Of a DNA stretch of 64,000 nucleotides, positions 1-64,000 are shown one piece after another (the first letter of the stretch is position 1; each line of letters begins with the position of its first letter). The translations under genes were made by a program, and so were the position numbers. Source of the DNA: Polytrichum commune (Eukaryota > Streptophyta > Polytrichopsida > Polytrichales > Polytrichaceae). The notes below the pieces were generated by a model. The model made no database searches and was not told where the DNA came from. It was given only the letters and a program-made list of their open reading frames with translations. The stretch lies in NCBI GenBank assembly GCA_950295325.1, contig OX485804.1:58766429-58830428 (forward strand). The letters run 5' to 3'.

Positions 1-199
1 AAGTATATAAGGCTCAAGGTTGGGTGGATCGTGCCTCTTTTTTCCTCTCTATTTTCAATAGACGTTACACTCTTATCCATTCAACATAAAAATTGACCCC
101 CCTATAGGTTTGTTGTCAATTCATCTCAAATGACCTCAAGTCAAATATTTTGGGGTCTTTTAAAGCTAATTCCAATGTCGGATCAACCAAAAATGTAAC

Positions 200-440
200 C
201 TTCAAGCTTCATACTATTTCAAGGCTTTTATGTTGGATGAATGAGAGATATGCTTATATACAATAATTCCCTCTCTTCCATATTCCCTCCCAATTGTGTC
301 AACAATTGAACCTACAATGGTGCCTACATTTTGAGCACATAATTCAATCTCATAGTGACACATGTCTTTTTGGTGTTTCTTCATATACCACTCAACATTA
401 TATGTGCTCAATAGAGAAGAATGACCACATAATGCACAAA
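200..440. repeat. Dispersed repeat, copy 1
   Basis: This stretch resembles 42,720-42,925 just upstream of the P450 gene. Both contain 'tgaacctacaat', 'acacatgtctttytggtg' and a following 'gagaagartgaccas' block in the same order. A shorter relative lies near 4,600-4,640. The nature of the element is unknown; no terminal repeats were found. Open frames inside it are not supported as genes. Confidence 0.5.
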
Positions 441-699
441 TAGCGTAGTTGCTTTTCTAGCCCAGTAGACCATAGTTGGTTATGCCTATAGAAATATAGG
501 AAGTCTTCTTCTTTTTTTAAATAAAAATAAAAATCTGAAACTTATGTTGGCTTCCCAGGCAAGGTTGTGATCTTTCGAGTTTTATTTCTTTATTTAGACT
601 ATATTCCAAAGATTCCTCTCATGGTCCACCCTCAATATTTATCAACAATTCGGAGCAAGGAATTTATAACACTTATGTGGTGTTAACACTTATCAGGGG

Positions 700-1393
700 T
701 AGTATCGACAATTTGTAACACTTACACGAATAATACTTATGTGACTTTGGATTTTTTTTAAACAACGTTTTATACAAATAAAGGATGAAAACACGCAAGA
801 CAAAAATGTCATCATACATCGAAGTGTAATGGAGAACGGATCTATAGTGGTTTCATGAGATTTGTGTGCAAACCAAGATCCTATTTCTTTTTGAAGTGTT
901 TGAATGCCTTGGATGAAGGGTGCAACATCAATAGGTCTTTGTTCAATAAATTGTTTCAAGGTCACTAATGCACTTTCAACGTCCATGAATCCTACTATGT
1001 CTACCACCACTTCACTAATTTGCACATTGCCAACTTATTCAATGGGTTCATTGTTAGTTGCATATCTCCTCCACCATGCATGCCTATAATTTCCTCCTCA
1101 CTAGGTGTGTAGGGATTGTTTAGATCAAATTCTAGTTCGTAATCGATGAACTCATGTGCATTCGTAGTGGGCCCACTTTCACTCTCTTTAGATACCAATG
1201 CCAATTGTTCCAATAAGGTAGTAATCTCTTCCAACTCTTTCTTTTGTATTGCTTCACGAGCTTCTCTATCTCTCGTGATTGCCTCCTCTACTTCCATGTT
1301 GTCAAAAAACCTCGAAAGAATACACATATGTTTCCAACATTTCACAATTGTCGATGCAATAACTTTGAGCAATTCTTTTAACCTACTATACAT
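700..1393 (-). pseudogene. Unknown protein-coding remnant with one frame change
   Basis: Two overlapping minus-strand frames (1393-1001 and 1025-about 740) read as one protein of roughly 220 residues if the frame shifts by one base near 1,015. The first part is charged and helical (EVEEAITRDREAREAI, KKELEEITTLLEQL), a likely coiled coil, followed by an acidic segment. The second part continues as VVVDIVGFMDVESALVTLKQ. Sense-like composition runs across the junction and the other frames are poor there, which suggests a decayed real gene, possibly transposon-borne. I do not recognise the family. No introns, start context or partner gene were identified, so this could be chance. Confidence 0.35.
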
Positions 1394-1674
1394 TTAAAAG
1401 TGATGTCCTCCGGAGACCGAAGTTTTTCTTCTTCTTTTAAAAGTGATGTTGTGCATGATGTATCCATGTAACAATAATTTCATTCGGGTTATAAAATTTT
1501 GTAGCATTGCTTTCATCCAAATGAACTCTTATTGAGACAAATCCATTGAACATGGGAACATATTTGTCCTAAATCCTCTTAACTACTAACAATTAACGCT
1601 TACTAATGTACTTTTTGGAGGTTTTTTAGGAAGCCCAATTTTCCTTCACACATATGCGATTTTAGCACTTCTTA

Positions 1675-2182
1675 GGGGCGGTTTACACTATGGACCATGA
1701 AGTCGTCCCACGGCCGTCTAAGTGATGTGATTGGACGTTGAAGTCGTCCCGGGACGACTTGGGTTTACACCAAGGAAAAAATGGCAGAGTGACCACGGAG
1801 GTTGAGGTCCACAAATTTTTTTTTTTAAGCCTACTCTATCCATTGCCATGGTCCAACGGGTTTTCCGTTGGGACAAGCAAAAGAGGTGGTCTAGGAAAAT
1901 TAGCAAGGGCCCATGTCAGAAAAATGCCGTTTTAATGATTTGTTTGGATTTTTTAATGATTTTTTTTCCAACTTAGTTAATGACTCCACTTTTTGGTGCA
2001 TGGTCATTCTTCATGGTCCACATTCGGTTTACACCTAGTGAAGGGCCCACGAACCATGAAAACTAATATTTTAGTAACTCGGACCATGGAAGTCGTCTCA
2101 TGAAGTCGTCCCATGAAGTCGTCCCATGCAAAATAGGCCTCTTACGTGGGACGACTTCATGGTCCATAGTGTAAACTGCCCC
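1675..2182. mobile_element. Tourist/PIF-Harbinger-like MITE, copy 1
   Basis: A 508-bp element with terminal inverted repeats beginning GGGGCGGTTTACACTATGG at the left and ending CCATAGTGTAAACTGCCCC at the right; the inverted match continues inward through 'accatgaagtcgtccca'. It is flanked by the 3-bp duplication TTA (1672-1674 and 2183-2185). TWA target duplications with G-rich ends are the hallmark of PIF/Harbinger MITEs. There is no transposase inside, so it is non-autonomous. Internal 'gaagtcgtcccatg' units repeat near the right end. Confidence 0.9.
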
Positions 2183-2468
2183 TTATTGAGGGTGGACTGT
2201 ACATGTGGGGTGATTCTCATGAAGCCTTGAACTTCTTAACTTAACCGGTTAGCTTATTTCTCAAACTCAACCAGTTCATCAGTAACTAGCGAGTCGCTTC
2301 TGTCCGTTCATTGGACCCCACCCAATTGTCTGCATCACTGCACTAAGTTACTCTGTACACTGGCCCATTCATCAATGTGCTGAAGAAGTCTCTTAAGTCC
2401 AGCTTTGAAGTAAGCTAGAATAATATGAAATGGAAGGTAAGTACTACAGCAGTGGTAGTAGTCTAGTA

Positions 2469-2968
2469 CACCCTAAACTCCGTAATATCAACCTCCATAA
2501 CATCACTCACTCTCTAATATCCTGAAACCCTAGGGAACGAATGTTTGTAGTTCAAATCTCAATCCCTATTGTCACATTTCTCTCCCTCATATCACGAATT
2601 TTGTCAATAATGCAAACCACCAAAGAAGTCAACCCACACCATCGCATTGCGCCATGTGCCATGCGCCAGAAAAAAGGTATATATTTTTTTGAATCAAGGC
2701 AAGGCTTTGTTTGTGGAGTGTCTTCTTCTTCTTCTTCTTCTTCTTTTGTCACTTGTTGAATGTTGGTGCATGCATATGCCATATCTCCTGGGAAGGTCCA
2801 ATGGAGTGGACCACACCACACTATTAAAATGTTGCACTTTGTGTCATTCCATAGTGTCACATGCTACATTAATTATATAGTTTCATGCATCCATGTTAAC
2901 ACTATAGAACTCCGTAATATCACATGCAATGTGGTTGCCACATGTGTGATACTACGGAGTTTAGAGTG
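2469..2968. mobile_element. TA-flanked inverted-repeat element (500 bp)
   Basis: The left end reads CACCCTAAACTCCGTAATATC and the right end is its near inverted complement (TACGGAGTTTAGAGTG). Dinucleotide TA lies directly outside both ends (2467-2468 and 2969-2970). This fits a Tc1/mariner-type target duplication, although the terminal sequence is not the Stowaway consensus, so the superfamily is uncertain. A (TTC)n microsatellite lies inside near 2,725. No coding capacity. Confidence 0.65.
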
Positions 2969-2984
2969 TACAATTGTCCAGAGA

Positions 2985-3175
2985 GATTTTTGGGCATAAT
3001 GGGTCAAGATCCTCATCCTGTCAAGTTCAACCGGTTACATGTTGACATCATTTGGTTCTTCTTCATTGAATTGAAGTATATTCTACAGATTCCTCTAGAA
3101 TGATGGGTAATTTTCCGGAGGATCTTGAACTTCAAGCGGTTATTTCTCAAACTCAACTGGTTCATTTGTAACTAC
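2985..3175 (+). repeat. Dispersed repeat containing 'ggttacatgttgacatc'
   Basis: The block 'agagatttttgggcataat ... tcaagatcct ... ggttacatgttgacatc ... aactcaactggttcatttgtaactac' recurs, diverged, at 5,180-5,290 and 6,860-7,050 in the same orientation and at about 20,320-20,520 in reverse. A partial copy of its right part is at 2,235-2,290. It may be a degraded LINE or SINE tail; no terminal repeats or coding frame seen. Confidence 0.55.
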
Positions 3176-3299
3176 AATAATCTCCCACTTAGTACATACT
3201 TTGAACCGGAGCCGTTGGTGCACGCTTAGTTGGTAGGTACGTACTTTACTCATATCACCAATGTTCCATATCGGGCTAGTCGGAAAAAATAACCTTTTT

Positions 3300-3714
3300 A
3301 ATACCCATCTAGCATACCCCTAAAGAATACAAGTTAGGGTGCGCACAAAACCGTTGGTTTTGTTCGATCCCCTTCCCATCGAGGCTTCATGTTGATGAAC
3401 AAGCTTCGACCACCTCAGAAGAAGAACCACCTATCGATGACGAAATCCAACCTATCGAGACATTTGCTGAATCTAAATGTGCTACCGGCTTCAAAGGTTT
3501 TGAAGCTCTACGCATCATTGTCTTCGACATCGACGACCAATTGCTTTGCTCCGATATTCAAATGAAAATTGGACATATGTATGATGAACTGCGACGATCA
3601 TTTCAGACATTTCAACGCAACGTTAACAAACTGACATTGAATGTCAAGCATAAAAAAATCCATGCTTTTGCGGCAAATGATCTCTGCATGACATGTTCAA
3701 ACAATAAAATATGA
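3300..3714 (+). pseudogene. Open frame without early Met, unknown exon remnant
   Basis: From about 3,300 to a TGA at 3,712-3,714 one plus frame stays open for over 110 codons. It has protein-like content: an acidic stretch (TTSEEEPPIDDEIQPIET) followed by FEALRIIVFDIDDQLLCSDI and a basic helical part (YDELRRSFQTFQRNVNKL). There is no initiator Met at its start, so it would be an internal or last exon of a gene, or a fragment of a retrotransposon gag-like protein. I do not recognise the family. No splice acceptor was fixed. Confidence 0.3.
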
Positions 3715-4102
3715 AACCTGATAGTAATTGTCAAAATTTTGCGCACTTGACCAGGATGCACACTTAAACGAGTGCATACTTAAGTGGGAGATTACTATAG
3801 CAATCCGGATCTCCCTGCTGTTCACTGGTCTAGAATGGTTGGTGTGGAGAAGGAGACGGCTGATGCCAATGTCCTGTGAGAATATTCCCACCTTGAGGAA
3901 TATATGCGTTAATAAATTCTGTTTAGTAGACTGCCCACTTGCGCCGGCACCTCCAAACAAAACAATACAAAACAATGTGCTTCAGGTTGAGTTGGAATAC
4001 GGTATGTGGCTCGTATGCCAACATGCAATTCAACCGTTGGATTATATTCGGAATTGTCTCCTCTAGATAGCAATTGCAAAGCACGCAAAGTTGTCAATCT
4101 AA

Positions 4103-4476
4103 GAGCATCTCCACCCTGCCGCGTTAAAGGGTTTTGGCAAGCCCTTTAACGCGACCTTAGAGAAAAACCTGCCCCACCCCTCCCCAACACTGAGGCCTTG
4201 ATTGCCAGGGCTCTTCAAACTTCCGGCTCCACTCACTATCCTCGCGGGTGAGCGTTGCTCTTGTTGCGCCCACATTATGGGGCCTCATCCACTTGCGATT
4301 CAGTGAATCGTGCCACTTTTGGGAATCAAGGAATATTCTTGACAATTTTTCGGCTTGAAGAGCCAATATGCAAGTAACGGTGGGGGAGTGCCACCCTAAA
4401 AAAATTTAGTGCATGCTTGGAGCCCTTCAAAGCGCATTTCGAGAGCCTACCTTTCTGCCCAAGGGTGGAGATGCTC
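4103..4476. mobile_element. Harbinger-type MITE with GAGCATCTCCA ends
   Basis: The 374-bp element starts GAGCATCTCCACCCT and ends AGGGTGGAGATGCTC, and is flanked by TAA on both sides (4100-4102 and 4477-4479). GAGCATCTCCA is a well-known terminal sequence of plant Harbinger/Tourist MITEs, and the TWA duplication agrees. A second hairpin lies inside the left part, where 'cgttaaagggttttggcaag' is followed by 'ccctttaacgcg'. Non-coding. Confidence 0.9.
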
Positions 4477-4479
4477 TAA

Positions 4480-5555
4480 GGGACTCCGACGTTGAGATGC
4501 AAATGCTAAGAGGAGGTTGAAGTGGAGATTCTCATTCCCTATAAAAGGGTCTCTTAGACCTTCAAGGTCGTGTTAACAATTGCATTTGGAGCGGTTAATA
4601 TATTTTAAGCACATAGTCTAATCTCATCGAAGCACACATCTTTTATGTTGTCCATTTGTAGGGGGCAGGGGTGGGGGTTACACTAGACCTTGGGGGGCCG
4701 TGACTATTGAAAACTAAAATCTTTCATGGGTGGAAAACATCGAGATCATTTTGTTTCATTTCACACTGGAGCGTGAGGGTAGTAGAAACCAAAGAAATTT
4801 AAATGGGTGAAAAACTTGTATGGCGTCCTACATGGCATGCAATGGATATGCTTTCATGGTCTACCATATTTTGCGTCAAAAAGGTGGGTTTAATGAGGAA
4901 ACTAGAGACTATAACACTTTCAAAACCTCGTCACAACTCTTCATACTTATTAAATCTTATTGTGTACGAAGGTCCACGTGAGTAAAGTGGTAATGAACTA
5001 ACATTTGGTTGAGAGCCCCGTTGCGTATGTCTTTATAATGTACTTGAAGGTCCATGCCCACATGAACTTCAAATTCAATTGTCCATGGTGTGGTATTCGA
5101 ATGAGTTTCAAGAGCCCTCACAATTTCATGGACAAAGTCCTTGGCCATACTGTAAAGTGAGCGTGAAGGTTTAATTTGTAGGGGAGATTTTTGAGCATAA
5201 TCGGTCAAGATCCTATTATTTCATAAATTGGTTACATGTTGTGATCTCTCCGTTTTTCTTTATTAACTGGTTCATCTGTAACTAGCAGTCGGTTGATTTT
5301 CGAGTCTTGTGTTGGATGGATGAAAATTATGCTCATATGTGACCATTCATCTTAGCCTCACACGTGATGCGGCTTGCCAAACGATTTCAACATTATTCCT
5401 TTCAAAGTAATGTAACAATGTCGATTAAAATTACCGTGAATTTTATACATAAGCATAAGTAAGTGCATGACCAACCTCAATGCCACCATCTTTCAAAGCC
5501 TTGCAGCATACTTAAAGCCAGTGCCTTCATCAGCCTGCCAAAGTTCTAAGTACAC
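4480..5555. repeat. Degraded repeat related to the element in PFK intron 10
   Basis: No gene is supported here. About 4,690-5,170 matches 13,830-14,190 in order: 'gaaaactaaaatctttcat', 'gtggaaaac', 'catggcatgcaatgga', 'ttattgtgtac', 'ggttgagag' and 'gatgagtttcaaga'. It is therefore a diverged, end-eroded copy of that MITE family. 5,180-5,290 carries a copy of the 'ggttacatgttg' dispersed repeat. Confidence 0.6.
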
Positions 5556-5558
5556 TAA

Positions 5559-5990
5559 GGGGCGGTTTACACTATGGACCATGAAGTCATCCCATGGCCG
5601 TCTAAGCGATGTGATTGGACGTTGAAGTCGTCCCGGGACGACTTGGGTTTACACCAAGGAAAAAATGGCAGAGTGACCACGGAGGTTGAGGTCCACAAAA
5701 TATTATTTTTTAAGCCTACTCTATCCATTGCCATGGTCCAACGGGTTTTCCGTTGGGACAAGCAAAAGAGGTGGTCCGGGAAAAAGAGCAAGGGCCCATG
5801 TCAGAAAAATGCCGTTTTAAGCCTTTTTGGTGCATGGTCATTCTTCATGGTCCACATTCGGTTTACACCTAGTGAAGGGCCCATGAACCATGAAAACTAA
5901 TATTTTAGTAACTCGGACCATGGAAGTCGTCCCACGCAAAATAGGCCTCTTACGTGGGACGACTTCATGGTCCATAGTGTAAACCGCCCC
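5559..5990. mobile_element. Tourist/PIF-Harbinger-like MITE, copy 2
   Basis: A 432-bp element almost identical to the one at 1675-2182, with the same GGGGCGGTTTACACTATGG end and its inverted copy ending CCGCCCC. It is flanked by TAA on both sides (5556-5558 and 5991-5993). It lacks internal segments present in copy 1 around 1,935-1,990 and 2,095-2,130, so the two are separate insertions of one family. Non-coding. Confidence 0.92.
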
Positions 5991-5993
5991 TAA

Positions 5994-8378
5994 ATATTGC
6001 ATTTAGTGCCACCAATTCTATTTGTCTTGCTCAATACTGATGCTAAACCTCCCCGTGTAGTGTCACCAACACTTCATTGAAAGCTAACATTATTTTTTCA
6101 TTCCTTGTAAAATAGTTTGGGCATTACAGATTGACAATGTTGCAATTACTGTCACTTACAAAGTGATCTTTCGATCAAACTTCAATCATCTATGACAACC
6201 TTCCCTTTACAAAATCGTCAGGATGTAGAATATAACAAACTTTGTTTCACTAATTGACATGGACTTCATCCAAATTCCTACCATCCATGAAATACTTATA
6301 GAATCATTCATACGAAGCATCATTAGAAAAATTACCATGGTGACTTAAAATACCATGTGACACTAAATACAACATTTAGTGTAAGTAAGTTGACATCCAT
6401 GAGATCATCAAAGCATTTTGTCAATCCGACAATTCCTCACGAGTCCCACATCTCAATAGTCACCTACCGGTCAACTTTCATGGAATGTACCCAAGCTACA
6501 TGGACGTGCCCATGAAGGATGAAAGCCTTAAACTTTTTGCCCCCCCCCCCCTTTTCCCCACAAGCCCTTCTCTCTCTCTCGCCCTTCAATAAGAAGCTCA
6601 CAAGTGACAATATGGGAGTTAGTTACTTTGACCATGCCATTAGGGTGGTCAAACTTCATGACGAAATGTCCCTTCTTTCTCTCTCTCTCACCCTTCGATA
6701 AGAAGCTCACAAGTGACAAAATGGGAGTTACTATGACCATGCTATAGGCATGGTCAACCTTCATGACAAAATGTTTCATGAAGAGTCTTGATTAGACGAT
6801 ATATTACGATTAATTGAGAAGGTGATAGGCTCTACCATGTGAATATGTAAAAATTCAATGTCTAGGGAGATTTTTGGACATAATTGGTTGAGATCCTAGT
6901 GTTTCCAAGTTACATGTTGACATCTTTCAGATTTTTATTTATTAGTATGAAGAATATGCTTTAAATTTCTCTAAAATGGTTGATAATTTTCTTGAAGTCT
7001 TCAACCTCGACCGATTATTTCTTAAACTTAACCAGTTTATTTGTAACTACGGTCGGCTCTTCCCATTCATTGTAAAAATTGCACATTGCATACATGTAAG
7101 TCTATATTGTGTAAGTTAGCATCTCGTTAACAAAGTGCACAATCACGTTATTTGTATGAATTTCACCATGACGTTGTTTTTCATTGTGGTTGGTTACCGT
7201 GGATTAGCAATAGATCGAATCAAATGCCATGAATGAAATGTTACAAACTATTAGACTATTAATGGGTGTGAGAATGTTTGCTAGCTTGTATTTGACATGT
7301 GTTGTTGACGTCTATTCTACTCTTGCCCATTTTGATGTCAAATGCCTTTGGACATTCAATGTTAAAGTAGCCCTAAAAGTGACATGAGCCACCTTTCTAA
7401 AAGGGAAGGATGCCTCGTGATGTTTGCATACATCATTTCGTGAACCAATGTGGGTCCCGTGTTTGTACATAGTTGAAAATTTGTTTTTCATTGGTCACAA
7501 AAAGTTGGGGGTTTCCTCCCATGAAGTTTGAAAAATGAAAGGAGACTCGCTTGGAGAAGGCGGCGCCATCCTCAATTGTGGACTTTTTGGTAGTGGTTTG
7601 TAAGTGCCATGAATTTGAAAGGTTGCAAGGGGGGAAAAGGTACTCAATTGCGAAATTGGTGTGGACCATATTCAAGAGAGATAATGGGTAAGCAAAGAAA
7701 CAACCGAAACCGTTGCATATGAGTGTACCACTCATCCACTGCTCTTGAAGAACTACCCAATATAGATTTGTGGTTATTTCATTTCTAATGCAACCTATTA
7801 AATCGATTAGGGGTTGACAAAGCTTGTTATGGTGTCAAAGTACATCTAAAAGGAGACATGTGACCTACGTATACTTTCAAGATGTTTTGTTGGATGAACA
7901 GGAACAACTTTGTTCTTGTGAAAAAACAAAATAAAAAACTTTAGTGAAGAAGCAAGAAAGCAACCAATTAGAAGGCTCATGTTTGTCGTCAAGCCACGTT
8001 AGACTATTTTTGTGGGTCGCAAACTTGGGAGCAACTAAGCTAGCTTTTGGGTCGTGCTAATGTTGCCATTCCGTTGCATCACCCCTATTGTAGACTACTT
8101 GATATAGGTTCATTGGCAAATACCCCCCCCTCCCCCAAACTTCCATGAGATTCAAAACAACTTTGGAGCATTGTTCTCTTGCAAATTAAAACTAAATAAA
8201 ATGAGACTTGCACCTATCACTACAAGCATACGAGTCTTTAGACAATCGTCAGACATCATACAAAAAAAAGTTGTAAATCTACCATAATGGTAGATGTAGA
8301 TATTTCTACCACCAACTCATACTCGGTTGGGGTGAACTAACATGTACATTGGTTCCTTGGAGGCAAAGGTTTACGCAT
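5994..8378. other. Intergenic, no gene supported
   Basis: No coding frame is convincing. 6,519-6,790 has a duplicated 60-70-bp block: 'ctctctctcgcccttcaataagaagctcacaagtgacaatatgggagtta' and a near copy from about 6,680. It also has a C run at 6,541. 6,860-7,050 carries a copy of the 'ggttacatgttgacatc' dispersed repeat. The rest is AT-rich single-copy-looking DNA. Confidence 0.5.
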
Positions 8379-9020
8379 TCAACAAGGAACGAGTGTCTGG
8401 GTTGGTTCGCCCAAATCAAAGTTTAGGCATTCAACAAGGAACGAGTGTATGGGTTGGTTCGCCCAAATCAGGGTATAGGCATCCAACAAAGAACCAATGT
8501 ATGGGTTGGTTCGCCCAAATCAAGGTTTAGGTATCCAACAAGGAACGAGTGTATGGGTTAGTTCGCCCAAATCAAGGTTTAGGCATCCAACAAGGAACGA
8601 GTGTATGGGTTGGTTCGCCCAAATCAAAGTTCAGGCATCCAACAAAGAACAAGTGTATGGGTTAGTTCGCCCAAATCAGGGTTTAGGCATCCAACAAGGA
8701 ACGAGTGTATGGGTTGGTTCGCCCAAATCAAAGTTTAGGCATCCAACAAAGAACGAGTGTATGGGTTAGTTCGCCCAAATCAGGGTTTAGGCATCCAACA
8801 AGGAACGAGTGTATGGGTTGGTTCGCCCAAATCAAAGTTTAGGCATCCAACAAAGAACGAGTGTATGGGTTAGTTCGCCCATATCAGGGTATAGGCATCC
8901 AACAAAGAACGAGTGTATGGGTTGGTTCACCCAAATCAAGGTTTAGGCATCCAACAAGGAACGAGTGTATGGGTTAGTTCGCCCAAATCAGGGTTTAGGC
9001 ATCCAACAAGGAACGGGGTG
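8379..9020. repeat. 52-bp minisatellite, about 12 copies
   Basis: A head-to-tail array of a 52-bp unit whose core is 'caacaaggaacgagtgtatg' followed by 'ggttggttcgcccaaatca' and a variable 'a(a/g)gttTAggcat'. Copies differ at a few fixed positions (ttggt or ttagt; aaagtt, aaggtt or agggta). Because 52 is not a multiple of three, the reading frame rotates in every copy, so the open frames over it are not genes. Confidence 0.95.
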
Positions 9021-9711
9021 GGTTCGCTCATATTCTGGCATCACATCTATTCTTGACACATACGAGAAGTTCTACGGGCGAGGTGAACCGCATCTACCTA
9101 GCTAGTGGCCAATGGAAAGAGTCCCTTTTTGGTCTTCAAACTCTCTCTCTCTCCTCCCTCTCTCTTCCCTCTTTCTCTCTATACCTCTCATTAGTGTAAA
9201 GGGAGGCGCCCCAAACGTGGAGGGACGAACGAACGAAGGGAGCCGGCGGGCGAACGGAGGGCAGCGACAGCCTCGAAAGCGGCGTCCCTGGCGGGCGAGC
9301 GAGCGAGCGCAAGTAAGTGAAGAACGTTAACTTATAGTTGGGCGGGCGCCGGTCGCGGCAGCCAGCCTCCTCGGGGGCACCAACCGAGCTTAAGCTAGCT
9401 TCTGGCCTTCGCTAAGCGTCGCCATGCCGCTTCGCCTCGCTCGGGCCGCCTCGGGAATCGATGGAGGTGTATAGTGCTCTACGGCCCCCTTGCTAAAGGC
9501 CCGTCATTTCCTGCCCTTAGACATACATAACAACAACTTCTCATAAGCTTCCTCCTCGCTACGATCGCTGCTGAGTCAGTGATTCGGTCCCTAGAGGAGA
9601 CTCGCATGACCATCTTGTTTATTAGTAAACAGGCAGAGGAAATTGGTTTTGCTTAAAATTGGGGAGGCCGGGGGGGAGTTCTTTCACTTTCTGGGGCTTC
9701 GCATCTCTGAT
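9021..9711 (+). promoter_or_regulatory. GC-rich upstream region of the PFK gene
   Basis: Between the minisatellite and the PFK start codon the base content rises sharply, with CpG-dense stretches at 9,200-9,330 and 9,340-9,480, preceded by CT-rich 'ctctctctctcctccctctc' near 9,141. CT-rich tracts and a GC rise are common at plant promoters and 5' leaders. 'gcgcaagtaagtgaag' near 9,307-9,322 looks like a splice donor and may end a 5'-UTR exon. No TATA box was identified with confidence. Confidence 0.4.
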
Positions 9712-12700
9712 ATGGCGTGCCTGGGTTCCGCCAGGTTGTCTCAAGTGTACACAACACCGAGCGTGGCAGCGTCGGTGCCACGTAACGGAAGTAGCAGCGG
9801 AGGGTTGGCGGGGCAGGAATTGAAGGCAGCGTGCGTTCCGTTTCCCGTGCGGAGTAGCAACGGGGAGTGCAGCAATGGTGTTTTTTGCGCGCACAAGGTG
9901 GTGAAGGGGTTGAGGAGTGGGGGAGTGGTGAGGTCGGAGTTTCTCAAGGGTGGAGATCATGGTGAGTTGCTGCGTAGAGTAGTGGGCGAAGTGCAGGACG
10001 TGGCTGCGGCGAAGAAGACGACAAACAAGAAGAAGACGAGGGAGGCGGGGACGGTGATGGCGATGGCGGTCAGCACTACAGACGAGAAGAAGCTACTGAA
10101 AGGCCGCTGTGGCGCCATTCTTGAGGATGTCCCTCACCTCACGGACTGGCTCCCTGACCTGCCGGTAAGGAGTGAAGGATGGCTTACTCGCATCCAGCCA
10201 GCCGATCGAACAAATTTCGCTCGCAAAACTGTTGTTGGATTTCTCGTTTTGATTTAGGGGATCGAAGACTCTTCTAAGAATGTTATTGGGTTTTTTTTTT
10301 TCTCTTTTTGGGAGAAGGGGGACAAGAAGGGTCGAAACCGATCGAAGAATCTAGTGAGAGTGTTGTTGGGGTTTATTCTTAGGGGAGGGGGGCTTTCTAT
10401 GAAACGGCTTTGTCGATGGTGTTGATTCTTTTGGTAGCTGCATGTAATCCTCCATATGCTGAGCTACCAAGGATGCTTTCCTCTGACTGCTCACATGAGG
10501 CTGTGCCACTTGTCTGTTGCGATCGGCTAGAGTGTGAGACAGGGACATGTACATCTCAGTTGCAGTATAGGTGTCTTGATCCTTTACGATCTTTCCTAGA
10601 GTTTGACAGCTTGGTCTCGTACGTTGTACGTTTTTGTTGATGTCACGAGGATGGTGGGTTTAGGTGGTAGTTTGTACCCTTGTTCGTGTTGAAGAAGCGA
10701 TCGCTCGCTCGCTGTCTGTCTGTAGAAGGAAATGTGGGCATCATCGCTCTAATATTTGTGTGGGAGAGATAATTTAGGTGGGGTTGCATGCTTATTTTAG
10801 TTTCTCGAGCAAAGTAAGCATAGAATGACCGTAGTCCATTCTTTTTTGGTTTTGTTTGTTTTGTTTTGTGAAGGGCGACTTTCATTACTCTGCATTTAAT
10901 TCCTGTGATATTGTCTCTTGTTGTGTCCTCACTAACTTTCTCTCTTTACAATTACTTGGTCAGCACATGAGAGTACTGTGATTTAGTGGGTGGAATGATG
11001 GGAGGCTAGGAAACTATATTTGTCTCGTAACTCTAGAACCTTGGAATTTTGGTCACACGCTGAATGAGCGCATTGTATTTTGTCGAGATCTGGCTTCAAG
11101 GGCCTCCATAAAGAGGGGGTCTTCTTCTTGAAGCAATTATCTGAAAAGCAGCAAATTTTCCTTTAATGTATGGAAACTTGGAACTATGTCAATTTAGTAA
11201 CCTTGCATAGCATATATCTCGGACTGCTAATCCAGCATGGTTTGTCTTCTTTTATGCAGACATATGCCAATCCTCTGAAACACAACCCTGCCTATGCAGC
11301 TGTTAGGTGAGCTTTCAACAATTTGCATTTTTAGCATGGAACTCTTAAAAAGGGTTTTTTTACATGTTTGCGTGTGCGTGTGCGTGTGCGTGTGCGTGTG
11401 CGTGTGTGTGTGTGTGTGTGCATATTGAGCTGTTGAGTACTATATGTTATTGATTCTTGTGAAATCCATTTCAGTGCTGGTCCTTGGCTTGTAGAGGTTC
11501 TTCAAAGAGGACAGCATGACACGGCTATCAGATGTTTGCAAGCGATGCACTTTATAACTCTCAAGTTGTGTGCTATTCCTGGGTCAAATTGGCTAATTGG
11601 GATAAATTTTCTCTCGGCATGGTTGCAGGCAGTACTTTGTTGAAGACACAGATGTTGTGGCAAAAGATGTAAGTTGTGCACAATTTATCGTAGCCAACAA
11701 TCTTCTGGTCAAACAAATCGAGTTGAATTGTACCTTGAGGTTTGTGGGTGAATATATTTTTTTGACATATTTTCTACATTTTCTTCAGGTGGTTGTGAAT
11801 ATCAATGCAGCTGGAGATGGTGTCCATTTCAGGCGTGCAGGACCACGTGATAAGGTGTTCATCTCTATATGCTATTTAATTATTATTCTACCTACATTTG
11901 TCTCTTCCAATCACTCCCACGAAATCCATGTTCATTCGACTTGCAATAACTCGGAAGACTTCAATTCTCGCCCATACTGTAATTTGTTTCATACCTACAC
12001 ATAAACATATCCATATTTCAAATGGTTTGATATTATGTAGGCTTTTGTAATAATTTCTTGATTGCTTGCAGATCTACTTTCAATCAGAGGAAGTGAGGGC
12101 TGCCATTGTTACGTGTGGAGGATTGTGTCCTGGTATCAATACCGTGATCCGTGAGATTGTATGTTGTCTTTGGAGGCAATATAACGTGCGAGAAATCGTG
12201 GGCATTGATGTATGTGACATTCTCCAGCTCAATGCAGGAAACCTTTTTGTACCCACTAAACTTGCAATGTGCAAACATTAGTTCATAGACGGTCGGGTAT
12301 ACTGTTGTGAGATTATATCCGGTAGAACTCATGTGGAACCTTTTTCATTTTGTCTCCAGGGAGGGTACAAAGGCTTTTATGCACGGAACACCATCGATCT
12401 TGACCCAAGAGTTGTTGGTGATATCCACAAACGTGGAGGCACTGTTCTTAAATCATCTCGTGGTGGTCATGACACTGCAAAGATTGTTGACTCCATTGAA
12501 GACCGTGGGATTAACCAGGTAAGGACATTGTTATTTCATTGAAAAATTAACTATACATTATATTTCTTCGGTACATTATAGTGGTAAGGATACTGTTCTA
12601 ATTTTAACAAATTGTTTTCAGTGGTATTGCTTGAAACCACTTGCACTAATTAATGTGTTGTGAACCCTTGCTATGAAGGTCTACATCATTGGTGGCGATG

Positions 12701-15700
12701 GCACTCAGAAAGGAGCTGAAGCTATTCATGAGGTATCTACTGTTCTTGCTGGATGTTTCTCCATTAGTTTTCATTGGGTTACTTTATCTGAACTGACTTA
12801 ACAAGTTCTGATTATTTTGTTCAGATTTTCTTGTCCCCCCTATGCCAGAATGTTCCCTTCCCTAGAAAGACATACTCTTAAGTGTTGATCATGTTATTGG
12901 TGAATTCTTATCACCATTAATCAAAATGGGTTCATGGTGGGTTGTCTGCAGGAATGTGTTAGGAGGGGCCTAAAGGTTGTGGTTGCGGGCATCCCCAAAA
13001 CGATTGACAACGATATTGATGTGAGCCTTCCTCTTTAAAAGCAGAATACATTATGGTGGAATCTACAAGCAGTGAATATATCTTAGCAATTTGAAGAGAT
13101 TCATCACCACAGTAGTGCTTTGTAGCAGCATTTGCATCCTGCAATCTTTCATCTAGTGGAATACCTAGATCAAGTTTTCTGGGCGTTTTCTGATCAATGC
13201 CATATGTCTCAACTGAAAGGTTTGGCAGGCTACAATTTATCGAAACAGTTTCTTTACATTGGCCTTGGCCTTCACCAAACACAATTTTATAAAGTGGCTC
13301 TATAGAGCACTCTACAGGGACAAGTCAACAAAATGATCATACATTTCATTGAATTAATTTTGTGTGTTGACAGATTATAGACAAGTCGTTTGGATTTGAC
13401 ACAGCAGTTGAGGAAGCTCAACGTGCAATCAATGCAGCCCATGTGGAAGCAGAGAGTGTCAACAATGGCATTGGGTTGGTGAAGCTTATGGGTCGCTATA
13501 GTGGTGAGTCATATTTCCTCGTCAGTTCTATGGCACAAATAGATTCACTTCTTTTTAAAAAAAAAATTTGGGTGCATATAAGATGTTTTGCACACTAAAT
13601 GATTGATTGATTTGTTGTTTAAGACTCCTTTGTTGGAGCTAATAAATGTGGCTTTTGAGCGCAGGGTACATTGCTATGCACGCTACTCTTGCAAGTCGTG
13701 ATGTGGTAAGTCCTTCGCTCAATCACTGATTTGGTGCTTCCAAGAGCTGTGTAGCTCTTTACAGTAGAATTGTAAATCTGGTATTGTGTGACTTCTTAGC
13801 ATTGACTTGTGTTTAATCCCTCAAGGGGCACTTTACAGTAGAGCTTGAGGGCCTGTGGCCAATGAAATCTAAAATCTCTCATTTGGTGGAAAACGTTGAG
13901 ACCATCCCACTTCACTTTGTACTAGCTTTTGAGATCCTAAGGGACCAAGGACCATGGCATGCAATGGACAATGTTCCATGGAGACTCTCTCAAAATCTCA
14001 CAACCCTCGATTCATTATAATTTATTGTGTACAAGGGTCCACATGAATAGGATGGTTATTAATTAACATGTGGTTGAGAGCTCGGTCATGTTTGTCTTTA
14101 CACTACACAAAATTCAACGTCAATTTTCCATAGTATGGCTTTCAGATGAGTTTCAAGGGTCCCCACAAGTTCATGGTCCATAGCATAAAGTGGCCCCAAG
14201 TGCAGAGAGGTCCACATAATCGCGGATAGGTGTTCACTTGAAAATCTCCTGGTGGTGAATGCAGGACCTATGCTTGATACCTGAAGTGCCATTTTATATG
14301 CACGGGCGTGGTGGAATCATTGAGTATGTACAGAGAAGGTTGAAGGAGAGTGGCCACATGGTCATTGTGGTTGCTGAGGGTGCTGGGCAGGAGTTGATAG
14401 CTGAGAGTTTGGAATCTCAAAACAAGCTCAGTGATGCATCTGGAAATAAGTTACTCCTTGATGTTGGGCTGTGGCTCTGTCAGAATTTGAAGGTAATCCA
14501 GTTCCAGAACTAATAATGTTTCATTAGCCTGTGTGCAGATGATTTATCTTGTAAAGGAGAAAAACAAATTAGAGTTATCTGTAAAGAGGTAGTGATGGTG
14601 CCTCTTTGAGGATTATATTTATTTATTTATTTTTAAAGAGCTTCTTACAGCGTCTTGTGTCGGAAGCCTAGTTTTGAAAGTTGGGTGAAACTCATTGGAC
14701 CTGCTCTTTCAATGCGGAAAACTTGATAGCATTTTAGGATGTAGAATAGGGTCTGCCCATGGGATCCGCCACCCTAAATCGTGGATTGGCCCTTTGCAAG
14801 GCTAGCTTGGCCCACCAATCCGAGAATGCCAAGCTAGAAAGCTGGTTTTTATTAGCCTGACCTCTCATTTAGCATGTAAATATAAGTGCGACTTTATGCA
14901 TAAGCTCTCAAACTTGTCTTCCAGCCAATTCGCCTAGAGTTTGATCCAGAGGCTGTACAGATAACTCGATTGTCTAGTACACATTTGTATTTTGAAAGGT
15001 TATTTCAACATTAGCCGACTAAGATTGGGAAGAGTAAACAATCGTGTCTTATTATGTTGACATAGACTCATACAATTGGTCTCCTGCAGGATCATTTTCT
15101 GAAGGAGTTCAAGGAGCCACTCAATCTGAAGTACATAGGTAGGCCGATTTTTATTGTCTTCAAGACATCCAATTTTTGCATAGATGTGAATATATCGAGA
15201 TGAAACTCCCAGTCACTAGATTGTTCTAAATTATTTCTGACATCAGTTGAACATTTGATTTGACAGATCCAACATACATGATCAGAGCAATTCCCAGTAA
15301 TGCATCTGACAACGTTTACTGCACACTACTTGCTCATAGTGCTATTCATGGAGCAATGGCTGGATATTGTGGTTTTACTGTTGGGCCTGTCAACAACAGG
15401 CATTGCTACATTCCCATCAAAGTAAGGCTGAAACTTTTATTCGGATTTTTCGTTTTGTTTTGTGCGGGCATATACCCCTGTTGAATACTTAAAAATTAAT
15501 TCGAAAAAAGAAAAAGTCCGACCAACCGGATTCGAACCAGTGACCTAAGGATCTCTACACCTCTACAGTCCTCCGCTCTACCAACTGAGCTATGGTCGGA
15601 TGGATGAAACTGGATAATCTGGCTTCCACCATACGTGATGATCAGTGCAATTAGGGTTAGGGTTTGTGGTTTAGGATTGAAATATTGGGATCCGAGGATG

Positions 15701-16748
15701 CTACTCATTTCATCATATTGTTTGATTCACAACACTTGTAAATGGGTATCTCCATGATCACCCATATATTCTTGCTTCTTTAGGCTAGCTTATTACAGAC
15801 TTGTCCATTTTGCATGCGGTTTTCTTTTAATCCTCACGTTCTCCACTTTCTTGTAACAGAGAGTGGTTGCGACGTCTCGAAGTGTCAATGTGGAGGACCG
15901 TATGTGGGCACGTCTGATGTCATCAACCAATCAGCCTAGCTTTTCGCACTACAAGGAGAAAATCGAAGAGCAGAGAAAACTGCATGCTGAGCAGCGAGAA
16001 ACCCAATCAAGAGAGAAAAATGGTTCTTCAACAGCTACTGTAAGACCCTGAACTTATTTGGATGAGCAATGAATGTTTCTAATAAGATTTATTGGTTTAC
16101 CATACCCATGACATCTCTGTGCAAAGACTGCCAATTAGTGGTTAGATAATTGAATGCACTCTCTTTTCATTTTGAAGGATGCTTCTAGAAAGGTTGCCAT
16201 TGGGTCTTGTGGACTCCATGAAATGTGTTCTCCGACATGGAAGTGGTCCCATCTTGTTGTAGTCAAGTATGTGATCACAAGAAAGTGCATACTACAAGCT
16301 TGTCACATATTGGCCATTGTTAAACACAATATTACATTTAGAAAGGTTTTGCTAGAGTTCCTATCAGAAGCGCATCAATAAGAGTTTAAAAAACATTGTC
16401 AACATTTTTGTAGAAGCACACTATGCCTTTTGAAAGCTAAAGAAACATTGTATAGTAGATCTTCTGAAATTGTGAAACTTTTTGGGTATTTAGGGGTTAA
16501 GTTGTGAAGGGAATATCCACATGTAGTCATCTAGTAGTGAGTTATTCTGCGCATTGACATTGTGCAACTTGCTGGCCTGGCAGAAGGGAAATGGTAAACT
16601 TAGCTCTACTGACGAGGCCGTTAAACATGGTGAAATACTAGAAACTGGCAACGGACAAGCCATGCCCCAAAACACAAAAGAGGCTTCCTTTCTCACTACA
16701 ACTGTACCTGGAGATCCAACTGCAAATGCAGATCATCATGCTCCATGA
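9712..16748 (+). CDS. PFK: ATP-dependent 6-phosphofructokinase, probable plastid form (15 exons)
   Basis: Phosphorylates fructose 6-phosphate with ATP to fructose 1,6-bisphosphate. Exons: 9712-10164, 11260-11306, 11629-11668, 11789-11854, 12072-12209, 12360-12518, 12679-12732, 12952-13020, 13374-13503, 13665-13705, 14265-14492, 15090-15138, 15267-15421, 15860-16039, 16584-16748. All junctions are GT-AG and phases agree, giving 657 residues. The start is the first in-frame ATG ([11 protein letters not shown]). The first 150 residues are Ser/Ala/Arg-rich and poorly conserved, as in a chloroplast transit peptide plus linker. Core motifs: TCGGLCPG (about 216), GGDGTQ (306-311, plant ATP-PFK rather than PFP), PKTIDND (334-340, catalytic), MGRYSG (381-386), [22 protein letters not shown]. 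The last 80 or so residues ([16 protein letters not shown], then a Ser/Thr/Asn-rich tail in exon 15) extend beyond the usual length of about 530. Every catalytic motif is intact. Plastid targeting is inferred. Confidence 0.95.
11368..11421. repeat. (GT)n / (GTGTGC)n microsatellite in PFK intron 2
   Basis: A run of 'gcgtgt' hexamers passing into pure GT dinucleotides, about 50 bp, within the intron between exons 2 and 3. It is expected to be length-polymorphic. No evidence of function. Confidence 0.9.
13825..14197. mobile_element. MITE in PFK intron 10
   Basis: The left end 'ggggcactttacagtag' and right end 'ttcatggtccatagcataaa' plus 'gtggcccc' are inverted and related to the ends of the Tourist-like elements at 1675 and 5559. 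Its body matches 4,690-5,170. A clean TWA target duplication is not visible (left flank 'tcaa', right flank 'aagt'), so the ends have drifted or belong to a sister family. It lies between exons 10 and 11 of the PFK gene and does not disturb coding. Confidence 0.65.
15500..15516 (-). terminator. Pol III T-run terminator of tRNA-Tyr
   Basis: Immediately 3' of the tRNA on the minus strand are two T runs (five and six T). RNA polymerase III stops in such runs, so the transcript should end before running further through the antisense PFK intron. Confidence 0.8.
15517..15600 (-). tRNA. tRNA-Tyr (GUA) with a short intron
   Basis: On the minus strand the acceptor arms TCCGACC and GGTCGGA pair over seven bases. 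The D arm contains TAGCTCAGTTGGTAGAGC and the T arm GGTTCGAATCC, which are also the A and B boxes of the Pol III promoter. The anticodon stem GAGGA/TCCTT encloses the loop C-T-GTA-G-A, interrupted after position 37 by about 10 nt (aggtgtagag), the canonical site of the tRNA-Tyr intron in plants. Downstream on the minus strand, CTTTTTCTTTTTT is a Pol III terminator. The gene lies antisense within intron 13 of the PFK gene. CCA is not encoded, as normal in eukaryotes. Confidence 0.95.
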
Positions 16749-17519
16749 CTAGCCGTTCATGTCTTGGGCCTTTTGACCATGATCAGGAACTGGATAATAT
16801 GGATTATTCGCCATTTTGCCTCGTCTCATTGATTCTTTCCAATTCACCTCAATTGCCTTGATTAGTGACACGACCAAGTTACGTGATCGGCACATGAGGA
16901 CTCTGGAATGTTTTGGCAAGGATGTCCAAAGCGGAATTATGCATTGAGGTGAAAAACCACAGGAGGTATAGGGGATGGGTTATGTAGCCTATATGACATT
17001 AAGGTTATGAATGCACACATCTAGCACAGGGTTATCACATTTTGAGGCCCTGTTGGAAGCAAATCTCCTTTCACCTAATTTACAGCCAACTACTAGTATT
17101 CTGAGCAGAGTTACTTTGTTGGGGCAAAGTGAAGAAACTATGTAGATAATTGAAGTTGCCTCTAGGGTAAGTTGGTAGGTGGGTATGACCACAGGTAGGT
17201 CAAGGGTATGGATGCTATTCAGGTATTAGGGGTGTAAGGCATGAAGAGATTGAGGTTTTTTGAGGCTCTGGGCAGGATGTTGATGTACTTTGAAGGTTCT
17301 GTAAGTAGTATATGGAGCGTTGTCTGCTTCATGTTGCCATCTGTTCATCTGCAAATCAATTAACCTCCAAAATCTTCCACAACAGTATGTGGGTGTTATT
17401 CGGATATTTTTCTTAATTGGACAACTACATTTGATTGGTGTGTAGTGAACACAATTGGGAGGATCTGTGTATTCACTTAAGGAATAAACAAACATGCACA
17501 GGTAACTATGGGGTGGTTT

Positions 17520-18260
17520 GAGTTTCAATCTGGTTTTTGTTGATGTTTCATTATAGAGTTGCTAATGAACACAAATGTGAAGATGTAAATCTGATCAATA
17601 GAAGATAAACAAAATATACTAATTGAATAACACCCACATACTTTGGATTTGTGTATGTACACTTTGGAGGCAAGTGGCTTGTCTATAATGACAATGCACT
17701 TGTATTGTTGAGCCAAGTGGGCAAAACACTACATTTTAGAATAGTCATTTTCCTAGCTCTTACAGTAAGTGAAGGATGGGTACCTGTGTCCTTGAAATTT
17801 GTTGCAGGAGGGAAGTTGCATCAGAGGGGTTGATCATGATTAGGAAGACAATTAACCCTAAGGCAAGCATTTCCTAAGATGCAGTGTGTTATAATATAAC
17901 ATTTTCTAGGGGGATGGCTATCACAACAGAGGAGTTGCGAGGCACCATTCAAAAACACAGAAGTACTTATGGTCTTCCTAATAATAATAATAATAATAAT
18001 AAAATAAGTGTGTTTCGACCCCACTTACTAGTTGAGCTTGCCAATGTGAAGATTCCTCATAGTTTCGATGGCAAACTTGACATGAATGTTTACATTACAA
18101 ATAGTATAGATGAGTGGAAAGTAAGCATAATGCGATCTTGAAGTGATTGAATTGTTAAAATATTTCTTGAGATGTGAGCACTTCATGAGGTACAAAGAAT
18201 AATACTTTTATGACGTTTTATGGTCAAGCTTTCAAGTGATCGACAATGTCAATATTTACG
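17520..18260 (+). repeat. Dispersed repeat shared with 37.2-38.0 kb, copy 1
   Basis: 'ggtttttgttgatgtttcatt' at 17,530 matches 'ggtttttgcagatgtttcatt' at 37,230. 'cttgagatgtgagcacttcatgaggta' at 18,165 matches the same string near 37,900. The distance between the two blocks is similar in both places (about 640 and 670 bp), so both are copies of one element with same-strand orientation. Type unknown. Confidence 0.6.
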
Positions 18261-19429
18261 TATGCACATAACATTTCTCAAAGGTGTTGAACATTTTCTT
18301 TCGAGAATTGGGAGCATAGGTACTCAACATGTTGGGAAGGTAGGGTTACTAGACCCACCACATGCTTTGTAGTGGCTCAAGGACTTTCTTTACCATGTTT
18401 GGTTGACACAGGGTGGTGCAGAACAAGGCACAATTAGTGCTATGGGGATTGTGAGACACACTTGCCAATGCTTGTCTTGGGTTGTGTCACAAGATTTAGT
18501 CTAAATTTGTTGGGAGGAGGGTGTACATTAATGGCCCACATAGCGACTGCAACAACCTTAGTGGATTACGTAATGTTGAGAAAACTAATTGATAAGAAAC
18601 ATCACAAATTTTTGACGATGTCTCATTGTTGTAGCAACTTTTGGATAGTTGTACCTATATCTAAGGAGCCCCCTATCCCTTCCCCCCCCCCCCCCCCCCC
18701 AATGTCTCCAAGCCTAAAGCGAACATTTTTGCCTCATTCATAAAAACCAACCACACCATCTCAATGCACTTAACCAATGATATTACATTGTTTATGGTGT
18801 TTAGTGTCGTACACTAATTGCAAAGGGTCCAAACTAGGTTGCCTAGAGGCCTAGAAATGTCACATCCACTAATAATCAACATGACATCATAAGTAACTTA
18901 TTGAAGTGAATAATTCTCGACAACATGACATTTAGCATAGCACATTGGAGAACTTGTAGTTATATTTTTTACAATTAGCATGCAAGAGGAAGATGTTATT
19001 GAGCATATATGCCAACTGTCATGTCTTTACATTTCAACATGCAATCTAGGAAGATATCATTGAGCATACTACTGCCAATTATCATGTGTGTACACTTATG
19101 ATCAACTTATTAACCATTGTGTAACATGGGCATAGGTCTCATCACATTATTGAGCATACTAATGCCAATAAAACACTAAGCACACGAATGCCAAGCCTCA
19201 TGTGGTTAAACTAATGGACAAATTTGTTGATCAATAGTGTAACCTACACAAAGGCCTCACAATAGAATAAGTGACATTGAATACCATGAACAATGTAGTT
19301 TGATAGTACTTTGACTTCCAAAAGTGGCGGGATGAACAAGTAGTGTAGATTTGATTGACTCTTACCATTGATGGCTTGACCTCTCCATGAACATACCCGC
19401 AACCTGCAACCTTAGAGCAAGCCCCAATA

Positions 19430-19760
19430 GAAATTTATGAATCTAACCAAAAAATGTTGCCTACCCCTCCCAACCTCAAGAAAAGGTGCCCTTGCATTCT
19501 TGAAGGACGCCTTGTTCACAAAACCCATACTGAGTGCACCTCACATTCAAAGTCCAAAATCCAATATATATGTCAACTTTTACTTTGTAAATCAACAATT
19601 GATGGAGAATCATTCCCAAAGTGAAACCATCAACAACACATATACTTAACTTGGAAGTTTAAAATATGAAAAAATCCTTATTTAACATTGAGGTTATAAT
19701 TTTTGTGATTTACCATTTGAAAGGGCCTTTGTCATTTTAGAATTGAACTTAAAATACTGT
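19430..19760 (-). mobile_element. 3' fragment of LINE family B, reverse orientation
   Basis: Read on the minus strand it starts 'cctttcaaatggtaaatcac', continues 'ttataacctcaatgtta', and ends with blocks such as 'gaagtgcac' and 'cttgaagaa...gcaagggc'. These match 39,230-39,540 and 41,395-41,690 in order. At 39 kb the same sequence follows the C-terminal zinc-finger coding part of a LINE, so this is a short truncated insertion of that LINE's 3' end. Confidence 0.6.
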
Positions 19761-20541
19761 GCTAAATTAAGCCAATTCATTCTATATTAGTCTATTGATT
19801 GCCTCCTCCTTTCACAACTATTCATACACATTCCAAATAATTTAGCATAATAATCATAATTGAGCATAATTAAGCGCAAGACATAACATTATTTAGATCC
19901 ATAATAGTGTTCCATAGAATATTCCCACATTCAGACTAAATATGAAGAATATTTCATGGAATATTATTAGTCCCACAAAACATTGTTATGGATCTGAATA
20001 ATGTTACGGGTCTATGCCTAGCTCACCAATAGTAACCTAGTGACACCCGAAGACCTCCACAAAACCTCTAGTTTTGTATTTGATGGACAAGAAGAAGTGA
20101 CCGCTACACTAAATATTGTATTTAGTGTCATTTACTATTTGGAGTTACACATTGCTATATCATATTACTATTGATGTAAATATTTTATCATGTCAAGATA
20201 TTAATGTCCTGTAATGTCCAAACAACCAGATTGACCTTTGTTAACAAAAGAAATGAGATATAAAATAAATAGTTGTAGTATTGCGTAATTCAATATAATA
20301 ATGTAATTGACACTAAATGCAATGTTTAGTGTAGTTACAAACAAACTTTTGAGTATCCGGTTGAGGTTGAAGACTTCAGGAAAATCACCGATCATATTGT
20401 AGGAATATATGGAATATTCCTCAACTAAATACAGAAAAACCGAAAGATGTCAACATGTAACCGGTTGGTCTTGGAAAAACTGGGATCTTGAGAAAGATTC
20501 TGCCCAGAATCCTCCCGGACACAGTGTATCCTTGAGAAAGA

Positions 20542-23500
20542 ATGAGTGAGCTGAAGACACTCACTCGCCACACAAGTCATAACTTTGTGGCGGCAGCAGC
20601 AGCAGCAGCTATGGCGATGGCTGTCGCTCCTCTGGCGACTTGCCATCCCCAATTCCTCCTCCGTCCGCCTCGCTTACCATCCATCTCCACACCCTCCACC
20701 TCCACCTCCCCCGCCAATTGCTCTTTCCAATCCTCCACGGTTGTAACCCACAATTTGGTTTCCCGCCAATCTTGTCTCGCAATCCCACGTCTCATCTTGT
20801 CCAGACTGAATTCGAATTCCCCTCGGAGGGAGTCGGTGCAATGTCGGGCGGGGCTGGAAGCACTGGTGTTCGACTGCGACGGAGTGATCTTGGAGTCAGA
20901 GGATTTGCACCGTCGGGCGTACAATGCCGCCTTCGAGGAGTTCCGAGTGCGGTGCAACCCCCAGTCGGAGGAGCCCTTGGTCTGGACCCCGGAGTTTTAC
21001 GATGAGCTACAGAACCAGATTGGAGGCGGAAAACCCAAAATGCGCTGGTAGGTCATCCTCAAAATTTCCCTCCATGCTAAGGCTCTTAAGTTTTAGAGAA
21101 GTGGGTTCTTGGGATTCGACAGCAAAACGGAATGCCTCTGGTGAATTTGGTGGGAAATATGTTGCCTAGTCTGGGCTGTGTGCATCGTGAATTGCAATGC
21201 AGGATGGGTAAGGATAATTTGCGTTACCGTCGAATCGGTTATTGGACTATTTCTTTCTGTCTAAAGCAAATGATTGAACATGGAGGGCAACACCCAAAAT
21301 GCGGCGGTGGGTGATCCTCAATTTCTCCTCCATAATTCTGATCTCCAGTTTTAGAAAGTTTGTTCTTGGGACTCGACAGCCAAATGGAATGGCTCGGTGG
21401 TGAATTTTTTGGGAAACATGTAGCCGAGTGTGGGTTGTTTGCATTGTGAATTGCAATGCTGGATGGGTAAGGATGGTTCGCAATACCATCGAATCAGTCA
21501 ATGGACTATATCTTTCTTTCTACGGCAATGGATGCAACATGGAAAGCAGAAATCTGGGAGAGACGAAATTTGGATGTTTTGATTTTCTATTTAGTTCCGA
21601 GGATTAGCTGGAGTTCCTCTAATGTCTTCTGCTTCTTTTAAGGAGATTCAGAGTGGGGATTGATGGGATTTTATCTCTTAGTCGCTAAATTCTTTTTGTC
21701 TAGACCGCAGGAGTTGCTGGTAACGTTATGGAAGGTATGTAGCAGACTGTCCCAAAGACTGCAAAATGTAACACAGATTATGAAATCAGGAAGCAGAGTG
21801 CAGGGCCCCAGATTTTGTGACCTACAAATATGGTCAAATTTGGGACGTATTACTTTTCATGATTTAGGATTTGGCTTGCAATGCACGCAAATTTTTACCA
21901 CTTTACCCACTCTAATACCCTTAATCATTTTCTGCACCCCTTATTGAAACAGAATGGTTTATGGTCTTTTATTAATGGGATACTTACTTGTGGGATGTAG
22001 TTCTAACATTAAGAAGAATAATCTTGTTAATGGCAGGTACTTCGGAAAGTACGGATGGCCGACATCTACCATCTTTCCAAACAGTCCGACCACCCAGCAG
22101 GAACAAGAGACTCTTATTGATACCATCCAGGTGCATATCCATACTGCTAATCTCAAGCCAATTACATATTACTCACACATTGATCAATCAATTGACATTG
22201 CAGTAAATTGCTTGGTGACATGACACTTTCCACAACGAGGAGTTGGATTCTAGGTTCAGCCTGAAGTGACCCACCTACATCTGGAATCTTCAACTAATTT
22301 ATATCTCGCTATCACTGAGCGAAAGCCCTGCTTGTTGCAAACTCTTTGCAAAGAGCATGTGTCACTGTACTTTGGGGCAGCTGAAGGAAGAGAGTGATAA
22401 ATTTTTGCTGTGCATTTGCAGGACTGGAAAACAGAGAAGTACAAGAATATCATAGGTTCTGGAGCTGTAAGTTACAGCACGTCCCCACAAGCCCTGGCCT
22501 TTCTCTTCTGTACAATGTCATAGTGGTCAGGCTAAGCAATTTTGCTGATGTGTCTATTCTTGATTGGATATGAGGAGGCACATTATCACCCATAATGGAT
22601 GGCCAAACCACTACATATGGTAACCGACACGTGTCACCCCGCAATCAACCTAGTACCCACCTTGCTCGTTGCTACTATGACTCATTAGGTTTAGGAAACT
22701 GTGGCTTGTAGGTTGAGTGACTACTGAGCCACTAGCCGCAGTAGTGACTTGATAGTCTGTGGCATGGCTCCTTGTATCCATTCCCTAGTTTGTATTGGTC
22801 AGGCTAAGTGAATTTGTTGAGGTTATATTCCTAATTGGACATGTGGAGGTTCATTATCGCCTATAATGGATGACCTTGCCATGGTCCAACCACTACATCC
22901 GGGGATAGACATGTGTTGCCTTGCCATTAACCTAGTACCCACCTTGACGCTACCGTGGCTCGGTAGGTTGGGTGCTTAGTACAGTCCGTGGTAGGGCTCC
23001 TTGCATCCATTACTTAATTTGTATTGGTTAAGGTAAGCGATTTTGTTGATGTGTCTATTCTTGATTGGATATGTCGAGGCACATCATCACATGTAATGGG
23101 TGGACCTGCCATGGACTGACCACTATGTCTGGAAATGGGCATGTGTTGCCCCACCATCAGCTGTATTTAGGCACCCAGTACCCACCGAGCCACTACTGTG
23201 GCTTGGGAGGCTAAGAAACTACTACAGCCTAGCCCATGGCAGAGCTCCTCGCATCCATCACCTAGCATTACCTAGGTCATCGCATGCCTTGATCTCAAAA
23301 CAGCCCAAACTGAGCCTAAAATTGATGCTTATTTATTCAGGGTTCTGTCTGTTTTTCTACCAAGTACTCAATTTAGTTTGGTTACTACCAGAAACATTGG
23401 CTCAAATCTAGTTATATATTGCAGGTGGAGCCACGACCAGGAGTCTTACAGCTCATGGATGCAACTCGGGAAAAGGTAATGTATGAGGATGCACTTCAAC

Positions 23501-26181
23501 AGTTGGTCAACTGGATAAATTCCTGCGAATGAATAAGCTTGGGCTGGAATGAAATTGTGCATCAGATGACATATGAATTGGTAAAGTATTAGAAGCAGTG
23601 TAAGACCCATATTAGTTGATGTAATCTAAAAGGGTGTAATCTATTGGGATGGTTGCATTGATTTCAATTTGTGTACAGGGGATAAAGCTGGCAGTGTGCT
23701 CAGCTGCAACTAAAAGTTCAGTGGTGTTCTGCCTTTCCAATCTACTGGGCAAGGTAGTCTTCCCTGTTTTTACTTGGAAAAGATGGTGCAAGGATCTCTC
23801 TTATAAATCAGAAAGAAAGACAAAAGGAAACCATGTGGTTCTTATTTCCTTGTTTCACAAATAGAGAGACAGTATGACCATTGGGAAATCACTGAGTAAA
23901 GTTTTCATTCATGCAGGAAAGGTTTGAAGGATTGGACTGCTTCTTGGCAGGTTACACACTGACTTTCTTCATGATGTACACAAAATTGCATGTTGTGCAT
24001 GTACACATGTACATGCAATTTACAATGTTTCATGTATTCTTGTCCTCGTAACAAAAATGACATCCATTATTTGCCTGAATTTATTGTGTCTAAGTGCACT
24101 GAAAAATCTGTTCATCACAATTATGCTCAGCTTTCTCATGTAAGAGTGTGTTGGTAGCAGGTGATGACGTGGATAAGAAGAAGCCTGACCCAACAATTTA
24201 TAAGAAAGCATCTGAGGTGCTAGGTGTGGCACCTGAGAATTGCTTGGTGGTGGAAGACAGTATTATCGGCTTGCAGGTTTATCCATTTTTATTGCCATAA
24301 TTTTCATATTTCAATTGGAGCATCATAAAGCGGAGAGGAACATTTAATATCCACTCCAAGACTAATTACCATGTCAAACATGCACAAAATCTTGCATATA
24401 CTTGACCCATCCTTGTTGCCATGCGACAAAAACCGTCAACTGATTTTTGTTATGATGAGATTGAATTCTGTTTTGTATACTCAATTTTGGGGATTCTGGA
24501 ACCAGGCGGCATCTGGAGCTGGCATGTCATGCATCATCTCGTATACGTCTTCTACTAGTAAGCAGGTACTACAGTTACCTAACCTTACTGCCAGAACTTT
24601 GTTTCTGGCCTTTTGAGAAGTGATGAGCAGAATTTCACAACACCATTTTTGTCAGCGATCATTTATTAACCTATGCAATGCCAAAGTGAGCAATGTTGCT
24701 CCAAAAAGCTTGGATACTCTATCAAAAGAAGCTGAACAAAGAACTGTTTTTCTTGGGTTTACCATCCTCAATTGCTGTCATATGCAGGACTTCAGTGCTG
24801 CTAAAGCAGTGTATCCTGATTTGGGATCTGTCAGGTATGTAACAGTCAACATTATCTTAGCCCTCCTTGTAAAAGTCTGAAACATTTGTACTAGATATTG
24901 TACACGCAGAGCCTCCTACAGCCTGTAGCAGGGCGGCACATGTGCAATATTGAGCGTAGTGCTCACCATGTTGAGAGGGCTGCTTGCTATGGCTATATTC
25001 GTCATGCTTGTGTCCAATGAAGACACAACACGTCAGAGATCCGAGATGTTGAGCGCTACCTATTGTCGTGGTAGCTTTTGGTTGGTGGAGAGCAAGGGGG
25101 TTGTATCCTGGAACTAGTTAGTCCCCCAGCCCACGTCTCCGAGTGTAATCCCAAACTTGTCCACCCCGTTTGTAGAAACATGCTCCACCAATTTAACCGA
25201 CTTCGTTGTGAATGAGCGGCATAGATTTGATTGGCTCCCAAATTGGATGGCTCGACATCCCCATAATACCGGTTACACTAGGTAACTGCTTTGGGGATAC
25301 ATGTTATGGGAGGTAGTCTTGGCCTCCTGGCTGAACCTACATAGGTTGCTACAGCTACTGGCCATAATTGGGCTCCGTAAAAGGGTTACCCAACTCGTAG
25401 TTTTCTAGTACATGTGTTTAGGATCTATACAAATTGTGAAGCTGGAAGATTTAAATTTGCTTGGTTATGAACTAGGTAATGGATGCAAGTAACCTTGCCA
25501 CGGGCTGTAGTAGGCGCCCAACCTACTGAGCTACGAGTAGTGGCAAGGTAGATATTGGGTCCCTACTACATGTGATGGTAGGGTGACATGTGTCCATTAC
25601 TGGATGTAGTGGTTATGCCATGGCAAGGTTATCAATTATGGGTGATAATGTACCTCATATTCAATCAGGAGTAGATACGTCGACAAAGTTGCTTGGCCTG
25701 ACCACTGTGACTTATATAATATCCCCTTCGTCATAAAATTGTAGGAGTATACAGTAGTAGTACTCCTGTATTATAGAGAGCATCAGATGCATGTGTGGTG
25801 CTATGTTGTGTTTCACTCTCTTTCAGAGTTGCTATTACAAACTAAAGTCCCCTAACGCTCTTAGAGTCTTAATAAAAGAGTAAATTTACTTGTGGAAATC
25901 AATAAGAATATCCTAATTAAAACTCTAAAGTTCATATATACACTTCAAATTAAGGGATCACCCAGCGGAGGATCTCAAATATGGGTAGGGTGTTATCCAT
26001 GATTCTGTATTAGGATCTGTTTGTTACAGCACAGGATTCCAGTTCATTGCTTTATCAGGTTTGAGTCCCCTCTAATGAATTATTGCGAATCAGAGGATTT
26101 TGATGTAGATTTTGACGCTGGTTGGAATACAGGTTGGATGACCTGGTGGAGCTTGTTCAAGGCACTACTGCTACCTTGTAA
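20542..26181 (+). CDS. Plastid CbbY-like HAD-superfamily phosphatase (At4g39970 type), 10 exons
   Basis: A HAD phosphatase of the CbbY/At4g39970 type, expected in the chloroplast stroma on a sugar phosphate (relatives dephosphorylate xylulose 1,5-bisphosphate; substrate here inferred). Exons: 20542-21047, 22037-22130, 22422-22466, 23425-23475, 23679-23753, 23917-23950, 24161-24276, 24506-24565, 24788-24834, 26133-26181. All are GT-AG with consistent phase. Two in-frame starts are possible: 20542 (358 residues) or 20611 (335 residues, starting MAMAVAPLATC, more typical of a transit peptide). Ser/Thr/Pro-rich leader, then HAD motif I FDCDGVILE (nucleophile and acid/base Asp), cap segment GGGKPKMRWYFGKYGWPTS, motif II VCSAATKSSV, motif III Lys in DDVDKKKPDP, motif IV VVEDSIIGLQAA. 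The last exon, LDDLVELVQGTTATL, was found by phase and family similarity. No lesion seen. Confidence 0.93.
22525..23275 (+). repeat. Three tandem diverged copies of a ~250-bp repeat in HAD intron 3
   Basis: Copies start near 22,525, 22,797 and 23,028. Each has 'ggtcaggctaagcaattttg' or a close variant, then 'attcttgattggatatg', 'cattatcaccyataatgg', 'accactacat', 'cctagtacccacc' and a final 'ctccttgcatccattacc'. A fourth copy in reverse orientation lies at about 25,480-25,715 in intron 9 of the same gene. Non-coding. Confidence 0.75.
25480..25715 (-). repeat. Inverted fourth copy of the HAD-intron repeat, intron 9
   Basis: The reverse complement reads 'tggtcaggccaagcaacttt', 'ctcctgattgaatatgaggt', 'cattatcacccataattgat', 'accactacatccagtaatgg', matching the units at 22.5-23.3 kb. 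Opposite orientation inside one primary transcript means the copies could pair in the pre-mRNA. Confidence 0.75.
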
Positions 26182-27440
26182 TAAATTCATCAAGCGAACG
26201 TTGCTCACTGTATTTCTATCTGCTTGTATAGCACAATTGTGTTTGAAAGGATTGGATAATTTGTTCTCCATAGGTTCCTGGATCATCTGCTTGGCAAGCA
26301 ACAAAAGAGAAGTGGTGTACTATCTTTTTTAACCCAAAATAGGGAGGGTATTCACTTCTTGATACCATAGATACATGTTGCAATGTTTTTTCTGATATTT
26401 ATCAAGTATTGTGACGTAGAGATGCACTTTTGTCAAAGCCAAGACAGCTGAAGAATGTGTGTACCTCTCCATGTAATGTGCTTTCGTTCACTTTTCCAAG
26501 TGGAGCGCGATTTCATTCATGAAAATTCTGATTTTGTAAAACTATTTCTGAATACTTTATGTTAGGGGTGAAAATTGAAATTCATGATACCACACTGCAT
26601 GAAGACCTCGTTCCTGACATTGAGTCAAATCAGGGTGCATCCATCAATCATTCGTATTGGTTTTGAGTGTAAAACTGGGAAACTCACTTGTGATTCATGG
26701 TTTGGAAGAGTGAGAAAACCCCCAAATCTAAAGAAGAAGTGCCTACTTCATTAACCCAATTCCGACAATCTTTTTTGTGGTCCAAAAGTGGGTTACCAGG
26801 TACTTTATAATGAATATCAATGATATGATTCTATGGATAAAAACCACAACTCATTGGTTGAGAGTGACATTAGAGTGGCAGAGTGACCATGGAGGTCGAG
26901 GTCAATCTAGTTGCACTACCAACTTGTACTTTTTACATGGATTTAAAATAGGACAGTATGGCGAGTTTGAGGGACCACACCTCCCCATTGAGCAAGCTTG
27001 CCTTTTTTTTGTTCTTAATTCACCTTGGCATTGGCGATTGGCCTTGCGTTTGTAATTTAAGGGGGAAAAAGAAAAAGAAAAAATAATGCCCGTACCTTGT
27101 ACCGGCATGAATGTGAGCCCGTTACCCAAATGCTAAACACGACGAGTCGTGTTGTAACATGAGGGGTTATGCCTCTTTTGGGAGGTGAGCTCTATTAGTT
27201 GATAGTTAATATTTAGTTCCCATTTCTAGGGAGGTGCAATGGTAGTTTGTTTATTGTCAAGTTTCCTTTTGTTGAGTATGAGGTAGGTTAGGTAATTAAT
27301 CGCAGTTTGGTGTATGTTTTGCATTAGTTTTTTGATGCTGGTCTTTGAGATGTTGAGTTCTTCTAATTTCTTGATGGATTGTTCGTGTATAGCCCCTCTT
27401 ACTCCTGCTGTGATAGTGATAAGGGGCTTCGTTTTCCAGC
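26182..27440. other. Intergenic, no gene supported
   Basis: Holds the HAD gene 3' region and AT-rich spacer. 26,870-26,910 'gtggcagagtgaccatggag' is a fragment of the Tourist-like MITE interior (compare 1,780 and 5,667). The low-coordinate (3') end of the LINE was not fixed; a purine-rich 'gggggaaaaagaaaaagaaa' lies near 27,060. Confidence 0.5.
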
Positions 27441-28189
27441 CTTTGTTTCGTATGGCATGAATTAAGGGGTCGTATTTGGCTTGTTTTTGTGTGATGGCTT
27501 GTTTGGGGAATCTGTCGTGGCAGTATGTGAATTCAATGAATTGTATTGTGTGTGTATGCGGGTAGGAGGGGTGTGGGGGTGTGGTTTGGGGCTCCTAGTA
27601 TACAGAGAATGTCTGGTCTTAGCCTGGCGTAGCATTGGCATTTTGTTTGTGTACATGTGCATTCTATTATCCAGTTAGGGATTGTTTGTTCTTGGCTATT
27701 ATTGTTGAGAGTGCCTGCGTTTGTTAATGTGTAGTATCTTGTGTGTTTGTTGGCTTGTAGTGTCTGAGTAATGAGGTGTACCGCCTTGTTGTGGCGGGCC
27801 ATTCTTAGGCCTTTCAGGTAAGGGTGTTCACACATTGACAGTAGGTGGGGCCACGTGTCTCTGTCATTTTTGTGGCATAATCTGCAATCGGGGTTCTGGA
27901 ATTTGAGAGGCTAGAAGATATTTTTTCTATGGTTACCCATGTATTGGGCGTAGCGGAATTTTAAGGTTTGAGTGATTTGGGCATCGGATATTTTATTGTT
28001 TTTCCAGAAATGGTTGGAGAGGTTTTGGTTTATTTGGTCGTTTGATAGCCATTTATCTATGTATGGGTATTTATTTTGGGCCGTCCTTACTTCTCGATAG
28101 TTGTGTGCTTTTGTTACAAATGTGTGCAAATTTCGAATTGCTCCGTCACGTGTGGCGGTTGGGTAGCTTGCTAGCCAATATGGTGTGGC

Positions 28190-28768
28190 GTGGGCTATAT
28201 GTATATGGGGTGTGGCGGTAGGTTTCTCTTTAAGTGCTCCTTCATTGGCGAGTGTGTCCGCTATTTCGTTCCCTATGATGCCCGTGTGGGTCCTTACTTT
28301 GTGTATGTGTATTAAGTGTGGTGTCCAATAAATTTGGTGTACTATGGCTGCTATGAGGAGTTTGTCTGGGTGATGGTGTTGTGAGGTTGGGTGTTGTATG
28401 TGGTTGCTGATTAAATATATGTTGTTAAGGCTATTTGTGAATATGTGTGTGTCTGTTTGAGTGGTTTATATGGTTTTGTTAGCGATGAGTATGGCATTCG
28501 ATTTTGCTCTAAGGATATTTTGGTATCCCGGTAATCTTTCGGCTATGTGTATATTTTTGTTGGGGCTATATACTCCAGATCCTGTGGTATCGCCCACTAT
28601 TTGGCCTTCTGAGTTTTTAGTTGGGGGGATGAATGACCCGTCTGTGTATATGCATTGTTGTGGATAGTATTTGTGATGTTGTTGGTGGTGGTATTTAGTT
28701 GGGAGGGTTATTTGGGGGATGGTTTTTGGTGGGGGGGGGGGGTGTTGTTTATGGTGGTATTTTTCCAT
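28190..28768 (-). pseudogene. LINE A RNase H domain
   Basis: The reading contains CIYTDGSFIPP (first catalytic Asp), RAKSNAILIA where the usual second catalytic Glu is Lys, TDTHIFTNSLN and the C-terminal HKVRTHTGIIGNEIADTLAN (HTG...GNE..D box). A frame interruption occurs near 28,470. RNase H downstream of RT removes RNA from the first-strand hybrid in the LINE clades that have it. Confidence 0.75.
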
Positions 28769-28769
28769 G

Positions 28770-29660
28770 TATTTAAGAATTTAACATGGTAGTTTGGTGC
28801 TGTGGGGTTAATGGGGAAAGTGTCTATGTGTGTGTCAGTGGTTAGTTCTAGTATTCTTGTGAGGTCTGGTGGGGTTTGTAAGTTTATTGTGGGGCTGCTT
28901 TGGTTATGTATGCATATTATCGATGTGAGTGATGGATCTACGTATTGATAATATTTTGGCCATTCTGGTGTACGGTTGTATTGTATAGTGTGTGGGGGGA
29001 TGGTTGTGAGGGTGTGGATGTCGCCCTTTGCGGTGAGTGTAATTTGTTGTGGGGTCCAATCATTGTGGTTAATTATGAGGATGGTGGCAGTTTTTGTGTC
29101 TTCTTTGGCTGCCATTCTGGCCCAATGGATGGCTTCCACGGTCGTGTTGTGATCTGTGGGGTATGCTAGGCCAATGCCTTTCCATTTGGAGGTTTGTGCT
29201 TGTCCCATGGAGCCAAATATTTTATCCAGGTTGTGGGGTGAGTGATATTGTATGAGTTGTGTGGGACATGTGAGCGGAGATGAGTAATACGAGTGTGTGA
29301 TTTTAAGAGATTCTATTAATGTTTTAATAATTGCCGGGTGTAGTGTGTGGTGCATGTTCTTGGGTTGTATGGTTTTTGGTTTTCAACTTTCTTTTAGGGA
29401 TGATAGTTATATATCTTTGTATGAGCCAAAGTATTTCTGTTTCAAAATTCTGGGGTGGGGGTTCAAGGAAGTTGGGTGGTTGTATGTGTTGGTGGTAGGA
29501 GAATTGATTCCATAGCCATTGTAGTCTTTCTATAGTAATGGTGGCCATGTAGTTTCCTCTTTGGTCATAAATGTTGGCATCCGAGTCTTGTATTTGGATA
29601 GTTGGTTGGTTTACTTGTATGTTTTTATCTGGGTTACATTCTTGTATGGATAGCTTCATG
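28770..29660 (-). pseudogene. PCIF1-like methyltransferase-resembling segment of LINE A
   Basis: Between RT and RNase H, two frames joined near 29,350 read as one domain. Its features are a helical LHPAIIKTLIESLKI, then YYSSPLTCPTQLIQYHSPH, DKIFGSMGQAQ, KWKGIGLAYPTDHNTTVEAI, HWARMAAKEDTKTATILIIN and IPPHTIQYNR. The order 'F/Y-x-SPL-x-C ... S-P ... D-x-x-FGS-x-G ... G-x-x-x-(N/Y)-P ... A-x-x-WA' is that of PCIF1/CAPAM-type Rossmann methyltransferases, where the catalytic motif is NPPF; here that site reads YPTD, so it is degraded. Assignment is by motif memory, not by a search. Confidence 0.55.
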
Positions 29661-30072
29661 TCGGTGTTTTGTAAGGGGGGGGGGGGTGTATAAACTTGTT
29701 GTCTTTTGATTGTATGTGGTTGAGGCAGCTAGCATATTTTTGGGTGGTATTTAGCTCGAGTTGTTTTGTGTGATATTGTGTGATGTGGAGTATATTGTGT
29801 TCTAAAATAATGTTGTCCGGGTGTATTAGCTCGTCTTCTTTTCGCCATTGCTGTACGTTCTCCTGTGGTAATTGCCATTGACATAGGTACATTTTGTTTA
29901 TCGCATGTGCGCCCCATTTATTTATTTTGGTGGTGGTTTTCTCCTTTGGTGTTGGAGGGGGAAATAGTGTTGATGCTTGTTAGAGAGCCTCCTTGATAGT
30001 TTTAGGTATATGTTTGTATGTGGATTGGATTTTTTTTGGTGTTAGTATGGCTTTAGTCTCCGAGTTTTGGAT

Positions 30073-31828
30073 TTATGTTAGCGTGGTGATGCCGTATATG
30101 TATAGTTTAGCGAGGTATTTTTGGGTTTGGGATTTGGAGAGGTCTGTAAGGTTGTTGTAATTAGGGTTGGTTTTCCAAATTGTTTCTAGTGGAGTTTTGT
30201 TAATGGGAAATGCTCGGGTTGCAGTGGTGACGTGTATTTCATATTGTCTTTCGAGGAGATAGAGTGTTCTAACGATGGGTGATCGTACACACGCTTGTTG
30301 TTTGAGTTTGGGGAGGTGGAGGGAGCCTCCATATTTGGCTGCTATGTGTTTGGCTAGTCCTTGGTAGATGGTGCCTAGTTGTCCAGGGTCATTAAGGGCT
30401 TGTATTAATTGTTGTCCTATACATCGTATGTAGTATGGGAGAAGTGAGGTTGCATTGATGCCAAAGTTTTCATGGGGGAGGTGTGTAAGAATATTGGTTG
30501 TGCTCTTGAGAATATTGCAGATTTCTTTGGTTAGTTTACCAATGATTTGGTCTAGTTTTCTAATGTCTGGTTTGGAGAATGAGACGGCATAGTAGGCATA
30601 TGCGATTCGAGGTTTAATAACAGTGTTTAGGATTTTAATTTTTTGTGTGAGGATGGCTGGTGAGTTGGTCGTTAGTTGACTTTGTTGTTTGATTTTTTTA
30701 ATGTAGTCTCTATTTGTAGGTTCCATTTGAGTGATGGGGTTAGGTATATACTTAGGTATGTATATGGTTCGTTTTGGATGAGGATGGGGAAGTTTTGGGA
30801 ATTGTATGTAATGTTTTGTGATTGGATATATGCTTTGAATGTGGTGGATTTGAATTTGAATTTGTTGGGACATCCCGTGATGACACATTTGGAGAGGTTG
30901 AGATCCATTTTGACCATTCCGCGTATTTGTGAAGTTTGGTTATTTGTGGTTGTATGTTTTGTATGTTATCTATGATAATTGCTAGGTCATTAGCATATGC
31001 TGTTGTGGTGCATGTGGAGGGGGATGTGTTGAAGTGGTATCCCATGTTATCTTTTTCTAGCCATCTTAGGAGGGGTTCTAGGAAAATAATAAATAAATTC
31101 GGGCTGAAGGTATCTCATTGTATTATTCCTCGACTTATTTCTATTGGGAGTGTTGTTCCAAAGTAACTACCGATGAAGGATGTGGTAGAGTTTTTATATA
31201 TATTTGCAACAGTTTTTACTGTGTCAGGGAGGTATCCGAGGTCTTCTATGATGGCTAGGAGTCTTACATGGTGTATGGAGCCAAAGACATTTATAAAGTC
31301 AATGTATGTTAGATATATGTTTTTTGTGGTGAGTCTCGCATTTTTCATAGTTGCTATGATTGTTTGGATTTGTCTTGATGTGTTGCGTTGTGGGCGGAAT
31401 CCTTCTTGGTTAAAGTGTAGTAGTCGATGTTGTTCCCCGTAGCTTGTGAGGAGTGTTGCTAGTGTATTAGTATATAATTTGTATATTGTATTGGCTAACG
31501 CAATTGGTTTATAGTTGGTCAGGCGTATCGGATTTTTTTTTTGTGGTAGAATGGTTTTACTATGTTTCCAATATTGTGGGATTTTCTTTTGTTTATAGTA
31601 ATGTTTAAAGAAGAGGAAGAGGAGGTATTGTCATTGAGTTGGTAAAATTTTGATTATGTCGTTGGGAATATTATCGGGCCCGGGGGCTTTGACTTTGGTT
31701 AGTCTTATAGTACAATTATCATAGATTTCTCTGGTGAATTGATTGTATATTTGTGCGGTCGGCTGACCTTTTCTTTCTAGAATGATACCTTGGTGTGTGT
31801 GCCAATGATAGTTATGTATCGCACACAT
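30073..31828 (-). pseudogene. LINE A reverse transcriptase domain, interrupted
   Basis: Pieces in at least three frames: 31,828-31,631 (KAPGPDNIPNDI), 31,348-31,115 (palm A TYIDF, then GIIQ followed by TGA), 31,045-30,752 (palm C AYANDLAII) and 30,917-30,073 (thumb, then a helical connection domain). The catalytic aspartate pair is changed to Asn-Asp. The product would not be active. Confidence 0.85.
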
Positions 31829-32304
31829 ACATGTACTAGGGTGGTCTGTAATGTCATCGCATATGGATGCTTGTCTTTGGAATGATATTTTTGGGTATGG
31901 TATATCTCTCTAGCTATGTCATTGGGTTTGGTGATGATGTAGCCTTGGGGTTTTTATAGGCAATCTAGCGAGTTGTTAGGTGTTGGGTTGAATATCTTTT
32001 TGTGGATTGTCTTGGGCTTGATATTTAGTAAGTTTCTATATTTTTTGATGGTTGCTTTGCAATTGAGCGTAATTTGTTTGGTGATGATTTTGTGGGCTTC
32101 GATTTTAGCATTTTTTCCGATGTTGGCCAATTCTGTTATCCATGTGTTCAGTTCTGTGGGGTGAGTAGGTATGGGTGAGATATTGGGAGTTTGGATGAGT
32201 CGTAAGGCTTTGATGTCTGGGTCATTATGGAGGTGTGTGTGGAGGTAGTGGCAAGCAACTTTTATGGCTTTTCGGGTTTTGTGGTATATTTTTAACTATT
32301 GTTT

Positions 32305-33168
32305 TTATTTCTTTTGTTGTGTTCTAGGAAGAAATCCTTCTTGGATTTTGGTCCTATTAGGTAGTGGTGGTGTAGGTTTTGACATGCAAGTTTGTTCTAT
32401 GCATAGGCTAAGAGATTTAGTGATTTCTTGTAATTTGTTTTGCATTTCCTCCCATTGTGTATCGGTGAGGTATTCTTTCTGGAGTAATTGTGTAGGGTTT
32501 TCTATGGCTAAGTTTTGTTTTTCAAGGAAAATTGTTTGTAGGCTTTGGAGATTGCTAGGGGGTATGGGGTATATGATTCTCGGGCTATTTATGGGATTTA
32601 TTGCTTCTTTGAGGACTATAGTGTTCGGGGCTAGTTGTAGTTGGACTGGGTAGTGGTCTGAGTTTTGGTTGAGGTTAGTTAGTATGTGACTTTGAAAGTT
32701 GTAGGTATTGAGGGTGTTGTAGTAGAAGCCATCTATATGGCTTGTTGATGTGTAGTTGTGGCCCCCTTGTCTTGTGAAAGCTATTGGGTTTGTAATTACT
32801 TTGAAGCCATTGTTTTGTATGAAGTGGGCCCATTCGAGGTCAGTTGTGGTGGGTGGGATTAATGTGCCATTGGTGGTTCTTCCTTTGAGTAGTATGTCTC
32901 GGTTGAAATCTTCTGCCAGTATGATTAGATGGCTAGGATATTGTGTTTTAAGAGTATGAATTTGGTTTTGGATTTCTATTATGAGATGTATGTCTTCTTG
33001 GTGTGTTGGCATATACATGTTTAGTATGAGTATTGGTGTGAGGGGTTTGTTGTTGATTAAAATGGCTTGGATGTATGATGATATTAAGCTAGGGATCGAT
33101 ATTTTCGTGATGTTTTCATTTGTGTATATTGACTTGGGTATCATGGCTAGTATGAGTGAGAGTTCCAC
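32305..33168 (-). pseudogene. LINE A endonuclease domain
   Basis: An APE-type endonuclease fragment of about 190 residues, followed by a linker towards the RT. Visible motifs are NMYMPTHQED, LIILAEDFNRD (canonical GDFN with Gly replaced by Glu), GGHNYTSTSHIDGFYY and QNSDHYPVQLQL (the catalytic SDH). In active LINEs this domain nicks the target DNA. The N-terminal strands with the first catalytic Asn and Glu are missing because of 5' truncation, so it cannot be functional. Confidence 0.85.
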
Positions 33169-33195
33169 ACTGCTGCATGACCCATCTTTGCCGCC

Positions 33196-35832
33196 TTGAA
33201 AACTTCACAATAGTAGCATTAAACTTGCGCTCCCTTGCAGCTGAAGACGCGAAGGCGAAAGGGGGGAAAAAGAATAAAGAAATGGCAAATACTTTGCTTC
33301 TATAAGGACAAGGTTTAAAAAAAATTTAAAGCTTTTTTTCCTCCCCCATATGTACTTATTAAAACCATCTATCACCCCCCACAAATTTGACTTGAAATTG
33401 CATGCATGGTTATCCTCTATGCCCCATGAATTGCTCACATCTCAAGAGGCATTATGATAATTTGATCACTTTTAAGATCATATTACGTAGTTCAATCTCT
33501 TTTAAACATGTCTCTTTATTTTTTATGTCTAATATTAGATCCACACCGAACTACACACCACTCAAACATAAGCTTAGGTGTCCTTTTAAGATGAGTAACC
33601 GAATTAGGCTCTCGTATCCTAGATCCAAACTTTGGCACTTGCTGTGTACCACTCAATGTTTATGACAAACTAAGAAATGTGACCAAATAAAGTCCATGGG
33701 TACCTTAGGCAAGTGGAATAGGTAGCCATAACATGTTACTTGTAAGTGGAAAAGAACAGTCATCTAGAACACACACTAGTTCAACACAAAGACTACATAT
33801 TATTGGCTCTTTCCATTATGGATTTAAACATTAGAGTATTCCGTAAAGTAAAACAGATGAAACCATGGGTTTAGTCCCAAACCCACGGTTTCGTCCCTCT
33901 TTGAAGGACTTTATGAACAATTCTATTGTATACCTTATAATTGCGATGGGTTCATTTAATATCATAGGAAAAGTGTGTTGGTTTCATAATCTCAATTTAT
34001 GAAGTGCATAAATGGAAGTTCAAGATTTGAAAAGATTCCATATGGTACATTTTTGTGATTTTGGGGAATTGAGCCATGAAATTGAATTTTAGTTCTTCTT
34101 ATAGTGGATTGAAATAAACAACGTCAAAAAAATTGTTGAACTTAAATTCCTTACATTGGTTCCAATCCCCGGGGTGTGCACCTTTCATAACACCACACGT
34201 ATGAATATACGCGAGTGCATAAAAGGGGTATTAATTTGAACTTTGTTGTACTACGTATACATATGCTACACAAATTGTGACTCATAGTTATGTACATGTA
34301 TGAAGGGCCTCTAGAAAATATACAACATTTGTACGGTAGTGTCACTAGACTTTATGGGATAAATACTTAACATTAGATGAAACTAGGATGATCATTTTCA
34401 CATTTTCCTTGTCTCATTCATGGATGTATGGAAGAGGTAATATTCAGGTTTTGGAAGGGGTTGTTGATCTACGAACAAGGTCACTTCTTACTTAGGGTTT
34501 CAAGAGGAACATGCCACACTTCTTTGGGGAGGTTGATCCAAAGGAATGTGGATGGTTGATGTGGGTGGTTGATGGAGGTAGTGATTGCAAGCATTAGGTG
34601 CCTTAGAAGTTAGGTCTTGTTGCAAAGGCTAGCAAAAAAGTTCGTTGAAATCGCGAAGGTGCTCAAAACTCCTCCTTTCCTCATACCGTTCATGTGTTTC
34701 ACATTGTCCCTACCTCCTATCAGGTGCTCATCACATTAGTGGTTTTTTGTATTTGATTGTTGAAGCAACAATAAGATGTTTATAGATAATTTTTTCATCA
34801 ATTGAATTCTTGGTTTTGAATGGAGAGTAGAATGTTGGTCTTGTCTTCGAATTAAGTCGTGGCTATCATTAAAGCATGCATGGTAGACACTAATCAACAA
34901 GTGGAATAAAATGTGTCAAGTAGCTTTCTTTTGTTCAAGATACTTTGAGTTTTAATTGTCGTCATAACTATAGGATGTACGCAAGGAAATCAAAACAAGA
35001 ACACACCTAAAGCTAGAATTGTCAAAAAACTGGTAAACCAAAAAATCAACGCCAATGAAGGTTTAGTTTATTGGGACGGTTTATAAGATGCGTACAAAAT
35101 TTGGTGATCATTGGGTGGAGTATAGGGATCCACTTCACTTGATGGGCCGTCCATCAAATATGGAGATTGGCTTATGTTGATATAAAAAAGGAACCAACAA
35201 CAAGTGTACTTACGATCATACTGATCATTTAATGAAAAACTCATAAACTATAAATGCAATAGCTTCTATGACATATATTATAGGTGTTGTAGACTTAGAT
35301 GCTTAGAGTTACATCTGGGAGATGAAAAAGTCTTCAACAACTTTATTGATGAATGATAGGGTTTTGCATTATACATATGATAAGAGTTGATTATTATTCA
35401 AAAGTATATTTACGTACTAATATTAATGACTATATATGAATGTAATTATTATTATGTATACATATTGCCACTTATATTTTTTTATCATTGAATTTGTAAG
35501 GATATTTCTTGATTTCACAAAAAAAAACTTGTATATAAGGGGTCCTTATAGTATGTTGCAATCGAACGTGGTTCTTGGGTTTTAATGAAAGGTGCACCCC
35601 GGGTTTCAATGCAAAAGGACAAGTCAATCAAAAGTTTGGAAAGGGCTCGATTGTCATGCACAAATGAATCTCAATTGTGAAAGGGAGTAAGCAAGTATAA
35701 AGAGCATCTTTGTGCTAGGCTATTGCTTTCCTTTCAATGATGGGCTCATGCAAGGAGAGGTACTCATCGAGGACAATCGGTGCAATGACAATTGATGTCG
35801 CCATGGTGACATAATGCTAAGGTAGATGGGTC
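33196..35832. other. Intergenic, no gene supported
   Basis: AT-rich sequence with no convincing coding frame, no clear terminal repeats and no RNA gene. Short open frames here lack protein-like composition. Confidence 0.5.
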
Positions 35833-35835
35833 TTA

Positions 35836-36849
35836 GGGTTGGTTTACACTATGGACCATGAAGTCGGATCATTTAAGAGGGTCTTTTTCAATGGTCCGAC
35901 TTCTTAAAAAATAAGTTTAGAAAGTCTTGGGCCCCTCACTAGGTACAAACCGAATGTGGCCCAAGAGGAATGACCATGCACCAAAAAGTGAATGTGCTGA
36001 TTTTTTTTAATATATGTCCAAAAAGGACATTTTTGAAAAAAATCAAGTTTGCTCATTCTCTTGTCTTCTCTTGGGCTTTACTTGTCTTCACTTTTTGTTA
36101 AATATGTCGAAGATGTGGCTTGCAAATCTTCTCTCAACAATTTTTACAAAAAAATTGAGCGATTTAATTTGGACATGTTCACTGTAATTTGCATGTGACA
36201 TGTACCTTGTGTTGTACATTGAGCATTATTTGGAACTTGCTGCACCATGTGTACTCAAATTCTTGAGTTCTCGATGTCCCACATTGTTTTGATGAAACAG
36301 GTGGGAGCAAGTTTAAGGGGTAGGGCATGGAAGAAATGGTAGGTCTCATGGGCTATGATATGATCTAGGCACATAGAGGGCGGACTTGCTTCTCAAAATT
36401 CAGTACATCATATAGATATTGAAAAAGTGAGCCTTGTGATTCTTACCTAGTGGGAGGAGTTGCATATAAAGCCCCCCCCCAAAAAAAAAATCATTAAAAA
36501 AAATTATAATGGCATTTCTATGTCATGGGCCCTTGCCTATTCCTACATACCACCTCTCTTGCCTCTCCCAAAAAAGTTCATTTAAAAAAATTATAACGGC
36601 ATTTCTATGTCATGGGCCCTTGCTTATTCCTACGTACCACCTCTCTTGCCTCTCTCAGTGCAAAACCCGTTGGACCATGTCAATGTATTAATTAGGCCTT
36701 AAAATATGTCTTTTGAGGACCTCAACCTCCATGGTCACTCTGCCATTTTTTCCTTCGTGTAAATTGAAGTGGTCTTGGGACGAGTTCAACAGCCAATCAA
36801 CGCTCTTACATTGCCCTGGGACGACTTGGTGCATAGTGCAAACTGTCCC
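35836..36849. mobile_element. Long, diverged Tourist-like element (third family member)
   Basis: The left end GGGTTGGTTTACACTATGG and 'accatgaagtcgga' match the MITEs at 1675 and 5559. The right end 'gcatagtgcaaactgtccc' is the inverted partner. TTA flanks both ends (35833-35835 and 36850-36852). At 1,014 bp it is about twice as long as its relatives. Inside, 36,509-36,570 ('ggcatttctatgtcatgggc' and following) is repeated at 36,598-36,660. No transposase frame is present. Confidence 0.8.
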
Positions 36850-36852
36850 TTA

Positions 36853-38900
36853 AGTGGCTTGTTTTCGGACCCCTATATTTGATCGATATGTGGTTTGGTG
36901 GGGATCAAAGTGCAAATATCATGACGACACATGTTTAAAAAGATTCCACTATGTCTTCAAAAATGAATAATTACTCTACACCCAACAATGAACACAATCG
37001 AGGTGACATGTGTGGTGTTGAGATTAGCATCCGTCAAATGCCCATCAAATGCATGCTAAACCAGTCAAATGTGCATCATGTATACATTTGGGGGTTGTGA
37101 ATTAATACATTTGGGGTTTGTGACAGGTGCAAATCTCAACCCTAGACCTATGTATCTAGTTAAGAAATCAACAAACATGAACTTTCAATAACCATAACTA
37201 ATTTAATTAGGAGAGGTCCGATATTTGATCCGGTTTTTGCAGATGTTTCATTGAAGATTTGCCAATGCAACATGACATTTGTTGTGTAAGTCTAATCGGT
37301 AGAAGTTGGAGAACACGAAAAGCAAACCAAACAACACTCGCATAACTTAGTATGTAACTCTACAAGTCAAATAGCTGAGCGGTTTTGCCATAAGGTAGAT
37401 GGTGCTAAAACTGTCTCTAGAAGTGGCACACTTAGATGCTATAATTAGATTCAAAAGTTCTATTGGTAGATGCCCCAAATTCAACTTGTTTAATGCTCTA
37501 ATTAACCCAAGTTCTATTGTCCAAAATTAAGTTCTAATGCTAAGGTGATGGACATTCTAAGAAGCAATATGAATTGATTTTGTAAGATTTTAAGTCTTGG
37601 TTCCAGGTTGGGTGTTGGTTTTAGTATCATTTATTTTGTACACATTGAACAACCATAGTCACGGAGATGTTGCCACGTTATGATCTCGAGCTTGGGGATG
37701 GGACACCTCTCATGGTTGAAAACTGTGTCGTTATTCCAAATTCAAAAACTCCACGTTGCAATGTGGTCTTTAATAAGATGCCAAATGCTACTAAGTAGGT
37801 AGATTTGTATTCCGCATGTTGAAAATACAAATCAACTACAGATTGGTGAAAAGTTGCAAGCATAATGTTGTCTCAAAATGATCAAATAGTCAATTGTCTC
37901 TTGAGATGTGAGCACTTCATGAGGTATAGAGTATAATCATTCATGGAACTTTATGCTTGAGCTCAAATGCAAGTGATAAACAATTTCAATCACTATACTT
38001 GAGAAACAGTAGGCCAAGAGACACTTATTTCTCAAAATCCGATTGTTTGAAATTAAGAGTCACATTTTGAATTGTATAGGCAAGTAAAAGAAAATATGTA
38101 GCTATGCCATACCTTGTGACAGTGGTGGACACCTCATTTGATTTCATGTGATGAACGCACTTATCAAAACTTGAACAAAGTAAATGTGCTCTCTAAAATT
38201 TATATATTTTTTATCATTTAAATAGTAAAACTTAGTTTGGAGCCTTGAGACACAATTTCACCAAATTATACCTCGTTGTGAATATGTTATGAATGTTCAT
38301 AATCAAACTCTTATGCATATTTATTTGACATGTCAAGTTCATCTTTGAGGAATTCATAACAACTCTTCCTCTAATGTAAACAACACTCTAACATTGAGGG
38401 TCTTTCGTCTAAAAGCATCTCAAGTATGAAAAAATGGGCGTTGACCTCCAATGGTTGAATAGAGCTTATAAATTTAATGAGAACACCAATCCATACAACT
38501 CGTCATTCAATGTTGAAGAGAAGCGGTATATTAGGTTTGTAATTGTTGTCACAATTCTTGACAGGTTACATTGATGTGGTCTTTGCACCCAAACTTAAAG
38601 TTTTGAAAGAGTCTTCCAAAAGCTTGAATCATTCAATCAAATTTAACGCATTTTTGCTATGAAAGCATGCATACATGCCAAGTTAGATCGAGTGTGGTTC
38701 ATCCCGTAAACATTGAGACACTTTCCCTACAAATTGCATTTATGAAGATGAAGAGCTTCCCTTCCAAAGACACACTTACTGTACAAATACGTCTAAATTC
38801 ACATCCATGTAGTTTATGTATAATTTTTCATAAATTTTTTCTATAAATTTTAATTTTTATAATTAATTTTTATAAATTTTCTATAATCCATGTAGCATAA
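36853..38900. other. Intergenic repeats
   Basis: No gene is supported. 37,225-37,990 is a copy of the dispersed repeat at 17,520-18,260. 38,800-38,900 is extremely AT-rich ('ataaattttctataaatttt' type). The remainder shows nothing I can name. Confidence 0.5.
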
Positions 38901-38906
38901 TTTTTC

Positions 38907-39700
38907 ATGGTTTCTCATGAAATTGAAAATCAAGTTTTAAGTTTCAAAATGCCTCATATTATTGATTATTATTTCATTGAAACCAAACGGTGGTTGATTG
39001 TCCCTATTTCTAGAGATAATAGATTATGTCACTTTTGCTCTTACACTATAATTGAAAATGAGGCACACTTTGTGTTGGATTGTCCCCTATATAACCGTAT
39101 TAGAGATAACTTTCCATCACTATTTGGGAATGTGGTATTGTGTAGCCTCAAGTCTTTCTTTCAATTAGACCAACAAGTTGATCTTAGCCTTTATGTCGAT
39201 AAGTTTCATTTGAGAATGACAAAAGACCTTTCAAATGGTAAGTCACATACATTATAACCTCGAAGCTAATGGGGATTTTGTAATGTTTTTACTTCCAAGT
39301 TCATTACATGTTTTATTGACATTCATTTACATGCTTTTGGTTTCACTTCTGGTATTAAATTAAGCAATCAATTGCTTAATTTACTAAGGGAAAGTAAACA
39401 CATATATTTAATTTTGGGCCTTCAAAATGAAGTGCACTCAAGATGGGATTCGTGGACAAACGACCTTCAAGAAAGTAAGGGCGATTTTTAATTTTTTGAA
39501 ATCGAGTAGGGGCGGGCAACAATTGTCAGTTGGGATCAATTTCATTTTTTTGGTAGGGTTGCTTGGGGGTGCCAGATTGCAGGCCCCGGCCTTGAGACCT
39601 CCTTTCCCCCATGATGGGGTTATAACTCAGCCAATTGGCCCCCCCCAAATGGCATGAGCTTTAGCCGGGCCACATGAGGTCTTTTTGGGAGATTCCCCCT
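38907..39700 (+). mobile_element. 3' end of LINE family B with C-terminal zinc finger
   Basis: The open frame 38,907-39,257 ends a LINE ORF2. It has NRLCHFCSYTIIENEAHFVL followed by DCPLYNRIRDNFPSLF, the C-x2-C...E-x-HF...C-P-x-Y zinc-binding motif found after RT in many plant LINEs, where it is thought to bind RNA or DNA. Downstream sequence from 39,230 recurs at 41,395-41,690 and, reversed, at 19,430-19,760, so it is the shared 3' tail of the family. RT and endonuclease are absent, so this is a severely 5'-truncated copy. Confidence 0.75.
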
Positions 39701-41394
39701 ATCTCATGGAGCAAGCAACATGTGCACTAAGTTTTTTCAAATCCATCCAATCAAGTTGTGCACAACCATCACGTTGTCCTAAGGAAAAAGAAAAATACCC
39801 CACCCAAATTGGGCATTATATGTGAAAGATATTGGCTCCTAAAATTGACTCCTAAATTTGAGCAACAAATGGAATTGCCTCCCAAACAAGCAATGCCGAC
39901 CCCATATCACTAAGGCATTGTGAATGCAGGGTGTGTGGTTGTGGACAAACCACATCCAAGCCATTCATTCACAGAGCCCCATCCTACGGTCTACGAAATT
40001 GCTCTGGCAACCCGAAAAAAGAATTCCAATGGATGAAATTTTGGTGGATGAAAATAAATGTTTGCAAGATGAAGAGGTTGATCATTCATCCCATTGTATG
40101 GGGAACCTTCAAAATCCCACACAAATGCTCTCATATAACTAGTTGAATTTCATTTCATTTCAATGTTGGTCACCAAAAGGGGCTTGGAGTTGATGGCTAA
40201 TAATGTTGGTTTTACATTTAGGAAGGAAGAGGTAGGAGTTTGAATCCCCCTGTTGGCATCATCTCCTTCACAAGTCCTTTTTAATGAAGGACTTAGTTTG
40301 AAAAAGTTCATCCAAGATTTGTGAGTGGATGGAGGTGGAAATTTCATCCAACGTGGAGTTTTTCAAGCTCTGCCCGAGGGGAAGAGAAACCAAAAGTTGG
40401 GGGAACATAGGAACCTTTAGATCTCTTAGATCGCAATCGACGGCCAAGATCTTCCTAGCCCTCAACCACATGGGAGGCGTTCAAAAAGCCTCAATGATGC
40501 AAATGTCAACCTAACAAAAAATCATGCATGCTTGGAGTATGAGTTTTTCATATGTTGTTTTGGCCCACATGGTAGTGGGCGCCCGGGGATTCGTGGCACT
40601 CAAGTAAAGTCATTTGGTACCAAAAATCACATGAGTCCATCAAGAAGTTTGGATGGAGCTTATTTTAGTGAAACGCCTCCAAGTTGGCATGTAAGACCTC
40701 TTTTCTTCCTCATAGCTATTGTGAACTATTAGCTATATTGTAAATATCAATTAGTTGGCAAGGGGCAATGATGTGGCCTTGGATGCTCTAAGTCTATTTT
40801 CTGATCTCCCATGAGTTGTTTCCAAGGCCGTGATGTGGCTTTGAATTCCACATTATTATTTTGATAAATATCGCAAGATATCAATGTGTGCAACATATAA
40901 TTATGAGGTGTTGTCATCGACATTTTTGTTTGTTCATAATTCATTTATTTTACACGGGTGTGATTGCTCCAATTTTGTAATATGTCAAAATAATATATAT
41001 CACCTTATGGTAAATTGGTGAACTCAAAAGATCAATTCATTATTATTATCATTACTACTACTACTATATAATGAAATTTATTTAAAAATAATTAATACAC
41101 ACCATGCAATTTTGAAGATAATACAATATATGATGAGGATAAAATATTACAATAATTCAGATAGGCTATAGTCAGAAACTTATGATTTTCTGAGTATACC
41201 CCATCCATAACGTTGTCCCACAAGTCTAATTTCAAATAACATACCATTTATTTATATCTCATATTATATTACCTACAAAATAAAAGTCATTTTTATATAA
41301 TATTTTTCTTATATATTTTATATTCTATCTTCATTGTTTCATTTTGGTCATCTTATGAACACTTGCACTAATCTATCATTAGAATAAAAAATAT
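39701..41394. other. Intergenic, no gene supported
   Basis: No convincing coding frame. 40,770-40,860 has a loose inverted or duplicated 'gatgtggccttgg' theme. 41,040-41,400 is strongly AT-rich with (ATT/ACT)n near 41,045. Confidence 0.45.
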
Positions 41395-41700
41395 ATTTAA
41401 ATGGTAAATCACAAAATTATAACCTCAATGTTAATGAGGATTTTGTAATGTTTAAGACCTCTAAGTTAATTATGTGCTTCATTGATAGTTTCACTTTCGG
41501 AATGAAATCCCAATCAATTGAATATTTACTAATTGGAAGTGCACATATATATATATATTGGATTTTAGACCTTGAAGGTGAAGTGCACTCAATATGGGGT
41601 TTGTAGTCAAGTGGCCTTCAAGAATGCAAGGGCAATGTGTTTTTTCGAAGTTGGACGGGATGGGCAACAATTTTCGGACGGGTTCAATTTTTTTATAAAA
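41395..41700 (+). mobile_element. 3' fragment of LINE family B, third copy
   Basis: Starts 'aatggtaaatcacaaaatta', then 'taacctcaatgttaatgagg', 'ttttgtaatgttt', 'gaagtgcactcaatatgggg' and 'cttcaagaatgcaagggc', in the order seen at 39,230-39,540. It begins within a few codons of the ORF2 end, so it is an even shorter truncation. Confidence 0.65.
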
Positions 41701-42719
41701 AATAACTAGACTAGTAATGATAGGTTGGCAACGCATGATGCACCCACTTGCTTTTATATGAGGTATTTTAAAAAATTTAAAAATTTAAAAAATTTAAATG
41801 TCTAACCCCCTTTGTATTATTGCCTTAAGTATTAGATTAGACTAGGATTATTTAGAACTACTAAAACTTGGTATTTTTGAAACCCTTGAAACAAGGAGCC
41901 GATGACGTAAGGTAATGTCTAAAGTCGTTCATCTCATCCGCAAAGATGAATGAACTCTCACTAATGAAAATACATGAGTGCCACGAATCCCCGGCCACGC
42001 ACTGGGTACACTCTAAGGCCCACAATCCTCACATACCGCACCTGAAGATATCCGGGAAACTAAAATGTAGCTCAACAGTGCCACACTTGTTTAAAATAGA
42101 AAGAAATATATGAAGACACCTTTGAAGACCGGAAGGGTGATACTGCAGCACAATTTGACCATCGAAGGGGCCTCGACGAATGCACATGGATATTCAAGGC
42201 GCACAATTGGGATATCCTATATACATGACAGATCCTCCCCATTCTATCAGATTCAGTGCATATATATAGAAACATACTACAATTTCCATTATGTCCTAGT
42301 TGATGTTGGCCTCGACTAAGTTATATCGGGTTGCTTGTCAAGTGAAGAGCACTTTGATCAATCTAGCAACTCCCCAGTCCCCAGTGCTTTTCTATCCTCC
42401 ATGTAGAGAGCATTTCATTCATAAACCTTCTATTTCTGACCATGAGCAGAGACGGCTTGAGTAGATGGATGCACATGTCTCGTCTCTACTACACTTGCAG
42501 CTGATCATCCACTCTCCTCTCGCTGTTGTGTAACGTACGTGATTATATTGTGGCCACTTCTACCTAATATCATATTGGTACGTCGTCATATCAGATCGGA
42601 TCAGGACTTGTCTCATCTGCTTGGCAATTGTGTTGAACCATGAAGATTTTTCATCTCATGTTTCAGAATCGGAGTTGAAACACAACAGTTTTAAGAGGTC
42701 AAACTGACGATTCTCTTTC

Positions 42720-42925
42720 TCTTGAAACAATCACAGAGGCCTGAGTCCCAGTTGTGATAGCAGCTATTGAACCTACAATCATGAATGGATGTGGCACAAA
42801 GTCCACTCTCATGGAAACACATGTCTTTCTGGTGTCCAACGTTCTTGCCATGTAGTGGTTACCACTCAAATTAAGTAGGTCTTTGATCGAGAAGAGTGAC
42901 CAGTACATTATAATTATTTCCCATA
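42720..42925. repeat. Dispersed repeat, copy 2, abutting the P450 gene
   Basis: Matches 200-440 ('attgaacctacaat', 'acacatgtctttctggtg', 'gagaagagtgaccagta'). It covers the upstream part of the open frame that precedes the P450. This argues that the true P450 start is 42,961 or later rather than the first ATG at 42,883. Confidence 0.5.
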
Positions 42926-42960
42926 CCTTAGAAGTGCATTTAAAGTTGCTGCAGCGGCCG

Positions 42961-45424
42961 ATGAATATGGGCCCCCATGATGCCGTATCGATGTTTTTGA
43001 GCGGCCAGTACTATGCAGGAGTTATTAACGGATGGAGTTATTTGCAGTTGTTGGTCACATTCGCTGTGGTTGCATTGCTCACATTCCTCTTCTACGGATT
43101 ACATCGTAACTCCCTCCAACTGAAGAATTTGAATCTGCCTCCAGGCCCCAAACCCCTGCCCATCATAGGAAGCCTCCACCAACTGGGTCCGGTCCCCCAT
43201 CGGACGGTCGCGGAGCTCACCCGAACTTATGGCCCCATCGTCTTCCTCAAGCTGGGCTCCTGGCCAGTGGTCATCAGCAGCGACCCCAAAATCATCACTG
43301 ACATCATGAAAGTGCAGGACCACGTGTTCTCGTCACGCCCCGACACCATTTGCGGGAAAACGCTGACGTACGAGATGCACGACTTCATCATGGCTCCCTA
43401 CGGTGACCATTGGCGGGCGATGCGCCGGATTTGCGTGCAGGAGCTCCTCTCGAACCGGAGCCTCGAAACCTTCGCGGCTACAAGGCAGGAGGAGGTTGTT
43501 CACTTGGTTCGAGCTGTGTGGGATCAGTCTCGGAGTAATTGCGATCGAGGCCAAAATAGTGTGGAAGTTGATGTCCGACAAAAAATTGAGAGCTTTGCGA
43601 TGAACGTGATGACCGACATGGTGTTGGGGAAGAAGTACTTCGGGACGCACCTCGCCGACCAGGATGAGAACAACGAGGTGCTGCGTCTCCTCATGGACAG
43701 CTTCCAGTTCTTCGGGGTGCTTAACATTGGCGACTTTATCAAATGGCTTGCACCCTTGGACTTGCAAGGATACAAGAGGAAGATGAAAAAGGTAAGCTCA
43801 TTGATCTGCCTGCATCATCTTGGTTTTTCTATGTGCATTACATCGCCTATTCAAATACCCTGGTCTGTCTACCAGGTTTTGTCGACTTGAAAATACCAGA
43901 TGTTTCCCTGGGCGGTACTAGAAGTTACTTGTGAGATAGACTAGAGAAGTCCACTTATTGGACTTAGCTTGACCCCATTTCCATACATGTGCGCTTGCAT
44001 TTCCATCTTTCCAGAGATTGTTTAAGAAACCCTCCAGGAGGAAATTGTGGTCCGTGTCGTATCCCATCATCTGATTCCTCTTCTCTTCAAGGTGCATTCA
44101 TGACCACAAACTCGAGTAGGTGGATGACTCGCTGCTCCCGCGGCTCCTTAATTGTGTAGTCCATGGCAACAGGGTTCGGAGAGGAAACCCATCCTTCCTT
44201 CTCCACCAACTGTTTCCTTGGGTTGCCGTCTCATGAAACCTTCTAACCTCATCATGACCACCTCCCTACAAGTCTCAATTGTATGCACCGCCCATCTAGA
44301 GCACCCAAATCTAGAGGCCCATAAGAAACTAAACTCGGATATGCCGATGCGATTGTAGTCTTGACATTGACTTATGTATATTGAGTTGTTGGTGATTCAG
44401 ATGCATGACCAGCTGGATCAAAAATTGCAATTCATTATTGAGGAACATCGGGAAGCCAGGGAACACCCGACAAAGAACAGGTCGGATTTGACTAGTGAGC
44501 TGGACCAGCGGAAGCGTACACGCGACTTTGTGGATGTGTTATTGGATCTTTAGGCAGACGAAAATACGAAGGAGAAAATTGAAGACATCACAATAAAGGC
44601 GCTCATTCTGGTGAGAATTGATAAGCCTTGTTTACTGCTTCCCTGCTTTCATGCTTTTGTAGTCCAAGGCTTTGCATGCATATGATGATCTCGACGTGGT
44701 CAAATGGCCATAATTGTGTTATTATTCATTCTAATGGGTATCATACACATCAATCGACTCATGGTGGTGGCATGTCCTCTAGAATATGATGTGGTCAGGA
44801 TTGGACATGCCCGTGAACATCAGTGAGTGGGCCATGGCGGAGTTGGTGTGCCACCCTGAAATTCAACAAAAGCTACAAGAGGCACTCAACAACGTAGTTG
44901 GCAATAAGCGTGCAGTAACGGAATCGGACATCCCCAAATTGCCATACCTCTGGTGTGTGATCAAAGAGACATTCCGTATGCATCCCGTGGGGCCGTTTGG
45001 GGTCCCGCGGATGAGCATAGTGGCAACCAAGGTCGCAGGCTATGACATTCCCGCTGGCACGCAGGTGATGGTGAGCAACACCGAGTTGGGGATGAACCTG
45101 TCCATCTGGCCCGATCCAGAGTTATTCAAGCCAGAGAGGTGGCAAGAAGAACCCAACATGGCCATCTTGTTGCAAGACCCGGAGCTTCGCATTAACCCCT
45201 TTGGCATCGGTCGGCGCAGCTGCCCGGGTGCTGGCCTAGGCACCCATTTGGTCATGTTGTGCGTCGCCAACCTTGTCCATGCCTTCAAATGGACCCCGGC
45301 TCACGGTTGGCGGTGCCAAGATGTTGACATGCGCATCAATTTCAAAGGCCTCATGCCCATGCTTACCACTCTCAAGCCCATTGCGACCGCTCGCATGCAC
45401 GAGCCCCCTCTGCTCCCACCTTGA
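42961..45424 (+). pseudogene. A-type cytochrome P450, CYP79-like, with one in-frame stop
   Basis: A heme monooxygenase of the plant A-type group, ER-anchored by the N-terminal segment YLQLLVTFAVVALLTFLFYG. Exons 42961-43791, 44401-44610 and 44783-45424 give 560 codons, a normal P450 length. Hinge: LNLPPGPKPLPIIGS. I helix: MMWSGLDMPVNISEWAMAEL. K helix: KETFR. PERF: FKPERW. Heme loop: PFGIGRRSCPGAGLG. The I helix lacks the usual A/G-G-x-D/E-T-T and instead has LDxPxNxxEWA, closest to the VDNPSN-x-x-EWA of CYP79 (amino acid to aldoxime). The heme-loop lead-in DPELRINPFGIGRR also fits CYP79. Codon 44551-44553 is TAG where neighbours read DFVDVLLDL-stop-ADEN; one C-to-T change from CAG would explain it. 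All other motifs are intact, so loss is recent or this is an allele. Family assignment is inference. Confidence 0.85.
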
Positions 45425-47237
45425 ATTCAAGAGGCACTAGACCAAACCATTCATCCACAAAATATGGCTTAATGCACATGTCAACCTACCTTGGAAGCAT
45501 TACGCATTCGAAAGGGTTGCTAGCAAGGTTGTGGCGGTGTGTCTTGTTTTGTTGAAGGTGGAGCATTAGATGGCTTGTAGTCAATAAAAATGTGATACTG
45601 GAAGGAATAAGGTTGTTATAGAAGGTATAGCATTAGATTACTCGTAGTCATACGAAATGTAATGAAAGAGGCATGAGAAACAATAAGGGTAGGATAAGGC
45701 TACAACGCTAGTCTGAGAGGGATAAGAGTTATCCCATATTGTTTGTATGAATCAAGGAAACGAAGAAAAGCAATAAAAGGCAAAGCAAGGAGAGCATGAG
45801 ACCATCTCACTCCAAGCATTGTTCATATGCCTTTGTGTATGTGTATATGCTTGTGCAATCTTATCTCTAGTCTTATTGATATCCAATAGGTTATGGGCCC
45901 ACCATGCAAGTGAAGTGCCTAGAGATTTGATTGCTTTGAGGTTATGGAGTTTATCTTTAGGGGTAGGTGCTTTGGAGCGTCAGAGGTCTCCAACAGTGCA
46001 TTTGGTTGTTTTTATTTTTTATTTTTTATTTTTTATTTTTTGCTTGAATATATGTTTGATGCAAGAGCATGTGATTTGAATTTCTTGAGTGTTGAGAAGC
46101 TTAGTTGAGAGATTTGGAGGTGTTTATACTTCAAAGTATTTGACTTGAAAGTTTTGAGCATTCGAGGGTTTTTTAGAGAGCTTTGAAGGTGTTTAGACTC
46201 CAATATTACATGACTTGAGAGGCTTGAGTGGTGAGAAGTTTCTTTGGGAGCATAAGGTGTATTTGAATTGAAGAAGATCTAACTTGAGGTATTTGAGAGT
46301 GCAAGGCTTGTTTGAAACAATTCAATGTCTTTTAACTTGAACAAAGTTTTGTTTGAGTGCCTCGAGTGTGACAAGGCTTATGTGAGTGCATTGAATCCTA
46401 ACCCCTTAAACCTACCCCCTTAACCCCCTAAGCTTAGGTTAGGTTTAGGGTTTAGGGTTTTTTTTTTGTATTAGTTAGTTAGTTAGTTAATTAATAAAAA
46501 CCGGATTAAAAAATATTAAATAATTAAAACATGATTTTTATTTAATATTATTTAATATTTTCTTTCAACTTCTAATTTTTTTCTCTCTATGAGGTTTATT
46601 TCTTATTTTCATTAATCAAGAACACAAGATGAACCCCAAACCTCTTATGAAATATTCAGGTATTTGGGATTTCTTTTAGGGGTTGTGTTGCACAAAATTT
46701 CGAGGGGGGTGTCATTGGAGATTGGATGGCATGTGGAATTTCCGTTCGGCCTAAAATAAATTATTATTAAGGTCGAATTGTGTTTGTCAACTGTGAGCCC
46801 AAAGTTGGGTTCACATGTGTTCTTGACCTTAAAAGCATGAGGAATTGAGGCTTTGATTTTTGTCAGATATTAAAAAAATATATAAAAAGGGTTATGTTTT
46901 AAAGTTTGGATTTGGATTGAGTTAAGGGGTTAGATTATGCGTGGTTAAGGCGGGTGGGGTAGAGTAACTAAGTTAGATATTAGAATGAGGTTAATTGGTG
47001 CCAAGGTTAACCATTGGACACCAGGTTTAAGTTGGTTTTAGGCTCTGGCAGGGTTGGTCTTAGGATTAGGCTGCCGGGCTGGAATTCCGGCCGCAAGGAA
47101 GTCCACTGAAATGGTTGGGGAAAGAAGACAGCGAGAGGATGAGATACGGGGGCAGAAGCTCTCAGCGGAGAGAGGGAGGTTTTTAGGGAAAGCGGTTGGC
47201 TGCCGAAGGATGGTTGCGGTTGGCAGTTTGAATTAGG
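45425..47237. other. Intergenic with degenerate ~70-bp repeats and telomere-like tract
   Basis: 46,075-46,400 is built of about four to five diverged units of roughly 70 bp around 'acttgagaggcttgagtgg' and 'gaaggtgtttagactc'. 46,010-46,045 is a (TTTTTTA)n array. 46,430-46,460 has 'aggtttagggtttaggg', a few TTTAGGG units. 46,470-46,495 is (TTAG)n. No gene. Confidence 0.6.
46432..46460 (+). repeat. Short interstitial telomere-like tract
   Basis: 'ttaggtttagggtttagggt' contains two exact and one or two imperfect TTTAGGG units, the Arabidopsis-type plant telomere repeat. It is too short to be a telomere and may be a double-strand-break repair scar or chance. Confidence 0.5.
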
Positions 47238-47242
47238 GGGCT

Positions 47243-48215
47243 TGTCGCGCACCTCTCCATGAGGAGTGCCCGAAACACCATGGGCACAAGGGGGACCCCG
47301 GAGTGACACCCGGGACTTGTGGCGCCGTTGGTGAGAGGGCCCAAGTGATCCTAGTGTGGGTGAGGGCCCCGGGCGTTGGGAACGCCTCCCACCCACGGAG
47401 ACTAGGAGGCACAAGGGTAAGGCCATGAGCTATGCGTAGCTCATGGCGTGGTGATTCTAGAATGCTCAAGAACACCTCAATCGGAGGTGTGAGCTAGGAG
47501 TTATGGCCATTTAAGTGGGGCGCTGTCCCGGGACAGCGCCCTGGTACTGCAGTGCCTGGGAGTGATTCCCGGGACTGCCAAGCTTCAAACAGGCATAACT
47601 TGCTCAAGACTTGCTCAAATGGAGCAAGTGAGGAGTCCATTGGCATCTACGTGAAGCGTAGATGAACATGGAGTGGTTGGTTGTTATGATCAGACACCAA
47701 ACAAGGAAGTTATGATGGTCTGAAGCTGCTAGGGGCTTCTAGGCCCAGCAGCTAAGGGAAAATGTCCACTTGGCCCCAACTCTTGGTAGAGAGACAAGAG
47801 GTCTCTTGACGGTGGGGTAGGGGTCCCGCGTAGAGTCCTAGAGGCTTATATGGGTGAGGTGGTGTGGCCTCACCCACCCGAGGCCGAACGGCAAGGCCTC
47901 CATGGGCTTTGGCCTATTGTGAGGCCATAGTTGCCTAGTATGGTTCGGGTTGTTGTAGTGTTGCTCCGGCAACGCGATGATCAACATAGGATTGGACTTC
48001 CATGGATGGAAGTCCACATTGGGGAAATGGGTTACCGATTAAGGGGTGAGTCCCGAAAGCAAAGTAGGAGGGTTGGTTCCCTCCTATGAACTATTGGTCC
48101 GGGGTAAGAGGAGCTATCCATTAGCATGGCGGAATGCGAAGGGTTAGCGACTCGTAACCTTTGCTAGAATTGAAAATTGGCAAGATTATTAAGGGACCTA
48201 GCATGGGTTGCGACA
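47243..48215 (-). mobile_element. Solo LTR of an LTR retrotransposon, complete
   Basis: A 973-bp unit with ends TGTCGC...GCGACA (the TG...CA of LTRs with a 6-bp inverted terminus). It is flanked by the identical 5-bp target duplication GGGCT (47238-47242 and 48216-48220). No internal region follows, so it is a solo LTR left by recombination between two LTRs. Orientation is minus, judged by the TATA-like 'atataag' seen in the other copies. It contains a perfect 24-bp palindrome at 47518-47541 (half GGGCGCTGTCCC). Confidence 0.93.
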
Positions 48216-48568
48216 GGGCTGAATTAGATGGGCCACCAGGAGGATCTTTCAGGCGATGGTGACTGTAAGGGGAATGACCAGGGACGCGCCAGAGGGAGAG
48301 CATCTGGAGAGCATCGCCGCACTCTGTGAAAAAAACCTGGATTTAGATTGAAGACATGCAAGGATGCTGGGGGAAGGACACCTCACGAAATTGCAGACAA
48401 CCACATTGGAATCGAAACTAAAAGTGCAGGTGCAGGATGTGCAAGGGCGAGATAGAGGGCTGAGCAATGGCCTGCTTCCTCGGATCTGTGTGAGAAGGCT
48501 AGGCGGGGAATCAACACATTGCGCTCAAGGCTGGAGAAAGGAGGAATCATGTGGGAGCGGTGGCAACG

Positions 48569-49544
48569 TGTCGCAACCCTTGCTAGCCCCCCCTTGACAA
48601 TCTTGCCAATTTTCAATTCTAGCAAAGGTTACGAGTCGCTAACCCTTTACATTCCGCCATGCTAATGGTTAGCTCCTCTTACCCCGGACCATATAGTTCA
48701 TAGGAGGGGAACCAACCCTCCTACTTTGCTTTCGGGACTCACCCCTTAATCGGTAACCCATTCCTAGATGTGGACTTCCATCCATGGAAGTCCCATCTTA
48801 TGTTGATCATCGCGTTGCCGGAGCAACACTACAACGACCCGAGTCATACTAGGCAACTATGGCCTCACATTGGGCCAATGCCCATGGAGGCCATACCGTT
48901 CGGCCTCGGGTGGGTGAGGCCACACCACCTCACCCATATAAGCCTCTAGGACTTCACGCGGGGCCCCTACCCCACCGTCAACCAACCTCTTGTCTCTCTA
49001 CCAAGAGTTGGGGCCAAGTGGACATTTTCCTTTAGCTGCTGGGCCTAGAACCCCCCCAGCAGCTTCAGAACATCATAACTTCCTTGTATGATGTCTGATC
49101 ATAACAACCAACCACTCCATCCTCATCTACGCTTCACGTAGATGCCGATGGACTCCTCACTTGCCCCATTCGGGCAAGTCTTGAGGAAGTTATGCGTGTT
49201 TGAACCTTGGCAGTCCCGGGAATCACTCCCAGGCACTGCTGTACCAGGGCGCTGTCCCGGGACAGCGCCCCACTCAAATGGCCATAACTCCTAGCTCACA
49301 CCTCCGATTGAGGTGTTCTTGAGCTTTCTAGAATCACCACGCCATGAGCTACGCATAGCTCATGGCCTTACCCTTGTGCCTCCTAGTCTTCGTGGGTGGG
49401 AGGCGTTCCCAACGCCCGGGGCCCTCACCCACACTAGGATCACTTGGGCCCTCTCACCAACGGCGCCACAAGTCCCGGGTGTCACTCCGGGGTCCCCCTT
49501 GTGCCCATGGTGTTTCGGCACTCCTCATGGAGAGGTGCGCGACA
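48569..49544 (+). mobile_element. LTR, second copy (inverted relative to the first)
   Basis: The 976-bp unit starts TGTCGCAACCC and ends GCGACA, the reverse complement of the solo LTR at 47243-48215 and nearly identical by eye. 'ccatataagcctc' at 48935-48947 is a TATA-box candidate. Flanking pentamers differ (CAACG left, GGTAA right), so it is not a simple solo LTR. It may be the 5' LTR of the element whose 3' LTR starts at 50161: the following 'ggtaatgaggcaagg' is reminiscent of the TGGTATCAGAGC initiator-Met primer-binding site. Confidence 0.85.
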
Positions 49545-50160
49545 GGTAATGAGGCAAGGCAGTAGAGAGAGAGAGACTGTGGTGCGCACTTGGATGTAGC
49601 AGCAGATCATTGAGAGAAGGGGTCACAGTCAATCTTTCAAGTTCACCATCTCCTCACATCGCACTCTCTAAGACTTTTCTAATAGCCCGAGGCAGCCCAT
49701 GCGCCTCAGGTCTGCCTCCAGCTCATTACTTTCCTCTTTGCTCGTGGGGGTGAAGACATGTACCTTACGGAGGGCTATCGGCTTGTCCGATATCCTCCTC
49801 CGGGGCTGGGTTACCATGGCGGTTGCGGCCCACGGTCGCCTGTGCGGTCCACTCTGTTCTAAGGTTTCCGCCGAAATGGAATTTCTACTACAATCTTAAT
49901 TTGATGATTTTAACTACTTTAAGGATTGTTATTTTTCTTCTCGCCTCGAAAAAAACTCACCTAACAATCTACCCCTCAATTACTCTACTTATCTTGTTTT
50001 CCATTGTCCTATCTATTCTTTGAACCTAAAAATATGGTTAAATAAGAATTTGGGAAACTGTGGGCCACGACAAAGCACTTTATCCTCTTAGCTTTGGTTT
50101 GGACAACTGGACTGAGGAGGCGTGGATCCGACCAGGTTGGTCGGCTGGGGACGGCCGCAA
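49545..50160 (+). mobile_element. Short internal region between two direct LTR copies
   Basis: 616 bp separate the direct LTRs 48569-49544 and 50161-50851. There is no gag or pol frame. If the two LTRs belong together this is a TRIM-like or internally deleted element. A primer-binding-site candidate follows the first LTR; a good polypurine tract before the second was not seen. Confidence 0.5.
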
Positions 50161-50851
50161 TATCGCAACCCTTGCTAGTCCCCTTAAAAATCTTGCCAAT
50201 TTCCATTTCTAGCAAAGGTTACGAGTGCTAACCCTTCGCATACCGCCATGCTAATGGTTAGCTCCTCCTACCCCGGACCTTATAGTTCATAGAAGGGGAA
50301 CCAACCCTCCTACTTTACTTTCGGGACTCACCCCCTTAATCGGTAACCAATCCTTAGATGTGGACTTCCATCCATGGAAGTCCCATCTTATGTTGATCAT
50401 CGCATTGCCGGAGCAACACTACAACAACCCGAAGCATACTAGGCAATTATGGCCTCACAATGGGCCAAAGCCCATGGAGGCCGTGCCGTTCGGCCTCGGG
50501 TGGGTGAGGCCACACCACCTCACCCATATAAGCCTCTAGGACTCTACGCGGGGCCCCTACCCCACCGTCAAGAGACCTCTTGTCTCTTTACCAAGAGTTG
50601 GGGCCAAGTAGACATTTTCCCTTAGCTGCTAGGCCTAAAAGCCCCCAGCAAGTTCAGACCATCATAACTTCCTTATATGATGTCTGATTCCAACAACCAA
50701 CCACTCCATCTTCATCTACGCTTTATGTAGATGCCGATGGACTCCTCACTTGCCCCATTCAGTTAAGTATTGAGGAAGTTGTGCTTGTTTGAACCTTGGC
50801 AGTCCAGGGAATCACTCCCAGGCACTGCTGCACCAGGGCGCTGTCCCGGGA
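50161..50851 (+). mobile_element. LTR, third copy, truncated at its internal palindrome
   Basis: Starts TATCGCAACCC (first G of TG mutated) and runs parallel to 48569-49260. Similarity stops abruptly at 50851, 16 bases into the 24-bp palindrome that is complete in the other two copies (47518-47541 and 49247-49270). The missing part, from 'cagcgccccactcaaatgg' onward, is not found later in the window. Confidence 0.85.
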
Positions 50852-50863
50852 GGCAGACGATAT

Positions 50864-50895
50864 GGTACCCCCTACGAGCTTTTGTAGGGGGTACC
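50864..50895. repeat. Perfect 12-bp hairpin at the LTR break
   Basis: GGTACCCCCTAC (50864-50875) and its exact complement (50884-50895) are separated by an 8-nt loop 'gagctttt', followed by the short palindrome 'tgacatgtca'. It lies 13 bp beyond the LTR break and may belong to the end of the inserted transposon. Confidence 0.7.
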
Positions 50896-53554
50896 TGACA
50901 TGTCAGGGTCAGCCCGGATGGAGCTACCCGAGGTAACCGACGCGACAGGTAAGGGTGACCGGTTCGACAAGTGGTCCGTGGATGAAGAACCTGGGGCTCC
51001 GACCCTCGTTCCGGAGGTTCTTCGAGGGTTGTCTTTTCAGGTGTACACTCAAGCTCATGTACTGTCACGTCTTTCAGGGTTGTCTGTTCTCTTGAGTGTA
51101 CTGCACGAATCGAAATGATTGTGCAGATCCTTGTGGTGATGACGGCGATGAGGACAGATTTGGTGTTGTCATTGCGATTGGACTTCGCGGCGAAGGATTT
51201 CATTGAGCAGTCACACATCAACAGCTAGGGTATGATTATGCTTGGATTTCGACTTCAATGAATGCGGTTCAGGTTCAATGAAACAACTTTGATGCTTCAG
51301 TGCACAATCGTTTTGCTAATACTCTGTGATGTGGAGTCGCATCTTGGATTTCCTACACATTTTGGGCAGTTGAGAGTGTTTGTGTGCGTTTACCCTAATT
51401 TGCTTTGACTCTGTTTCGTTGTTTGAGTTTTGCTGTTTGAGTTTCTGCCGAGACAGGGACCTACTACAGACTTGCTTGAGGCTTTGTCCGGCTTCCGGGT
51501 GTTCCTTCGGAGGGCGGAGAGACAGCGGGAAGAGGGAGAGTCGAGGGGGGAGGAGAGGAGCGGCCTGCCTGAGATCTGTATTGTTTTTTTTTTCCAGGGT
51601 TTGGGTGCTTTCGTGTTGGGAGGCAGGGATTCGGTCGCAGCTTGTAAGCACTCTCTCGGTTGACGCGGCGCACGAGAGGACGAGGGAGGGAGTCGGTGGA
51701 GTCAGGTGAACCTCTATGTGATGGGTGCAAGTTCCTTGAGTTCTGGTTTGGGTGTCTTCCATTGGATTGTAAGCACCATTGTAGCCTGTTAGTCCCCCTC
51801 TTGTAGCTGAAAGTTGCAGTAACCATGGGAGAGTTCATTAGAGGACGTGCATATGGATGTTTTAGGAACATCTGCGGGTACTCCTTTTCTGGCAGCATGT
51901 GGCAATCTATGTTTTTAGAGTGGTAGACTTGCATGAAGAGCTTAATATTATTCTGGTGTTGCTGGAGATTGGTTGAGAGGTTGTAAATTATGTGATTTTG
52001 CTTGACTTGCAGCCTGTTGTTGCCGAAAGTTACAGTAACCCTAGAGAATCCGTGGTTCTGTCCATCTTCTGTGTTTGCTAGAGTCTCCATGAGAATGTTT
52101 CATTAACTTCAATCATAATATAGAGTTGACATTCTGATCCTTGCAGGTGCTTGATATTCTTGGGTAATACATGCGAATGAGGTAAATTTGTCAGCATAGG
52201 AGATACAAGCGGCTCAGAATTCTTCGATTAGGTACATTTATGCGAGAGTGGACCGGAAAGGATTCATCTGCCAATTTTGAAACTTCTGAGGTAAGCTTGC
52301 GTACATTTGTGACTTAGTAGCAGTTTGCATTCGCCAGATAGGATGATCACCAGAATCTGTTGAAAGTCTTTCTGTTGAAGGTGTAAAAGTATTCTCTTTG
52401 TTCAGATGTTTACCTTTTAGCTTATATCCAATCGTATGTACCACCGTTTTTGTCATGTTTTTTGTGAATGTAATCTAATTTTCTTGTTGTTGGTGTTGTT
52501 CCTCCTACAATTGTAGTAGCTCAAAGGTCTTTGGCAGTGGAATCAGAGTGCCATGGCGAGAGCAGCAATCACAAGGTTCGTCGCATACTTTCCCAGGCCA
52601 CAATTGCTTAGGCCACTGCTTCTCAATTCCTTTACATTTGAATGAAAATAAACCCAAACCATGGAGTTTTCCAGATCTGCACATACCAGGTCAGTTATTC
52701 AGACCTCTATTCTCCTGATAGTAAGGTAGATGTATGTTAACTGGATACTGCTCTCTGCACCCACTTCTCGTAGGATATGAAACACTGAATTACAGTGAGA
52801 AGCACATCCAAATCGCAGCCTAGAATGATTATCTTATTTTCAGCATGTACTTCAATCTCTTTCAAGCACATGTCTGTTTGGTGTCCGTGCTTAGGTTCAC
52901 ACCTAACCACATCTCACTTAAATATAGGTGTCCAGGTTAACACATGACTACGTTAGAATACTCAATGAAACTTTAAATCACAGATTTGTTGTAACGTTAC
53001 ATCGATCGCAGAATAGGTCCTCACCTGGATATGCCTTCATAAGTTCTTCATCGCCATGCCTAAAGGCCTCCAACACAAAATTTCGTTTCCAGAATACACA
53101 TGAGAAAGTCTCAACAGACCTGATACTGCGTTTATGAATTTTTCTCTTCTTTTCCTCCCTGTGCAATGTATTGTGATTGCCTTAACTTATTTCTTGAAAA
53201 CCTGGCGACTCTAAGGCCACTCTGATTCTGGATCTTCTTCTTCCTTCCTCTTCCTCCAGCTGCATTCTCTGTGTTGCGACCGCTCAATCATAGATTTGCC
53301 GTTCCTTTTCCTTGTTACATCGACCTTCCAGCCTCTTGAGACCATTCAAAGTCCAGAGGCTACAAATACACAGGCAAGCTCCAATTACTCTTCTTTTGTG
53401 TACATTTGAATGTGTTGATTGTGAACTAGGTGATTGTGATCATGTGCTTGTAGAAGACTTGCAGTCCATAGTCTGATGCCATTCTCAAGTATTGACTTCT
53501 GTCCCCTGACTTGTGTCCTTCAGCCTTCCGGTTTTGGTGCAGATTTCTTGCAAT
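50896..53554. other. Upstream region of the Ulp1-type gene; no gene supported
   Basis: No convincing coding frame on either strand. A GC-rich part (51,460-51,720) with 'gagggagtcgg'-type sequence resembles a promoter or 5' leader. The stretch probably belongs to the same large transposon as the downstream genes. Donor- and acceptor-like signals near 53,400-53,540 suggest possible 5'-UTR exons. Confidence 0.4.
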
Positions 53555-56500
53555 ATGACATCCAAAGGCGTTGCTGAGGTTTCATGGACGACTGCAAGAC
53601 TTGTTCCTGAAGCGCTGGGTTTAGGCTTTCATGCCTTGGAGGACGATGACATGATCAAGTGGCTGGGAAGAGACGCTTTTGTGGACACCTGCATCAATGG
53701 TACTCTAGGGTGGCAAGACAAGGTAAGGCATTGTATTTACTCCTTGTTTGGGTTGATAATTGTGTCATGATTTAGGGTTCTTTCTCATTCTTCCTCCATA
53801 GTTGAAGTTTAGCTCATCCTGAGTTGTCAAAACTAAGGAGTTCATTATATTGTCTGCATTGTACATGTAAGCATGTTTTAGGATTTCAGCAGGTTCTATG
53901 TCATTTAGGTGTTTTTAGGTTTATAATCATGTTATTCAGTTATAGATGTGCATATATGTGATGTCCCCTTCATTGTTTCCATGCTCATTTCCAATTCCTT
54001 CAACTGCTTCTTGGTTTAGGGCCCATGTCCTTCATTGTGTAGTTTAGGGTTTAAGATGATGATTCATTTCATGTCCTTCAATGTTTTCCTGTTGATTTCC
54101 AAGTCCTTCAATTGCTTCTTGGTTACCAACCATGTCCTTTAGATAGTGGTGTCTTGCTTTTGGGTTTAGGGTTAATTTCATGTCCTGCAATGCATTCATG
54201 TTTATTTCCATGTCCTACAATTCCAAATAATGACAGTGGTCATGTTTTTTGCAGCTGCGTGGTGGAGAGGATAGGAAGTCGCGCATCTTCCGAAGCACTA
54301 TGACGCATAACCGGAAACAATGCGTCGCTCTTTATTTGGAAGAACAGTATGAGCAACTCGTACTTGAATGTTATTGGACAGCCCGTTCAAAGGAGAAGAT
54401 GGTAAACAACAGGTATAGATTCTCCTGCATCCATTGTAAAGAGTCTCACAAAGATAAGAATACTACTTCTTACCACAGGATGTTCAAGCTTTGTAATGTG
54501 TACAAAGGCACGACAGCATTGAAGATGTATCCGACTTGGGACAAGAGCGAGCAAGGCGAGAAACAGAGGATTGGTACCAAATATGGTAAACGCGGCTCAC
54601 CTCGGGTGTCCACCGCTCCACCTCCATCCAGGCAGCCGCCTTCTCTCAACCTCGATGGAGAGGCAGCCTCAACGGAATGTGGTGATGCGGTTTCAGCAGC
54701 CGAGACTTCACCGCCACACAAATTGCGCCTCCAACCAGTCCGTCTCAATCAGTTGGTGTGGCCTTCGAAGAAGCGCAACCTTGCATCCCCTTCCGTTGAT
54801 CAACGTCCTCCGCCTCCACGTAAGCACACCGCCATTCCACTCGACAAACATGAAGTCCCTCCACCGAAGAGAAGTAAGAATCGTATGCATCTACCTTCTG
54901 AGCGGAGCAACTCCCGAGTGTCATTTGAAGAACACCATCCCCGGGTGAGTTCTCCTAGCGAGTCACTCTCCCCACTGCAGACACTGCTCCCGATTCACCC
55001 ACCTCGCAACAGCCTAATGAAGATCTCGAATTTAGGATTGTGAGACATTCTGATGTTGAAGTTCTTCCGCCACCGCCGATTACCAGGCAGGACATTGAAC
55101 GCAATGCATGGGCCGAGGCCGCAAGGCTTTTTCGTCCAGCCAGTGTAATTCCATGTCCTCCACCTTATGTGGACATCAATGGATTATACATCCTAATTGC
55201 AGAGACAGATGATCAGTGGGCGCCTAAGGAGCTTCTAAAGGACCCTGATGCATGCATGTAATACTTGCATGCGCAATTGGAGGACGGTACGATTGGCCAG
55301 CATATCGGGAATGCCTTTGGCCAATGGTACCTTTACGACAACCCAACAGTATGTCCTTCACCTCCTTCTTCAGTGTTCTTCATTTGTTTTTATGTACTTC
55401 AGAGTGGACTTTATGCATAACATGCCTTGGACCTCAAGTGAATTCATATTTCATTGAAGTACATTTTAGTTGTTATCATTGACATATGGTGCTAATGTCT
55501 TCTCGGCAGATTACGCGCACGGCTGAAGAACACAATGCTCTTCGGGACACCATCAAATCGCAGGTCCGTTGTTTCAAGTGTAATTCCGATGTCCAAAGGT
55601 ACGAGGAACTAAAGAACCTTAAGGACTACTTGCATTACCGCATTGCATACACAACGTACGAGGGCCAAATTGCATCCGCCGTTCTTACAGTGGACGAACT
55701 GCGCAAGAAGCACGTCGATGCCGAGCTGCTGAAATTTGATATGGCTGAGAGACAGCGACGCGAGGCAGAGAAGTGGCATTGGTCCCTTCTTTTTCAGATT
55801 TTTAAGAAGTGGCTGCTTCCAAATTTTCCTGCCGCTCCTTGGGAGCATACAAAGGTTGAATGGGTTGAGATGTTTGCGGTTCTCTTGGATAATACAAAAT
55901 TTGACCCATTGTCCCTTGAGACGGAGTGTCCTCACATCTTGAGAGCTTTACTATCTTTGGTTAGGACACTTGAAGGCTACAAACGCCCACTTGCTCATCC
56001 CAGCAAGGGATTAAACTTGAAGTATATACTTGATATTGCGCGTAGCAAGGACTACTCTGTTGCTTTATCTATGATTGTGCAGGGTCTACCGCATACGGGC
56101 TGGCTTGCATTCCCTGGCATCTATGGTGCAGTGGATACTTTTAGCAAACTACATGCGGACACTGTTGCTCTTCTTGGCTATGACCATTCCAATCAAGTCA
56201 TTGTGGTGGAGAAAATTGAAGCGTTCGTACGGAGGATGGCACACAGGTCAGTTGCCGATATGGTGCGAATGCATCATGGGGAGCAACTTGCACAAATGTG
56301 GTACAAGGCTGACACAACCGAGCAGGAAAAGGAAAAATGCGAAGAGGTAGGTTCTTGTCATTTGCAATGTGTATGCTATTTGAGTGCCAATATTTTCTGT
56401 TCTGCAACTAAGTTCTGTAGCCATGGCTTGATCTTGGCTTTCTTGAAGTAATATTATGCAATTGGTGTTAGTAACTTCAGCTTAAACTCTGATTTCGATG

Positions 56501-58441
56501 TCCTTCAACTATTTCATGTTTGTCCTTCAACCAATGCTTATAAATTCATATTCTGCGCCCTAATAGTATGTCCTTGTCATGGAGGTTCTATGTTCTTCGT
56601 TCATTTTCCGTGAAGATGTAGATATTGGTTCAGCTATAGTTGGCGACCTCTACAAAAAGAGCAGGTGTTTAGAGTTGCGCGTTCAGGAGGAGCAAGAAGG
56701 ACTCATCAATTTGAAAAGGATGCAACTGCAGCTTTTGTTTTGTGGGTTGGGTCTAGAGGAGCCGACTGATGACATTGTACCAGATGTAGCTTATGTTCGG
56801 TCCTTAATAGGAGAGCCACCTGCATTACCTTCAAGTGGATTTGGACTTGTGGCTGAAGTACAAGCCGCCATAAGTTTGGATAGTCTGGATAGTATCCCTA
56901 TGCCATCGCAACGGTCGCTTGAAGGACTTGAAGGAATCAGTACTCAGGACTTGGCTTTGTCTCAATTCAATAGTACTCAATGCTCACCAAGCAGGATTGT
57001 TTTGCCGCCACCTGAATTGTCCCAGCACGAGAGTCTTTGCAACATGCATTCGAAGAACCCACGCTCGCCAAGGACACTTTCCGAAGGACCAGGTCCGTGG
57101 TTCCCGAGAGCTTTGTCAGTGGACAACAACAAAGATGGTGTAGAGTCCAAGGGTGACGAGGGGGCAGCCACCAAGACTGAAGTTGCTTTGGAGGCTGTAG
57201 AACATGAAGTTGGAACGCATGACATCGCAAATGTGCGTCCAACTGCTTTGGACTTGACTCTGGATGATGTATTGGCAACAACAACTGTCAAGCCTGATGG
57301 ACGGTAAGTGTTTTCATTGTTGTCATTCGTTGTGCACTCATGTCATTCGCTGCGCAATTATGTCATTCGCTGAGTACTTATGTCATTCTCTGCGCACTTA
57401 TGTCATTCGCTACGCAATTATGTCATTCGTTGCGCACTTATGTCATTTCAGATGGATTTAGGGGTTAATCCATTCACTCCTGTAATGCAGGTTGGAACAA
57501 CTTGTGAATACGATCTGCACAGAATCAGGTGGGACCATGGTCAACAGTTTCGACTTTTTGTACCGCGGTGACTATTTGAGTTTTAATCTGGGTGGCCGAT
57601 GTGTGGCCCCTAACAAAAACATATGGAGAATTATCCAACCATATGATGGATTGGATAAGAGCATGGCTTAATCCACAGATTGAGGACGTAAAAACCTATG
57701 TATGCAGTCCTTATTTGGTTGGTCTGCTTAAATCGCATGTCCGTAACAAGAAAGAGAGTGTAGAGGTCTATAAAGACTTTTTGCATGTCAAGTACACCGC
57801 ACTTCCAGGTTCGGACGTAAGAACACTGATAGTGCCTTATACATGTGGTAAGCACTGGAGTGTATATGTGCTAGGGGATAGGGGTTTTTTTCATACTGAC
57901 TCCATGCCAGGGTGTGGTCTCCACTCCGATGTGACTATTCGCACATCGTTTGCCAAGATGTGGACCGTAAGGAGTGGCAGTGTGCAGGCACAGTCTTCAC
58001 ATGTCCATAGATGGATAGAACCATCTGTCCCCGAGCAAAACTCGGGTTGGGCATGTGGTTTTTATGTCTTGAGGAACATCATGGAGTTTGTCGAAGCTCT
58101 GAGACATAGACCACGTTCATTGGGTGAGGTTAGTGATGACACTACACAATTAGGTGTTTAGATGATACTGAATGACATCAATTTTATTTTTAATTTGATG
58201 TTCTTCACGGCTAAGATTGATGAGGGGTGGTTTGATGCAGGAATTTAAGCTGAATTACAGTAGAAGCTATGCACTACAGACAAGGAACATCGTTTCGGAA
58301 GCGCTAGTGGCTGTCATTCAGGCTGGTTTTAGAGAGGAGACTGCATGGAACGTGAAGGTTGTAATGGCCCAAGAAGATGACCCGTCTACGAGTGGAAAAC
58401 AACCGAGTAGACGAAGCTGTAGAATGAAGAAGAAGTTCTAG
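53555..58441 (+). pseudogene. Transposon-borne Ulp1/SENP-like cysteine protease (7 exons, two lesions)
   Basis: Reconstructed exons: 53555-53722, 54255-54819, 54981-55348, 55510-56346, about 56585-57303, 57491-58128, 58241-58441, roughly 1,165 codons. N-terminal half: EALGLGFHALEDDDMIKW and a small cysteine-rich stretch (CIHC...C). The middle is Pro/Ser/Arg-rich and low-complexity, followed by a large helical domain (exon 4) I do not recognise. C-terminal Ulp1 (C48) protease: His in GKHWSVYV (57,853), Asp in HTDSM (57,898), Gln in PEQNSGWACG (58,036) and Cys of WACG (58,054), all intact; this fold cleaves SUMO-like proteins. Exon 7 ends in a basic tail RRSCRMKKKF. Lesions: TAA at 55259-55261 inside otherwise coding sequence (one C-to-T change from CAA), and one extra base at 57,560-57,592 needed to join GDYLSFNLG to VADVWPLTK. 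It converges with the transposase gene; Ulp1 genes are known passengers of plant MULEs. Confidence 0.75.
57306..57452 (+). repeat. 20-bp tandem repeat, six copies, in Ulp1-gene intron 5
   Basis: The unit 'tcattcgctgcgcaattatg' and variants (cactcatg, agtacttatg, ctacgcaattatg) repeat six times head to tail with exact 20-bp spacing, from about 57,323. It lies between exons 5 and 6. Confidence 0.9.
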
Positions 58442-59138
58442 CCCTTGTAGATATGAAGGCAGTTATTAGGATGACATTCCATATGTCAAAGTATGTTTGT
58501 ACCGATATGCATTTATGTGCATCAATTTTAATGAACTGGATTTCTATTACACAATAGTGCCCATTATACATGAATGCATAATGTATTTCACATTATGACC
58601 ATCAGAGCATCATGTATTTCACATTATGAAGTAGTATGGGCTTTCATACCGAAAACAAACCTGAAGGACAATGCCCAAGGTATGGAAGAACACTGAATGA
58701 CATTGCATTAAGTCTGCAGGAACACCATTGGGCTACATGTGGATAGGATGAACCCAATGTGAGGCGCGAGGTTTTTATTACATGTGGTTTTTATGTCTTG
58801 AGGACACTGAAGAACACTGAAGGACAGTAATATGACAATGTGCACCATGTTCATGCAGACAAGTGCACACATATATAAGTGAAATCAGAGGTCCTTGCAA
58901 AAATGTGTAGGACATATCAATAGACCTTGCGGAACACTGAAGGATATTGTATTAAGATCCTTGAAACACAGAAGGACACTGTATAGGGTGTAGTACACAG
59001 CTTTGAACATCGAGGAACACATAAGCACTGTGAAGAACATGGATATCATTAACGACTTCACTAACATGACAACCAAAAGACACGGCTAGTTACAGAAGCA
59101 CATTAGTACTATGTAATATGCACTGATTTTTTACGCCT
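58442..59138. other. Convergent 3' regions of the two transposon genes
   Basis: The 700 bp between the stop codons hold no gene. There is a direct repeat 'atgtatttcacattatga' (58,580 and 58,611) and several 'gaaggacactg'- or 'gaacactgaaggac'-like units (58,660-59,000). On the minus strand these read TGTCCTTC, the same motif found in introns of both genes. Confidence 0.6.
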
Positions 59139-61308
59139 TCACAACGACATCTGCAAGAAACTTTGATGCCGTTTGAGAGAATTGTCGCCCATCCTTTCAG
59201 GAAAAGAACTCGTCGTGGGAGATATTTCCATTTTGGCGACCCCCCTCGCAATCAGCTGGGTTTGCTTACCTCGTATATGCCTCAAGTCTGCAAGTAAGTA
59301 ATCTTGGAGCGCTGGATACTCGTCGGTTGTCCTCGTCAAGTCAATGTATATGTCATGCGCCTTTGTTTTAGGCCCAGACTGTGATAGCCGCTCTTGTGAT
59401 AGGTCGATTAGATTTTTGGCGTCTCCCAATGGTATATTGGTAATCATGTCATTAGAATTGTGAGAGTCAATGACAATTGGGTCTGTAGGCCCACCTGAGA
59501 TGTGTCCTTCATCGTCGCGAATATGTAATTTGTTGTCATGCAGGTCTGCGTCGAGAGGAATTGGCTGCTGAGTTGGCCTTGCGAAGCACTGCGACAAGGG
59601 AGTTGCACGGTCAATGCCATGTTTGGTGCCTGCTTCACGAAAAATGACGCCATCCTCAACATCCGGGTGCAGCATTTTGAAGACCTTCACAGTATGTTTG
59701 CATATCATGCCCTCTTTTGCGATGGGACAATCACATTGGGCCCACTCGGAGTCTAGAGAATGAATGGTCCAGACTTTGGGTTGGTTGTTAATGGATCCAA
59801 CATAAGCAACATCTTCATCCAGGCAAATGAGGACGTTTGTATCAGGTATGGCATTGGCCCTGATTATTGCTGTTACAACAATACCTTCTTGTTTTGTGTT
59901 GCGTATGAATCCAAACGCCTTGCACTGCACACCATACCAGTAGTGTGTAAGAACATCTCCCATTAGGTGATAGATTAGCCAATCTATGCGCCTTCCCACA
60001 AACCTCTCCTTTGAAGAATTGAGAATATTTTTCAAATTGGAGTGGTATGATTCAATGGCAGCGTTTGTGTTTTGGCCAGCATGTGGAATGCGTCGTGCTG
60101 CAGCACACCACATTGTTGTTTTGGATCTCCAAGTGTCATTCATGTACTTCATGAATGCTACAGCCCGCGGTCTGGTGTTCGTTATTGTATCAAGTTGTCG
60201 GACAGCCCAATCGACTGGGTCTTCATCAACCTTGTACCCCCTACCATACATTATGTCTCCAAGCATTTGAAGAACAGTGGCCCTCTCAGCAACTGCAGAT
60301 ATCTTCTTCACTGCATTCTCAGCCCAAGACTTGCGGACGTGCCATAGACACAAAATTTTTTTGGCCTCCGGCCATATGATGCTGAACAAGAACAACAGTA
60401 GTTTAAAACAACAGGTTCGTATAATTGTGCATGAAAGACATATATGGGACAATGAATATCAAAGAAAGTGAGGCAAGACCATGAATACCTCAAAGTATTG
60501 ATTTCTGCCTGGGCATTGTCGACAACGATCGAAGAAGGTGCCCAATCTCGCTTGAGTGTGTGAACTCTATTTTGAAGTGCTTCAAGAACAGGGTGCAAAT
60601 CTTGTTCGCGAGTGCGGGATATGACAAAGAATGCCACAGGTATGCCATTTCTCCACTCATCAAATACAATGATTGTGTACAGCGGATATTGGAATACGAC
60701 AATGTGTGGATTATATAAACTAGATGGTTTGCAATGACTACTGCCAATTTTGAATATACAAAGTACTGAATGAATAACCTTGAAGGACACGGAATTGGAA
60801 GTATTAGAACCATGAAGAACACTGAATGACATGAAAAATCAAAGGACACTGAGATATGGCTTACCCTAGTTTGGCTTGTCCCAAATGTAGAATCAATAGA
60901 GAAGGCACTATTGTGTCCAAATTTCACCATCATCTCCAACTGCCACCCAGATTGGACGCCAAGAGTGAAAGGGGAGTCATTTTGCACTTGTGAATTAATG
61001 TCCAACAAGGAATGCTCTTGATAATAGAACACATTTTCAGGGTTTTCCATAACCCACATTCGCACGCTTATAGGGTCGGACGGGTGTTTTTCCCAAAGCT
61101 CCTCCGCTCGCTTTCGACAAATGTTTCTCACATCAACCGGCAACAAGAATGTATCGCAGGTGACAACACCATTAGAAAGGGCCAACTCTCGTACTTCCTT
61201 TGTGTGTTGTTGCATGATCTGAGCAGGAGAAAGTCCAAACGCATGCATTTGAGCTATTTTCTGCTTCAATTCTTCTGAAAGTCCAGCGCCTAGTGCATAC
61301 CTAGTCCC

Positions 61309-62405
61309 CAGGGTTGTCTATCCCGCCGTTATGACGGTGTCGTGTCGTGACGGACCCCTCCGTCACGACACAATAGGGTCCACGTAGGGTCAACCTAGGG
61401 GGAAGCTAGTAGGGTGGGTAAAATACTTACCTTCTTGCCAAGGTGGTGTCCTATGTGGCAGAAAAAGCCGACGTGGACGTGGATATGCCTAGCGCCAGGT
61501 AAACCATTTTGCCATTATGTTTATCATTCTGTTAAAATCAAAGCAGTAAAATATGACTAAGGAGGGTGTGGGGCGAACGGGGGACGAGGATGGGGCGGAC
61601 GGGGGCGGGAACGGGGGCGGGAACGGGGGCGGGAACGGGGGCGGGAACGGGGGCGGGAACGGGGGCGGGAACGGGGGCGGGAACGGAGCGGACGGGGGAG
61701 GGAACGGAGCGGACGGGGGAGGGAACGGAGCGGACGGGGGAGGGAACGGAGCGGACGGGGGAGGGAACGGGGCGGACGGGGGAGGGAACGGAGCGGACGG
61801 GGGAGGGAACGGAGCGGACGGGGGAGGGAACGGAGCGGACGGGGGAGGGAACGGAGCGGACGGGGGAGGGAACGGAGCGGACGGGGGAGGGAACGGGGGG
61901 CGGGAATGGGGCGGACGGGTCGGGAGCAAATTTTTTTTTTTTTTTTCCGGACAGGGGGAGAACGGGGGCGGACGGGTCGGGAACAAGTTCCCCCCCCCCC
62001 CCCCCCCCGGACGGGGGTTGGGAACGGGGGCGGACGGGGAGGGAACAAGTTTTTTTTTTTTTTTTTTTTTCCCGGACGGGGGTTGGGAACGGGGGCGGAC
62101 GGGGGAGGGAACAGGGGCGGACGGGGGGGGGGGGGAACGGGAGCGGACGGGGGAGGGAACGGGGCGGACGGGCGCTAGTAATTTTTTCCCCACTTTACCT
62201 CTACTTTGCTGACATGTCATCACACGTGGACATCTTACATCCTACATGTCCGAAATGGGGTAATGTAATTACACACAAAATTTGGTAAAATTCAAGTCCG
62301 TCAGGATAAAGACAGCATCCGGCATAATGTCGTGACGGATACGTGTCGTGACGGCACGACATTATGCCGAGATTAGCCTCCGTCACGACACAATAGACAA
62401 CCCTG
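61309..62405. mobile_element. Non-autonomous hAT element inside the transposase exon
   Basis: Terminal inverted repeats CAGGGTTGTCTAT (61309-61321) and ATAGACAACCCTG (ending 62405). The 8-bp target duplication CTAGTCCC is identical on both sides (61301-61308 and 62406-62413). CAGGG ends with 8-bp duplications are diagnostic of hAT. Subterminal copies of 'gtcgtgacgg' and 'ccgtcacgacacaatag' occur near both ends, in both orientations, typical of hAT transposase-binding sites. There is no transposase. The interior is a G-rich tandem array with T and C runs. Confidence 0.95.
61590..62175 (+). repeat. G-rich minisatellite inside the hAT element
   Basis: Arrays of a 12-bp unit (cgggggcgggaa) then a 21-bp unit ('cggagcggacgggggaggga' plus a), followed by irregular copies separated by T runs of 18-22 and a C run of about 18. 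The dense G4-5 runs give high G-quadruplex potential on the plus strand. The long open frames on both strands arise because both unit lengths are multiples of three; they are not genes. Confidence 0.93.
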
Positions 62406-63581
62406 CTAGTCCCACTAACCATTGTGCCATGGCAGAGCTCGCCGTGGAGATTCAAATGTTCGGTGTTCTCATATATCAACACACATAAAGCACCATCGAG
62501 GTACGGCTGTTTTGCCACAAAGGCCCGTTGACACCCTCGCTTGATGGAGTTTCCAGCCATGGTTTTTCCAATACGCTTCACCATTGCTACAGATGTTTTG
62601 TTCACAGGAAATGAATCATACTCAAGTACAACCTTTTTTCCTCGTTTTTTCTTCTGTGTATGGATGTTCTTCTTCCTTTTTGTCTGTGTGTATTTCAGCA
62701 GCATTTGCATGTCCTGCAGGACAATTCCTGTCTTGTCTTCAGGACCAAAGTTGCATCTGTACCTGCTAGGCCGCATGAAGAGGATGATGCAATGCATGAG
62801 TGGTGTATACTTTGTACAATCTTGGGTGAGTATTAATCATATCTGTAGTATAGATGGTGTTCAATGAAATCTGGGTGATATTTGAAAATCAATTAAGAAT
62901 CACAAAACAGTCTAAGGAAGGACATTGTGGAATGATTGACATATTATGAATTGCTTACATATCAAAGGTGATTGTTAATCATGTATGTAGTATACATGGT
63001 GTTGAATGAAATTTGGGTGATATTTGAATATCAATTCAGAATAACAAAGCATTATAGGGAAGGACATTGTGAAAAAAAATAGATATTCTGCATTGAGTAC
63101 ATGTGTTTACAAATGTGAACCCTAAATGCTGGGAAGACCTACTTCCAGTGCAGTAATGACACCCTAAAACCCTGAAGGACATGGATTATCATAGCAAATC
63201 AAATTTGAAAAGGACAAACCTCACAACCATAGCTGCACTATTTGCACGAGGGGACCTCAATGAATTGGCTGCAGTAACCCTAATGATTTCTTTGGTGAAC
63301 TTGCAGGGATAGAGAGGGTGGTGTTGCTCTCCTTGAATGAAATCAGGGAGCCTATCCCATAAAATGACTGCCAACATCGATGTCCTGTATTTCCCCTTCC
63401 CATGCGTCACATGCTTTGTCCATACCAAGTCTTGGAAGCAAAATTCACCAATAGGGGGGTTTTGGACTTGGTCTCTAATCTCCATGATGAGGTCAACCTG
63501 CTTGGCCTGATCTGCAACAAGGTCTGTTTGGTGCAGATCATCATCCACATTCCATAATGAGTCAAGTCCGCCATTTGCCAT

Positions 63582-64000
63582 TGGAGAAGGTTGATCACTT
63601 ACAAATCATATGTGCAGATGAGGTGTGCAGATGATAAATGAACCTGCTGATAAAGGCTGAACCCTAAACTATGTAGACATGAATATCTGCATCATTTGTA
63701 TTGCTGCCACTCTATGTGTGTATGAGCAAAACCTAAACTCAACATGTTTATGCTGGTTGAGAGTTGGGTGTGATTCAGAAAGTTCAGCAAACATCAGAAT
63801 GCTAAACATGCATGAGGAGTTAGAGGATCAAGCATCATAATGAAAGTGAATGTGGTGGGTTCTAACAAACCACCCTATCAATCCACATAGCACATCACAG
63901 ACAGCATAGACATCACAACGTAGTAACCCGAAAAGACACGAAAGAGCACACTGGCTCCATATGATCCAGATCTCAGATCCGGAATGACATCATCTGAATG
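63582..64000. other. Upstream region of the transposase gene, to the window end
   Basis: No coding frame is supported. It should contain the promoter of the minus-strand transposase gene. The outer end of the transposon was not found and probably lies beyond the window. Confidence 0.4.

Follow-up and report, generated by a model that had tools for sequence, protein, structure and literature searches.

A PCIF1-like methyltransferase domain without the NPPF tetrad between reverse transcriptase and RNase H in a LINE family of Polytrichum commune

Why does a LINE retrotransposon carry a relative of a cap adenosine methyltransferase between its reverse transcriptase (RT) and its RNase H, and can that domain still methylate? 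The question is raised by a stretch of 64,000 nucleotides from Polytrichum commune (contig OX485804.1, positions 58,766,429 to 58,830,428), here referred to as the window. A sequence-only reading had recognised on its minus strand the motif order of the N6-adenosine methyltransferase PCIF1 (CAPAM) inside a single ORF2 relic, and had proposed a LINE family with an active adenine methyltransferase, serving the element in its own host, of which this one copy had a degraded catalytic site. The place and the kinship of the domain were borne out by our analysis while the activity was not.

Motif reading recovered SSPLTC, HSPHN, DKIFGSMG, GIGLAYPTD and AIHWARMAA on the minus strand in the order known from PCIF1, and APE-type endonuclease, RT and RNase H lie in order on the same strand as parts of one ORF2 relic (Table 1); RT together with an APE-type endonuclease is the criterion by which the element is classed as a LINE. 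When the two frames of the domain were joined by reading through one frame break (P0001), PF12237 was matched with an E-value of 6e-8 and 32.9 bits, above the curated cut-off of 31.1, while the single frame at 28711-29382 reached 26.1 bits (E 7.4e-6), under that cut-off. Despite its name, 'PCIF1_WW', PF12237 represents a CAPAM-like methyltransferase (PMC7641849; this and the other papers cited by PMC number were available to us in excerpts). The LINE ORF2 contains a class I methyltransferase domain like that of PCIF1, placed after RT and before RNase H.

Table 1. Parts of the LINE copy in the window (positions counted from the first nucleotide of the window).
Feature	Position	Strand	Basis or remark
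Whole LINE copy, 5'-truncated (~33154)	27067..33154	-	blastn against sibling loci L003, L007 and L009
APE-type endonuclease (Exo_endo_phos_2), partial	32644..33033	-	Pfam E 6.2e-4, under cut-off; sibling L016 over cut-off
Reverse transcriptase, frames broken	30680..31900	-	RVT_1 match 31175-31540, E 1.1e-10, over cut-off
YANDL at the YADD position of RT	30983-30997	-	motif reading
Conserved LINE-specific stretch ahead of the PCIF1-like core, two frames	29611..29930	-	sibling alignment A1
YLCQW	29875-29889	-	in the LINE-specific stretch 29611..29930
ECNP	29630-29641	-	in the LINE-specific stretch 29611..29930
PCIF1/CAPAM-like methyltransferase domain	~28790..29610	-	frame broken once, near 29382; Pfam hit 29191-29458
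SSPLTC, counterpart of PCIF1 ASPLNC	29266..29283	-	PDB profile alignment and motif reading
FGSMG, counterpart of PCIF1 FGSRG	29203..29217	-	PDB profile alignment and motif reading
YPTD at the place of PCIF1 catalytic NPPF	29152..29163	-	family-wide replacement
AIHWARMAA	29107-29133	-	motif reading
RNase H, one frame break	28235..28650	-	Pfam E 3e-5, just under cut-off
TDGSF of RNase H	28631-28645	-	motif reading
C-terminal zinc motif and restriction-like-endonuclease-like end	27229..27910	-	motif conservation in alignment A3; weak R2 match, E 1.3
RHNKAV	27779-27796	-	C-terminal end of the LINE
RPDIL	27605-27619	-	C-terminal end of the LINE
EFTY, in another frame than RPDIL	27523-27534	-	C-terminal end of the LINE

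The copy in the window is decayed, its coding sequence being interrupted by stops and frame shifts. Reading of the flanks placed its 3' end at about 27067, with a pyrimidine-rich tail, and no target-site duplication was seen by eye in them. The 3' end (minus strand, about 27040-27230, with the structured part at 27065..27200) folds well ahead of the T/C-rich tail (z -3.12), and when seven copies were compared 8 of the 34 predicted pairs showed two-sided, pair-keeping changes in at least one copy; a promoter and terminator scan of this end found nothing. The coding strand is A/C-rich, with a strong composition bias. Elsewhere the window holds a tRNA gene (15517-15599, minus; Rfam RF00005, 61 bits), a plant-type cytochrome P450 in two pieces, recognised by eye from its motifs (42856-45421, plus), a long repeat-like stretch with many frames open on both strands (61541-62209) and frames which by eye resemble a transposase of MULE type, having a SWIM-like zinc motif, as well as a Ulp1-like protease (59142-61317, minus, together with 57580-58158, plus).

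The relationship to PCIF1 extends to the siblings of this copy. All 19 sibling domains of alignment A1 matched PF12237 and no other Pfam family (E up to 0.01); WW and helical domains were thus not found by Pfam in these 19 segments, and the LINE-specific stretch upstream of the core gave no family match of its own in them. When the genome of Polytrichum commune (408 Mb, 64 contigs) was searched with PF12237, 150 places were scored from 697 first-look candidates, all of them over the cut-off and some with open frames of up to 2,924 aa. The same family had no match in 14 control genomes, a weak control of which the one named member is a bacterium. Searches with the DNA of the domain stretch and with the RT scored 40 of 499 and 77 of 2,499 first-look candidates, respectively.

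A profile of the 19 siblings run against 177,635 distinct PDB sequences gave two matches at E up to 1, both of them PCIF1. The match to 6irx has E 6.8e-4 for the whole sequence and 0.0037 for its best stretch, and it ends ahead of the catalytic motif. The match to 6irv (E 0.065, best stretch 0.21) is the sole PDB alignment reaching that motif; it places EANPPF against yahPhn, with one gap, of a single residue, after FGSRG and ahead of the motif, and an ungapped course from there. Chain position 389 of 6irv is the N of NPPF, and when this is set as N553, F479 lands on F and P494 on P, as the loop limits of PCIF1 require (PMC10544176), while the place of Glu563, a cap contact of PCIF1 (PMC11550742), falls by the same residue count on A and not on Glu. 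Homology spans the stretch before [QK]RY, ASPLNC, D..FGS.G and the sequence up to the NPPF position. The PDB match begins inside the methyltransferase part, and a divergent helical domain might be present.

To follow the catalytic motif, 81 partly overlapping loci were read (L011 overlaps L016 and L015 overlaps L020; L001 is the window copy). YPTD in the window copy is not private decay, a possibility ruled out by the siblings, which carry the same change: 79 of the 81 loci have [HY]P, and the replacement is family-wide. NPP[FYW] was present in none of them, and by the test set in the sequence-only reading, a conserved NPP(F/Y) in the siblings, the idea of an active adenine N6-methyltransferase family fails; an active NPPF enzyme is ruled out among these loci. 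The other refuting condition of that reading, a lack of any profile hit to a methyltransferase, did not arise, as PF12237 is matched. One motif search could read the tetrad in 73 loci, giving HPHN (45), HPHT (10), YPTD (6), HPPN (3), HPTD, HPYN and HPHS (2 each) and YPTH, HPNN and HPHP (1 each). Of the remaining eight, six carry HPHN or HPHT; L080, decayed and interrupted by a stop, has NPHM, while L081 gave no match and holds no such domain. Sequence was read at 68 of the 150 PF12237 places, the other 82 entering as scored rows; 60 of the 68 were fetched at 1.25 kb and chosen mostly by long open frames, a sample that leans to intact copies.

The pattern WxGxGYA[HNDY]P extended this to the whole genome, with 428 matches against 1 in the backward control. 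In 427 of them the variable place is H or Y, the single N belongs to L080 and D does not occur; the matches listed, which are the first 100, are all on C1. A looser pattern, WxGxGxA[ND]P, gave 6 matches against 4 in the control, and only L080 among the six has GYA. Codon usage was compared in 74 rows, where the two glycines and the proline are each encoded by four codons, the alanine by three (with G in one row) and the H of the tetrad by CAC and CAT, a synonymous variety at kept residues that is expected under selection on the protein. The first residue is H or Y and the second P in every one of these rows, while the last is N (51), T (10), D (9), S (2), H (1) or P (1) and never F, Y or W. 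By reasoning, drift towards A and C does not explain the change on its own, because both AAC (Asn) and CAC (His) consist entirely of A and C.

In a tree built from 69 domain rows, 66 of them different, with SH-aLRT as its only measure of support, the window copy groups with L003, L004, L006 and L007 at a support of 100 and the other 64 rows lie outside; L010 is long-branched. Four members of this group, the window copy among them, have YPTD, and L007 has HPTD. On this quick tree the first residue of the tetrad changes once and the whole tetrad at least ten times.

Relatives with long frames show the domain order of the LINE protein. The longest, L017, is one frame of 2,924 aa with the order N-terminal part, 2A-like NPGP (residue 581), APE (SDH 1045), RT (YADD 1601), PCIF1-like domain (FGSLG 2251, HPHN 2269), RNase H (TDGSF 2441) and a zinc and PD-(D/E)xK-like end (RPDIL 2790). 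Its Pfam matches are RVT_1 (1.1e-29), PCIF1_WW (3.7e-11) and RNase_H (8e-13), families whose cut-offs are exceeded in both L016 and L017, and L016 passes the cut-off for Exo_endo_phos_2 as well (5.5e-7); the first 1,033 residues of L017 had no Pfam match. The matches of the window copy and those of L019 both stop short of the 5' part of the LINE. Upstream of the long frame, in L017:1-400, another frame is seemingly open; by eye it is coiled-coil-like and may be a separate ORF1. L017 and L019 are 99.58% identical across 7,631 alignment columns, which suggests recent movement of the family. The 'own host' of the sequence-only reading need not be sought elsewhere, since the family is abundant in the same genome and has near-identical copies there.

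Five loci (L003, L007, L016, L017 and L019) carry the 2A-like NPGP ahead of the ORF2 part. GDVEPNPGP (L003) and GDIETNPGP (L016) fit the published core motif (D/G/C/N)(V/I)ExNPGP (PMC12846837), from which GDIQLNPGP (L007) and GDIKPNPGP (L017 and L019) depart. At the other end of the protein CxxC...H...C, RHNKAV and [R/K]PD...EFTY...K..KY are invariant in the four aligned rows. The best PDB match of the sibling RTs is to R2 RTs (1.6e-33), and the only PDB match of the C-terminus is also to R2, at a weak E of 1.3; in its motifs the C-terminus is like that of R2-type elements, which have a zinc knuckle and a PD-(D/E)xK end, and we take this as a lead and not as proof.

Selection was measured by Nei-Gojobori on L017 and L018, both with long open frames. 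In 250 codons of the PCIF1-like core dN was 0.058, dS 0.456 and dN/dS 0.128. For the same pair dN/dS was 0.132 in most of APE, 0.113 in the end of APE with the linker, 0.060 in RT, 0.096 in the post-RT part, 0.051 in the stretch upstream of the core, 0.059 in RNase H and 0.078 in the C-terminus. The core is under purifying selection, about half as strict as that on RT and RNase H, as judged from one pair of long-frame copies; L017 against L016 gave dS above 1.4 or infinite, saturated or nearly so. In alignment A1 the segment from SYFSSP to the tetrad has 15 of 50 positions invariant, compared with 57 of 376 overall (hypergeometric p 0.003) and 32 of 221 in the remaining core (Fisher p 0.013), p values that are generous because the segment was picked once the alignment had been seen. 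The domain is conserved and selected, NPPF is not: the tetrad is lost throughout the copies read, and selection preserves the fold together with the pocket side around the tetrad.

In human PCIF1 the substitutions N553A and F556G lower activity (PMC11550742), and both residues are considered important for it (PMC11550742, PMC10544176). N6-methylation by the LINE domain is unlikely because both places are changed. In Drosophila NPPF has become NPPH, which according to the authors could explain the absence of m6Am (PMC9479742). Honey bees lack m6Am despite NPPY, itself an unlikely cause (PMC9479742), and whether an animal has m6Am therefore cannot be told from the motif alone. The reading that we prefer, with a probability of roughly one half, is that the domain would be a PCIF1-derived pseudo-methyltransferase that grips RNA, plausibly the cap, on behalf of the LINE RNP. 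Such a domain, descended from the cap-adenosine N6-methyltransferase fold, would presumably make neither m6A nor m6Am any longer; its inherited pocket may keep an RNA, plausibly the element's own mRNA by its capped 5' end, beside the RT, and this could help template choice or 5'-end completion in target-primed reverse transcription. Holding of RNA or cap is proposed because it is the simplest function that needs both fold and pocket in a protein which chooses and copies its own mRNA. A more specific version, a captured cap methyltransferase turned cap reader that binds the element's capped 5' end and favours full-length insertions, is speculative and in our view unlikely. To our knowledge no LINE domain has a cap-reading role that favours 5'-complete insertions.

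Several observations weigh against a grip on RNA or cap. In PCIF1 the m7G is likely placed between the helical and methyltransferase domains, with cap contacts at Arg239 and Arg269 of the helical domain and at Glu563 (PMC11550742); a counterpart of that helical domain was not detected in the LINE, and by count the place of Glu563 is not Glu. The SAM-side motifs are conserved, which might reflect continued use of SAM. Also counting against the preferred reading are the modest PDB E-values, a dN/dS in the core some twofold higher than in RT and RNase H, and the single pair that bears the selection argument.

The domain might instead still be a SAM-dependent methyltransferase whose altered motif IV (HPH[N/T] or [H/Y]PTD) serves another atom or substrate, for instance element RNA, cDNA or a protein; we hold this to be rather unlikely. 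It would account well for FSSP, D, FGSxG and GxGxA, which we take to be the motifs lining the SAM side and which are nearly unchanged in the most constrained segment, and for a new tetrad that is itself conserved, [HY]P being found in all 74 rows. Methyltransferases are moreover carried by some LINE and DIRS elements (PMC5890265). It fits poorly with the replacement of both activity residues of PCIF1 (N553 and F556), the last place never being F, Y or W, and with a tetrad that differs between two subfamilies, unlike a strict catalytic site. If the domain were purely a structural spacer between RT and RNase H, with its fold kept and nothing bound, a low dN/dS would also be expected, from selection on fold residues alone; the clustering of invariant residues in the former active-site segment, although that segment was chosen afterwards, speaks against a spacer, which we judge unlikely.

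That the domain is a dead passenger on its way to loss is highly improbable. The lost tetrad, the many decayed copies and the roughly doubled dN/dS of the core relative to RT and RNase H would agree with such a fate, which is contradicted by the dN/dS of 0.128 in long open frames, by the presence of the domain in L003, L016, L017 and L018 and by the near-identical copies. Chance resemblance to PCIF1 in an A/C-rich coding strand, for which the strongly biased composition might be cited, is ruled out for practical purposes by the PF12237, PDB and backward-pattern controls: 150 of 150 scored places and 19 of 19 siblings match the family, the PDB matches are to PCIF1 only, and 428 motif matches stand against the one in the backward control. 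The pseudo-methyltransferase that holds RNA is weighed mainly against a methyltransferase of altered specificity and a spacer.

A host PCIF1 gene was sought with the exact codon pattern FEANPPF, which had no match across the genome, and with NPPFxEE, which had 13 matches against 1 in the control; neither outcome shows that the host gene is absent, because introns may split the motif. A near-palindromic stretch at the C-terminus of the LINE, CTCCTCCATAAAAGGAGGATT, spells NPPFMEE on the opposite strand, and 12 of the 13 NPPFxEE matches (L085, L086, L088 and nine others) bear the letters of CTCCTCCATAAAAGGAGGATT or close variants. The two that were read are antisense to C-terminal codons of the LINE in this palindromic stretch and were rejected as host PCIF1, as was L087, which has no PCIF1-like context. 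Pattern searches for relatives gave 67 stretches in viral_contigs and 40 in genome_contigs, none of which was confirmed.

Compared with PCIF1/CAPAM itself (PF12237; 6irx, 6irv), the LINE domain lacks NPPF and is embedded in a LINE polyprotein, and counterparts of the WW and helical domains were not found in it by Pfam or by the PDB profile search. Drosophila PCIF1, reportedly called catalytic-dead in the title of a 2023 paper by Franco et al., differs in being a host gene with a change confined to the last tetrad residue. It is like the LINE domain in having a changed tetrad (NPPF to NPPH) in a maintained PCIF1 protein (PMC9479742).

Among retrotransposons, the domain content (APE, RNase H, a PD-(D/E)xK-like end and an RT nearest to R2 in PDB) makes the family resemble the Dualen group. 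Non-LTR retrotransposons bearing 2A sequences are also known, a 2013 paper by Odon being reportedly devoted to them by its title, and they share with the present family a 2A-like NPGP before the ORF2 part, which is here predicted from sequence. Dualen/RandI LINEs carry APE and RLE as well as RNase H, and the excerpt available mentions no PCIF1-like domain for Dualen (PMC4640811). Methyltransferases are found in SymbioLINE (DNMT), in DIRS elements (Dnmt3 or Dam) and in charophyte Gypsy elements (Dnmt3, KnitGypsy-Dnmt3), with the Dnmt domains of such retrotransposons reported to be under purifying selection (PMC5890265). SymbioLINE-Dnmt differs, as far as the excerpt goes, in having its DNMT in an ORF that precedes the one for RT, and the enzyme family is unrelated to PCIF1. 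Transposon-encoded DNA methylases are described, in the part of the source at hand, as absent from land plants such as tracheophytes (PMC6338049). Among the papers listed by our searches of a literature that mostly excluded subscription papers, none was found to report a retrotransposon with a PCIF1-like domain; methyltransferase-carrying retrotransposons are already known, and within that literature the PCIF1-like domain is the new part.

The presence of a catalytically altered cap methyltransferase, kept under selection, in the RT-RNase H part of a LINE suggests that such elements can draw on RNA-modifying enzymes of the host for use as binding modules. With hundreds of copies in several subfamilies, the family in Polytrichum commune is natural material for the study of the PCIF1 fold without NPPF.
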